This document shows positions 1 to 48,877 of a DNA stretch of 48,877 nucleotides, piece by piece. This stretch comes from Alphaproteobacteria bacterium (GTDB lineage Bacteria > Pseudomonadota > Alphaproteobacteria > JAPYRI01): contig JAPYRI010000011.1 in NCBI GenBank assembly GCA_029941135.1, forward strand, positions 1 through 48,877. Direction: 5' to 3'. The notes beneath the pieces were generated by a model, which was not told the origin of the DNA, did not search any database, and saw only the letters and a program-made list of their open reading frames with translations. The position numbers and the translations under genes are program-made. Positions within the stretch are counted from its first letter, which is position 1, and every line of letters starts with the position of its first letter.

Positions 1-704
1 TCAGCCGGGCGGGCAAAGAGACCCATTACTCTGCCCTGGTCGCCCGCGCGGAAGGCCTGCCCGATCACCGGGGGGCATCCGAAGAGATCGTCATGATGGC
101 GCCCGACCTGGTGGTTGCCGGCGCTTACGCCAATCGCCAAACTGTGCATCTATTGGATCGGCTCGGGATACCGATCCTAAACGTGCCTTCGGTCAATCGC
201 GTGCACGAGATTTTTCCCGAAATTCGCAAAGTAGCTGACCGAATTGGACGTCATGACCGGGGCGTCAAAATCGCCAATGCATTAGAAACTCGTCTTCAAG
301 ATTTCTCGGTAAACGAAAAGCGCGCGACCGGCGCCCTGTATCGCCCTGGTGGTTATGTCTTGGGGCGCTACAGTATCGTGGACGATGTCATGCGGGCGGC
401 TGGCCTGGGCAACAGAGTTGCTGAGTTGGGTATCCGCGGGGAAGACCGTTTGCCTTTGGAACTGCTCATCATGTCGCCGCCGGATTTTCTGATTATCGAC
501 TCGAACCGACCGGAACGCCCGAGCCGCAGCCGCCGCATGTTGCAGCACCCGGCCCTCGCAAAAATGCCAACCACCTTTAAGACCTTGGAGTTTCCCGTAC
601 GTTATTGGCTGTGCGCAACCCCGCCGACGGTCGAAGGTGCCGAGCAATTGGCAAATACGGTTACAGAACGGCTGATGACTGCGCGGAAAGAGCAAATGCC
701 GTGA
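1..704 (+). CDS. ABC transporter substrate-binding protein, FecB/BtuF type (5' end missing)
   Basis: Periplasmic binding protein of the cobalamin/Fe3+-siderophore class, which delivers a metal chelate to the permease encoded next. The reading frame is open from base 3, so the signal peptide and first lobe lie outside the window. Visible features are the family-typical phrase MAPDLVVAG followed by an interlobe helix (residues around VADRIG), and a C-terminal lobe ending in a helix with AEQLANTVTERL. The stop TGA overlaps the GTG start of the permease gene (GTGA), which indicates a translationally coupled importer operon of binding protein, permease and ATPase. The ligand (B12, haem or siderophore) cannot be decided from what is visible. 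No TonB receptor or riboswitch is inside the window. Confidence 0.8.
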   Translation, partial: SRAGKETHYSALVARAEGLPDHRGASEEIVMMAPDLVVAGAYANRQTVHLLDRLGIPILNVPSVNRVHEIFPEIRKVADRIGRHDRGVKIANALETRLQDFSVNEKRATGALYRPGGYVLGRYSIVDDVMRAAGLGNRVAELGIRGEDRLPLELLIMSPPDFLIIDSNRPERPSRSRRMLQHPALAKMPTTFKTLEFPVRYWLCATPPTVEGAEQLANTVTERLMTARKEQMP

Positions 705-1702
705 GCGAAAGGGACCGCTTTCCCTTGCTGGTGCCGCTTATGAGCGTTTCGGTTATTGGCGCCCTGTTTGCGTCATTCGTAATCGGCCCCGCCGACATCC
801 CGGTTGCCGACTTGTTTGCGCAATTGCTCGAAGGCGGCGATACGCCGGAGGCGTTGATCGCGCGCGAGATCCGCCTGCCGCGGGCGCTGTTGGGGGCCTT
901 GGTCGGCGGAGTTTTGGGTCTTGCGGGCGCAGCATTACAGGGCTTTTTACGCAACCCATTGGCCGAGCCTGGGATTGTGGGTGCATCGGCAGGAGCGGCG
1001 TTCGGCGCGGTCGTTGCCATTTATTTTGGCCTCGCTGCCGTGTTTCCACTGGCCCTGCCGCTGCTCGGCATGGCCGGCGCGCTTACGGTCGTCGCGATTA
1101 TATATGTGCTGGCGGGCCGCGACGCGAGCGTGCTCACCCTCATCCTTGCGGGTCTCGCCCTTAACAGCTTTGCCGGCTCCCTAACCGCGCTGGCCCTCAA
1201 CATGGCGCCCAGTCCCCGCGCCGCCCTGGAGATCGCGTTTTGGCTGTTGGGGTCACTGTCGGACCGCAGTCTGGATCATCTTTATCTCGCCGCGCCCTTT
1301 ATCGTGCTCGGCAGCGTGCTCATCTTCGCCAACGGACGCGCCTTGGATGCTCTCAGTTTGGGCGAGCGGACCGCCGCCAGCATGGGCATCAACATGAACG
1401 CACTGCGTTTCCGCGTTGTGGTCGGCACCGCCATCGCCGTCGGCGCTGCCGTATCCGTGTCGGGCGCCATTGCTTTCGTTGGCCTCGTCGTCCCCCATCT
1501 CATCCGGCCTCTGGTCGGCCACCGGCCCAGTCAATTGCTGATCGCCAGCGCCCTCGGTGGCGCATTGTTGCTGTTGGTCGCGGACATCGGGGTCCGACTG
1601 ATCCCCACATATCAGGAATTGAAATTAGGGGTGGTCACCGGTCTGCTCGGTGCGCCGTTTTTTCTGGTGATTTTGTTGAGAACCGGACGGGCCACAAGAT
1701 GA
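701..1702 (+). CDS. FecCD-family ABC transporter permease
   Basis: Inner-membrane permease of the BtuC/FecCD family, about 333 residues, the usual size. I chose the GTG at 701 because it overlaps the upstream stop (GTGA) and leads straight into the first hydrophobic helix; the longer open frame reaching back to 605 would run through the upstream gene. Family marks: the EIRLPRALLGALVGG segment with its invariant arginines, LQGFLRNPLAEPGIVGASAGA, then GAIAFVGLVVPHLIRPLVGH, which forms the coupling helix contacting the ATPase. About nine to ten membrane segments can be read. The stop overlaps the ATPase start as ATGA. It works with the flanking genes as a metal-chelate importer; the substrate is unknown. 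Confidence 0.9.
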   Translation: MSERDRFPLLVPLMSVSVIGALFASFVIGPADIPVADLFAQLLEGGDTPEALIAREIRLPRALLGALVGGVLGLAGAALQGFLRNPLAEPGIVGASAGAAFGAVVAIYFGLAAVFPLALPLLGMAGALTVVAIIYVLAGRDASVLTLILAGLALNSFAGSLTALALNMAPSPRAALEIAFWLLGSLSDRSLDHLYLAAPFIVLGSVLIFANGRALDALSLGERTAASMGINMNALRFRVVVGTAIAVGAAVSVSGAIAFVGLVVPHLIRPLVGHRPSQLLIASALGGALLLLVADIGVRLIPTYQELKLGVVTGLLGAPFFLVILLRTGRATR

Positions 1703-2496
1703 CCGTGCTTTCGGCAGAAGAGGTCAGTGTCGTGTTGGGCCCGGGAGTGCGCGTGCTGAAATCGGTGAGCCTCGCGCCCGCGCCGGGCGAAGTCACCGGC
1801 TTAATCGGACCCAATGGGGCTGGCAAAACCACGTTACTCAACGCCATGGCGGGACTGCTTGAACCTGAACAAGGCCGGGTTTTATGCGACGGCCAACCGC
1901 TCAAGGATATTTCGCGCCAACAAAGGGGCCGGGAAATTGCTTACCTGGAGCAAGACACCCAATGCCATTGGCCGCTGACCGTTGAGCGTATGGTGATGCT
2001 GGGCCGCACGCCGTACTTGCGGCCGTTCCGGGGCGAAAGTGCCGAAGATCACGCGCGCGTCGCAGACGCCATGACCCAATGCGACGTGGTCCAGTTTGCC
2101 GAGCGTAATGTGCTCACCTTATCGGGCGGCGAGCGCGCCCGCGCCATGCTCGCCCGCGCGTTGACAGTCGAGCCCAAAGTATTGTTGGCGGACGAGCCCA
2201 CTGCCGGGTTGGATCCTTATCACCAACTGCACGTGATGGAATTGCTGCGTGAGCGTGCGCAAGCCGGAACAGCGATTGTGGTGGTGCTCCATGACCTTAC
2301 CTTGGCGGCGCGGTTCTGCGATCGGGTATGTGTGCTGTCAGAGGGTGAAGTCGCCGCCGATGGCACGCCCGCCGATGTGTTTGCCGGTGACGTGGTACCG
2401 AATGTCTATGGCGTTACCACCTCTACCGGCACTCACGACGGTCAAACCTATGTGATCCCTTGGCGGCGGCTGCCCCCAAAAGGTTTATCCGATTAA
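1699..2496 (+). CDS. ABC transporter ATP-binding protein (FecE/BtuD/HmuV type)
   Basis: Cytoplasmic ATPase of the preceding metal-chelate importer, about 265 residues. The ATG at 1699 overlaps the permease stop (ATGA). A longer open frame begins at 1240, but that upstream part is a shadow of the permease gene. All catalytic motifs are present: Walker A GPNGAGKTT (residues 37-45), signature LSGGE (141-145), Walker B ending LLADEP with D165-E166, the D-loop AGLDP, and the switch histidine in VLHDL (H198). It ends on TAA at 2494-2496, and that stop shares the four bases TTAA with the stop of the convergent molybdenum hydroxylase gene. No gap is left for a terminator, so read-through transcription from both sides is possible. 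Confidence 0.92.
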   Translation: MTVLSAEEVSVVLGPGVRVLKSVSLAPAPGEVTGLIGPNGAGKTTLLNAMAGLLEPEQGRVLCDGQPLKDISRQQRGREIAYLEQDTQCHWPLTVERMVMLGRTPYLRPFRGESAEDHARVADAMTQCDVVQFAERNVLTLSGGERARAMLARALTVEPKVLLADEPTAGLDPYHQLHVMELLRERAQAGTAIVVVLHDLTLAARFCDRVCVLSEGEVAADGTPADVFAGDVVPNVYGVTTSTGTHDGQTYVIPWRRLPPKGLSD

Positions 2497-4787
2497 GCCG
2501 CTTTCGCCGCCTGTATGGCCTGCCAAATTTTTTCCGGCCATAACGGCATATCAAGGTCCGTTACACCCAGGTCAGCCAAGCCATTGAGGACGGCGTTAAC
2601 CAGCGCCGGCGGCGCGCCGGTGGCGCCTGCTTCGCCCACGCCCTTGAACCCCATATCATTGTTTACGGTTGGTATTTCGCGCTGATCCACAGCGATATCG
2701 GGAATCATGTCGGCCCTGGGCAGGCCATAGTCCATAAACGAGCCGGTCAAAAGTTGTCCCGAGACCGGGTCATACACACAGTGCTCCAGAAGGGCTTGCC
2801 CAAGTCCTTGAACGACGCCGCCCTGAACCTGACCTTCAACGATCATCGGGTTAACCACCACGCCGCAGTCATTGACCGCCGAGAACCGCTCGATGCTGAT
2901 TTTCCCAGTTGCCGGATCGATCTCGACCTCACAAATATGAACACCGTTGGGGAAGGTTGCGGGAAACTCGGCACAACTGCCCTCGCCTTCAAACCCGTGG
3001 TCGGGGTCGGCTGCCAAATCGAACAGCGAGACCGAACGATTGGTGTCCCGCAAATGAAAATGCCCGTCGGTAAAATCGATATGATCCGGTTGATCGTCGA
3101 GTGCCGTCGCTGCCAGTTCTTTCCCTTTGGACACCAAATCGTCGGCCGCGCGGTGAACAACCGTGCCGCCCGAGACCATGGAGCGAGAGCCCATGGTGCC
3201 GCCGCCACCGGGCAGGGTTTCGCTATCTTGATATAGGAGCTGCACCGCTTCAAAGGGGATGCCCAAGCGCTCGGACACCACTTGCGCAAACGTTGTTTCG
3301 TGACCCTGTCCTTGCGATTGAGTGCCCAAGTGAACACGCACCTGACCCGCCGGATCCACTTCCATGCGGGCATATTCACCCAAAGCGCCGAAAGTTTTCT
3401 CAAGGTAAACACCGATGCCCAAACCTCGGGCCATACCCCGCTCAATCGATGCGGTCCGGCGCGCCGCGAAACCGTCCCGATCAGCCAATTCCAGACCTTG
3501 CTCAAACAAACTCGCGAAATCGCCGCTATCAATCTCCACGCCGGTTGCGGTCTGATATGGCATTTGATCGGGTTGGATAAAGTTTCTACGGCGCAGAACC
3601 TCGGGCGGGATCGACATCTCCCGTGCGGCCGCATCGACCAGGCGCTCGGTCACATAGGCGGCCTCGGGCTTTCCCGCGCCGCGATACGCATCGACCGGCA
3701 CGGTGTTGGTGTAGACACCGCGCACCCGCGCGTGGATGGCCGGAATAACATACGGCACGCCATGGAGCCCAGCCGCGTCGGTCGGGATAAAGGGCGCAAA
3801 CAGTTGAATGTACGCGCCCATACCGGCCATTGTGGACACCCGCATGGCCAAAAACTTGCCGTCTTGATCGAGGGCAAGCTCGGCCTCGGTCACGTGATCG
3901 CGGGCTTGCGCATCGGCGAGGAAAACTTCGTTTCTTGTCGCTGTCCAATTTACCGGACGGCCCAAAAGACGCGCCGCCAGCAAAACCACGGCATGTTCGC
4001 CGTAAGGAAAAATCTTTGCGCCGAAACCGCCCCCCACATCATGGGTCATCACGCGCAGATCTTCCGGCTGAACCCCAAGCGCTGCTGTGGCGAGAGCATC
4101 GCGCAGCACGTGCCGGCCCTGGCAGCCCGCGTAGAGCGTAAATTTCTGTGCGCCCGAGTCATATTCACCAATCGCCGCACGGGGCTCAATCGCACTGGGG
4201 GCGAGCCGGTTATTGACGAGCTGTATGCGTGTCACGTGATGGGCATTGGCAAACGCTTCTTCGGTTTTAGGCGCGTCACCGACGTCCCAATCAAAAGCTA
4301 AATTTCCGGGCGCTTGCGGCCACACGACCGGCGACCCGTCCGCCAAGGCAGTGCCGGTGTCGGTGACCGATGGCAAGGCCTCGTAATCAACCCAAACAGT
4401 GTCCGCGCCATCCGCAGCCGCATCGGGAGTTTCGCCGATGACCACGGCCACCGGGTCGCCCACATGGCGAACGCGCTCCGTTGCCAGCACGGGGTGGGGT
4501 GGCACGGCCATCATGGTGCCATCCCGATTTTCAATCGGCGCAATGCAGGTCAAATTTGACCCGCTGTCGGGCGCCAGGTCCTGATAGGTAAACACGGCAA
4601 GCACTCCCGGCAACGCCAGGGCATCATCGGTCGCAACACTTTTGATGTCCGCGTGGGCATGGGGCGAGCGGACGAAACACGCGTAGGCTTCACCCGGGCG
4701 CGTCAGGTCGTTTGAGAACACCCCTTCGCCTTTCAGAAATCTTTCGTCTTCGACCCTAGGTACAGACTGTCCCACACCGTATTTCAT
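2493..4787 (-). CDS. Xanthine dehydrogenase/CoxL-family molybdopterin-binding large subunit, orphan
   Basis: Large subunit (about 764 residues) of a molybdenum hydroxylase of the xanthine oxidase/aerobic CO dehydrogenase family. The start at 4787 was preferred over one eight codons upstream because a GGGAGGG ribosome site sits just before it and the protein then begins MKYGVGQSVPR, as family members do. Motifs: GGGFGAK (pterin binding), the loop AYRGAGK at about residues 367-372, GQGHETTFAQ, and near the C-terminus GVGEAG with the expected catalytic Glu. The loop reads AYRGAG, as in form II 'CoxL-like' enzymes, not AYxCSFR as in true CO dehydrogenase, so CO is an unlikely substrate. No FAD subunit, no [2Fe-2S] subunit and no maturation gene is adjacent, which is unusual. 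Substrate unknown. Confidence 0.88.
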   Translation of the reverse strand: MKYGVGQSVPRVEDERFLKGEGVFSNDLTRPGEAYACFVRSPHAHADIKSVATDDALALPGVLAVFTYQDLAPDSGSNLTCIAPIENRDGTMMAVPPHPVLATERVRHVGDPVAVVIGETPDAAADGADTVWVDYEALPSVTDTGTALADGSPVVWPQAPGNLAFDWDVGDAPKTEEAFANAHHVTRIQLVNNRLAPSAIEPRAAIGEYDSGAQKFTLYAGCQGRHVLRDALATAALGVQPEDLRVMTHDVGGGFGAKIFPYGEHAVVLLAARLLGRPVNWTATRNEVFLADAQARDHVTEAELALDQDGKFLAMRVSTMAGMGAYIQLFAPFIPTDAAGLHGVPYVIPAIHARVRGVYTNTVPVDAYRGAGKPEAAYVTERLVDAAAREMSIPPEVLRRRNFIQPDQMPYQTATGVEIDSGDFASLFEQGLELADRDGFAARRTASIERGMARGLGIGVYLEKTFGALGEYARMEVDPAGQVRVHLGTQSQGQGHETTFAQVVSERLGIPFEAVQLLYQDSETLPGGGGTMGSRSMVSGGTVVHRAADDLVSKGKELAATALDDQPDHIDFTDGHFHLRDTNRSVSLFDLAADPDHGFEGEGSCAEFPATFPNGVHICEVEIDPATGKISIERFSAVNDCGVVVNPMIVEGQVQGGVVQGLGQALLEHCVYDPVSGQLLTGSFMDYGLPRADMIPDIAVDQREIPTVNNDMGFKGVGEAGATGAPPALVNAVLNGLADLGVTDLDMPLWPEKIWQAIQAAKAA

Positions 4788-4917
4788 AGTGGCACTCCCT
4801 CCCCCGTTCACTGAACGCCGATCATAGCATCATCAGGCCGGGCTTTATGATACCATCAGGAACGCTTACGCGGGATCACCTCCGGTCCCCAAGAGAGGGG
4901 AGGCAGGGCCGAAAACG

Positions 4918-4982
4918 ATGGCTGAGAACAATGTCTGAGAACAATGTCTGAGAACAATGTCTGAGAAAAATGGCTGAAGAAA
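4918..4982 (+). repeat. 13-bp tandem repeat that duplicates the start codon of the acyl-CoA synthetase gene
   Basis: Five head-to-tail units, each starting with ATG: 4918, 4931, 4944, 4957 and 4970. Units 2 and 3 are identical (ATGTCTGAGAACA); units 1, 4 and 5 differ at one to three bases. Each of the first four ATGs opens a frame that hits TGA after six codons (for example stop at 4936-4938 for the first), and only the ATG at 4970 opens the real gene. The good ribosome site (GAGGGGAGG, about 4894-4903) is placed for the first copy, not the last. It looks like slipped-strand expansion of the gene's own first codons. Translation presumably depends on re-initiation across the tiny frames. Confidence 0.85.
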
Positions 4983-6685
4983 CTGTAGAGAGACCAGATT
5001 ATCCGTGGCTCAAGAATTATCCTGAGCATCTGGACTATTTCACCGCATTTGAAGCCAAACCCCTGTGGTCATTGTGGGATGAGGCGGTCGCTGACTTTCG
5101 CCACCGGCCACTGTTGGATTTCTACGACCGCAAATTTAGCTTTGCGCAAATTGACGATATGATCAGCCGGGCCGCGCGCGGATTTCAGGATCTGGGTGTG
5201 AAGCCGGGGGTCAAAGTTGGCCTGTTCCTGCCCAATTGTCCCCAGTTTGTGGTGTCGTTTTACGCCATCCTCAAAGCCGGCGGGACCGTGGTCAACTACA
5301 GCCCCCTGTATGCCGAGCCCGAGCTTCTACATCAGATAGAAGATTCCGAGACCGATTTTATGGTGACGCTTAACCTGGAAGTGCTCTACGGCAAAATGGC
5401 GCTCCTTTTGGACGAGAGCAGACTGCAAAAACTCATCGTCGGGACCATGCCGGAGGTTCTGCCTTTCCCCAAAAGCCTGCTGTTTCCGCTGGTCCGAAGA
5501 CGCGATATTGCCCGCGTCAATGAGGATGCTGGATGCATTCCGTTTCAGCAACTTATGAACAATACCGGTGATTACACACCTGTCGACACCAAACCCGAAG
5601 ATATTGCGGTTCTACAATATACGGGCGGCACCACGGGCGTGCCCAAGGGGGCCATGCTGAGCCACGGCGCCTTGTATTTGAATGTGCAACAAGGCGTCAG
5701 TTGGGCGGACGATTTTGAGTTCGGCGGGGAGCGTATACTGGCGGTGCTGCCGTTTTTTCATGTTTTTGCGCTGACCGGCATTATGAATTTGGGCATCCGC
5801 ATCGGCGCTGAATTGATTGTTCATCCGCGCTTTGAAGTGGACGCGGTGCTGCGTGACATTGCCAAAAAGAAGCCCACCTTCATGAGCGGGGTGCCCACAA
5901 TGTTCGCTGCTTTGAACGGTCACCCGGATTTGGACAAGTACGATTTGTCGTCACTCAAGTTTTGTCTGTCCGGCGGCGCTCCCCTGCCTGCCGAAATTAA
6001 GTCCCGGTTCGAGCGCACCTCCGGCTGCGATCTCGCCGAAGGCTACGGCCTTACGGAATGTTGCGCCGTGGCGACGCTGATGCCGTTTAAGGGCATGCAG
6101 AAAGACGGCTCTATTGGCCTGCCCGTGCCCGGCACGCGAATTGTCATTACCCACAAGGACGAACCGCATAAGGTTTTACCAGTCGGTGAAACCGGTGAAA
6201 TTTGCATCGAGGGGCCGCAGCTGATGACCGGTTATTACGGCCGCGAGGAAGCCACCGCCGATGCGCTCATGGATGGGCGGCTGCATACCGGCGACGTGGG
6301 CTACACCGATGAAGACGGCTTTACGTTTATTATCGATCGCATGAAGGATCTCATTCTGGTCAGCGGCTTTAATGTGTTTCCGCGCTATGTTGAAGAAGCG
6401 ATTTATAAACATCCGGCGGTTGAAGAAGCCATCGTTATCGGCATTCCAGACGACTATCGGGGGGAAAGCCCCAAAGCCTTCATCAAGTTGAAGGAAGGGA
6501 GCGAAGGATTGACAGCGGACGCCCTCCATATCTTTCTTAAAGAACGGCTCGGCAAACATGAACTGCCGTCGCAGATCGAGTTCCGGGATGAACTTCCGAA
6601 GACCCCGGTTGGCAAGTTGTCCAAAAAAGAACTGGTTGCCGAAGAAGCCGCCAAACGCGAGGCCGCGGCGCAGGCAACAAGCTAG
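4970..6685 (+). CDS. Long-chain fatty-acid--CoA ligase (AMP-binding, FadD-like)
   Basis: Adenylate-forming acyl-CoA synthetase of 571 residues: activates a fatty or aryl acid with ATP and then transfers it to CoA. The P-loop YTGGTTGVPKG lies at residues 217-227. YGLTE (A5 motif) and the hinge and C-terminal part TGDVGYTDEDGF, DRMKDLILVSGFNVFP and PKTPVGKLSKKEL (catalytic Lys) follow in order. The ATG at 4970 is the only one of five tandem copies that opens the frame. The crotonase gene starts about 50 bp downstream and an acyl desaturase follows, so the neighbourhood suggests fatty-acid activation and remodelling. Chain-length preference cannot be read from the sequence. The closest named family is FadD/long-chain synthetase; a specialised aryl-CoA ligase remains possible given the BadI-like neighbour. 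Confidence 0.9.
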   Translation: MAEETVERPDYPWLKNYPEHLDYFTAFEAKPLWSLWDEAVADFRHRPLLDFYDRKFSFAQIDDMISRAARGFQDLGVKPGVKVGLFLPNCPQFVVSFYAILKAGGTVVNYSPLYAEPELLHQIEDSETDFMVTLNLEVLYGKMALLLDESRLQKLIVGTMPEVLPFPKSLLFPLVRRRDIARVNEDAGCIPFQQLMNNTGDYTPVDTKPEDIAVLQYTGGTTGVPKGAMLSHGALYLNVQQGVSWADDFEFGGERILAVLPFFHVFALTGIMNLGIRIGAELIVHPRFEVDAVLRDIAKKKPTFMSGVPTMFAALNGHPDLDKYDLSSLKFCLSGGAPLPAEIKSRFERTSGCDLAEGYGLTECCAVATLMPFKGMQKDGSIGLPVPGTRIVITHKDEPHKVLPVGETGEICIEGPQLMTGYYGREEATADALMDGRLHTGDVGYTDEDGFTFIIDRMKDLILVSGFNVFPRYVEEAIYKHPAVEEAIVIGIPDDYRGESPKAFIKLKEGSEGLTADALHIFLKERLGKHELPSQIEFRDELPKTPVGKLSKKELVAEEAAKREAAAQATS

Positions 6686-6734
6686 CGCTCCCCTCCCTTC
6701 TCCTTCAAAATTTTAGACAAGGTCGTTGCGGAAA

Positions 6735-7511
6735 ATGAAAACCGAATACACGGACATATTGTTTGAAGTCGCCGATTACGTTTGCACCATCACGATTAAC
6801 CGCCCCAGGGTGCTCAATGCGTTTACCGGTCACACAATCAAAGAATTGGAAGATGCGATATTGCGCACCTACGATGACAAAAGCATTGGTGTCGTGGTTC
6901 TGACTGGCACCGGAGACCGCGCCTTCAGCGCAGGCGGCGACGTTAAGTGGGAATCTGAAGGCGGGCTCGACGCAATCGAATGGAACCTCGGCCGCTACAT
7001 TGTCGAGTGCCCGAAACCGGTGATCGCACGGGTGCCGGGATACGCGATTGGCGGCGGCAACCACCTCGCCTATGTGTGCGATTTCACGATCGCCGCCGAA
7101 CATGCGGTATTTGGCCAAACCGGGCCCCGTGTGGGCTCGCCGGCCAGCGGCTATCCGGTGGCCCAGTCGGCCAACATTCTGGGCCACAAACGCGCCCGCG
7201 AAATGTGGATGTTAACCCGCCAATACTCAGCGCAACAAATGTTAGAATGGGGCTTAATTAATGCCGTGGTGCCGAAGGAGAAACTCGATGAAGAAGTTGC
7301 CCAATGGTGCCGGGAATTGCTGGCCGTCAGCCCCACCTGCCTCAAGGTGCTGAAAGCTTCGTTCCGCATCCATATGGATCCGATCATGAAAGATAGGATG
7401 GCCGATATCGTCGAGCAGGTCGCACCCGGGTACCATCGGACCGGCGAACAACAAGAGGGCGCAAAGGCATTTCTCGAAAAACGCCCGCCGGACTTCAACC
7501 CTTGGCGCTGA
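6735..7511 (+). CDS. Enoyl-CoA hydratase/isomerase (crotonase) family, BadI/MenB-like
   Basis: Crotonase-fold enzyme of about 258 residues. I prefer the ATG at 6735 over an in-frame TTG at 6726. The oxyanion-hole segments are GDRAFSAGGD and PVIARVPGYAIGGGN, followed by FGQTGPRVGS, a run that closely recalls 2-ketocyclohexanecarboxyl-CoA hydrolase (BadI) and naphthoate synthase (MenB) rather than plain beta-oxidation hydratases. The phrase EGAKAFLEKRPPDF at the C-terminus is also typical of that subgroup. It sits 50 bp after an acyl-CoA ligase gene on the same strand, which would supply its CoA thioester. Ring-cleaving hydrolase, Dieckmann-type synthase and ordinary hydratase are all possible; homology recollection favours the first two. 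Confidence 0.82.
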   Translation: MKTEYTDILFEVADYVCTITINRPRVLNAFTGHTIKELEDAILRTYDDKSIGVVVLTGTGDRAFSAGGDVKWESEGGLDAIEWNLGRYIVECPKPVIARVPGYAIGGGNHLAYVCDFTIAAEHAVFGQTGPRVGSPASGYPVAQSANILGHKRAREMWMLTRQYSAQQMLEWGLINAVVPKEKLDEEVAQWCRELLAVSPTCLKVLKASFRIHMDPIMKDRMADIVEQVAPGYHRTGEQQEGAKAFLEKRPPDFNPWR

Positions 7512-7677
7512 GCCATCGTGCCTATCGAGACTGCGCGTCCACTTCCTGTTAACGCCATCGGAGTATAATTCCGCTGTTCGCGGACCGGGAGATCGGGTAG
7601 ACCTTAGGGAACCCAATGTGCCCGAGTAGCGACCCGACCCTTAGCACCAGTGTATTACGGAAATTGCCCGGACCCAT

Positions 7678-8526
7678 ATGAACGTATCAACTTCAACCGC
7701 CGATCAACCCACACGGGACTGGCCGGTTATTTTGTTTATCGGTGGCGTGCATGTGATCGCCCTGTTGGCGTTTCTGCCCGCTTTTTTCAGTTGGCCCGCC
7801 GTGGCCGTTGCATTGGGCCTCCATTGGCTCACCGCCGGGGTTGGGGTCACGCTCGGCTTTCACCGGCTGATTACCCATCGCAGTTTCCGCGCCCCCAAGT
7901 GGGTAGAATATTTTTTGCTGTTTTGCGGCACTTTGGCCTGCCAGGGCCCGCTTGAGTGGGTGGCAAAACACCGCATCCACCACCAGCATTCGGACACGCC
8001 GGACGATCCCCATGACATCAATAACGGGTTCTGGTGGACCCACGTGGGATGGATCCTGCACATCTTGCCGTGCGATGAGACCATGGGAAACTACATAAAA
8101 GACATCTCCCGCGACCCGGTCTATCAATTCATCAATCGGACCATGCTGCTGTGGCAATTGCTGCTCGGCATCGTCCTTTTCCTCATCGGCGGCTGGCCGT
8201 TTGTGATTTGGGGTATCTTTGTGCGCCTGGTGGCGGTCTACCACTCAACCTGGTTCGTCAACAGCGCGACCCATCGATTTGGTTATCAGTCCCACAACGT
8301 GGGCGACCAATCGACTAACTGCTGGTGGGTTGCCTTGATCAGCTACGGCGAAGGCTGGCACAACAATCACCACGCCTTTCAGCGCTCCGCCCGCCATGGA
8401 ATGCGTTGGTGGGAGGTGGATATGACCTGGATGATGATCCTGGGGTTGCGCGCGCTCGGCCTTGCCAAAGACGTGGTCGTCCCCAAAATGCAATCGGGCC
8501 AAGTCACGGGACTGACCCGTATTTAG
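7678..8526 (+). CDS. Membrane acyl-CoA/acyl-lipid desaturase
   Basis: Integral-membrane diiron desaturase of 282 residues, likely introducing a delta-9 double bond in saturated acyl chains. The three histidine boxes are visible: HRLITHR (residues 62-68), HRIHHQH (98-104) and, near the C-terminus, WHNNHH. Hydrophobic segments flank them in the usual pattern. The ATG at 7678 follows a 166-bp gap after the crotonase gene that contains a perfect TATAAT hexamer at 7564-7569 but no convincing -35 element, so it may have its own promoter. It ends on TAG inside the palindrome TAGGGCCCTA (8524-8533), which also holds the stop of the convergent kinase gene. Probable role: adjusting membrane fluidity. 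Confidence 0.92.
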   Translation: MNVSTSTADQPTRDWPVILFIGGVHVIALLAFLPAFFSWPAVAVALGLHWLTAGVGVTLGFHRLITHRSFRAPKWVEYFLLFCGTLACQGPLEWVAKHRIHHQHSDTPDDPHDINNGFWWTHVGWILHILPCDETMGNYIKDISRDPVYQFINRTMLLWQLLLGIVLFLIGGWPFVIWGIFVRLVAVYHSTWFVNSATHRFGYQSHNVGDQSTNCWWVALISYGEGWHNNHHAFQRSARHGMRWWEVDMTWMMILGLRALGLAKDVVVPKMQSGQVTGLTRI

Positions 8527-8530
8527 GGCC

Positions 8531-10234
8531 CTATCTCAACAGCCAGAGAATAATCAGCATCAAAATCAGCGATACCGTGCGCCATACGGCCGCCGGATTG
8601 CGCTCAATGAGCGGGCGCGCCTTTAATGCCTCAAAGGCGGGATTTGGCCGGGACAGATCTTCGATAAATTCGGAGAGAACATTGTAGCGGCGGGCTGGAT
8701 CTTTGTGGACCGCGCGGGCAATGGCGCCCTCAATCCACGGCGCAATATCTGGCAAGTGGTTGGAGAGCGGCGCGTAATTAAGCTTATCCACCCGCTTTGC
8801 CGACGCGAAGCCTTCACCATAGGGTAATTCGCCGGACAGCATTTCATAAGCCATGACGCCCAACGCGAATATGTCGGACCTTTCTGTCGTGCGTTGGCCG
8901 AGCACGGCTTCCGGCGCCACATACCCCACCGTTCCCAGGGGGCCCGTATTACTTACGGGTGACGCCACTTCTTCCAAACCGGCGATGCGGGTTGCGCCAA
9001 AGTCGATGATTTTGACCGTGCCGTTAGGATCGATAACAATGTTTTCGGGCTTGAGGTCCTGATGGATCATTTCCTTGCGGTGAAACGCCCGCAGACCCGC
9101 AGCGATTTGCCGAACGATGTCGCGAACGGACTCCAACGCCGGTGAAGGATGGTCATGCATCCATTGACGCAAGGTCGGACCTTGGACGTATTCAGTTACG
9201 TAATACAGGAACTGCCGGGGCCGGGCATGCGCGCGCACTTTTAGAACATGGGGGCTGTCGATGCGGTTTCCGACCCACTCTTCGCGGGTGAATAATTCAA
9301 GGTATACGGGATCGTCTTCAAAGTTAACCGACGGCGTTTTCAGCACCACGCGCTCGTTCGTTTCCTGATCCACTGCCAGGTAAATTTGGCTGCGATTGCT
9401 GGCATGAAGCGCGCGTACGATGCGATAACCGTCCAATATCATGCCTTCGGCCAAGGGCGGTGGAAACGGTAGTTCCTGGAGTTTCTGAAAGTAACTCTCG
9501 TCATCTCCCAACAGCAATTGATCTACGCGCACAATCTGGCAGGTCAAATTGTCCGGACTGTTCGCCACATAAGCGGCATCGACAATTGTGCGCGCCGCCC
9601 CCTCTAAATCGTCGCCATGGTCAGTGATGAGTTGGCGCAATTCCCGGTCAGCCAGATACTCGTGTACGCCATCGGTGGTGAACAAAAATATATCCCCAGC
9701 CTCCACCAGCACAGAGCGATAATCAATCTCGACGTTAAGGCCGATGCCGATGGCGCGGGCGAGGTAGGTTTTGCCGCCCCCTGTCCGCACCTGGTGGTCC
9801 TCGGTCAGGGGCTCCAGGTCACCGTCGCGCAGCCGGTATATACGACTGTCGCCGACGTGGAATACATGCGCCATATTGGATTTGAGGATGAGGCCGGAAA
9901 AGGTCGTGACCAGACCGTTGGCGGCGTCACGTTCCGAAATGCCTTGACCGTAAAGCCAGCGGTTGAGGGCCGACAGAACCCGATGGACCGAGGTTTTAAC
10001 TGCCCAGGAATCAGGCGTTGCATAGTAGTCGGTGAGATAGCCTTTGACGCAACTTTCACTCGCCTCTTTTCCGGCCCGGCATCCGGTCATGCCGTCGGCA
10101 ATGGCCATGGCAATCCCCTTAGTCCCAATCTGGGGAGCGTCCGGTATCAGCACGCCATAAGAATCTTCGTTGGATTCCTTGCGGCCGGCCGCCGAATACT
10201 GGCCGATGGTCAGCGATGGTGCATCTGAATTCAT
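8531..10234 (-). CDS. Bifunctional PP2C-type phosphatase / Ser-Thr protein kinase with C-terminal membrane anchor
   Basis: A 567-residue fusion. The N-terminal half is a PP2C phosphatase (NEDSYG, IADGMTG and TTDGVHEYL supply the metal-binding aspartates). The second half, from about residue 265, is a Hanks-type kinase with VVLK (ATP-anchoring Lys), HQDLKPEN (catalytic loop) and DFG. The glycine loop is degenerate: the stretch ALHASNRSQIYLA lacks the GxGxxG pattern. The HRD Arg is Gln, so it is a non-RD kinase. The last 20 residues form one transmembrane helix. It starts 13 bp after the nitrate transporter stop on the same strand, and this pairing of a phosphatase-kinase fusion with a nitrate transporter is known from other proteobacteria. 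A role in controlling nitrate uptake or reduction is inference. Confidence 0.88.
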   Translation of the reverse strand: MNSDAPSLTIGQYSAAGRKESNEDSYGVLIPDAPQIGTKGIAMAIADGMTGCRAGKEASESCVKGYLTDYYATPDSWAVKTSVHRVLSALNRWLYGQGISERDAANGLVTTFSGLILKSNMAHVFHVGDSRIYRLRDGDLEPLTEDHQVRTGGGKTYLARAIGIGLNVEIDYRSVLVEAGDIFLFTTDGVHEYLADRELRQLITDHGDDLEGAARTIVDAAYVANSPDNLTCQIVRVDQLLLGDDESYFQKLQELPFPPPLAEGMILDGYRIVRALHASNRSQIYLAVDQETNERVVLKTPSVNFEDDPVYLELFTREEWVGNRIDSPHVLKVRAHARPRQFLYYVTEYVQGPTLRQWMHDHPSPALESVRDIVRQIAAGLRAFHRKEMIHQDLKPENIVIDPNGTVKIIDFGATRIAGLEEVASPVSNTGPLGTVGYVAPEAVLGQRTTERSDIFALGVMAYEMLSGELPYGEGFASAKRVDKLNYAPLSNHLPDIAPWIEGAIARAVHKDPARRYNVLSEFIEDLSRPNPAFEALKARPLIERNPAAVWRTVSLILMLIILWLLR

Positions 10235-10247
10235 GCCAAAGCCATTA

Positions 10248-11732
10248 TCATGTCACGTCGATCATCTGGACGGTTCCGTCGGGCAGAACTTCAGCGGTTT
10301 GCCCTTCGGGTTCATCCATCACGAGCTGAATGGCAACAACCGTGACCACTGCCGTGCCCGCGATCACCAGGAAGAAAACCTGCGGCGCAACGAATGACAA
10401 GACGGTCAAGAACACGACCGCGCCGACACTGCCATAGGCACCCACCATACCGGCAACTTGGCCGGTGAGGCGACGCTTGACCAAGGGGACCATGGCAAAA
10501 ACCGCGCCTGAACCGGCTTGGACGAAAATCGAGCAGGTCATGGTTGCCGCAATCGCAAATGGCACTCCCCAATGGCTATCAATTTTGGACATGAGGAAAT
10601 ACCCCGCCGCCGCACCCGCCAATGATACGACAAGTGATATTTTTCGCCCGAACCGGTCACTTAGTACGCCGCCCCCTGGGCGGGCAAATAAGTTAGTGAA
10701 GGCAAAACTGCTCGCCAGCAAGCCAGCGCCCACCAGCGAAAGCCCAAAGGTGTCTTGAAAAAACAGAGGCAGCATGGACACCATCGCCAGTTCCGACCCG
10801 AAGGTGACCATGTAGGCCAAATCAAGCACCGCCACTTGCTTGAATTTGTAGCGGTGAATGTGGGGCACGGGTTCGGTGAATACCGATTTGTTGACCTCCC
10901 AAATATGAAATACCTGATACAGGTATAAGGCCGAAAGGCCGGCATAAATAAGGATCGCCACCAACTGCGACAGCATGCCGAAATTTACCGGTCCGAGCTT
11001 CCATGTGAGCAAAGCAAGCGCCATGAACAGAGGCGCCTTCATAATCATATAGAGGAAGAAGTCACGCTTGTTGGTGATCTCCATGGCGCCGGATTTGGAC
11101 GGCTTGAAATAGGTCGACCCCTTGGGCGTGTCGCGCACCGACCGGTAGTAAAGACCGGCATATAGCAGCGCGACCACACCCGCGATGGCGACCGCGTATC
11201 GCCAGCCGTCTTCACCCCCCAGCAAGAGGGCGGTGGTCGGCAAAGTGATGGCGGCTGCGGCTGCCCCAAAGTTCCCCCAACCGCCATAAATGCCCTCGGC
11301 AAGACCAACTTGCTGGGCCGGAAACCATTCGCCGATCATGCGAATACCGACGACGAAACCCGCTCCGGCAAAGCCAAGCAGAAAACGCGTGATGGCCAGG
11401 GTTTCGAAATCGTTGGCCGTGGCGAACAACAAACACAGCACGCCCGAGATCGCCAGCAGCGCCGAATACATCATGCGCGGTCCAAAGCGATCGACCAGCA
11501 TACCAACTATAATGCGCGCCGGAATGGTCAAGGCGACGTTGAGGATCAGAATGGTCTTCACTTCCTGATCGCTGAGCATCAACGCATCACGGATGGTCGC
11601 CATCAAGGGGGCGTGGGTAAACCAGACAAAGATACTGATGAAGAACGCGACCCAGGTGAAATGAAGGGTTCGAACGTTCGCGTCGGCTGACAGCAAATTG
11701 AGTTTGAAGAACGAAGAAGAGGCGGCAGACAT
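10248..11732 (-). CDS. NarK/NasA-type MFS nitrate/nitrite transporter
   Basis: Major-facilitator transporter of 494 residues with about 12 membrane segments. The two nitrate-signature regions are present: [16 protein letters not shown] with [12 protein letters not shown] in the first half, and [15 protein letters not shown] with [12 protein letters not shown] in the second. Helix 1 contains the expected FWxxF-like start ([15 protein letters not shown]). It is transcribed divergently from the nirB operon across a 374-bp regulatory gap and is followed 13 bp downstream by the phosphatase-kinase gene. The role is nitrate (possibly nitrite) uptake for assimilation. Usual length and intact motifs leave little doubt about the family; nitrate/H+ symport versus nitrate/nitrite exchange cannot be told from sequence alone. 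Confidence 0.92.
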
Positions 11733-11932
11733 AACTGATCAAAGGTCCTTCTGGTTTGGGCAGACACGAAATCAGAATCCACCCCCGTTTGATACTGCAC
11801 TGCAACACGCAAACCTTGTGCCAGTTCCAGGGCTTGTTCTCACCTATCTCTTCCCATTGAAATCATTAACCTTTAGAGATTTGATTAATATTTATACAAT
11901 ATACTAATATGTAGAATAAATAGGCATATTAA

Positions 11933-11992
11933 TTGTGCGTCGCACAAATAATCACCGAATTAAGGTGACTTCAACGGCTCCGCTTGAGCCGT
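11933..11992. promoter_or_regulatory. Inverted repeats in the transporter/nirB divergent control region
   Basis: Within the 374-bp gap (11733-12106), an AT-rich stretch (about 11860-11935) is followed by three dyads. They are a perfect TTGTGCG-T-CGCACAA at 11933-11947, a smaller TCACC...GGTGA at 11952-11968, and a perfect ACGGCTC-CGCTT-GAGCCGT at 11974-11992. They lie about 75-135 bp upstream of the predicted start of transcription of nirB, the distance at which enhancer-binding activators of sigma-54 promoters usually bind. The half-site order (GTGC then GCAC) is not the NtrC order, so I do not assign the regulator. The rest of the gap shows nothing else I can name. Confidence 0.55.
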
Positions 11993-12040
11993 GTTAATCT
12001 AAGCGATTGATATTACTTGTGTATTTTTCTGAGAATTTTC

Positions 12041-12056
12041 TGGCACGCGTTCTGCA
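12041..12056 (+). promoter_or_regulatory. Sigma-54 (-24/-12) promoter of nirB
   Basis: TGGCACGCGTTCTGCA matches the consensus TGGCACR-N4-TTGCW at every defined position except one (C for the first T of TTGC). The invariant GG (12042-12043) and GC (12054-12055) doublets have the required spacing. Transcription should start near 12067, giving a leader of about 40 bases before the GTG start at 12107, which has an AAGGAG ribosome site. Sigma-54 control fits nitrogen assimilation genes activated under nitrogen limitation. Confidence 0.8.
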
Positions 12057-12106
12057 ATCACTAAGGGAGCGGGAGAGGTCTGGCATACCCGACGAAGGAG
12101 CACCCT

Positions 12107-14557
12107 GTGACCGAGAGACTTGTTGTAATTGGTAATGGCATGGCTGGCATGCGGACGGTGGAAGAGCTGCTCAAGCTCACCCCCGATCTTTATGACATTG
12201 CCGTGTTCGGTGCCGAACCCTATGGCAACTACAACCGCATATTGCTGTCACCGGTGCTGGCGGGCGAAAAGACCGTCGATGACATCATGCTCAATGACGA
12301 GCAATGGTACGTGGACAACAACATCCGGCTTCACAAAGGCAAACAGGTTGTCGACATCAACCGGCGCACGCGCACGGTGACCGCGTCCGACGGCACTAGC
12401 GAACCTTACGACCGATTGCTGATGGCGACCGGATCATCGCCCATTTTGCTTCCCCTGCCCGGGGCTGATCTGCACGGTGTGATCACCTTTCGTGACATCC
12501 AAGACGTGGAGCAAATGCTGGCGGTCGGGGGTCGTGGCAAAAATGCCGTGGTCATTGGTGGCGGCTTGCTCGGTCTCGAGGCGGCCAATGGATTGAACAC
12601 CCAGGGCATGAATGTGTCAGTCATTCACCTGATGCCCACCCTCATGGAACGTCAATTGGACGAAACCGCCGGTGGCCTTCTTTTGAAATCACTGGAAGAA
12701 CGTGGATTAGACTTTTACTTGAGCGCCGTAACCGAAGCGATTGTCGGCGACGGTCGTGTCCAAAATGTGAAGTTAAAAGATGGTCGGAAAATTCCCGCCG
12801 ATATTGTAGTGATGGCGGTCGGCATCAAGCCAAATACCGACCTTGCCATAAGCGCTGGTCTCCATTGCGAGCGCGGGGTTATCACCGATGACACCATGCA
12901 AACGTTCGATCCACGCGTCTACGCCGTTGGTGAATGCGTGCAACACCGCAACAAATCCTATGGTCTGGTCGCCCCCTTGTTCGAGCAGGCCAAAGTTTGC
13001 GCCAATCATTTGGCGCAGTTGGGGCACGGTGCCTATCGAGGGTCGGTCACCTCGACCAAGCTGAAGGTGACCGGGATTGATTTGTTCTCCGCCGGCGATT
13101 TCAGTGGCGGCGGCGATACCGAAGAGGTTTTGTACGAGGATGCGGCAAACGGCGTTTACAAAAAACTCGTTCTGAAAGACGACAAAATTACCGGCGCGGT
13201 GCTTTATGGCGATGCCATCGACAGCGCCTGGTATTTCCAGTTGATACGCGAGGGCACGGACGTTTCCGACATTCGCGAGCAGTTGCTGTTCGGCAAAGCT
13301 CGGTTGGGCGATGCCGGCCACGGCGGCGAAAATGCCGCAGCCGCCATGTCCAACGACACTGAGGTTTGCGGCTGCAATGGCATTTCTAAAGGCGATATCG
13401 TCAGCGCCATTACCGACAAAAAGCTCTTCAAACTTGAGGATGTGCGTGCCCACACCAAGGCGTCGTCGTCGTGCGGGTCATGCACGGGCCTGGTCGAACA
13501 GATACTGGCGTCCACTCTGGGCGGTGACTACTCCGAGACACCGACCGAGAAACCGCTGTGCAAATGTACCGAGTTTAGCCACGACGACATTCGTAAAACC
13601 ATACGTGAGCACAACTTGAAAACCATTCCCGACGCTATGGCGTTTCTGGACTGGCGCAGTGAAAACGGCTGCGCCGGTTGCCGGCCCGCACTCAATTACT
13701 ACCTATTGTGCGCTTGGCCGGGCGAATACGTGGATGATCAGCAGTCGCGTTTCATTAATGAGCGCGCCCACGCCAACATTCAGAAGGATGGCACGTTTTC
13801 GGTTATTCCGCGCATGTGGGGTGGGGTCACCAGCGCCAAAGAGCTGCGCGCCATCGCAGACGTCGCCGACAAGTTCAACATCCCAACCGTTAAGATGACC
13901 GGCGGTCAGCGGATCGACCTGTTGGGCGTGACCAAGGAGAACCTTCCGGCTGTTTGGCAGGACTTGAACGCGGCAGGCCTCGTGTCCGGTCACGCTTATG
14001 GGAAGTCGCTGCGCACGGTGAAAACCTGCGTCGGCTCCGAATGGTGCCGGTTCGGTACCCAAGATTCGACCACCATGGGCATTGCGCTTGAGAAAATATC
14101 CTGGGGCACATGGACGCCACATAAGTTCAAAATGGCCGTGTCAGGCTGTCCCCGCAATTGTGCGGAAGCGACAATCAAAGACTTCGGTGTGGTCGCCGTT
14201 GAGTCCGGCTGGGAGCTTCACGTGGGCGGCAACGGCGGCGTGAAGATACGCGCAACCGATTTGCTGACCAAGGTGACGACAGAAGATGAAGTGCTCGAAT
14301 ATGCTGGCGCGTTTCTCCAGCTCTATCGCGAGGAAGCCCACTATCTGGAGCGCACCGCCCCATGGATTGAGCGGGTCGGTCTTGCTCACGTCAAGCAACG
14401 CGTCGTCGATGATGCCGCTGGACGCGGCAAGCTTCATGAGCGGTTTCTGTTCAGCCAGACATTCGCGCAAACCGATCCTTGGGCCGAAGAAAATCGGAAC
14501 CAAGTCGAGTTTCAGCCGCTCAACGTTCAAGCACTCAAAGCGAGGATTGACGCATGA
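12107..14557 (+). CDS. nirB: Assimilatory nitrite reductase large subunit, NirB/NasB type
   Basis: NAD(P)H-dependent sirohaem nitrite reductase, 816 residues (E. coli NirB is about 850), reducing nitrite to ammonium in the cytoplasm. The GTG start follows AAGGAG. Domains in order: FAD site GNGMAGMRTVEELL near the N-terminus; NAD site VVIGGGLLGLEAA; a BFD-like [2Fe-2S] motif with C421, C423, C456 and C459; a second BFD-like set with C485, C487, C522 and C525; and the sirohaem-[4Fe-4S] site C641, C647, C681, C685 (TCVGSEWC and GCPRNC). The next gene, nirD, overlaps by ATGA. Expression is probably from the sigma-54 promoter at 12041. In Paracoccus-type systems the homologue is called NasB. Confidence 0.95.
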   Translation: MTERLVVIGNGMAGMRTVEELLKLTPDLYDIAVFGAEPYGNYNRILLSPVLAGEKTVDDIMLNDEQWYVDNNIRLHKGKQVVDINRRTRTVTASDGTSEPYDRLLMATGSSPILLPLPGADLHGVITFRDIQDVEQMLAVGGRGKNAVVIGGGLLGLEAANGLNTQGMNVSVIHLMPTLMERQLDETAGGLLLKSLEERGLDFYLSAVTEAIVGDGRVQNVKLKDGRKIPADIVVMAVGIKPNTDLAISAGLHCERGVITDDTMQTFDPRVYAVGECVQHRNKSYGLVAPLFEQAKVCANHLAQLGHGAYRGSVTSTKLKVTGIDLFSAGDFSGGGDTEEVLYEDAANGVYKKLVLKDDKITGAVLYGDAIDSAWYFQLIREGTDVSDIREQLLFGKARLGDAGHGGENAAAAMSNDTEVCGCNGISKGDIVSAITDKKLFKLEDVRAHTKASSSCGSCTGLVEQILASTLGGDYSETPTEKPLCKCTEFSHDDIRKTIREHNLKTIPDAMAFLDWRSENGCAGCRPALNYYLLCAWPGEYVDDQQSRFINERAHANIQKDGTFSVIPRMWGGVTSAKELRAIADVADKFNIPTVKMTGGQRIDLLGVTKENLPAVWQDLNAAGLVSGHAYGKSLRTVKTCVGSEWCRFGTQDSTTMGIALEKISWGTWTPHKFKMAVSGCPRNCAEATIKDFGVVAVESGWELHVGGNGGVKIRATDLLTKVTTEDEVLEYAGAFLQLYREEAHYLERTAPWIERVGLAHVKQRVVDDAAGRGKLHERFLFSQTFAQTDPWAEENRNQVEFQPLNVQALKARIDA

Positions 14558-14898
14558 ACGACTGGCTTCAAATTTGCAGCATCGATGACATTCCCCGCCT
14601 CGGCGCGCGCGTCATCAAAACCGGCAGTTGCGACGTTGCCGTCTTCCGAACGTCGGACGACCGTATTTTTGCGTTGGACGACAGCTGCCCGCACAAACAA
14701 GGACCTTTATCCCAAGGCATTGTGCATGGGGACTTTGTCACCTGCCCACTCCACAACTGGGTGATTAGCCTCAGTGACGGCAACTCGGCCGCGCCCGATG
14801 AAGGCTGCACCCGGCACTATCCGGTTCGCGTTGAGAACAAAACAGTGTTTCTCAGTCTCCATAAAACCGCCCTGATCAAAGAATCAGTTCAGGCTTAA
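14554..14898 (+). CDS. nirD: Nitrite reductase small subunit, Rieske-type NirD/NasG
   Basis: A 114-residue Rieske [2Fe-2S] protein that partners NirB. The cluster ligands are visible as SCPHKQGPLS (C-x-H) and TCPLHNW (C-x2-H). The start overlaps the nirB stop by ATGA, so the two are translationally coupled. In Paracoccus-like organisms the homologous ferredoxin (NasG) also carries electrons from the NADH-oxidising nitrite reductase to the nitrate reductase. In this window the nitrate reductase has an additional DmsB-DmsC fusion, so the electron path to nitrate may differ. E. coli NirD-type proteins can lack one or more cluster ligands; here all four are present, so a working cluster is expected. 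Confidence 0.93.
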   Translation: MNDWLQICSIDDIPRLGARVIKTGSCDVAVFRTSDDRIFALDDSCPHKQGPLSQGIVHGDFVTCPLHNWVISLSDGNSAAPDEGCTRHYPVRVENKTVFLSLHKTALIKESVQA

Positions 14899-14917
14899 AG
14901 GACGCGGTAACCCCACC

Positions 14918-17101
14918 ATGCTTTTTGGACGTAAACGCAAAAATCCGATCAAGATCGCCGACAAACAGATCAAGGAGTGGAAATACACGACTTGCGGCTA
15001 TTGCTCGGCCGGATGCTCAATGGAGATCGGCTTGAACGCCGAAGGCCACCCGGTTTCGTCACGAGGAGTGAGTGGCGCCGATGTCAATCGCGGCAAACTG
15101 TGCATTAAAGGCATCTTCGAGCATGAGCTGTTCACGTCTGCAGGGCGGGGCGAGCAACCGCTGATGCGGGGTCGCACGTTCGATGAGTATCAGCCCGCCG
15201 GTTGGGAGTCTGCCCTCGATCACATGGCGTCCGAGATTGGTCGCCTTCAATCCGCCCATGGCCACGATTCCTTCGCCGTGGTGTCTACCGGACAATTGCT
15301 CACAGAAGAGTTCTACACACTTGGTAAATTGGTGCGTGGGGTCATCGGCACCAACAATTACGACGGTAATACAACGCTCTGCATGGCGTCGGCGGTCTCG
15401 GGCTACAAGCGCTCGTTCGGCTCCGACGGCCCGCCCGGATGCTATGACGACTTCGAGCATACAGAGTGTCTGCTCGCTTTCGGCTCCAACCTGCCTGAGC
15501 AGCACCCGGTGATATACTGGCGCCTCAAGGAAGCGCTGGAAAAGCGCAAGTTTCCGGTGATCGTCATTGACCCTCGGGTCACCATGTTCGCGCAGTTCGC
15601 TGATATCCACCTACCGATCACCCCGGGTACCGATCTCGCGCTTTTGAACAGCTTTGCGCACGTCATTTTGGAAGAGGGCCTCGAAGATCGCGACTACCTG
15701 GACGCCTTTACCACCAAGGGCAACGACTTCGAGCGCATCTTGGAAGACTACGACCCGGTGACGGTCGCCAAGATCTGCGGTATTGACGAAGACACCATTC
15801 GCACAGTGGCGCGACTTTATGCACGCGCGGGCGCCGCCATGAGCATCTGGACCATGGGGATCAATCAAAGCACCCATGGCTCGGACGGCGTCGCCGCCAT
15901 CAATAATTTGAACCTGCTCACCGGGAACGTGGGGCAACCGGGCGGCGGCGGGTTGTCGATCACCGGCCAGTGCAACGCCATGGGCACGCGCGAATGGTCG
16001 TCGTGTTCCGGTCTGCCGGGATACCGTGCGCTTGAGAATGAAGAACACCGGAATGAGGTCGCGGATTTTTGGGGCATTGACCCTAATTTTTTCCCCGCCA
16101 AACGTGGACTGACCGAGACCGATATTTTCCCGGCGATTGAAACCGGACAGATCAAGGGCCTGTGGCTGGTCGCAACCAACCCTTTGACGTCGATGCCCAA
16201 CACTGACCGCATCCGGCGCACTTTGGAAAAGCTCGACTTTCTCGTGGTTCAGGACGCCTACAGCGACGTTGAGACCACCCAGTATGCCCACATGTACCTG
16301 CCGGCAGCCATGTGGTCGGAAAAAGAAGGCTGTTTCACCAACACCGAGCGCCGCATTAGTCTGGTCAACAAAATTACCGAACCCCCCGGTATTGCAAAAC
16401 CCGACCATTGGATTTTCAGCGCGCTCGCGCAGCGATTCGAACAGGGCCGGAAAATCAAATTTCCCGGCAAAGCTTCTGACATTTTCGATGAGATGAAGCA
16501 GCTCTCAAAAGGCCGGTTGCTCGATATTTCGGGCCTGGATCATGACGTGATCGAGCGCGAGCGCGGCGTCCAGTGGCCATGCCCTGAAGGTGAGGCCGTC
16601 AGCGCCAACCCCCGGCGGCTCTATGCAGACGGTAAATTTCAGCATGCCGATGGCAAAGCCAAACTGATCACGCTTCCGTTTGTCGACAACAATGAAATGC
16701 CGGACACCGACTTCCCGTTCTGGCTGAACAGCGGACGGGTGGTCGAGCATTTTCATACCCGTACCAAGACCGGCAAGATCGGTAACCTGAATAAATTCAG
16801 CCCCACGCCGTATATGGAGATGAACCCGGACGCGGCGCGCGAATTGGATGTCGGGCACATGAAGTATGTGCGCCTGGTGTCGAAGCGCGGGGACGCCGTT
16901 GTGATGGTTCAGCTCACCCACCGGGTGCCCAACAACATGGTGTTTATCCCCTTTCATTTTTACGATTGCGTCAATCGTCTGACCTTGGGCCTGTTGGACC
17001 CCCATTCCCGCCAACCGGCGTTCAAACAGTGTGCGGTCCGCATCGAGCCGGTCGCACAAGACGTGGCCGCGCGCGCCAACGTTGAAGCCCGGGCGTTCTA
17101 A
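14918..17101 (+). CDS. Assimilatory nitrate reductase catalytic subunit, NasC/NarB-like molybdoenzyme
   Basis: Cytoplasmic bis-MGD molybdoenzyme of 727 residues that reduces nitrate to nitrite. The N-terminal [4Fe-4S] ligands are C26, C29, C33 and C62 (CGYCSAGC ... KLCIKG). The likely molybdenum ligand is C155 in TTLCMASAV, as in NapA/NasA enzymes. MGD-binding stretches such as GTDLALLNSF and NQSTHGSDGV are present. There is no twin-arginine signal, so it stays in the cytoplasm. At 727 residues it lacks the C-terminal [2Fe-2S]/BFD extension found in some longer NasA proteins, which implies an external electron donor. Ten bases downstream begins a fused four-cluster ferredoxin/membrane-anchor protein, the obvious donor. 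Formate dehydrogenase is a related alternative, but the nitrate context argues against it. Confidence 0.85.
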   Translation: MLFGRKRKNPIKIADKQIKEWKYTTCGYCSAGCSMEIGLNAEGHPVSSRGVSGADVNRGKLCIKGIFEHELFTSAGRGEQPLMRGRTFDEYQPAGWESALDHMASEIGRLQSAHGHDSFAVVSTGQLLTEEFYTLGKLVRGVIGTNNYDGNTTLCMASAVSGYKRSFGSDGPPGCYDDFEHTECLLAFGSNLPEQHPVIYWRLKEALEKRKFPVIVIDPRVTMFAQFADIHLPITPGTDLALLNSFAHVILEEGLEDRDYLDAFTTKGNDFERILEDYDPVTVAKICGIDEDTIRTVARLYARAGAAMSIWTMGINQSTHGSDGVAAINNLNLLTGNVGQPGGGGLSITGQCNAMGTREWSSCSGLPGYRALENEEHRNEVADFWGIDPNFFPAKRGLTETDIFPAIETGQIKGLWLVATNPLTSMPNTDRIRRTLEKLDFLVVQDAYSDVETTQYAHMYLPAAMWSEKEGCFTNTERRISLVNKITEPPGIAKPDHWIFSALAQRFEQGRKIKFPGKASDIFDEMKQLSKGRLLDISGLDHDVIERERGVQWPCPEGEAVSANPRRLYADGKFQHADGKAKLITLPFVDNNEMPDTDFPFWLNSGRVVEHFHTRTKTGKIGNLNKFSPTPYMEMNPDAARELDVGHMKYVRLVSKRGDAVVMVQLTHRVPNNMVFIPFHFYDCVNRLTLGLLDPHSRQPAFKQCAVRIEPVAQDVAARANVEARAF

Positions 17102-17111
17102 AGGAGCCTCT

Positions 17112-18959
17112 ATGTTCGAAATTCGCCACGATGAACCCGAGTACGCGCTATTAAACGACCCACAAACTTGCGAGCTTAACCGCTACGGGGGCGAGATTGA
17201 TCTTGTTACCTCGAACGGCTTGCCGGCGGGTCAGAGCCTGCTGATCAACGGCGATTTAGGTGTCGGCACCAGCCCCAACCGCAATAAGCAGCATGGCTTT
17301 CATTTCACCGCCGATAACTGCATTGGCTGCCACGCGTGTGAGGCCGCGTGCAGCGAGAAAAACGACCTGCCCGCGCACCTCAGTTTCCGTTCGGTCGGCT
17401 ATGTGGAGGGCGGCACTTATCCGTCCTTTACCCGCATGAATATATCGATGGCGTGCAATCACTGCGACGATCCGGTGTGCCTTAAAGGTTGCCCGACCGG
17501 CGCCTACACCGAACACCCGGAATATGGCGCGGTCATTCAAGACCCGGACATATGCTTCGGCTGCGGGTACTGCACTTGGGTATGCCCTTATAACGCACCG
17601 CAACTGGACCCGGTCGCCGGTCATGTCGAAAAATGCAATATGTGCGTGGACCGCCTGGAAGTTGGCCTCAAGCCCGCGTGCGTATCCGCTTGCCTCGGCA
17701 ACGCCCTCGATTTTGGCGTGATTGAGAATGTACCCGCGAACCGGGAACAGATCAAAACCCAGATCCCCGGCTTCCCTGACCCCAGCATCACCCAGCCCAA
17801 CATTCGTTTCGAGCAGACCCGCAGCGTACCGAAAACGTTCACCCGCACCGACACTCAGCCGATCAAGTATAATGGTGCTACAGGGCACACGTCGGTTGTC
17901 GATCCAAAGAGAGGTCAATCTCTGCGCTGGGGCTTGCCCGGCTTAAGCTCGCGCGAGAATCCCTTGGTGTTGTTTACGCTTCTGACCCAAGCGGTTGTCG
18001 GCGCGTTCCTCATTTATTTGCTTATGCCGTGGCTGGCGCCGTTGACGGGATTGCCGGCGCTCGCCCTTTTGCAAACGCCGGGAATTGCGCTCGCGTTGCT
18101 GATCACCCTGGCGCTCCTGCAAGCGGGCGCTCTGTTCATCTCCACGCAGCATCTGGGCAAACCGCTCCGTTTTTACCGGGGCTTCAACAACCTGCGTCAT
18201 TCACCGCTCAGCCGGGAAGCCCTGGCGATCGCGGTATTTTTTGCCGGAGTGTCAGGCTGCGCGGCACTTTTGTTGATCTCGATGGTCGATATTCTGCCAG
18301 TACAGGTGACACACTTTGCTGAGCTGGTACGCCCCGCCGCCGGTTGGATCACTGCTGCGGCCGGCCTCATCGGGCTTTATTTCATGCATTCGATTTACCG
18401 CATTAAGGCCCGGCCCTTTTGGAACCACTGGCAGACCCTGACCGCGTTTTTTGGAACTATGCTCACATTAGGTGCGGTCACTGTGGGTGTCGTGGCAGGG
18501 GCTGTCATCCTTTTAACCGGTGAAACACCAGGTTCGTTGGGTGCTGTCCTCACTGGTGTGATGGCCGTGGGTCTCTGCTTGGAAGGACTGGGCCTCATCT
18601 TCCACGCCCGCGACTTGGTCGACAGGGGCGGTGAAGGCGCCGCCGCGCATTATCTGCAAAGCACGGTTTATGGAAAAACCTATTGGGCGCGCAACACGGC
18701 GATCGCGGGCACTATCGCTTTGAGCGTAGCGCTTGCTACAGCTGGATCCATAGGCTGGCTCGGATTGATGGCTTGGGCCGGACTGGCAGTGATTGCGTTC
18801 GTGATTTGCACCGTCGGTCGCTTGTTGTTCTACGTGGTGGTCATCCCAACCACGATGCCGGGTGCATTCTTTTGGAAAAATCCGGGCTTTGAGGAGCACG
18901 CGCGCGAAACCGGCTTGGCCGCCATGCCCCAGGTTGGCGTTCCTCTGGAAGGGCACTAA
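17112..18959 (+). CDS. Fused DmsB-like 4x[4Fe-4S] ferredoxin and DmsC-like membrane anchor
   Basis: A 615-residue fusion. I chose the ATG at 17112, preceded by AAGGAG; the open frame extends to 17031, but that part overlaps the reductase gene. Residues 1-260 are DmsB-like with four clusters: C70/C73/C76/C80, C115/C118/C123/C127, C148/C151/C154/C158 and C175/C178/C190/C194. From about residue 300 the protein is a DmsC-type anchor with roughly eight membrane helices. In DMSO reductases these are separate subunits that pass quinol electrons to the molybdoenzyme. Placed directly after the nitrate reductase, it suggests a quinol-linked assimilatory enzyme facing the cytoplasm. This role is inference from order and domains. 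Confidence 0.87.
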   Translation: MFEIRHDEPEYALLNDPQTCELNRYGGEIDLVTSNGLPAGQSLLINGDLGVGTSPNRNKQHGFHFTADNCIGCHACEAACSEKNDLPAHLSFRSVGYVEGGTYPSFTRMNISMACNHCDDPVCLKGCPTGAYTEHPEYGAVIQDPDICFGCGYCTWVCPYNAPQLDPVAGHVEKCNMCVDRLEVGLKPACVSACLGNALDFGVIENVPANREQIKTQIPGFPDPSITQPNIRFEQTRSVPKTFTRTDTQPIKYNGATGHTSVVDPKRGQSLRWGLPGLSSRENPLVLFTLLTQAVVGAFLIYLLMPWLAPLTGLPALALLQTPGIALALLITLALLQAGALFISTQHLGKPLRFYRGFNNLRHSPLSREALAIAVFFAGVSGCAALLLISMVDILPVQVTHFAELVRPAAGWITAAAGLIGLYFMHSIYRIKARPFWNHWQTLTAFFGTMLTLGAVTVGVVAGAVILLTGETPGSLGAVLTGVMAVGLCLEGLGLIFHARDLVDRGGEGAAAHYLQSTVYGKTYWARNTAIAGTIALSVALATAGSIGWLGLMAWAGLAVIAFVICTVGRLLFYVVVIPTTMPGAFFWKNPGFEEHARETGLAAMPQVGVPLEGH

Positions 18960-19040
18960 ATAAGAAGCACGCAAAATTGGCCGATAATTCGATATCAAAC
19001 GTTATGATACCCTCGGATGACTTAATGACGGGGGGATACG

Positions 19041-19784
19041 ATGCCGGACTTGCCAAAAGAAGGCGACCGGGAATCTGAAGAAGGGGTTATTTCCGAGGCG
19101 GATTTGACCCGCCTGATCAATGGCCATGACAAGTGGCTCCTGTCTGATGGCCGCGAAGGCGCGCAGTTTGATTTGCCGGGCGCAAATTTGAAGTACGGCG
19201 GTTTGTTCGCTGCAGATATGCGCCGGGCGAATCTACCGGACGCTGAATTGTTCAACGCCAATCTTCGCGACTGCAACCTCGCCCAGTCAAATCTTGCGGG
19301 CGCCAACCTCGAGGGCGCCAACATGGTCAATGCGAACCTGGAGGATGCAAACCTCGAAGGCGCCGATCTCGACAAGGCCGTCAGCCCCGGGGTCAACATT
19401 ACAAACACTATTCTCACCAACGCCAGCTTACGCAGCACCAATTTCCTGGGCGCCCAGTTTTTCCGCGCACAACTGACGGGGGCCGACCTCACCGACGCCA
19501 ACCTGGCGGGCGGCGTTGCGCGTGAATGCACACTGGATACGGTGAACTTCACCGACGCAAAACTCATGCTGGTCGATTTTACCGGCAGCAGCCTGAAGGG
19601 CGCGAATTTCACCGCTGCCGTGCTGTTTGGCGCGACCTTCGATAAGGCCGACCTGTCGGATGCCGACTTAAGCTCGGCATTGGGCGTCACCCAGGATCAA
19701 CTCGACAGCGCTTACGGAAACAGCGGCACGCGGTTACCCGAAGCATTTGCCGACTATGCAATGACGAAAAGGCCTGTCGATTAG
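19041..19784 (+). CDS. Pentapeptide-repeat protein
   Basis: A 247-residue protein with a GGGGGA ribosome site just before its ATG. After about 45 residues of acidic head (SEADLTRLINGHDKWL) it consists of tandem A(D/N)LxX pentapeptides, for example ANLEGANMVNANLEDANLEG, and so should form a right-handed quadrilateral beta-helix. No signal peptide or membrane helix is seen. The short C-terminus (LGVTQDQLDSAYG) is a common ending in this family. It stands alone between the nitrate island and the monooxygenase operon and faces a Lys-rich protein gene convergently. Function unknown: members include gyrase-protecting proteins and many of no known role. The DNA repeats here are codon-level and are not a CRISPR. 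Confidence 0.85.
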   Translation: MPDLPKEGDRESEEGVISEADLTRLINGHDKWLLSDGREGAQFDLPGANLKYGGLFAADMRRANLPDAELFNANLRDCNLAQSNLAGANLEGANMVNANLEDANLEGADLDKAVSPGVNITNTILTNASLRSTNFLGAQFFRAQLTGADLTDANLAGGVARECTLDTVNFTDAKLMLVDFTGSSLKGANFTAAVLFGATFDKADLSDADLSSALGVTQDQLDSAYGNSGTRLPEAFADYAMTKRPVD

Positions 19785-19792
19785 GGTGAGGA

Positions 19793-19815
19793 CCCCCCTA
19801 TTTGGGCGGGTTTTT
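19793..19815 (+). terminator. Rho-independent terminator after the pentapeptide-repeat gene
   Basis: CCCCCC, loop TATTT, then GGGCGGG with one bulged base, followed by TTTTT (19811-19815). It starts nine bases after the stop of the pentapeptide-repeat gene and lies over the last codons of the convergent Lys-rich gene, so coding sequence and terminator are shared. Confidence 0.5.
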
Positions 19816-20169
19816 AGCCGCTTCGGCTTGGGCTATTTTCTGAATTTGCGCGCTCTCAAGCTCGATCATCCGCTCAACCACCTCCAACCGGTCTTTCATT
19901 TGTTCAACCGGACCCAACAAGGCGGCATAGCGCACCAAAATAGACGCCAAAGCTTCCACAACCAGAAGGGGGTCATGCTTGTTGTCTTCGAGAAATTGAT
20001 TGGTGTGGCGGAACAGTTTTTCCACCATATCTTGCTTTCCGGCCAGAATTGGGTCGATTTCTGAGCCCATGTCCTCTTCTGAACTGGCTTTGCCGGCTCT
20101 TTTCGTCGCGGATTTGTTGGTGCTAGCCTTCGATTTCTCTCGTTTTTTTGAAGTCGACTTCTTAGCCAT
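19798..20169 (-). CDS. Small Lys-rich protein with helical C-terminal half, function unknown
   Basis: A 123-residue protein I do not recognise. The AGAGGA ribosome site fits the ATG at 20169. Residues 1-30 are a disordered, very basic tail (MAKKSTSKKREKSK, with further KSATKRAGK), reminiscent of DNA- or RNA-binding tails. Residues 35-123 are predicted helical, including VVERMIELESAQIQKIAQAEA, which looks like a coiled coil. No signal peptide or membrane segment is present. It is read divergently from the monooxygenase operon across a 186-bp gap and converges on the pentapeptide-repeat gene. A role as a DNA-associated or phasin-like protein is conceivable but has no direct support. Confidence 0.7.
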   Translation of the reverse strand: MAKKSTSKKREKSKASTNKSATKRAGKASSEEDMGSEIDPILAGKQDMVEKLFRHTNQFLEDNKHDPLLVVEALASILVRYAALLGPVEQMKDRLEVVERMIELESAQIQKIAQAEAAKNPPK

Positions 20170-20355
20170 AATCCTCTTCTACACTTGCGTCACAGAGCGT
20201 GAACCATATACCGTACAGTTAAATGGCGAACATTTGGCGTAAAGTGAAATGCCGCTGGGAAATTCATACGTAAATGACGACACCCAATGGGGTAACAACC
20301 GCCGAAATCCCTGTTCGGAACCGAAGCGCTAGCAAGCCAAGCGGAGAGCATTAAA

Positions 20356-22020
20356 ATGTCTGGAAATCTCACTCTTTCCAAAATCGTTAAACAAAAGAGC
20401 ATCAGCATCACCGAAGCGACAAGACGTATTGCCGACTTGGGCTGGGCGCCAACGTATTTTGAAGAGATCCTAAAATACCCGACCGACTATAAAGTCGAGA
20501 AAGCGCCCAAGGACCCCATGAAACAAGTCCTGCGGTCCTACTTCCCCATGCAGGAAGAAAAAGACAACCGGGTATATGGGGCGCTTGATGCCGCATTGCG
20601 TGGCGACATGTTTAGGAACGTGGAACCGCGCTGGATCGAGTGGCAAAAGTTGTTTTTGGCGATCATTCCTTTCCCGGAGATTTCCGCCGCCCGCTCCATG
20701 GCGATCCAATCCCAAATCGCACCCGGCGAAGATTTGCGTACCGGCTTTACCATGCAAATGATCGACGAGTTCAGGCATTCGACGATCCAGATGAACTTGA
20801 AGAAGTGGTACATGGAAAACTATGTCGATCCCGCCGGGTTCGACATCACCGAAGCCGCCTTCGGCAAGTGCTATGCGACCACCATCGGACGCCAATTCGG
20901 CGAGGGTTTTATCACCGGTGACGCGGTCACGTCGACCAACGTATACCTTCAAGTGGTGGCCGAAACCGGGTTTACCAACACGCTCTTTGTCGCCATGCCA
21001 TCCGAAGCCGCGCGCAATGGCGACTACGCCTTGCCGACAGTGTTTCTGTCGGTTCAATCGGATGAATCGCGGCACATCGGCAATGGGCACTCGTTTTTGA
21101 TGTCGATCGTGAAAGAGCCGGAAAATCTCGACCTGCTGGAGCGGGATTTGCGGTACGCGTTTTGGCAGAACCACGCCATCGTCGATGCGGCCATCGGCAC
21201 CATCATCGAATACGGCACCAAGGACCGGGACAAAAACAAAGAGTCCTATGCTGAACTTTGGCACCGCTGGATTTATGACGATTACTATCGCACCTATTTG
21301 CTGCCGCTCGAAAAATACGGGGTCAAGATTCATCACGACGATGTTGAAGCAGCTTGGGATCGGATCGTTAAGAAAAATTACGTCCATAAAGTGGCGCAGT
21401 TTTTCTCGGTCGGGTGGCCGGTCGCCTTTTGGCGCATCGACGGTATGGTTGACGAGGACTTTGAATGGTTCGAGGCCAAATATCCGGGCTGGTACAACGA
21501 GTTTGGTCAGTACTGGGAGAACTACGAAAAAGCCAGTTTGCCCAACCAGCCGCCGCTCTTGTATTTGGACCAAGGTTACATTTATCCGCACCGGTGTTGG
21601 AGCTGCAATGTCCCGGCTTTGATCCGCGAGGACTTCTGCGTCGATGAAGTCGAAGGTGAGTTGTACACCTACTGCTCCGAGACCTGCCGGTGGACTCATA
21701 AGGTCGCCTTCGCGGCCGAATATAACGGCAGAGCCACCCCCGCCATGGGTCGGTTCAGCGGCCGCCGCCAATGGGAAGAGTGCTACCACGGGTGGGACCT
21801 GGCAGACGTGATTAAGGACCTTGGGTTTGTGCGTTCCGACGGCAAGACCGTCATCCAACAACCGCATTTGCATATGGAAGACGATAAAATGTGGAAGCTG
21901 GAGCATTTCAAGGGCCTGGAGTTGCGCAGTCCACTTATGGATCTGCGGGCGATGTCCCCTGAAGAACGTGAAAAGCATATTGCGGAATACCGCGCCGGCT
22001 TCACCATTAAGCCAATCTAA
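20356..22020 (+). CDS. prmA: Soluble diiron monooxygenase hydroxylase alpha subunit, propane 2-monooxygenase type
   Basis: The 554-residue large hydroxylase subunit that activates O2 at a carboxylate-bridged diiron centre. The six ligands are E108, E138, H141, E203, E237 and H240 (EISAARS, DEFRH, VAETGFTN, DESRH), with exactly the spacing of methane monooxygenase MmoX (114/144/147/209/243/246). T207 matches the conserved active-site Thr. Position 145, Cys in MmoX, is Gln here, as in toluene/propane-type enzymes. A YHS-like Cys motif (HRCWSCN ... YCSETC) is in the C-terminal third. From memory the sequence closely resembles Gordonia PrmA and mycobacterial MimA, so propane, phenol or acetone are the likely substrates. 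It heads an operon with reductase, beta subunit, coupling protein and chaperonin. Confidence 0.95.
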   Translation: MSGNLTLSKIVKQKSISITEATRRIADLGWAPTYFEEILKYPTDYKVEKAPKDPMKQVLRSYFPMQEEKDNRVYGALDAALRGDMFRNVEPRWIEWQKLFLAIIPFPEISAARSMAIQSQIAPGEDLRTGFTMQMIDEFRHSTIQMNLKKWYMENYVDPAGFDITEAAFGKCYATTIGRQFGEGFITGDAVTSTNVYLQVVAETGFTNTLFVAMPSEAARNGDYALPTVFLSVQSDESRHIGNGHSFLMSIVKEPENLDLLERDLRYAFWQNHAIVDAAIGTIIEYGTKDRDKNKESYAELWHRWIYDDYYRTYLLPLEKYGVKIHHDDVEAAWDRIVKKNYVHKVAQFFSVGWPVAFWRIDGMVDEDFEWFEAKYPGWYNEFGQYWENYEKASLPNQPPLLYLDQGYIYPHRCWSCNVPALIREDFCVDEVEGELYTYCSETCRWTHKVAFAAEYNGRATPAMGRFSGRRQWEECYHGWDLADVIKDLGFVRSDGKTVIQQPHLHMEDDKMWKLEHFKGLELRSPLMDLRAMSPEEREKHIAEYRAGFTIKPI

Positions 22021-22023
22021 GGG

Positions 22024-22053
22024 CCACAGGCAAAGAACAATCGCTGCCTGTGG
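22024..22053 (+). other. Intercistronic hairpin prmA-prmB
   Basis: A perfect 9-bp stem, CCACAGGCA / TGCCTGTGG, with a 12-base loop, starting four bases after the prmA stop. It is not followed by a T-run, so it is not a standard terminator. Likely roles are protection of the upstream message or partial attenuation, giving more hydroxylase than reductase. Confidence 0.65.
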
Positions 22054-22128
22054 GCATTGAACGTTCGTAACCATGCAGGTTTTGGTTCGCCTGCTGCGGT
22101 GGCCGGACTGCAAAAGAGTTTTCTGCTT

Positions 22129-23157
22129 ATGACATATTCGGTTCGCTTAGAGCCCATCGGCGTGGACATGGAAGTTGAGGAGGACGAGACCGTTCTTCAA
22201 GCTGCCTTCCGTCAGGGCATCACCTTGATGCACGGCTGCAAGGAAGGTCAGTGCTCGTCATGCAAATCGGTGTTGCTGGATGGCGATGCCGAACACGAGG
22301 ACTTCTCAACGTTTGCTTTGTCCGAGGCGGAGCAGGAGGAAGATAAGGTTTTATTATGCCGCCTGTTTGCTTACAGCGATCTGGAAATCGAGTTGCTGAA
22401 TTATGATGAAGAGCTCTTGTCCAATTGGATACCGGCGAAGAAAGTTACGGGCAAAGTGTCCGCCATAGAAGACCTGACTCACGACATCCGGAAGTTTGAC
22501 ATCGAGTTGGATGAGGCGATGGAATTTCGTGCGGGCCAGTACGCCGACATCACTATTCCGGGGTCCGGCGTCACCCGCTCTTATTCCATGGCCAACCCGC
22601 CGAGCGAGAAGAACACGCTGTCTTTCATCATCAAATTATATCCGGACGGAGCGTTTTCCGGCTTGCTCGCCGGTCAGGTGAAGATTGGCGACGCAATGGA
22701 GGTCGAAGGGCCTTTCGGCACCAGCTTTCGCAATCAAAATCATGAGGGGCCGACGTTATTGGTCGGTGGCGGATCCGGCATGGCGCCCCTGTGGTCCATA
22801 TTGAACGATCTGGCTGAAAACGGCGACAGCAACCCCATTCGGCTTTATTACGGCGCGCGCGCGAAGAAGGACTTATTCTACACAGACGAAATTGCCGCAA
22901 TTGCCAAAAAACTCACTGATTTTGAGTTTATTCCAGCACTCTCGGACATGGATTCAGGCGATGAATGGGATGGTGCAACCGGTTTCATCCATGAGCTTGT
23001 CGAGCGTGCATACACGGACACAGGAATCGGCAATACATTAGAAGCCTACGCCTGCGGGCCGCCGCCGATGGTTGATGCGGTGCTGCCGGTTTTCCAGAAG
23101 ATCAGCATCGACGCGGACAACATTCATTTGGACAAATTCACACCGGCGACAAGTTAA
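22129..23157 (+). CDS. prmB: Monooxygenase NADH reductase, [2Fe-2S]/FAD
   Basis: The 342-residue electron-transfer subunit: takes hydride from NAD(P)H and feeds the diiron hydroxylase. The ATG at 22129 gives the usual start of the plant-type ferredoxin domain; an in-frame TTG at 22057 would add 24 residues overlapping the intercistronic hairpin region and is less likely. Ferredoxin ligands are C37, C42, C45 and C77. Then come the flavin motif RSYSMANPP, the NAD site GGGSGMAPLW and the C-terminal ACGPPPMVDA. Position between the two hydroxylase genes is the order seen in prmABCD/mimABCD clusters. The ribosome site is weak, which fits low reductase dosage relative to hydroxylase. Confidence 0.93.
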   Translation: MTYSVRLEPIGVDMEVEEDETVLQAAFRQGITLMHGCKEGQCSSCKSVLLDGDAEHEDFSTFALSEAEQEEDKVLLCRLFAYSDLEIELLNYDEELLSNWIPAKKVTGKVSAIEDLTHDIRKFDIELDEAMEFRAGQYADITIPGSGVTRSYSMANPPSEKNTLSFIIKLYPDGAFSGLLAGQVKIGDAMEVEGPFGTSFRNQNHEGPTLLVGGGSGMAPLWSILNDLAENGDSNPIRLYYGARAKKDLFYTDEIAAIAKKLTDFEFIPALSDMDSGDEWDGATGFIHELVERAYTDTGIGNTLEAYACGPPPMVDAVLPVFQKISIDADNIHLDKFTPATS

Positions 23158-23197
23158 GTCCGGCACAATACTAAGCCCGGACAGAGTTTTCCCGGGC
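23158..23197 (+). other. Two mutually exclusive hairpins between prmB and prmC
   Basis: GTCCGG (23158-23163) can pair with CCGGAC (23177-23182), or GCCCGG (23175-23180) can pair with CCGGGC (23192-23197). The pairs share bases 23177-23180, so only one can form at a time. No T-run follows. The prmC ribosome site (AGAGGGGAG) lies about 10 bases downstream and stays free in either form. Confidence 0.5.
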
Positions 23198-23216
23198 CAT
23201 CGTAAAGAGGGGAGCC

Positions 23217-24284
23217 ATGGCACAATCTGCACAAAAATCCGGTGCCGCCGGAAGCAGCACGTTTTCGGGATCGGATAGCCGCCGCTACAATTACTTCGAA
23301 GCCGCCGGCCGCCGGGCCACGGTATACGAAGACGTCACCGTTGACGTCCAGCCAGATCCCCGCCGCCACCTGTTGCAGGGCTGGATCATGTCATTCGCCG
23401 ATGGCACGCCCTCCTACAGTGAAGACGCAACCGTCATTAAGTGTTCGGATTGGCATGTGTACCGTGCGCCGGATCAAGAATGGGAACGGACCCATTTCCA
23501 GCGCCAAAGCCATATCGAAAACACCATCAAAATGGTTGTCGACAATGCCCGAGCAGCCGGAGCACCGGATCGCTTCGACAAAAATTGGGTGTCGGTCCTT
23601 GAAAATCATTTGGGCGCTTTGAAGCATGCGGAGTTTGGCATCGGCATTGCGCTTACCAAGGCGCAGCGGGATGGCGTGACGCAAATGGTAAACAACACCA
23701 TGCTCACCAATTCTTCTTACAAGTATCGCCTTGCCCAAGACATCACCCTTTATTTGGGCGACATCGGCCTGGACATAGATATTGACGGTGACGCCGGCAA
23801 AAAAACCTGGCTTGAAGACGAAGCCTGGCAAGGGGTCAGAAAAGCGGTCGAAGCCATCATGGCGGCAACCGACTATATCGAGGTCTATTTCGCCGTAAAT
23901 GTTGTTTATGAAGCCTTGGTCGGCGAACTGTTCCGCAGCGGCTTCATCATGCGCGCCGGTGCGGCACACAATGACTATGTGACCCCGGCGGTCGTTTCGG
24001 CCGCAGAAAGTGACTATCAGCGTAATTTAGCGAACACCGTCTCCCTGCTGTCCATGCTGAATGGCGATGCCGAGCACGGAGACGCCAACAAAGCGATCAT
24101 GCAGGGGTGGCTCAAAACACACCTGCCCTTATGCACTGGGGCCGCGGAGCAGTTGCAAGCTGTATGGGGCATTGAAGACAATGACGATCTGGACTTCGGC
24201 AGTGTTTTTGCCGACGCAAAGGACAAGTTTAGGAGTATTTTGTCGGCAATCGACGTCAATTTGCCGGAAGGGACATCGCTATGA
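23217..24284 (+). CDS. prmC: Soluble diiron monooxygenase hydroxylase beta subunit
   Basis: The 355-residue small hydroxylase subunit, a ferritin-like helical protein that lacks metal ligands but is needed to form the alpha2beta2(gamma2) hydroxylase. Start ATG at 23217 with GAGGGGAG upstream. The segments TVDVQPDPRRHLLQGWIMSFADG and LYLGDIGLDIDIDGDAGKKTW are consistent with the PrmC/MimC beta subunits. The first 20 residues (Ser, Ala and Gly rich) look flexible. The stop overlaps the coupling-protein start by ATGA. No separate gamma subunit gene is present, which agrees with propane-type clusters and differs from soluble methane monooxygenase. Confidence 0.92.
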   Translation: MAQSAQKSGAAGSSTFSGSDSRRYNYFEAAGRRATVYEDVTVDVQPDPRRHLLQGWIMSFADGTPSYSEDATVIKCSDWHVYRAPDQEWERTHFQRQSHIENTIKMVVDNARAAGAPDRFDKNWVSVLENHLGALKHAEFGIGIALTKAQRDGVTQMVNNTMLTNSSYKYRLAQDITLYLGDIGLDIDIDGDAGKKTWLEDEAWQGVRKAVEAIMAATDYIEVYFAVNVVYEALVGELFRSGFIMRAGAAHNDYVTPAVVSAAESDYQRNLANTVSLLSMLNGDAEHGDANKAIMQGWLKTHLPLCTGAAEQLQAVWGIEDNDDLDFGSVFADAKDKFRSILSAIDVNLPEGTSL

Positions 24285-24619
24285 GCACCCAAACATTTAA
24301 GGACTTGAAGCGCGAAGACACGGTGTCGCACAAATGCGGTGTCACCATGAACGAGAGTGTCGACTCGCGAGTCATCGCCGAAGTTATGCAGGAAAAGCCC
24401 GGGGTCGAAGTGCTCTATTATCCGGCCATGATCCGCATCGACACCGAAGGCAAACTGACCTTCGATATGGAGGAAATAAGCGAAGCGCTGGGGCGTGAAT
24501 TTACTCCCTACGATTTCGAAGTTGTCATGTCCACTCACTACGGCCGCATGGTCATGATTGATGAGAACACTGTGGTGCTGTTTGGCAATATGGAAGAAGC
24601 CCTCCAGTACGAAGAATAA
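24281..24619 (+). CDS. prmD: Monooxygenase coupling (effector) protein, MmoB/DmpM family
   Basis: A 112-residue cofactorless effector that docks on the hydroxylase and gates O2 and substrate access. It overlaps prmC by ATGA. Family traits: the opening VGVTMNES-like strand (CGVTMNESVDSRVIAEVM), the YYPAMIRID strand, and the DFEVVMSTHYGRMV segment, all typical of MmoB/DmpM/PrmD. No cysteine cluster, membrane segment or signal is present, as expected. The size is between DmpM (about 90) and MmoB (about 140), as in propane-type enzymes. Together with prmA, prmB and prmC it completes the four-component monooxygenase. Confidence 0.92.
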   Translation: MSTQTFKDLKREDTVSHKCGVTMNESVDSRVIAEVMQEKPGVEVLYYPAMIRIDTEGKLTFDMEEISEALGREFTPYDFEVVMSTHYGRMVMIDENTVVLFGNMEEALQYEE

Positions 24620-24651
24620 TAGCAATTTAGCCCACGCAACGGATTGGACGG

Positions 24652-24680
24652 TTGCCTGCCCCAAGGCACGGGCAGGGCAA
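24652..24680 (+). other. Intercistronic hairpin between prmD and the chaperonin gene
   Basis: TTGCCTGCCC pairs with GGGCAGGGCAA with one bulged G and an 8-base loop, giving ten base pairs. No T-run follows. It lies 32 bases after the prmD stop and about 47 bases before the chaperonin start; possible 3' stabiliser of the monooxygenase message or partial terminator. Confidence 0.6.
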
Positions 24681-24727
24681 GCATTTGTGTCGGACCGCGT
24701 AACGGCGAAGTCAAAGGGAGATGATGT

Positions 24728-26362
24728 ATGCCGAAAATGATGGTCTTCGACAAAGAGGCGCGCGCCGCATTGAGTCGGGGGGTCAATCTGTTGACCCGGG
24801 CGGTCCAGTCGACACTTGGCCCCACGGGCGGCAATGCCATCATCGATGTTCCTATCGGTACCCCGATCATTTCGCGGGATGGGGTCAGCATCGCGGCTGA
24901 GATCGAACTTGAAGACCGTTTCGAAAACATGGGGGCGCAAGTTGTTCGCGAGGTCTCCAAGCGCACTAACGAGGTTGCGGGGGACGGGACGACCACTGCA
25001 ACCGTGCTCGCTAATGCCTTAATACAGGAAGGATTTAAGTCGCTAAATGGCGACGTATCGGCCATTGACCTTGTCGACGGCATGAATGCAACAGTCGTAA
25101 AAGTTGTTGAAACTCTCAAACAATCAGCAACGCCGATCGCGCACATCGAAGGCGCGGCGGCGGCGGTCGCCATTATTGCGGCCAACGATGAGACCACCGG
25201 GCTGCTGGTCGCCGAAGCCTTGGAGAAAGTGGGTCCAACCGGCATTGTGACGGTGGATACCGGGCTCACTGTTGACACCACCTTGGATGTGGTCGAGGGA
25301 GCGTCCTACGAACGTGGCTATGTATCCCACCACATGGTCAATGACGTCGAATCCATGCAAACCCATTTGGAAGATCCGCTGCTTCTGCTAACCGACATTG
25401 GCTTGAGCACCGCCGACGAAGTCCAAGGCCTACGGGCATTGATGGCTGAGGCCGGGAAACCCCTCCTGGTGATCGCCGAAGAATATTCGGCGGAAGCCGT
25501 TGCCGCTTTACTTGAGGACAATGCGGGACCTGCCATTGTCGCCGTCCATCCGCCTGAATACGGCAAATGGCGGCAAGCCATGATGGAGGACATCGCCATC
25601 ATGACCGGGGGGCGGGTATTTGTGAAAGATCTGGGCGGTCACTTTAGGGATGCCACCCTCGCCGATTTGGGATCGGCCAAGCGGATCAAGGTGTCCGCCG
25701 ATTCAACCGTTGTTTCGGGCGGCGGTGGGGAGGCAGATCGGATAAAGAGCCGGGTTGCGCAAATTCGCCGCCAATTGGCATTGAACGAAGTGCCCATCGA
25801 AGAAGACAAGCTCAAAGAACGGTTGGCGAAAATGTCCGGGGGGATCGCCGTCATCCACGCGGGTGGCGCGACCCCGGTCGAGCAAAAACGCCGCGTGCAA
25901 TTGATCGAAGACGCGTTGAACGCGACGCGCGCGGCCCTGGAAGAGGGTGTCGTGCCAGGCGGGGGTACGGCACTTGTGCGCGCGCTGCCGGCTGTCGACC
26001 AGGTCATTGCCGATTTGTCCGGTGGGGTTAAGGAAGGCGGTGAAGTCGTGCGCCGCGCGCTCACCTATCCGCTTGCCTGCATCGCTAAAAACAGTGGCAT
26101 TGATCCCGCAAATGTGGTTGAAAAAGTAATCGCGGCGGCGCCGGGAGTTGGCTACAACGCGCGGACGGGAGAGCTGGTCGATATGATTGACGCGGGCGTC
26201 ATTGACCCGGTTAAAGTGACATATACTGCTCTCCTCAATGCCGTTTCCGTGGCCGCCTTGATTTTAAACGCGCAAACCTTGATCGCCGATGTTTCCGAGG
26301 ACGAAGACCCGACCGCCGGACGAGCCCGGGGCGGCGGGGCGGAAAAATATGGGATGAATTAG
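24728..26362 (+). CDS. GroEL-type chaperonin dedicated to the monooxygenase (MimG-like)
   Basis: A 544-residue group I chaperonin paralogue. Nucleotide-site residues are intact: RDGVSIA with D51 (D52 of E. coli GroEL), GDGTTT with D86 (D87), and the EEGVVPGGG loop. It is clearly divergent: the usual flexible Gly-Gly-Met tail is absent (it ends RGGGAEKYGMN), and no groES gene is adjacent, so it is not the housekeeping GroEL. In mycobacterial mim operons a GroEL-like protein, MimG, is needed to fold the hydroxylase large subunit, and the position here directly after the coupling protein supports the same task. The ribosome site GGGAGATG precedes the ATG. Conserved ATP residues suggest an active folding machine; co-chaperonin unknown. 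Confidence 0.92.
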   Translation: MPKMMVFDKEARAALSRGVNLLTRAVQSTLGPTGGNAIIDVPIGTPIISRDGVSIAAEIELEDRFENMGAQVVREVSKRTNEVAGDGTTTATVLANALIQEGFKSLNGDVSAIDLVDGMNATVVKVVETLKQSATPIAHIEGAAAAVAIIAANDETTGLLVAEALEKVGPTGIVTVDTGLTVDTTLDVVEGASYERGYVSHHMVNDVESMQTHLEDPLLLLTDIGLSTADEVQGLRALMAEAGKPLLVIAEEYSAEAVAALLEDNAGPAIVAVHPPEYGKWRQAMMEDIAIMTGGRVFVKDLGGHFRDATLADLGSAKRIKVSADSTVVSGGGGEADRIKSRVAQIRRQLALNEVPIEEDKLKERLAKMSGGIAVIHAGGATPVEQKRRVQLIEDALNATRAALEEGVVPGGGTALVRALPAVDQVIADLSGGVKEGGEVVRRALTYPLACIAKNSGIDPANVVEKVIAAAPGVGYNARTGELVDMIDAGVIDPVKVTYTALLNAVSVAALILNAQTLIADVSEDEDPTAGRARGGGAEKYGMN

Positions 26363-26385
26363 TCCCGATTAAGTGAACGGAACCT

Positions 26386-27420
26386 ATGATCAGTTGGCTT
26401 AAATCTTCCCTTTCGCGGCGTGCCTTGTTAGGCACTGTACTGGCTGCCGGGCCGGGATCGATGGCTTTTGCCAAAACCGACTACGACGGCGAGATGTCCA
26501 CGTCGGGCGAAGTTAATAACGCGTGCAACGGGTTCGATCCCTACGACATGCTGACCGATTGGGACACCGGCTCGGTGAGCCGCCGGTCGGATGGCAAAAC
26601 CGTGCGTGATTTCGTTATCACCGCCGAGGATCGGGAGATCGAAATTGCCCCCAATCTGATGTTTCCCGCGTGGACATACAATGGCCGCGTGCCCGGTCCG
26701 ACCCTGCGCGTGACGGAGGGCGATATTGTGCGCATTCAATTTGAAAACCGCGGGTCGCACGATCACAACCTGCACTTTCACGGTATTCATTCATCCCAGA
26801 TGGATGGACTGCCGGGGGCCGGTGAAGTCTTGCCGGGCGAGAGCTTTCTCTATGAGTTTGAAGCCCTGCCCTTTGGCTGCCATTTGTATCACTGCCATGC
26901 CAATCCGCTCCGCCGCCATATTCATAAAGGCTTGTACGGGGCGTTTATCATTGACCCGGATCCGGCGCGGCACCCCGAACAGCGGGACGAAGCCCGGGCG
27001 CGCCTGCTCGGCACCGACACCAACGCCGAGTGGCAGGAATTGCTGATGGTGATGAACGGCTTTGATGTCAATTTCGATGAGGAAAACGAAGTTTATGCAG
27101 TGAATTCAATCGCGCACGCGTTTGCCAAGCGCCCGATTAAAATCGACCGGCAGCGCCCGGTGCGCATTTACCTGATTAATGTGACCGAGTTTGACCCCAT
27201 CAATTCGTTTCACCTGCATGCCAATTTTTTCCAATATTATGACCACGGCACGACCCTCAAACCGACGTCAACAACCATCGATACGGTCATGCAATGCCAG
27301 GGTCAACGCGGTATTCTCGAGTTCACTTTCAAAGATCATGAACCCGGTATGTACATGTTCCATGCCCATCAGACAGAATTTGCCGAGCTTGGCTGGACCG
27401 GCTTTTTCGAGGTGTCGTAA
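26386..27420 (+). CDS. Two-domain multicopper oxidase, exported
   Basis: A 344-residue cupredoxin protein with an N-terminal signal that looks Tat-like (SRRALLG, then a hydrophobic stretch to SMAFAK). Domain 1 carries HxH (H130, H132) and HCH (H169-C170-H171), with H178 and L183 completing a type-1 copper site; the axial position appears to be Leu, which favours a high potential. Domain 2 carries FHLHANFF and MFHAHQTEF, supplying histidines for a trinuclear site across subunits, and has no second type-1 Cys. This is the layout of small two-domain laccase-like oxidases. It starts 23 bp after the chaperonin gene and its stop touches the ZIP permease frame. Ferroxidase, cuprous oxidase or laccase activity are all possible. 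Confidence 0.85.
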   Translation: MISWLKSSLSRRALLGTVLAAGPGSMAFAKTDYDGEMSTSGEVNNACNGFDPYDMLTDWDTGSVSRRSDGKTVRDFVITAEDREIEIAPNLMFPAWTYNGRVPGPTLRVTEGDIVRIQFENRGSHDHNLHFHGIHSSQMDGLPGAGEVLPGESFLYEFEALPFGCHLYHCHANPLRRHIHKGLYGAFIIDPDPARHPEQRDEARARLLGTDTNAEWQELLMVMNGFDVNFDEENEVYAVNSIAHAFAKRPIKIDRQRPVRIYLINVTEFDPINSFHLHANFFQYYDHGTTLKPTSTTIDTVMQCQGQRGILEFTFKDHEPGMYMFHAHQTEFAELGWTGFFEVS

Positions 27421-28577
27421 TTCGCAAAATTTGGCCATACGGGCTTCTACCGGTCGCCGCCGCGGCGCTGTTCATCGGTGTCTTTTCGCTGATTGATCCG
27501 GTGTTCAACCTCGGGGTCAGTCCGCCACCGGCCGAAAATCTGACCATCGAACGGCTGCAAGTCACCGACCATGGTTTCATTGCCGACATTCGTGCCGATA
27601 GCACGGAGCCTATGTTGATCGCCCAGGTAACCGTGGACGGCGCTTATTGGGTGTTTACCCAAGCGCCGCCAGGCCCATTGGCGCGCATGGAGACCACCAC
27701 CATCACTGTTGATTTTCCCTGGGTCGCCGGTGAAGTTCATCACTTGCAACTGGTTACCAGTGTCGGCTCGACTTTCGATCACACCATCGATGTGGCGTTG
27801 CTCACCCCGCATTTTACCGGTGCGCTGCTTGCCGAATATGCTCTGATTGGGGTTCTTGTTGGCCTGGTGCCGATCGCCTTGGGAATGCTGTTTTTCCCCG
27901 CCATCCGCGCGCTACCGTCACAAGGTCTTGAGTTTATTCTCGCGGTGACCATTGGGCTCCTCGGGTATTTGTTCATCAACATGATTTTGGAAGGCCTCGA
28001 GTTCGCCGAAGATGCCAGCCAAATGTTTGGTGGCGCGACACTGGTGTTCATCCCCATGACGTTGACCGCGCTAGCCTTGACGGCGGTCGGCCGCCGCTCG
28101 CATCAGCCGCGGGGCGGACTTCAGGTCGCGCTTTTCACCGCCCTCGGCATCGGCATGCATAATTTTGGCGAAGGATTGACGATTGGCGCGGCGTTCGCCG
28201 TCAACAAGGTCTCCTTGGGCGCCTTCCTGATCGTCGGCTTTGCCCTCCACAACACCACCGAAGGGGTTGGCGTGGTCGCGCCTTTGGTCAAAGAAAAGGT
28301 GGAACTTCCGCTCTTCGTCGGTCTGGCTTTGCTGGCTGGGTTACCGGTTGTGCCGGGAATATGGATTGGCGCCTTGGCGTTTTCCCCTCACTGGGCAGCT
28401 GTATTTTTCGGCGTAGGCGCGGGCGCTGTGGTGCAGGTGATTGTTGAAATACATCGGTTTTTGAAGTCGCGTCGGGGCGAAGGGGAGCACAGTGCAGACA
28501 TAAGTGGGACATCTGTGGCAGGGTACTGCACTGGAGCCGCCATCATGTTTGGCACCGCCTTATTGATAGCCATTTGA
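27420..28577 (+). CDS. ZIP-family metal permease with N-terminal periplasmic domain, probable ATT start
   Basis: About 385 residues if translation starts at the ATT at 27420, which overlaps the previous stop (TAATT) and has GAGGTG six bases upstream. The first usual start, GTG at 27501, would cut away a clear membrane anchor (IRKIWPYG then LLPVAAAALFIGVF). After that anchor come about 90 residues of beta-rich periplasmic domain, then some eight helices. Two ZIP metal motifs, GMHNFGEG and ALHNTTEG, supply His and Glu ligands. ZIP proteins import Zn2+, Fe2+ or Mn2+. Pairing with a multicopper oxidase inside a diiron monooxygenase operon suggests iron or copper handling; this is inference. An ordinary start codon lost by mutation or sequencing error is the alternative. 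Confidence 0.78.
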   Translation: MRKIWPYGLLPVAAAALFIGVFSLIDPVFNLGVSPPPAENLTIERLQVTDHGFIADIRADSTEPMLIAQVTVDGAYWVFTQAPPGPLARMETTTITVDFPWVAGEVHHLQLVTSVGSTFDHTIDVALLTPHFTGALLAEYALIGVLVGLVPIALGMLFFPAIRALPSQGLEFILAVTIGLLGYLFINMILEGLEFAEDASQMFGGATLVFIPMTLTALALTAVGRRSHQPRGGLQVALFTALGIGMHNFGEGLTIGAAFAVNKVSLGAFLIVGFALHNTTEGVGVVAPLVKEKVELPLFVGLALLAGLPVVPGIWIGALAFSPHWAAVFFGVGAGAVVQVIVEIHRFLKSRRGEGEHSADISGTSVAGYCTGAAIMFGTALLIAI

Positions 28578-28587
28578 TTGCGGGCCA

Positions 28588-28602
28588 GCCTTTGTTAAAG
28601 GC
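28588..28602 (+). other. Small hairpin before the Tat-exported subunit gene
   Basis: GCCTTT-GTT-AAAGGC, a perfect 6-bp stem with a 3-base loop, in the 44-bp gap after the ZIP gene and just before the ribosome site GAGGGAG. No T-run follows. Confidence 0.4.
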
Positions 28603-28621
28603 CTAGTCGAGGGAGACAAAA

Positions 28622-29146
28622 ATGAGCAAATCGGGTTTTAACCGCCGCCAGTTTTTGGAAACCAGTGGACGAACCGTCGTCGGCGGTGTCGCAACAACGT
28701 CTGTCGCCGCCATGATCGCGCCTGGTGGCGCCTGGGCAGCCGGCTTGACCACGCTCGACGAGCCCACCGCAGATGTGTTGCTGCGCGTTTGCCGGGTCAT
28801 GTTTCCCCACGACAAACTGGGGGATGATCCTTACCGGACCTGTGTCGGCGGGTTAGATATGAAAGCCGCCAAGGACGACGCGCTGGCAAAACAAATGAAA
28901 GACGGCGCCGCCGCATTGGATAACGGCGGAAGAAAATTTCTCAAGAAAGATGAAGCAGCGCAGGTAAAAGCCCTCACCGCCATCGAAGACACGCCATTTT
29001 TCAAAACCATTCACGGCCACGTGATTGTCGCTCTCTACAACAATCCCAAGGTTTGGGGTCACTTTGGCTATGAAGGGCCATCCTTCCCACTCGGCGGATA
29101 TCTGGAACGCGGTTTTGACGACATCGACTGGTTACCCGAAGTTTAA
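28622..29146 (+). CDS. Tat-exported small subunit, gluconate 2-dehydrogenase subunit 3-like
   Basis: A 174-residue protein with a textbook twin-arginine signal (NRRQFLE, hydrophobic VGGVATTSVAAMIAPGG, cleavage after AWA). The mature part, about 130 residues, resembles the small subunit of membrane-associated GMC dehydrogenases: PTADVLLRVCRVMFPHD and the C-terminal YNNPKVWGHFGYEGPS. In that family the small subunit carries the Tat signal and takes the flavoprotein, which lacks its own signal, across the membrane. The GMC gene follows 26 bp later and indeed lacks a signal. Probable role: export and assembly of a periplasmic alcohol or sugar dehydrogenase. No cytochrome c subunit gene is adjacent, so the electron acceptor is unknown. 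Confidence 0.8.
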   Translation: MSKSGFNRRQFLETSGRTVVGGVATTSVAAMIAPGGAWAAGLTTLDEPTADVLLRVCRVMFPHDKLGDDPYRTCVGGLDMKAAKDDALAKQMKDGAAALDNGGRKFLKKDEAAQVKALTAIEDTPFFKTIHGHVIVALYNNPKVWGHFGYEGPSFPLGGYLERGFDDIDWLPEV

Positions 29147-29172
29147 TCACCGAAGCGGGGGAAGGAATAAGA

Positions 29173-30744
29173 ATGACCAAATTTAATCTGAACGACGACA
29201 ATGTGGTGGTTGTCATCGGCTCCGGCGCGGGCGGCGGGACACTGGCGAACGAGTTGGCCCAAAAGGGCGTCAAAGTGGTGTGCCTGGAGGCCGGCGCGCG
29301 TCTGGATTACACCGAAGATTTCTCCAACGACGAATACGGCATGTTCGGCAAAATCTCCTGGCTCGACAAACGCACAACGTCGGGCGATTGGCAGGTGGCC
29401 AAGGATTTTCCCGGCCTGCCCGCATGGATATGCAAGACCGTTGGCGGCACCACGGTCCATTGGGCCGGCGCAAGCTTGCGCTTGCAAGAGCATGAATTGC
29501 GGGCGCTGTCCCATTATGGCGCGATCGACGGCGCCAACCTTCTCGATTGGCCGATTACATTATCGGATCTGGAGCCCTACTACGCCAAGGCCGAAGACAA
29601 GTTGGGTGTGACCCGCACCAATGGTATTCCCGGGCTGCCCGGATGCAATAACTACAAAGTAATGGAAGCGGGGGCCAAAAAACTCGGCTACCAAAACGTC
29701 CACTCCGGCCGCATGGCGATCAATTCCGAGCCCCGCGACGGGCGCACGTCGTGCCGCCAATTGGGCTTTTGCTTTCAAGGCTGCCGCATGGGCGCCAAAT
29801 GGTCGACCCTCTACACCGAGATCCCCGCCGCCGAAGAAACTGGCAATTTTGAAATTCGGCCGCTATCCCACGTGCTCAAGATTGAGCACAACGACGCGGG
29901 TAAAGTGACCGGGGTAATCTACGCCGACAAAGACGGCAATCACCAACGTCAAAGCGCGCGCGTGGTCTGCGTCGCCGGCAACTCCATTGAAAGTCCGCGC
30001 CTGTTGCTGAACTCGGCCTCAAACCGGTTCCCGGACGGCCTCGCCAATACCTCCGGCCAGGTGGGCCGCAACTACATGCGTCACATGACGGCGTCCGTTT
30101 ACAGCGTTTTCGACAATCCGGTGAACATGTATCGCGGCACTACCATGGCCGGCATTGTGTCCGACGAATCCCGTCACGACCCGAGCCGTGGGTTCTCAGG
30201 CGGATATGAGATCGAAACCATCGCTATGGGGGTTCCGTTCTTGGCGGCCTTCCTGCTGCCCGGGACTTGGGGCCGGGATTTCACGTCGGTGATGGACGCC
30301 TACGATCACATTGCCGGTATGTGGATTGTCGGCGAGGACATGCCCCAGGAGAGCAACGCAGTTACCTTACACGCGGCGGAGAAAGATCAGTACGGTCAGC
30401 CGGTCCCGAACGTGCACTATGATGATCATCAGAATGATCTGGCCATGCGCCGCCACGGCCTCGACGCGGGCGCGCGCATCCACGAAGCGGTGGGGGCCAA
30501 CAAGGTCATCGAAACCCCACCCTATCCATCGACCCACAATCTAGGCACCAATCGGATGAGCGCCAACGCCATGGATGGGGTGGTCAACAAATGGGGGCAA
30601 ACCCACGACATTAATAATCTGTTCGTCTCCGACGGCAGCCAGTTTACCACCAGCGCCAGCGAAAACCCGACCCTGACGATTGTGACTTTGGCCATCCGCC
30701 AGGCCGACTATATCGCCGAGCAATTGGGCAAGGGCAACATCTAG
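29173..30744 (+). CDS. GMC-family FAD oxidoreductase (alcohol/sugar dehydrogenase large subunit)
   Basis: A 523-residue flavoprotein. The FAD dinucleotide fold is at residues 10-40 (VVVVIGSGAGGG then LEAGARLD). The GMC marker GGTTVHWAGAS follows, and the C-terminal catalytic region has YPSTHNLGTNRMS with the likely catalytic His and the closing FAD motif FVSDGSQFTTSASENPTLT. It lacks a signal and is preceded by a Tat-exported small subunit, so it is probably carried to the periplasm. Its position at the end of the diiron monooxygenase operon suggests that it oxidises the alcohol made by that enzyme, for example 2-propanol to acetone; this is inference. Other GMC members of this two-subunit type oxidise gluconate, sorbitol or fructose. 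Confidence 0.88.
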   Translation: MTKFNLNDDNVVVVIGSGAGGGTLANELAQKGVKVVCLEAGARLDYTEDFSNDEYGMFGKISWLDKRTTSGDWQVAKDFPGLPAWICKTVGGTTVHWAGASLRLQEHELRALSHYGAIDGANLLDWPITLSDLEPYYAKAEDKLGVTRTNGIPGLPGCNNYKVMEAGAKKLGYQNVHSGRMAINSEPRDGRTSCRQLGFCFQGCRMGAKWSTLYTEIPAAEETGNFEIRPLSHVLKIEHNDAGKVTGVIYADKDGNHQRQSARVVCVAGNSIESPRLLLNSASNRFPDGLANTSGQVGRNYMRHMTASVYSVFDNPVNMYRGTTMAGIVSDESRHDPSRGFSGGYEIETIAMGVPFLAAFLLPGTWGRDFTSVMDAYDHIAGMWIVGEDMPQESNAVTLHAAEKDQYGQPVPNVHYDDHQNDLAMRRHGLDAGARIHEAVGANKVIETPPYPSTHNLGTNRMSANAMDGVVNKWGQTHDINNLFVSDGSQFTTSASENPTLTIVTLAIRQADYIAEQLGKGNI

Positions 30745-30993
30745 TCAAATCAAGAGCAGGGGCCAAAGAAGAGGGCCGGTTAGGTTTTCCTCCGACCAGC
30801 CCGCGCTACGACTTTCAGCGAATACGAACTATACCTTCGAAGCTATTTCCGGGCCCGAATGTTTGCGCATCACCGCCGCCCTGTTGCACATGTCGATCTT
30901 TTTTGATCCGCAGTGTTGCTCCCGGCCGAATTGCTCCCAGACCGAATTAATCACCGTCATATTTGGTGGGTGACTTAAAGGAGGTGTAGGACA

Positions 30994-31812
30994 ATGCGGT
31001 GTATCGGTATTTGCATTATTGTGACCCTGCTGAGCCTTAGCCAAATCGATCCGGTAACGGCGCAGAGGTCAGGGTTGGCGTTCAAGGTGTAGGGCACTCC
31101 CAACTATGCGGGGCTCGCGCTGGGGTTCGTTCCCGACTATTTTGGCTCCAATGACTACACAATGGGGGTCGCCCCTTACGGTCGGTTGCGTTTATGGAAT
31201 AGTCATCGCTACATTCGCCTCAATGCCAATGACCTCTCGGTCAATTTGCTCGACCAACGCACATGGCAATTGGGGCCACTTCTGTCCTACCGGATGGGCC
31301 GCAACGACGTGGACGACGATGTCGTTGAGCGCATGCGCAAGATTGATAATAGTGTTGAAGCCGGCCTGACCGGCAGCTGGTCCTGGATTGATCCCCGTTA
31401 CGCTCAGCATCGCTTCAATTTGTCGGTCGACTTTTTGCACGACGTTTCGTCGGAGCACGAAGGTTTTGTGGTTAACACCATGGCCAGGTACTGGCGGCCG
31501 GTTTCCCGGCGGCTGGTTTATTCACTTGGGCTGGGCACCACCTTCGCAAGCGACAATTTAAATTCAACTTTTTTCGGGGTGAATGCGACGGATTCGGCGG
31601 CGAGCCGTTTGCCGGGCTTCACCGCCGAAGGTGGGATCAGGGATATTCGGGTGCCACCCGCCGTTGTGTGGTCCATGAGCAAGACATTGCACTTTGCGGC
31701 GGGGCTGGTTTACGGCCGTCTGCTCGGTGACGCCGCCGACAGCCCGGTTGTCGATATGCGCGGTTCTAAAAATCGATTTGTCACGGGCGAGGGTCTTGTC
31801 CGCACCTGGTGA
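30994..31812 (+). pseudogene. MipA/OmpV-family outer-membrane protein interrupted by an in-frame TAG
   Basis: With an almost perfect ribosome site (AAAGGAGGTG) and ATG at 30994, the frame encodes a signal peptide (MRCIGICIIVTLLSLSQ ... VTAQ), then stops at TAG 31090-31092 (codon 33). It continues in the same frame with no further stop to 31812. The downstream part is a complete MipA/OmpV beta-barrel: GLALGFVPDYFGSNDY, LGPLLSYRMGR, NSVEAGL, FFGVNATDSAASRLPGF and GRLLGDAADSP, ending in an aromatic residue (W) as outer-membrane barrels do. Only this one codon breaks the gene, so it is a very recent pseudogene, a read-through case, or a sequencing error. The 249 bases between the GMC gene and this ATG hold nothing else I can identify. 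Confidence 0.82.
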
Positions 31813-31906
31813 TCCTCGCCTTGGACACGTGCCCTGAACACTCTCCTTGGACATGCGCCACAGTGGCCATAGAAACTCTTCCTCCCCTAAATCCATCATT
31901 TGCCGG

Positions 31907-31954
31907 TTGCCTTTTTTGAGTCATTCACATATATTACGTGAATATTCATGTAAT
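31907..31954 (+). promoter_or_regulatory. iacH promoter with overlapping three-half-site operator
   Basis: TTGCCT (31907-31912), a 17-base spacer and TATATT (31930-31935) make a good sigma-70-like promoter (4/6 and 5/6 matches), 28 bases before the iacH ATG. Three related half-sites overlap the -10 and start region: TTCACATA (31924-31931), TACGTGAA (31935-31942, inverted) and TTCATGTA (31945-31952). The last two form a 22-bp palindrome (31933-31954) with 20 of 22 symmetric positions. The location suits repression, most simply by the MarR-type protein encoded at the end of this gene set (IacR). Confidence 0.65.
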
Positions 31955-31962
31955 GGTAATGG

Positions 31963-33153
31963 ATGCACATTGTGGCGACGCAATCCCACGAAAACCTGCA
32001 GGCAGGGGAAGCCGATCCCGCCCTTGACGCCATATTTGCCTGTCGCTTTGTAAACGTTAGTGAAGGAATCCGGGTCGCCGTCAAAGATGTGATCGATATC
32101 GCCGGGGTGCCGACAAAGGCCGGCAGCCGAGCGCTTGAAGATGCCGCACCGGCACGCAAAGACGCGGCGGTTGTCGCGCAAATCCGCAAATCCGACTGTC
32201 GCCTTGTGGGCAAAACCCAATTACACGAGCTCGCCTATGGGGTCACCGGGCTGAACGGCTGGACCGGCACCCCGGTCAATCCGGCTTATCCCACTCTCAT
32301 TCCGGGCGGCTCTTCCAGCGGCTCGGCGGTGGCGGTGGCCATGGGTCTTTGTGACTTCGCCCTCGGAACGGATACCGGCGGCTCGGTGCGCGTGCCTGCC
32401 GCCTGCTGTGGCATCTTCGGTCTCAAAACAACCTTCGGTCGAATCAGTCGCAGGGGCCTCACTCCGGCGCGCTCAAGCCTCGATTGTGTCGGGCCGCTCG
32501 CCAGTACGCCCACCTTGCTCGACACCGCCATGGCCGCCATGGACCCGTCCTGGGGGCCTTTGCCCCCGGTAAAAAGCGCACACATCGGTCTGATTGAAGC
32601 CGACGCTGAAGCCGATATTTTGGCGGCCGTTACCGGTGCGGCGCGTTTGCTCGATCCCGACGTGGCCCCACTGAAGTTGGTGGGCATGAAAGCGGCTAAT
32701 GATGCTGGCTTGACCATCATCGCGCGTGAAACCTATGCCGCGTTCTCAGCCCTGCTCGGCACCGGCAAGGTCGGTGCGGATGTTGCCGGGCGGCTGGCCC
32801 GCGCGAAAGACATCACTGATCAAATGCTTGCTGACGCCGAAGCCGTCCGCGCCACGTTCACCCTAGCGGTTGATCGGGCGCTCGAGAGCGTCGATGCGCT
32901 GGTGCTGCCCACCTTGCCGATTTTCCCGCCCTGGGTTGCAGACGCCAACAACCTGATCGCCGCCTTGAACATTACAGCCCTTGTTCGGCCGTTTAATTTA
33001 TCCGGACACCCGGCGGTTTCGATCCCGCTCGATCCCATCAATCGCCGTCCATGCAGCTTGCAATTGGTCGGCCGCAAAGGCGATGACGAGCGCCTGGTCG
33101 CCCTCGCCGCGGAATATTTACGCCGATCAGAAAAAAACCCAGACAGATGTTGA
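31963..33153 (+). CDS. iacH: Amidase-signature hydrolase, IacH-like
   Basis: A 396-residue amidase-signature enzyme with the Ser-cisSer-Lys triad: K41 (AVKDVID), S117 in GGSSSGS and nucleophile S141 in DTGGSVRVPA. The 24-residue gap between the serines is the family norm. It is the first gene of a run whose order and families match iacH-A-B-I-C-D-E, the indole-3-acetate catabolic operon of Pseudomonas putida 1290. There IacH is thought to hydrolyse the lactam ring of an oxindole intermediate. The ATG at 31963 lies just after the promoter and operator. The stop TGA (33151-33153) leads directly into the ribosome site of iacA. A generic amidase is the alternative, but context supports IacH. Confidence 0.82.
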   Translation: MHIVATQSHENLQAGEADPALDAIFACRFVNVSEGIRVAVKDVIDIAGVPTKAGSRALEDAAPARKDAAVVAQIRKSDCRLVGKTQLHELAYGVTGLNGWTGTPVNPAYPTLIPGGSSSGSAVAVAMGLCDFALGTDTGGSVRVPAACCGIFGLKTTFGRISRRGLTPARSSLDCVGPLASTPTLLDTAMAAMDPSWGPLPPVKSAHIGLIEADAEADILAAVTGAARLLDPDVAPLKLVGMKAANDAGLTIIARETYAAFSALLGTGKVGADVAGRLARAKDITDQMLADAEAVRATFTLAVDRALESVDALVLPTLPIFPPWVADANNLIAALNITALVRPFNLSGHPAVSIPLDPINRRPCSLQLVGRKGDDERLVALAAEYLRRSEKNPDRC

Positions 33154-33165
33154 AGGAGACTTTCC

Positions 33166-34344
33166 ATGCTGGCGGATGACAAAATTGAAAGTTTGGGCGC
33201 GACCGGCACATTCGATGCCGGTGATTTCGATGAAGATCGATTTGCCGCGTTGTTGGTGGATGTCAAATCCCGCCGCGATGAATTTTACCATCAGCGGCAC
33301 GTGAGCAAAGACGTGATCGAGACGTTGCAAAGCCTCGGACTGTATCGCGCCTTTGTGCCGGAACAATTTGGCGGCTCGGGCATGCATGGCTCAGACTTTC
33401 TGCGCTTGATCGAACGCATATCGGAAATCGATGGCTCCACCGGCTGGGTCGCAAGCTTTGCCTTCGCCACCAAGTACCTCTCGTCGTTACCCGCGGCGAC
33501 CCTGGCTACTGTCTATGCCGACAATCCGGACGTGGTGTTTGCCGGCGCGATCTATCCGCCGCAACCCGCACAAAAAGTCGACGGCGGATACAGGGTCAGC
33601 GGCCGCTGGACATTTGGCAGTGGTTGCCTGGGCGCTTCGCTCTTGGGGGTCGGGATAAGTGTTGACGGCGCAAATAGCGGCCTACCCATGATGGCGGTCA
33701 TGCCCGCCGGCCAAGTCACCATCGTCGAAATCTGGGACACCATCGGCATGACTGGTACCGGCAGCCACGATTTTGTCCTTGAAGATGTGTTCGTGCCCGA
33801 GGACTGGGTGCTGGCACGCGGGGCTGAACCCACCATCAGTACACCGGCCTATCGCTACCCGACCCTGGCCATGTCCGCGCAAGTTTTGGCGATTTGCGGT
33901 TTGGGGGTTGCGCGCGCAGCGCTCGATCACGTGATATCGATTGCCGACAAATCGAAGTCAATCACCGGCGCGCCGACTTTGGGCGACCGCCCCAACGTTC
34001 AACTTCACTTGGGTGAATCCGAAGCCAAATGGCAAGCTGCGCGGATCTGGTTTTACGACCTCACCGACAAAGCCTGGGATGTGGCAGTGGCGGGACGGGA
34101 GCCATCGCGGCAGGAGACCATGCAATTGCGGCTGGCGGCATCACACGCTGCCCGCGTCGGCGCCGAAGTCACACGCGCGTGTTTTGAGATGACCGGGACC
34201 ATGGGCATATTCAACAGCAATCCGCTGTCACGCCATATGACCGACGCCATGGTGACGGCACAGCATGCGTTTTTGACCGAGGGCACCTTCATCAATGCGG
34301 GCAAGGTGCTCATCGGACACCCGCCGATCACCGGATATGCCTAA
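33166..34344 (+). CDS. iacA: Acyl-CoA-dehydrogenase-fold flavin monooxygenase, IacA-like (indole-3-acetate oxygenase)
   Basis: A 392-residue protein of the acyl-CoA dehydrogenase fold, in the class that works as a flavin-dependent monooxygenase. The ribosome site GAAGGAG precedes the ATG at 33166. Diagnostic segments: FVPEQFGGSG, DGSTGWVASF, VSGRWTFGSGC, IGMTGTGSHDFVLEDVFVP and the C-terminal TGTMGIFNSNPLSRHMTDA, which recall IacA/IifC and HsaA-like oxygenases rather than true acyl-CoA dehydrogenases. IacA starts indole-3-acetate breakdown by oxidising the indole ring at C2. It needs reduced flavin, normally from IacG, which is missing from this window. Gene order around it is the main support for the name. 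Confidence 0.82.
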   Translation: MLADDKIESLGATGTFDAGDFDEDRFAALLVDVKSRRDEFYHQRHVSKDVIETLQSLGLYRAFVPEQFGGSGMHGSDFLRLIERISEIDGSTGWVASFAFATKYLSSLPAATLATVYADNPDVVFAGAIYPPQPAQKVDGGYRVSGRWTFGSGCLGASLLGVGISVDGANSGLPMMAVMPAGQVTIVEIWDTIGMTGTGSHDFVLEDVFVPEDWVLARGAEPTISTPAYRYPTLAMSAQVLAICGLGVARAALDHVISIADKSKSITGAPTLGDRPNVQLHLGESEAKWQAARIWFYDLTDKAWDVAVAGREPSRQETMQLRLAASHAARVGAEVTRACFEMTGTMGIFNSNPLSRHMTDAMVTAQHAFLTEGTFINAGKVLIGHPPITGYA

Positions 34345-34399
34345 AAGCAACCGCTTATCAACCCAAACTCAACCCCATCTCAGCCTCATAGGTACCCAA

Positions 34400-34774
34400 A
34401 TGTCAGACCAACCGGACAAAATTCGCACCCTGTTTTGCGTGACCGTCAATCAAACATTTTTCGACCTGCCGTGGTCGGACATCGGTGAAGTTTGGGCAGT
34501 GTTCGGCCAGATGATGGCGGGCATCAAAGCCATGGACGGCGTGGACGTCTTGGGCACGCTCGACGATGATCAGACCATGGTTGGCGCATCCTCAAACGGC
34601 TTTCCGTTCACCGCTTACATTCTCGCCGACATGCCGGATCGCGACGCGGTCACCGCCGCCTGCAATCTGTTTCGCACGCTACCGGTCGGCGACAGCGGCT
34701 TTCGGTTGTGGAAATATTGCAGCGTTGAAGCACGCTTGGGACGGGCACTTGAAATCCCCGCGCTCGCCCAGTGA
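34400..34774 (+). CDS. iacB: IacB-like small protein
   Basis: About 124 residues from the ATG at 34400; the frame stays open to 34295, and an ATG at 34337 overlapping the iacA stop is an alternative start. It is predicted to be a small alpha/beta (dimeric-barrel-like) cytoplasmic protein: TLFCVTVNQTFFDLPW, then VDVLGTLDDDQTMVG, and a C-terminal GFRLWKYCSVEARLG. I recognise no catalytic motif. Its position between iacA and the SnoaL-like iacI matches iacB in the indole-acetate cluster, whose protein has no firmly established activity as far as I recall. It ends 19 bases before the next start. Confidence 0.72.
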   Translation: MSDQPDKIRTLFCVTVNQTFFDLPWSDIGEVWAVFGQMMAGIKAMDGVDVLGTLDDDQTMVGASSNGFPFTAYILADMPDRDAVTAACNLFRTLPVGDSGFRLWKYCSVEARLGRALEIPALAQ

Positions 34775-34793
34775 TGACGCCGGAGGTTGCCCT

Positions 34794-35345
34794 GTGAACG
34801 ATCACCCTCAAAAGCAAATAGACGACCTGTCCCAACGGGTTAGAGCGCTCGAAGCAGAGAGCGAAATCCGCCGCGTGGTTGCGCGTTACATGGAAATCTG
34901 CGACGCGCTAAATGCCGATACGTCCATGGACGAGCTCGGTGCGTTGTTCACGAAAGAAGCTCAGTGGCAGGGCAAAGGCGACAAATATGGCGCCACATTC
35001 GGCGGCCACGTAGGGCGCGCGGCGATTGTCGCGTTTTTGAACAGCTATCGCGAGCCAACGCCGCACTTCGCCGGCAACGTCCATATTCTGGGTTGCGAAA
35101 ACCTTGTCGTCGAGGGTGACCGCGCGACCGGCACATGGGTCATGTTCCAGACTCCGACCTTTCAAGAAGGGGGTGCATTTCTGATGGCGGCCCGGCTCAA
35201 TCTCACTTTCAAATACGAAGAAAGCTGCTGGCGGATGGATCGTTTTGCCACCACGAATTTGTTCTCGCGCCCGATTGAAGGCGGATGGAATGCCGATGCA
35301 CCGATCCCCGCGCCGTCCGTTAATGCGAAAGGACAAAACCAATGA
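34794..35345 (+). CDS. iacI: SnoaL-like polyketide-cyclase-fold protein, IacI-like
   Basis: About 183 residues from a GTG at 34794 preceded by GGAGG; the open frame further upstream overlaps iacB and is a shadow. An N-terminal coiled helix (QIDDLSQRVRALEAESEIRRVV) leads into a SnoaL/NTF2-like cone: RYMEICDALNAD, LFTKEAQWQGKG, GRAAIVAFLNSY, TGTWVMFQTP, RMDRFATTNLF. Such proteins often act as small hydrolases, cyclases or isomerases on aromatic intermediates. The position before iacC matches iacI. The stop overlaps the iacC start by ATGA, so it is tightly coupled to the dioxygenase. Role in the pathway: unknown, inferred accessory step. Confidence 0.78.
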   Translation: MNDHPQKQIDDLSQRVRALEAESEIRRVVARYMEICDALNADTSMDELGALFTKEAQWQGKGDKYGATFGGHVGRAAIVAFLNSYREPTPHFAGNVHILGCENLVVEGDRATGTWVMFQTPTFQEGGAFLMAARLNLTFKYEESCWRMDRFATTNLFSRPIEGGWNADAPIPAPSVNAKGQNQ

Positions 35346-36613
35346 GTTCGGCACAGCCACACGCGGCAATCCCGGATTTCGGCGCTTTGATCTCTAAAGA
35401 CCGGGTGCACACGTCGCTCTATAACGACCCCGATATTTTTGCCGCTGAAATGAAAAAGATATTCGAGCGCACCTGGGTTTGGGTCGCGCACACAAGCCAT
35501 ATTCCGGAGCCGGGAGATTTTGTGACCACCCATGTGGGCCAACAACCGGTGATCGTCAATCGCGACCGTGACGGCAAAATTCACGTCCTGCTCAATCGCT
35601 GCCGTCACCGCGCCGCTACGGTTTGTGAAACCCGCAAAGGCAACGCTCGCGCGTTTGTCTGCCCCTATCACGGCTGGGGCTACAAGCAGGATGGCGCCCT
35701 GCGCGGTGTGCCGCAGCCAAAAAGCTATGACGATGATTTTGATAAATCCGATCTTGGATTGGTTGCGTTAAGGGTCGCACAATATGCCGGACTGATTTTC
35801 GCAACATTCAACGAAGACGCCGAGCCGCTCGACGGGTTTCTCGGCGACGCCAAGCCGTGGATTGATTTGTTCATGAAACAAGGCGGCGGGTACCCGGTGG
35901 CGGTCGGCGGCGAACATCGCTTTTGGTTTCCGGGCAACTGGAAAATCCAATTGGAAAACACCACCGACGCCTATCATTTTCCCATTGTGCATGCGTCGTT
36001 CCTGGATTCACTCGATAGCCAGGCCGAAGATATGTTTGCGTTTCTGGAGGGCGACGGATACGTGCAAGACCTGGGCAATGGTCACAGCGTCATGGTCATG
36101 ATGCCCGAGCTTGTCGACTTGGGAGCCGACCTCGACCGCCCTATTCCGGATCGGTTCGAGGCGCTCGCTGAAGACCTGCGGAAAAACCATCGCGAACAAG
36201 ATGTGCGCCGGATTGTGCGCGCCGTGGGCGGCACCGGATTCAACATTAATTTGTTCCCCAATCTGGCCTGTTCGATGGCATTTTTCCGGATTCTGCGGCC
36301 GATCTCGGTTGCGGAAACGGAAATTCGCCACATCGCGCTCACCATGGACGGTGGGCCCACCGCCGCCAATCAAGCCCGACTGCGATTGCATGAACATTTT
36401 CAAGGACCAATGGGATTTGGCACCCCTGACGATGCGGACGCGTGGGAGCGGGTGCAAATGGGCTCACAAGCCGGTCCTGACCTGTCGATCATGCTCAACC
36501 GGGGAATTTCCGGCGACGGACACGGACCGAACGGCTCCAACCGGGGCGATGTCAGCGCCGAAACCGGCATGCGTGCCGCCTATCAAATGTGGAAGCGGAT
36601 GATGACGGCATGA
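35342..36613 (+). CDS. iacC: Aromatic-ring-hydroxylating dioxygenase alpha subunit, IacC-like
   Basis: A 423-residue Rieske non-haem iron oxygenase large subunit. The Rieske ligands are C87, H89, C107 and H110 (CRHRAATVC ... CPYHGW). The mononuclear iron site includes H212 and H217 in TDAYHFPIVH, with D209 as the likely electron bridge. It overlaps iacI and iacD by ATGA on both sides, forming a coupled alpha/beta pair. In the indole-acetate pathway IacC/IacD dihydroxylate the aromatic ring late in the route that leads to catechol. The usual reductase partner, iacF, is not present in the window, so electrons must come from elsewhere or from an unrecognised partner. Anthranilate- or benzoate-type dioxygenase is the alternative. 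Confidence 0.87.
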   Translation: MSSAQPHAAIPDFGALISKDRVHTSLYNDPDIFAAEMKKIFERTWVWVAHTSHIPEPGDFVTTHVGQQPVIVNRDRDGKIHVLLNRCRHRAATVCETRKGNARAFVCPYHGWGYKQDGALRGVPQPKSYDDDFDKSDLGLVALRVAQYAGLIFATFNEDAEPLDGFLGDAKPWIDLFMKQGGGYPVAVGGEHRFWFPGNWKIQLENTTDAYHFPIVHASFLDSLDSQAEDMFAFLEGDGYVQDLGNGHSVMVMMPELVDLGADLDRPIPDRFEALAEDLRKNHREQDVRRIVRAVGGTGFNINLFPNLACSMAFFRILRPISVAETEIRHIALTMDGGPTAANQARLRLHEHFQGPMGFGTPDDADAWERVQMGSQAGPDLSIMLNRGISGDGHGPNGSNRGDVSAETGMRAAYQMWKRMMTA

Positions 36614-37095
36614 ACAAAAAGAATGGCATTACATTTGACGAGGCAATCGCCTTCATCTGGGCTGAAGCCGACGTGCTCGACCGTAGAGCTTACAGTACAT
36701 GGCTCGACCTATGGGCAGACGACGGTCTCTACATCATCCCCATCGAAAGCGATGTCGACGATTATGCAACGGTATTAAATTACATTTATGACGACGCCAG
36801 GATGCGCCGCATGCGGGTCGCGCGCCTCACTTCATCCAATTCCATGGCGGCTACGACCGTCGCAGAAACCGTGCGCACCGTGTCGCGGTTCGTCAAAACC
36901 GGCAGTGAAAATACTGGGATCGAGATTCGCGCGGCACAGCATTTGGCGGAATACAAACGCGCCAAACACCGACTTGTTCCCGCAACCCTAGACATCGAAC
37001 TGCGCCGCCATAACGGCAAGATCAAGATGGTCCGCAAAGTCGTCACCCTGGCAAGCCGGGCAGACGGCATTCAGGGGATCGCGTACCTGCTATGA
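36610..37095 (+). CDS. iacD: Aromatic-ring-hydroxylating dioxygenase beta subunit, IacD-like
   Basis: The 161-residue small (beta) subunit, cone-shaped like SnoaL proteins, that scaffolds the alpha3beta3 oxygenase. The ATG at 36610 overlaps the iacC stop (ATGA); an in-frame start 21 bases upstream lies inside iacC and is less likely. Family signs: DEAIAFIWAEADVLDRRAYSTWLDLWADDGLYIIPI, then YIYDDARMRRMRVARL and the closing RKVVTLASRADGIQGIAYLL. The stop overlaps iacE by ATGA. It carries no metal ligands. Confidence 0.88.
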   Translation: MNKKNGITFDEAIAFIWAEADVLDRRAYSTWLDLWADDGLYIIPIESDVDDYATVLNYIYDDARMRRMRVARLTSSNSMAATTVAETVRTVSRFVKTGSENTGIEIRAAQHLAEYKRAKHRLVPATLDIELRRHNGKIKMVRKVVTLASRADGIQGIAYLL

Positions 37096-37850
37096 ACACA
37101 AGGCCAGAGACCAAAAAAATATGCCTGGTGACCGGCGCCGCGCGCGGCCTTGGCGCCGCCATTGCCACGCATCTCTTCAACGACGGCTATTGGGTTGCGG
37201 TGAGCGACATGAACACCGAAGCGGCGGCGGTACTTGCGAAGTCTTTGGACCCCCAAGCCGACCGAACCCTCGCGCTCACGCTCGACGTCACACACAAATC
37301 CGATTTCGAGCTTGCCCTAGATCACATTGTTGAAGTCTGGGGCGGCGTTGCCGTTCTGGTCAACAACGCGGCGATTACCAAAACAACGCCGCTGTTCGAG
37401 ATCTCACCTGAAGAGTTCGATGAAGTGGTTCGCATCAATATGCGCGGCGTTTTCCTCGGCTGCCAGGTGTTTGGGGCGTACTTTGCGACCACGGGATACG
37501 GCCGCATCATCAACATGGCATCCCTTGCCGCGCAGACCGGTGGAGCGGCAACCGGCGCCCACTATGCTGCCTCCAAAGGCGGAATCGTGACGCTCACCAA
37601 GGTGTTCGCGCGTGAGTTGGCAACTAAGGGCGTGACCGTCAACGCGATCGCGCCAGGGCCCTTGGATGTGCCGTTAGTGCATGAAATTTTGCCGCCGGAA
37701 AAATTGTCGACAATGATCCAGTCCATTCCGGTCGGGCACTTGGGCGACCCAAATTTTGTCGGCCGCATGGTCGCGTTGCTCGCGTCCGAAGACGCGTCAT
37801 CGGTAACCGGCGCAACGTTCGATGTCAACGGCGGGCTCTATGTCCGTTAA
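37092..37850 (+). CDS. iacE: Short-chain dehydrogenase/reductase, IacE-like
   Basis: A 252-residue classical SDR: cofactor loop TGAARGLG (14-21), NNAAI, and the active-site Tyr and Lys at Y158 and K162 (HYAASKGG) with the upstream Ser in NMASLAAQ. The acidic end of strand 2 (SDMN) favours NAD(H). It overlaps iacD by ATGA. In the iac pathway IacE dehydrogenates or reduces an early hydroxylated indole intermediate on the way to dioxindole-3-acetate. Its last codons overlap the start of the MarR gene by 11 or 29 bases depending on which start that gene uses, so the regulator is translated from the same message. Confidence 0.85.
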   Translation: MNTRPETKKICLVTGAARGLGAAIATHLFNDGYWVAVSDMNTEAAAVLAKSLDPQADRTLALTLDVTHKSDFELALDHIVEVWGGVAVLVNNAAITKTTPLFEISPEEFDEVVRINMRGVFLGCQVFGAYFATTGYGRIINMASLAAQTGGAATGAHYAASKGGIVTLTKVFARELATKGVTVNAIAPGPLDVPLVHEILPPEKLSTMIQSIPVGHLGDPNFVGRMVALLASEDASSVTGATFDVNGGLYVR

Positions 37851-38337
37851 CGCGAAAGACAAGCGTTCTCCAAACCAGCTGGATTTCGTTCACGTTTCAG
37901 ACGCCGAGTTCGACCTGCAATCGTGGCCGTTTTACTGGATCATCCGCGCGAACAACGCCTATCTAAATACGCTAGAAAGTGTCTTGAAGCGTGATCAACT
38001 CGATATTCCCCGGTGGCGGGTTTTAATGTTGCTGTTTGGGCAACGCGCCCGCAGCGTTACTTATCTCGCCGAGGAAGCGATCATTAAATTGTCGACCATG
38101 ACCCGCATTATTCAGCGGATGGAACGAGAAGGTTTGGTACAGTCGCGGCCCCGCCAAACTGACAATCGGGTGACCGAAGTGTTGTTGACTCCCCAGGGTG
38201 ATCAAGCCCGCCGGCGCGCCCAACAGGCGGCGTTCGACGTGTTTGCCCTTGCTTTCGACGGGGTTTCCGGCCAACAGATTGCAGCTCTGAACCAAACATT
38301 GGGACGCGTATTGTCCAACCTAAGTGAAAAGAACTGA
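37840..38337 (+). CDS. iacR: MarR-family transcriptional regulator, IacR-like
   Basis: About 165 residues from the ATG at 37840; an ATG at 37822 is an alternative. The winged-helix is visible: WRVLMLLFGQRARSVTYLAEEAIIKLSTMTRIIQRMEREGLV, then the wing with PRQTDNRVTEVLLTPQG. MarR proteins repress until an aromatic ligand binds. IacR of Pseudomonas putida is of this family and represses the indole-acetate genes. Here the gene sits at the 3' side of iacE in the operon, not divergently as in Pseudomonas, so it is co-expressed with its targets and can close a feedback loop. A fitting operator lies at 31924-31954. Confidence 0.83.
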   Translation: MSVNAKDKRSPNQLDFVHVSDAEFDLQSWPFYWIIRANNAYLNTLESVLKRDQLDIPRWRVLMLLFGQRARSVTYLAEEAIIKLSTMTRIIQRMEREGLVQSRPRQTDNRVTEVLLTPQGDQARRRAQQAAFDVFALAFDGVSGQQIAALNQTLGRVLSNLSEKN

Positions 38338-38345
38338 TCCACATT

Positions 38346-39369
38346 ATGACCCCAAGTATCCAAACCCGCTTCACTGCGGCCTTTGGCCTTAAACATCCGT
38401 TTGCCTGTGCCGGCCTTGCCTTTGCGGGAACGACCCCGCCTTTGGCCATTGCGGTCGCAGATGCCGGCGGCGTCGGTGCACTGGGAGTAGGAAAATTACC
38501 CCCCACCGGCATTGGAAGCAGTGGTTGGCATGATCTGCGCCAAAACAGAGGGCGTGATCAACGTCAATTTCATCACTATTTTCGCCGAAGACGCCCACAT
38601 CGCCATGTGCGAGAAAATCCGTCCGCCGGTGGTGTCCTTCCACTGGGGCCATCCGCCCCGCGCTTGGATCGACCGGCTGCAGACCGCTGGAATCAGTGTG
38701 TGGGAGCAGGTTGGTTCAGTCGATCAAGCACGCGCAGCCGTGGATGACGGCATTGACGTCATTATCGCTCAAGGCTCGGAAGCGGGCGGCCACAACTACG
38801 GCTCGCTTCCTTTATTCGTACAACTGCCGGCAATCATCGACGCGGTCGCACCAACCATGGTATGGGCCGCAGGCGGGATCGCCGACGGACGGGGGATTGC
38901 AGCCGCCCTGTCACTCGGTGCGGATGGCGTCTGGGTGTGGACCCGCGTGACCGCCACTCGCGAGGCCGACTTAGCACCTGACTACAAACACCGGCTGACC
39001 GAAGCCCGCAGCGAAGACACAGTACTTTCACACCTATTCGGCCGCGACGGGTTGGACTTTAATCCCATGCGCGTGCTCAACAACGACATCGTCAAAGAGT
39101 ACGGTGGTCGCGAACAAGACGCGCCCGATGATCCCTCGACGCAGCCAATCCTCGGCACCATGGACATCATGGGGATAGAGGCTCCGCTTCACCGGTTCAG
39201 CAACTTGGTGCCCATGTCGACTGCTACAGGTGACGTGGATCAAATGGCCTTGCTCGCTGGCCAAGGCGTTGGTTTAATCAACGATTTGCCGGGTGCAGGG
39301 GACGTGATCGCGCGCATGATGGCAGATGCGGTCGCGCGGCTTAAATCACTCGGTAAGGCTGCCGAATGA
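38346..39369 (+). pseudogene. Nitronate monooxygenase/2-nitropropane dioxygenase family, frameshifted at a C6 run
   Basis: An FMN-binding TIM-barrel enzyme read in two frames. The first frame (from ATG 38346) gives the N-terminus, TRFTAAFGLKHPFACAG and AVADAGGVGALGVGKLPP. The rest, from about 38512, is one frame over: VVGMICAKTEGVINVNFIT, IIAQGSEAGGH, MVWAAGGIADGRG, ending at 39369. Removing one C from the six-C run at 38499-38504 restores a single frame of about 341 residues reading GKLPPPALEAVVG, exactly as family members do. So it is a one-base insertion by slippage, a phase switch, or a sequencing error. The stop overlaps the next amidase by ATGA, arguing that the gene was functional recently. 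Substrate unknown; many relatives are misnamed nitronate monooxygenases. Confidence 0.8.
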
Positions 39370-40793
39370 TCGACGCGCAGGCCTCGGCAACAACGTTACT
39401 GCGGGCTATGGCCGATGGACGTGCGTCGGCGCAGGTTTGCCTGGCGGCGATGACCCCCAACCGGGTCCACGCCGAAGAATTAAATGCATTTCTGCCGGTC
39501 GATCTCGATGCCCCTGGGCAGGCCGCCGCTTCGGACGCACGGCGGCACACGGGCACAGAGGGCGTGCTCGAAGGATTGATGGTCTCGGTAAAAGACAATA
39601 TTGCCGTGGGCGCCGCGCCAACGACAGGAGGATCTCCGGCCCTGCAGGGTTATGCTCTCGCGGAAGGGACGGCCATAGCCCGACTGCGAACGGCAGGAGT
39701 AATTTTCACTGGAAAGACAAACCTGCATGAACTGGCGTTCGGCATCACTGGAGAAAATGCGTTTCTTGGCCCGGCGCAAAATCCCTTCAGTAGATCCCGC
39801 TTGGCGGGGGGCAGTACCAGTGGCGGGGCCGTCGCCGTCGCCATCGGCGCCTGTGCTGTAGCCATTGGTACCGACACTGGTGGCTCTTGCCGTGTGCCGG
39901 CGGCCCATTGCGGAGTGGTCGGATTTCGTCCAACCACCGGGCGTTACCCTGACGACGGCTACCTTACCCTGTCGCCCTCGCGGGACACGCTGGGAGTGCT
40001 TGCGCGCGCAGTCGCTGACATTGCAGAAGTAGATGCCGTGATGGCAGATGATACAGTCGAACTCCACGCAGTCAGCATAAGTGACCTTCGACTGGGTGTG
40101 GTTCGTTTCCAACCGATTGACCCCGGCGTACATTCCGCTTTTGAGCGCGCGCTCAGGCAGTTAGGCGGCGCTGGTGTCGCACTCAACGACGTTGATCTGA
40201 CCGCCGCCATTGCCGCTGACGACGCCTGCGGTTTCGTGATCGCGATCTTTGAGACCGCTCGCAGCATGGCAACGCGCGCACAGCTTGAGCTTGGGCTCAC
40301 ACTCGCGGATTTCTCGGCAAAAATTGCGGACCCTGACGTGCGGGCGCTGATCGGCAACGAAGCTGGACCGGACGCAACCCCCGCGACGGTGTACAGAGAA
40401 GCGATTGACGTTCATCTCCCGCGATTGAAATCTGCTTTTGCCGATGCTGTGTCCGGCATCGATGCTCTTATTTACCCGACAACGCCTTTAACCGCACCGC
40501 CTCTTGTGCCCGGCGATACTGTCGATGTGAACGGCGTAATCATCCCGACGTTTCCGGCTTATAGCATGATGACCCGGCCCGATAGCATGGCCGGGCTGCC
40601 ATCAATCTCGCTGCCTAATGACCTGGTCGCGGGACTGCCAACCGGCATTCAATTGGTGAGTGCACCGGGATCGGATCGGCGCTTGCTGGCAATGGCCGAG
40701 GCCGTCGAAGCGGTATTGCCCCCACGGCCCATCGCATCACTCGAACTTGGAAGGAATTCATTGTGGGCGCACACTCCGGCATTCAAGACCTAA
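39366..40793 (+). CDS. Amidase-signature hydrolase, indoleacetamide/mandelamide-hydrolase-like
   Basis: A 475-residue amidase with K76 (SVKDNIA), S150 in GGSTSGG and nucleophile S174 in DTGGSCRVP, the normal triad spacing. The stretch VVGFRPTTGRYPDDGYLTLSPSRDTLGVLAR recalls indoleacetamide hydrolase (IaaH) and mandelamide hydrolase. In an indole-acetate catabolic operon, an enzyme that releases indole-3-acetate from indole-3-acetamide would feed the pathway; this is inference from context and recalled motifs. It overlaps the upstream frameshifted gene by ATGA. It is clearly different from the first amidase of the operon (iacH) in length and in the sequence around the triad, so they are not recent duplicates. 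Confidence 0.82.
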   Translation: MIDAQASATTLLRAMADGRASAQVCLAAMTPNRVHAEELNAFLPVDLDAPGQAAASDARRHTGTEGVLEGLMVSVKDNIAVGAAPTTGGSPALQGYALAEGTAIARLRTAGVIFTGKTNLHELAFGITGENAFLGPAQNPFSRSRLAGGSTSGGAVAVAIGACAVAIGTDTGGSCRVPAAHCGVVGFRPTTGRYPDDGYLTLSPSRDTLGVLARAVADIAEVDAVMADDTVELHAVSISDLRLGVVRFQPIDPGVHSAFERALRQLGGAGVALNDVDLTAAIAADDACGFVIAIFETARSMATRAQLELGLTLADFSAKIADPDVRALIGNEAGPDATPATVYREAIDVHLPRLKSAFADAVSGIDALIYPTTPLTAPPLVPGDTVDVNGVIIPTFPAYSMMTRPDSMAGLPSISLPNDLVAGLPTGIQLVSAPGSDRRLLAMAEAVEAVLPPRPIASLELGRNSLWAHTPAFKT

Positions 40794-41329
40794 CGGCGGT
40801 TCGAGCTGCCATCGGCCAGCCACACCCCTTGGTCAAGGCCAAAATACTCGACCGCCTCGACGACCAAGGTCGGAAATTCATTGCAGCTTCGCCGCTTATG
40901 ATGCTCGCGACCGCGAATGCTGATGGCGAGCCCGACGTGTCTCCACGCGGCGATCAGCCAAGAACGGTCGTGGTGGCCGATGAACGCAAGCTTTATCTGC
41001 CTGAGCGCCACGGCAACAAACTGGCTTTCAGCCTGCAGAATATTCTCGAAAATTCTAACGTCGCGGTGATATTCATGATCCCAGGCGTGGATGAAAGTTA
41101 TCGCGTGCACGGAACCGCTCGCATCGTTGATGACACCGAAACTCTCACCAAATTAACGGCTCTGGGCAAGCCTGCCCTGCTTGCGATTGAAGTTAAAGTG
41201 ACCCGTTGCTTCCTTCATTGCGGCAAGGCGTTCAAACGCAGCCGCCTATGGCAGGCGGATGCCCGGCAAAACCACAAATTCCGTTTCGGCGCCACCATCG
41301 CGCGCGCGCGCGGCGGTGACCGGAAATGA
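40763..41329 (+). CDS. Pyridoxamine 5'-phosphate oxidase-like (PPOX) split-barrel flavoprotein
   Basis: A 188-residue protein starting at GTG 40763, with AAGGAA upstream, and overlapping the amidase end by 31 bases. Split-beta-barrel features: FIAASPLMMLATANADGEPDVSPRGD and LYLPERHGNKLAFSLQNILENSNVAVIF, then the C-terminal RCFLHCGKAFKRSRLW, typical of the PPOX class that binds FMN or F420. It is the last gene of the iac-like operon. Because iacG (flavin reductase) is missing here, this protein is a candidate flavin-handling partner for IacA, but nothing in the sequence proves reductase activity. Alternative: general stress flavoprotein. The 319-bp convergent gap that follows (41330-41648) contains no gene, only short repeats of TGCAAGT. 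Confidence 0.8.
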   Translation: MGAHSGIQDLTAVRAAIGQPHPLVKAKILDRLDDQGRKFIAASPLMMLATANADGEPDVSPRGDQPRTVVVADERKLYLPERHGNKLAFSLQNILENSNVAVIFMIPGVDESYRVHGTARIVDDTETLTKLTALGKPALLAIEVKVTRCFLHCGKAFKRSRLWQADARQNHKFRFGATIARARGGDRK

Positions 41330-41390
41330 AAGGGTGCCCTTGAACAATTCGGTTCGGGTATCTCGTGTGTCGTTCTTGTCGAATTTCCGC

Positions 41391-41433
41391 TGCAAGTACG
41401 AACTCACTTGCAAATTAGTGCCTGGATGCAAGT
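41391..41433. repeat. TGCAAGT hairpin and third copy in a convergent gap
   Basis: TGCAAGT (41391-41397) and ACTTGCA (41406-41412) form a perfect 7-bp stem with an 8-base loop. A further TGCAAGT lies at 41427-41433. No T-run follows. The gap separates the 3' ends of the PPOX gene and the FAD-GcvT gene, so the hairpin may slow convergent transcription. The rest of 41330-41648 shows no gene, tRNA or mobile element that I can see. Confidence 0.4.
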
Positions 41434-41648
41434 ATCTCAACACCGGTCCCGATAGTTTGAGCCCGGTCAATCGGCTTTTAGTCGGATTGCCTGAACCCAT
41501 TTGGTTGGTGAACGTCCGCGAAGATGTGCTCACGGTTATTTCTGGCCCGCTACAGCAGAGGTGAGTTTCTGCGTTTCTCTCAACGCTGACAGCACAGTAA
41601 ACATTAAGAAGACCGAGCAATTGCGCAGCTCCGATTGAAACCGTGTGG

Positions 41649-44120
41649 TTAGCTTTTAGGCCGTCGACTTTTCGGGTCGTATAGGGGTGTCAAAGACGCG
41701 CGCGCCGCATAAGTGCGGTTGGCCTGCTCGATGGTAAAGGTGCCGTCGGCAATGTAGGCCGCATCGACTCCACCTTCGTAGGTCACATATCCCAAAGCAA
41801 CTGATGCGCCCAGGGTATGACCATAGCCCGCCGATGTCGTATAGCCGACCGGTGCGCCATCCCGCAAGATCGGCTCATTGTGGGTGAGAATGGGTTCGGG
41901 ATCGTCCAAAAGGAACTGAACGATCCGGCGGGTGAGTGGCTCCTGCTCACGTTGCCGCAACAAAGCGTCCCGGCCCACGAAGCCACCGGGCTTATCCCAG
42001 GCGCAAGTAAATGCGAGCCCGGCATCCAGCAGTGAATCCATGGGTCCAATGTCATGCGCCCATTCCCGGTAGGCTTTTTCGGCACGCAGCGTATTCAGCG
42101 TGTGATAGCCGCAGTGTTTGAGCCCGAAGTCAGCACCAGCCTCGACCAGCCTGTCATAGACCGGCAAGGCCATTTCGGATGGAATATAGAGCTCCCAGCC
42201 CAGCTCGCCGGTATAGGAAATACGAACCGCATTGGCGCGCTGATAACCAATTTCAATTTCTTGCATGGTTCCGAACGGGAAACTCTCATTCGCGAAATCA
42301 GCAGAAGATATTGCCGACAGCAGAGCTCGCGAATTTGGTCCCTGAATGTTAAGCATGACCTGAGCCGCGGTCACGTCTGTTGTCACACAAAACACATCGT
42401 CGCCGATGTGATCGTTGATCCAGGCATCCACCTGAACGTGGGTGAATGCAGGCGTCACCACCAGATATTGATCTTCCGCTAATCGCGAAATCGTAAGATC
42501 GGCTTCAATGCCGCCGCGCTCATTCAAAAATTGAGTGTAGCTCACGTTGCCAACCGGCGCGGACATGTCCGCTGTTGCCAAGCGGTTTAACACACGCTCG
42601 GCACCCCGGCCCTGGACCAGTAGTTTTGAGAACGAGGACTGCTCGAACAGACCAACTTTCTCGCGCACGGCATTATGCTCAGCGGCATTGTTGTTGAACC
42701 AGTTTTGCCGCCCAAAATCGTATGCATATTCAGCTTTTTGGCCTGGGTCTGCGTACCAATTGGGCCGCTCCCATCCGGCTGATTCACCAAAGCAAGCGCC
42801 AGCCGCCGCCACACGGTCATGCAGAACGGATTTTTTAACGTTGCGCGCGGTTTGCCACTGCCGGTTTGGCCAATGCATTTGATAGGCGATCCCCAGGGAC
42901 TCTGGGATCCGGTCAACGATGTAAGATTTGTTATTATGAAAGTGACGGATGCGCCGAATGTCCACATCCCAGACATCTTTTGGCGCGTGACCTTCGGCAA
43001 TCCAATGGGCCATCATCTGCCCGGCGCCACCGCCTGACAATATGCCGAGCGAGTTAAACCCGCACGCAACGAATAAATTGTCTACGTAAGGGGCCTTGCC
43101 CATGAGGTAATTGTGGTCGGGGGTAAACGATTCCGGCCCGCAAAAAAACTGCCGAATGCCGGTTTCGAGTAATTTGGGGACCCGTCGCATACCGCGCTCG
43201 ATATGAGGTTCCATGCGCTCCCAGTCGGGCTGAATTTCATCAAAACAGAAACCTTCTGGAATGCCATTCACAGCCCAAGGCGCCGCCACAGGCTCAAAAA
43301 ACCCGAGCATGATCTTGCCAGCTTCCTCGCGCACGTAAGCACTCCGCCCCGGGTCCCGCAATATGGGCAACTTATTGTGGACGCCCTCGATGTTTTCGGA
43401 AATCAGATAATAATGCTCAGCCGCCTGCAATGGCAGATCAACGCCCACCATCAGACCGACATCGCGTCCCCACATGCCGGGGCATAGGACCACCACCTCG
43501 GCTTGGATTTGACCTTTCTCTGTCTCGACGCCAACCGCGCGGCCTTTGTCGCGGATAACGCCGGTCACCGGCGTATGCTCAATGATCTTCACGCCGTCCG
43601 CCCGCGCGCCTTTGGCGAGCGCCTGCGTCACGTCAGCCGGATTAACCCGGCCATCGTCGGGGAAATAAAACCCCGCGACCAGATCATCCGTGTTTGCCAG
43701 TGGCCACATCGCCTGAATTTCCTGCGGCGTTATCTCCTGGTTTTCCACACCAAAGGTACGCGCCATAGCGCACCCCCGGCGCATCTCTTCGGCCTTTACG
43801 TCGTCCATAGCGAGCTGAATAGACCCGCATTGGATGAAGCCGGTAGCTTGTCCGCTTTCCTGTTCCAGGTCCTGATAAAGCTTTAGGGAATACTTGGCGA
43901 GTTCGGTTTGGCTTTCGGTGTCACGCAATGTGGTGATCAATCCCGCCGCGTGCCAAGTGGTGCCGCAGCTGATTTGCTCGCGCTCCAGGACAACGACGTC
44001 CTTCCACCCGAGCTTCGCCAAATGATAGGCGATTGAGCAGCCAATGATCCCGCCACCCACGATGACGGCACGCGCATGATTTGGCAAAGCAACATCAGGC
44101 ACCTCCGGCTCCCCCTTCAT
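41649..44120 (-). CDS. FAD-dependent dehydrogenase fused to GcvT domain (dimethylglycine/sarcosine dehydrogenase-like)
   Basis: An 823-residue two-part enzyme. The N-terminal DAO-fold half binds FAD at GGGIIG (22-27), and H57 in TTWHAAG is the position that carries covalent FAD in dimethylglycine dehydrogenase. The C-terminal half is a GcvT aminomethyltransferase-like domain: LFEQSSFSKLLVQG, ISYTGELGWELYIP, LRAEKAYREWAHDI and GGFVGRDALL. Such enzymes demethylate dimethylglycine or sarcosine and pass the one-carbon unit to tetrahydrofolate. The ATG at 44120 has a poor ribosome site; a GTG at 44102 follows GGGGGAGCCGGAG and may be the true start. It is the last gene of a leftward operon after hyuA and hyuB, which hints at N-methyl-hydantoin or creatinine-type substrates. 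Confidence 0.88.
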   Translation of the reverse strand: MKGEPEVPDVALPNHARAVIVGGGIIGCSIAYHLAKLGWKDVVVLEREQISCGTTWHAAGLITTLRDTESQTELAKYSLKLYQDLEQESGQATGFIQCGSIQLAMDDVKAEEMRRGCAMARTFGVENQEITPQEIQAMWPLANTDDLVAGFYFPDDGRVNPADVTQALAKGARADGVKIIEHTPVTGVIRDKGRAVGVETEKGQIQAEVVVLCPGMWGRDVGLMVGVDLPLQAAEHYYLISENIEGVHNKLPILRDPGRSAYVREEAGKIMLGFFEPVAAPWAVNGIPEGFCFDEIQPDWERMEPHIERGMRRVPKLLETGIRQFFCGPESFTPDHNYLMGKAPYVDNLFVACGFNSLGILSGGGAGQMMAHWIAEGHAPKDVWDVDIRRIRHFHNNKSYIVDRIPESLGIAYQMHWPNRQWQTARNVKKSVLHDRVAAAGACFGESAGWERPNWYADPGQKAEYAYDFGRQNWFNNNAAEHNAVREKVGLFEQSSFSKLLVQGRGAERVLNRLATADMSAPVGNVSYTQFLNERGGIEADLTISRLAEDQYLVVTPAFTHVQVDAWINDHIGDDVFCVTTDVTAAQVMLNIQGPNSRALLSAISSADFANESFPFGTMQEIEIGYQRANAVRISYTGELGWELYIPSEMALPVYDRLVEAGADFGLKHCGYHTLNTLRAEKAYREWAHDIGPMDSLLDAGLAFTCAWDKPGGFVGRDALLRQREQEPLTRRIVQFLLDDPEPILTHNEPILRDGAPVGYTTSAGYGHTLGASVALGYVTYEGGVDAAYIADGTFTIEQANRTYAARASLTPLYDPKSRRPKS

Positions 44121-44188
44121 TTAATACAGTTGCATTTTGCCCGGGCACCAGGTGCGCCGATGGGACTTAGGCAAGCCTCAGTTACCTA

Positions 44189-45979
44189 TTATTCTGCGGC
44201 GTTTTCAGGAACAGGAATGCCAGCGGCACGGCGCTCACCGGTCGCAATTTCGTCAACCGCCAGAGTGTCCGGGTCGATCACAACGCCATACTCGTCGCGC
44301 GCGGCTTCAACTGACACAAAGTCGTCCAGCACATCGTCCAACACATCTTGCACCGGCCGTTCGTAGGGATTGCCCCAACCGCCGCCGCCGGTACTTTCAA
44401 ACATGAAAGTTTCACCGGGTGCGAACCGGAGCCCAGCCAGTAGCGGGTTTTTCCAGTCCCCATTGGGAGTCAGCCCGCCAACGACTTCAGCTTTGCCGTC
44501 GGTATGAATTTTGGTTTGCCTTTGAACCGCGCTGCGGAAAGGCGTGTTCACGCCGGGGCTGCCTTCCAAGGTACGAGAGGTTTCCATACTCAGTTCGCCC
44601 TCACCTTTGAAACGCACTTTGAAGGTCGCGCCAACACCGCCTCGATGTAGGCCGCTTCCTGCGGAATCCGTTCTGAATTCAAAGGCTTCATAAGCGATTG
44701 GAAACAGTAGTTCGGCGGTCTCGGCAGGCATGTTCATGCAGTTGCCCAAAGGATCACAGGTCACACTCATACCATCACTGTAGGGCGTGCCCCCCCAACC
44801 GCCCGCCGGCAGTTCCGAAAACACATCGGATTTTCCGAAACGGTCGCGCACTGACGCGACGAACCAATTGCACTCGGAGTATGTCGAGCCGGTCACTCGC
44901 TCGGGGATCGCCTGCGCCAGGGCTTGCCATAGGGCACTGGTGATCTTACTCGATGTCAATGTCGTGCAGCCAATAGTCGGTGCCGGCCACTTAGCATTCA
45001 GCCAGCAATCCTCGGGCAATTTAATCGAGATGGGGTTGAACATTCCCTGATTCTGGGGCGCATCCGGCGATAAAAAGAACTGCAGTGAGTAAAAAACAGC
45101 GGACGCCGTATTGGCAAACGGGGAGTTGATCGCGCCTTGGCATTGCGGATCGGAGCCTTCGAAGTCGACAACGATATCTGTGTCTTTGACAATCAGTTTC
45201 AGCTTAATTTTAATTTTTTGCCGGAAACCGTCTGAGTCGGCATAATCCTCGGCTTCGTATTCGCCATTTGGAATGCGCTCAATGCTCTTTCGTATGATCC
45301 GTTCGGTGTAACCCTGAAGCTCTTTCATGGCCACGCGTAGTACATTGACGCCATAGCGCTTTGCCGCCCGCTGCAGCTCCCCCTCAGCGGCCAAAAGGGC
45401 GCCGAAATGGGCCTGCATGTCGCCTTTGACATAATGCGGCGTACGCGTGTTGTTCATGATGATATCGACGATATCGTCGTTTGGTTCATAGTTTGTATAA
45501 AGCTTCGTGGGGGGTAGCCGAAGACCTTCGGCGGCGATGTGGGTGCCGTAAGATTGACCGCCGGCAGCGCCGCCGCCCAGATCCATCCAATGGCCCCGGC
45601 TCACCGCGAACCCGAGAAGACCACCCTCGAAAAAAATTGGCAGCACGAATGTCATGTCGGGAATATGGGTGCCGCCCTGGTACGGGTCGTTCACCAAGTA
45701 CACGTCCCCCTCTTTGAGGGTGTCGAATCCAAACTTGTTGATGATCGCTTCTGCACTGAACTTCATAGCCGCCAAATGCACCGGGCAGTTTGCCGCCTGA
45801 CTGAGTAACTGCAAGTCCGCATCATAAACCGCGTTGGAAAAATCCAACATGTCAGCGAGGATCGGCGAAAAGGATGAGCGCCTCAGAACTTCGGTCATGC
45901 GTTCACATGAGTACTCGAACAGGCTTCTCAGGACCTCAAATGTAACCGGATCAAGATCGCCTTTGTGTCTTTTTGTCAA
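44189..45979 (-). CDS. hyuB: Hydantoinase B/oxoprolinase-family subunit
   Basis: About 596 residues from a TTG at 45979 with a strong GAGGAGG site; the open frame extends to 46075 but that part lies inside hyuA. Family phrases: DPVTFEVLRSLFEYSCERM, QAANCPVHLAAM, YLVNDPYQGGTHIPDMT, GHWMDLGG and the C-terminal STGGGGWGNPYERP. HyuB works with HyuA to open hydantoin or 5-oxoproline rings at the cost of ATP, or to carboxylate ketones in acetone/acetophenone carboxylases. It starts 20 bases after the hyuA stop. No third (gamma) carboxylase subunit is adjacent, so the hydrolytic N-methylhydantoinase or oxoprolinase role is more likely. Confidence 0.88.
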   Translation of the reverse strand: MTKRHKGDLDPVTFEVLRSLFEYSCERMTEVLRRSSFSPILADMLDFSNAVYDADLQLLSQAANCPVHLAAMKFSAEAIINKFGFDTLKEGDVYLVNDPYQGGTHIPDMTFVLPIFFEGGLLGFAVSRGHWMDLGGGAAGGQSYGTHIAAEGLRLPPTKLYTNYEPNDDIVDIIMNNTRTPHYVKGDMQAHFGALLAAEGELQRAAKRYGVNVLRVAMKELQGYTERIIRKSIERIPNGEYEAEDYADSDGFRQKIKIKLKLIVKDTDIVVDFEGSDPQCQGAINSPFANTASAVFYSLQFFLSPDAPQNQGMFNPISIKLPEDCWLNAKWPAPTIGCTTLTSSKITSALWQALAQAIPERVTGSTYSECNWFVASVRDRFGKSDVFSELPAGGWGGTPYSDGMSVTCDPLGNCMNMPAETAELLFPIAYEAFEFRTDSAGSGLHRGGVGATFKVRFKGEGELSMETSRTLEGSPGVNTPFRSAVQRQTKIHTDGKAEVVGGLTPNGDWKNPLLAGLRFAPGETFMFESTGGGGWGNPYERPVQDVLDDVLDDFVSVEAARDEYGVVIDPDTLAVDEIATGERRAAGIPVPENAAE

Positions 45980-45999
45980 CGTTTCCTCCTCGGCAAGTG

Positions 46000-48024
46000 C
46001 TAGCCGCCTAACTCTATTACGAGATTTTGCATGTCGTCCACGGACGCGTGTGTCGTTGGGGGAAGAACTGCGCAAGCATCATTATACTCGACAATTGCCG
46101 GTCCTGTGATTTTGTCGCCGCTGGATAAGGCTTCCCCATCGAAAATCTCAGTTTCCGCCCATTCACCAGCGAAATAAACCTGGCGGGTACCCTTTACTTT
46201 TTCTGCGGATGATCCTTCTGCCTTTTCGAAGAGCGGCGGCTTAACCGTCGCCCCGGTTGCGGTCACCGACAGGGACACAATGGCGGGTTCGAAATCGCTC
46301 GAACTGACGCCGTGTTCCAGCCGGTGCTGTTCGTCAAAATTGGCCGCCAATTTAGGCAAGGTGTCCGCGGTAAAGCGGCCTTCGGGCATCGGGGATTCAA
46401 CCTCGTAGGTTTGACCAACATAGCGCATTTGCGCTGATCGAGAGATGGTCACGTCCGCGGCCGCCACTCCGTCTTGTGCCAAGAGGTCCATCGCTCTCTT
46501 TTCAAGCCGGTCAAACGTCCCATTGATCTCGTCCAAGTCGACATGAGCGAGCGACGCGTACATGAAAGCCTCAACATCCTGGCGTAAATCCATAGCGGTG
46601 GCGCCAAATGCCGATGCAACACCCGCGTAGGCAGGGACGATCATTTTCGGAATGTTCATGGCTTCCGCAACGAACGCTGTGTGCATGGCGCCGGCGCCGC
46701 CGAAACTTGCCAGTACAAAGTCTCGTGGATCCCGGCCGCGTGCAACCAATACCATTTTAACGGCTTGGGCCATATTCTCGCAGCTGATGCGGATCATGCC
46801 CTCCGCGGTTTCCAGGGGATCGAGCCCGATTTTCTGAGCTAAGGCATTGATCGCCGTTTCCGCGGCGTTCCGATCCATCTCGAGTTTACCTCCAAGCGAG
46901 GGCTCTAATCTGCCTAGTAGCAAATTGGCGTCGGTAATGGTCGCTTCCGTTCCGCCACTGCCATAGCATGCGGGACCCGGTTCCGACCCTGCGCTGCGCG
47001 GCCCAACACGCAAAGACCCGCCCTCGTCGACCCATCCAATACTACCGCCGCCCGCGCCAATACTGTGAATATCGAGCATCGGGACAATCACCGGTATTTC
47101 CCATTCCAATTCGTAATCTCGAGTGATAAGGCCTTTGCCGTCTTCGACGATTGATGCGTCGAAACTTGTGCCCCCCATATCAGTGTGAATAAAATTAGGG
47201 TAGTCCGTCAAACGGCTGAGATAGGCCGCGTAGGCAACACCGCCCGCCGGACCCGACTCCAGAAGCTCTTCGGGGTGATCTTTTGCGAGATCGACCCCAG
47301 CCACGCCACCACTGCTCTTTAGAATCATCAGTGCGCCAGCGAAGCCATTCTCTTTCAATCGTTCGCGCAGCCGGTCAAAAAACTCGACCATGACCGGCAT
47401 CAGCGCGGCCCGGATTGCCGTCGTCGAAAATCGGCCGTGCTCTCTGAACACCGGCCGGGTCTCGCCCGACAAGACAATATGGGCGTCGGGGATACGCGCA
47501 CGCACAATGTCCTGCATTTCCTGTTCGTGGGCATCGTTCACGTAGGCGTTGATAAAGGCGATGGCGATCGATTTGATGCCTGCGTCCGCAATCTTATCGG
47601 CCACATCGGCGGCCACTTCCCGATTGAGGGGCCGCTCCACGTTGCCGTCCCCATTCATGCGTTCAGGAACGGTGTAACGATACCGCCGCCGGATAATCGG
47701 CTTAGGCTTCGTTTGATAGGGATCGTAGAGGTGTTTCCGGTGCTGGCGACCAATCTCGATGGTGTCGCGGAAGCCATCCGTGGTGATCAATGCCGGATCC
47801 GGGTATGAGCGCTCAAGCAGTGCGTTGGTGGCCGCGGTTGTGCCGTGAATAAGATGGGAAATATCCCCAAACGGCAACTGGGCGGCTTCGATTGCCTGTA
47901 TGACACCTTCAGATCGGTCGCCCTTGGTGGTCAAAACTTTTGCCGTGACCCGTTTCCCGGTCTTTTCTTCCCACGCAAACAAGTCAGTGAATGTTCCACC
48001 GACATCAACTCCGACACGCCACAT
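46000..48024 (-). CDS. hyuA: Hydantoinase A/oxoprolinase-family subunit
   Basis: About 674 residues. I chose the ATG at 48024, which follows GAGGGGAG and starts directly with the ATP-fold phrase GVDVGGTFTD; an in-frame start 18 bases upstream overlaps the ribosome site. Other family signs: HGTTAATNALLERSY, RPVFREHGRFSTTAIRAAL, HTDMGGTSFDASIV, GAGGGSIGWVDEGGSLRVGP and FGGAGAMH. It binds ATP in an ASKHA-type fold and acts as a complex with HyuB. It is the first gene of a three-gene leftward operon. The 154 bases upstream contain a direct repeat TAGTAAAAC (48069-48077 and 48092-48100) that may be a regulator site. Substrate is not determined by sequence. Confidence 0.9.
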   Translation of the reverse strand: MWRVGVDVGGTFTDLFAWEEKTGKRVTAKVLTTKGDRSEGVIQAIEAAQLPFGDISHLIHGTTAATNALLERSYPDPALITTDGFRDTIEIGRQHRKHLYDPYQTKPKPIIRRRYRYTVPERMNGDGNVERPLNREVAADVADKIADAGIKSIAIAFINAYVNDAHEQEMQDIVRARIPDAHIVLSGETRPVFREHGRFSTTAIRAALMPVMVEFFDRLRERLKENGFAGALMILKSSGGVAGVDLAKDHPEELLESGPAGGVAYAAYLSRLTDYPNFIHTDMGGTSFDASIVEDGKGLITRDYELEWEIPVIVPMLDIHSIGAGGGSIGWVDEGGSLRVGPRSAGSEPGPACYGSGGTEATITDANLLLGRLEPSLGGKLEMDRNAAETAINALAQKIGLDPLETAEGMIRISCENMAQAVKMVLVARGRDPRDFVLASFGGAGAMHTAFVAEAMNIPKMIVPAYAGVASAFGATAMDLRQDVEAFMYASLAHVDLDEINGTFDRLEKRAMDLLAQDGVAAADVTISRSAQMRYVGQTYEVESPMPEGRFTADTLPKLAANFDEQHRLEHGVSSSDFEPAIVSLSVTATGATVKPPLFEKAEGSSAEKVKGTRQVYFAGEWAETEIFDGEALSSGDKITGPAIVEYNDACAVLPPTTHASVDDMQNLVIELGG

Positions 48025-48068
48025 AACTTTGTCTCCCCTCACTCTGCCTTAAATGTCGCTTTGAAGAT

Positions 48069-48100
48069 TAGTAAAACTTTTCACGACTGCATAGTAAAAC
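48069..48100. promoter_or_regulatory. Direct repeat TAGTAAAAC upstream of hyuA
   Basis: Two identical 9-mers, 48069-48077 and 48092-48100, with start-to-start distance 23 bp (about two helical turns), lie 45-76 bp upstream of the hyuA ATG. On the coding (minus) strand they read GTTTTACTA. The spacing suits binding of a regulator on one DNA face or a promoter element pair; the regulator is not identifiable. Confidence 0.35.
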
Positions 48101-48178
48101 ACTGAAAATTATGGCTAATCACTTCGTTCAGACGTGAGAATAAAAAAAGAAGAGGTTCAAGAATGATGCGCCTGTCCC

Positions 48179-48877
48179 CTAAAGTGTGATAACGAGCTTA
48201 CCGAAATGCTTGGCGGCACGCATAGCCTGGTAAGCCTGCCGCGCGTCTTGCAAATCATAGGTCGCGTCGATGACCGGTTTCACTTCGTGCATCGACAATG
48301 CGCGGTTCATATCTTCGAACATCTGGCGGCTGCCAACGTAGATGCCCTGCACCCGCAATGACTTTCCAAGGATCGGCAGCGGATCGATTTGGCCGAGCGC
48401 GAGCACCCCAATCATGCCAACTGACCCCGCAAGGCGGGTTGCAGCGATCGATTTCTGCAACGTACCGGGGCCGCCGACCTCGACGGTATGGTCGACGCCC
48501 CGGCCATCAGTTAGCGCCAGCACCTCATCCTGCCACTCGGGCATTTCACGGTAATTGACCGTCTGCCAGGCACCCAGTGACCGCGCGCGCTCGAGTTTTT
48601 CGTCGCTTGAAGACGTAATGACAGCGCGTGCACCAAGTATCTGGCACAGTTGCAATGCAATCACCGAGACACCGCCAGTCCCTAACAGCAGTACGGTACT
48701 CCCCGCTGAGACACCGCCACACATGAGGCTATTCCAGGCGGTTACGGCGGCACACGGCAAGGTCGCGGCTTCGGCATCGGACATGTGCGTAGGCGTGGCA
48801 ACAAGCCCGTCCTCGTGGAGTACACGGTATTCGACCAGCATGCCCTCCGCCGATCCGCCAAGTGCGTTGTTCATGTC
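48179..48877 (-). CDS. MDR-family zinc-type alcohol dehydrogenase/quinone oxidoreductase (5' end missing)
   Basis: The visible 233 residues are the C-terminal two thirds of a medium-chain dehydrogenase; the frame runs off the window end, so the N-terminal catalytic zinc ligands are not visible. Present are SDAEAATLPCAAVTAWNSL, the NAD(P) fold VLLLGTGGVSVIALQL, SSSDEKLERARSLGA and DHTVEVGGPGTLQKS, and a C-terminal AAKHFGKLVITL. The phrase ATLPCAAVTAWNSL is typical of zinc-containing alcohol dehydrogenase-like quinone oxidoreductases. It is 154 bp upstream of hyuA on the same strand and may or may not belong to the same operon. Substrate unknown. Confidence 0.85.
   Translation of the reverse strand, partial: DMNNALGGSAEGMLVEYRVLHEDGLVATPTHMSDAEAATLPCAAVTAWNSLMCGGVSAGSTVLLLGTGGVSVIALQLCQILGARAVITSSSDEKLERARSLGAWQTVNYREMPEWQDEVLALTDGRGVDHTVEVGGPGTLQKSIAATRLAGSVGMIGVLALGQIDPLPILGKSLRVQGIYVGSRQMFEDMNRALSMHEVKPVIDATYDLQDARQAYQAMRAAKHFGKLVITL

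Follow-up and report, generated by a model that had tools for sequence, protein, structure and literature searches.

In Moraxella, repeat tracts lie in the 5'-leaders of uspA2 (AGAT) and uspA1 (G), and their copy number can alter expression (PMC4679880). In marine Beggiatoaceae, TAACTGA direct repeats stand directly before start codons, where they replace the canonical Shine-Dalgarno (SD) sequence (PMC4679880). Mycobacterial interspersed repetitive units (MIRUs) hold an internal ORF that is placed at the start codon for coupling (PMC12548453). Translational coupling has its optimum at distances of -4 to +3, and natural overlaps of -8 (NTGNNTGA) are enriched (PMC12548453). Ribosomes can also be delivered by short leader ORFs (PMC12548453, PMC4833913); in E. 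coli, reinitiation is lost steeply as the distance grows (PMC10666635).

Here, a tandem array at the start codon of an acyl-CoA ligase gene was analysed within a window of 48,877 nucleotides (the whole stretch of DNA examined) from an alphaproteobacterial genome. No closer precedent for slippage between SD and start, or for duplicated start codons, was found in the open-access literature.

Structure of the array

The segment 4918-4982 comprises five 13-bp units with an ATG at the head of each, the fifth being the start of the ligase gene, as a first-pass annotation of the sequence had described. The copies are head-to-tail, near-identical and above chance, i.e. a tandem repeat, and the array exceeds chance by far. 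TRF returned a score of 100 at period 13; across 100 dinucleotide-shuffled versions of the whole window, TRF scores reached 64 at most. The 13-bp periodicity reaches one unit further upstream, where a decayed copy shares 9 of its 13 bases with unit 1, a level attained by 0.14% of the 13-mers in the window. Coordinates of all features are given in Table 1.

Table 1. Units of the array and associated features, numbered by position in the window.
Feature	Position	Strand	Remarks
GGGGAGG, strongest SD-like sequence	4897..4903	+	14 nt upstream of ATG 4918; pairing with upstream CCCC predicted
GGATCACCTCC, 11 nt, in presumed leader	4873..4883	+	single occurrence in the 1.25 Mb sampled from this genome
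Decayed unit 0, AGGGCCGAAAACG	4905..4917	+	without ATG; contains weak AGGG ribosome site
Unit 1, ATGGCTGAGAACA	4918..4930	+	start of uORF1, 4918-4938 (MAENNV*)
Unit 2, ATGTCTGAGAACA	4931..4943	+	start of uORF2, 4931-4951 (MSENNV*)
Unit 3, ATGTCTGAGAACA	4944..4956	+	exactly as unit 2; start of uORF3, 4944-4964 (MSENNV*)
Unit 4, ATGTCTGAGAAAA	4957..4969	+	start of uORF4, 4957-4977 (MSEKNG*)
Unit 5, ATGGCTGAAGAAA	4970..4982	+	opening codons of ligase gene; 10/13 vs unit 1
Intact AMP-binding acyl-CoA ligase, 571 aa	4970..6685	+	PF00501 + PF13193; long-chain fatty acid/PimA-like

No changes separate unit 2 from unit 3. Units 1 and 4 carry one change each relative to these central copies, so that two substitutions in all set the four extra units (1-4) apart. 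The edge units are more distant, with four changes in the gene-side unit 5 and five in the upstream unit 0. Going outward, the distances between units are 0, then 1, then 3-6; the centre is homogeneous and the edges are decayed. The flanks have the A/G-rich GAAAAC / GAAGAAAC in common, and this shared sequence is a plausible seed for slippage.

Ligase gene and overlapping mini-frames

The best NCBIfam models for the ligase were those of long-chain fatty acid and PimA-type ligases, both under their curated cut-offs, and the nearest orthologue showed 68% identity. A crotonase-family gene comes after it, and a molybdenum hydroxylase large-subunit gene is divergent. ATG 4970 is the only plausible start of the ligase gene, because TGA 4949-4951 closes the frame upstream and orthologues align from approximately residue 10.

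Each extra ATG opens a six-codon frame that is closed by TGA, again as first annotated. The four mini-frames overlap and lie in successive reading frames, and the closing TGA of each is supplied by the next unit. This is a mechanical consequence of the unit, because 13 is 1 mod 3 and a TGA lies inside the unit. Across the array, the spacing from stop to start is -8 nt for the next ATG and +5 nt for the next but one. With respect to ATG 4970, the stop of uORF4 is at -8 and that of uORF3 at +5, a stop near the gene start as in described leader ORFs. Both distances plausibly fit the ranges known for reinitiation, and neither is the -4 nt stop/start coupling of MIRUs. Two pure relay paths lead to the gene, one of four -8 hops and one of two +5 hops, from 4918 through 4944 to 4970.

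Ribosome sites and initiation energies

The first-pass annotation had also assigned the best ribosome site to the first copy and almost none to the last. A strong GGGGAGG is indeed present, but its distance of 14 nt falls in the tail of the spacing distribution for SD-like motifs in this genome, which peaks at 5-8 nt, and its mean unpaired probability in a folding prediction was 0.06. The stability of the leader fold showed no excess over shuffles (z 0.07 and -0.46), which leaves the hairpin at the SD as a weak argument. The weak AGGG at 4905-4908 is better placed for copy 1 (aligned spacing 7). The last copy is nearly without an SD, as claimed, but the same holds for all of copies 2-5, where only UGAG is available (~0 kcal/mol). 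The argument from ribosome sites was thus overstated. Of 843 ORFs in this genome with a length of 200 aa or more, only 312 are preceded by an SD-like motif, so SD-poor initiation is normal here.

Initiation energies were calculated from SD pairing, spacing and local unfolding, in a model that is crude, uncalibrated for the organism and ignores reinitiation. ATG 4918 had the best predicted initiation energy within the array (2.9 kcal/mol), the middle copies gave 7.6-9.2 kcal/mol, and ATG 4970 gave 3.6 kcal/mol, vs 3.5 kcal/mol for a repeat-free version of the gene start. On this crude model the insertion would have cost the gene nothing, and ATG 4970 itself looks usable despite the array.

The element GGATCACCTCC in the presumed leader is a copy of the usual 16S rRNA 3' end (anti-SD) according to the class consensus; no 16S rRNA gene was found in this draft assembly. 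One copy was seen in 1.25 Mb, where about 0.6 are expected by chance. On the opposite strand it reads GGAGGTGATCC, an extended SD. Located about 14 nt upstream of GGGGAGG, it might base-pair with this SD-like site or serve as an extended SD of the opposite strand. No sigma-70 promoter or terminator was found in the region, and no known RNA element across the leader and array. A snoRNA match on the leader/array (E 0.85, far under the gathering score) was rejected as a chance hit.

Comparison with orthologues and other genomes

Orthologue starts were read at 38 loci, none from the order of the array genome, and the array was absent from all 38. The genes there either open with a conventional SD and ATG or have an N-terminus that is short and variable. 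When 288 further genomes of the class were searched with a 29-base pattern, allowing up to 3 mismatches, no similar array was found; the array genome is the sole representative of its genus, family and order in the genomes compared. Dispersed copies of the MIRU kind were likewise not seen, with one locus in a search of the array's own genome and none in the 288. Among 1.08 Mb sampled from 60 other genomes of the class, arrays of at least three copies were not seen at any start codon. In a related clade of Rhodospirillaceae (L032, L036, around 2900-3000), the same ligase carries in-frame N-terminal repeats of the GAATCCGGC type (ESGGESGGEAGE...), which argues that the ligase N-terminus, or the 5' end of the gene, tolerates repeat growth.

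Other tandem arrays in this genome

The part of the genome sampled for tandem arrays comprised 1.25 Mb in stretches, with 1,153 ORFs and 46 arrays. Two start codons besides that of the ligase lay within tandem copies. In a ribA-like gene (L106:3839-3886, G000:C18), ATGTCACCTTCGCCC is present three times in frame directly before ATGTCCGCAAGC. Depending on the ATG used, up to 15 extra residues, (MSPSP)3, are added to the protein, and homologues align from residues 5-14 after the last ATGTCACCTTCGCCC copy. At L149:11417-11439 (G000:C41), two in-frame copies of ATGACCGGTAAC lie at the start of a 445-codon ORF. Three arrays over a start were therefore seen (2 by a mechanical start count), vs 2.1 expected under random placement. 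These numbers give no sign of arrays directed to starts, and targeting is not needed. In the sampled 1.25 Mb, the ligase array is the only start array of at least three copies whose unit length is not divisible by three. A perfect 14-bp array of 4.9 copies, CGGAAGTCAGAGAT, was also observed adjoining a run of N (L116:1093-1161, G000:C3); no start was recognised there.

Origin and function of the array

The array is probably a minisatellite that was born by slippage, included a start codon by chance and has been tolerated. From the unit sequences, slippage is almost certainly the origin, since the central units are identical and the edge units decayed, which points to slipped-strand turnover. 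A 13-bp segment with ATGGCTGA, lying between similar A/G-rich stretches (GAAAAC ... GAAGAAAC), would have been duplicated. The copies would then have been homogenised via slipped-strand mispairing in replication, while the edges decayed, with no ATG in the outermost upstream copy. For the ligase, the main route of translation is most likely direct initiation at ATG 4970, from within the A-rich array and independent of an SD. A minor share of its synthesis may come from ribosomes that begin at ATG 4918 and, after termination, reinitiate either by +5 hops through 4944 or by -8 hops. Tolerance would follow from the gene's own ATG staying usable. We infer that a dedicated regulatory role is absent, and the array possibly tunes expression. 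Counting against the tolerated reading, none of the four extra ATGs or the four TGAs has been lost, as selection would also yield, though just two substitutions set the extra units apart, and the position of five 13-bp copies exactly between ribosome site and gene is striking.

The first-pass annotation had raised a translational rheostat or reinitiation relay, in which ribosomes enter at ATG 4918, read a six-codon frame and move on to ATG 4970 by hops of -8 or +5. Copy number would set the number of hops and hence the output; an even number of extra copies permits a path made of +5 hops throughout, and an odd number forces one -8 hop. The spacings throughout the array fall within ranges known for reinitiation, and the predicted energy of ATG 4918 is the best in the array, so the scheme is mechanically coherent. 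It is unsupported over the null, and we consider it unlikely. Its geometry is automatic: any 13-bp duplication over ATGNNTGA gives the same layout, which is therefore not evidence of selection. Ribosomes would be lost at every hop, given the steep fall-off with distance in E. coli (PMC10666635). The SD intended to load the first copy is 14 nt away and predicted to be paired, in a genome where SD-poor starts are common. ATG 4970 scores well unaided, with practically the energy of the repeat-free start in the crude model, and the array is not conserved at the 38 orthologous starts. Its extension to a reinitiation ladder tunable by copy number is more doubtful still. Here slippage would multiply the start codon, and each 13-bp unit would add a step of -8 or +5, with an odd/even effect; the metabolic enzyme would come under graded and heritable control that needs no on/off frameshift.

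Equally improbable is phase or dosage variation, in which frequent gain and loss of 13-bp units within a population would switch or tune translation of the ligase, like the uspA2 AGAT tract. Dependence on repeat number is known for the 5' UTR tracts of uspA1 and uspA2 (PMC4679880). The identical central pair and the decayed edges also imply past turnover at the ligase. However, the array lies outside the frame of the gene, so any copy number keeps the ATG and the frame open and no on/off switch results. The gene encodes a metabolic enzyme, not a surface antigen, and slippage in five imperfect units of 13 bp should be far less frequent than in homopolymers or tetranucleotides. An assembly artefact is very improbable. 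The assembly is in draft state, with 178 contigs, and probably comes from a metagenome, but the 65 bp of the array are shorter than an ordinary read, and misassembly would not produce substitutions between units with gradual decay at the edges. The tolerated slippage array is accordingly preferred over each of these readings as the probable explanation.

If only tolerated, the array is a case of a bacterial start region that accommodates 52 inserted nt, four decoy start codons included, and such decoys are relevant to start-site annotation. Should the number of units in fact set expression, translation would be tuned in a graded and reversible way by simple natural means. Because the repeat is outside the gene's frame, a slippage repeat of this kind that carries a start codon can never close the frame. 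The array is also a ready-made natural test of how far ribosome reinitiation reaches through successive overlapping micro-ORFs.

Relation to known systems

The ligase array resembles uspA1 and uspA2 in having a tandem repeat between promoter and start. It differs from both in its 13-bp unit, which holds the start codon, in its overlapping mini-ORFs and in preceding a metabolic gene, and it is known from one genome. With the Beggiatoaceae repeats it shares tandem repeats immediately before a start codon. Those repeats are 7 bp long, number about 169 sets in one genome and are without ATG, whereas the ligase array is a single locus with an ATG in every full copy. Like MIRUs, it is a repeat at a start codon with an internal ORF positioned for coupling to the gene. 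MIRUs are apparently mobile and dispersed, with -4 spacing; the ligase array is a local slippage repeat with spacings of -8 and +5. It is also like leader ORFs with termination-reinitiation in that a short ORF ends beside the gene start (PMC4833913, PMC12548453). Unlike the starts coupled to such uORFs, that of the ligase is preceded by four overlapping, repeated and putative uORFs of common origin.
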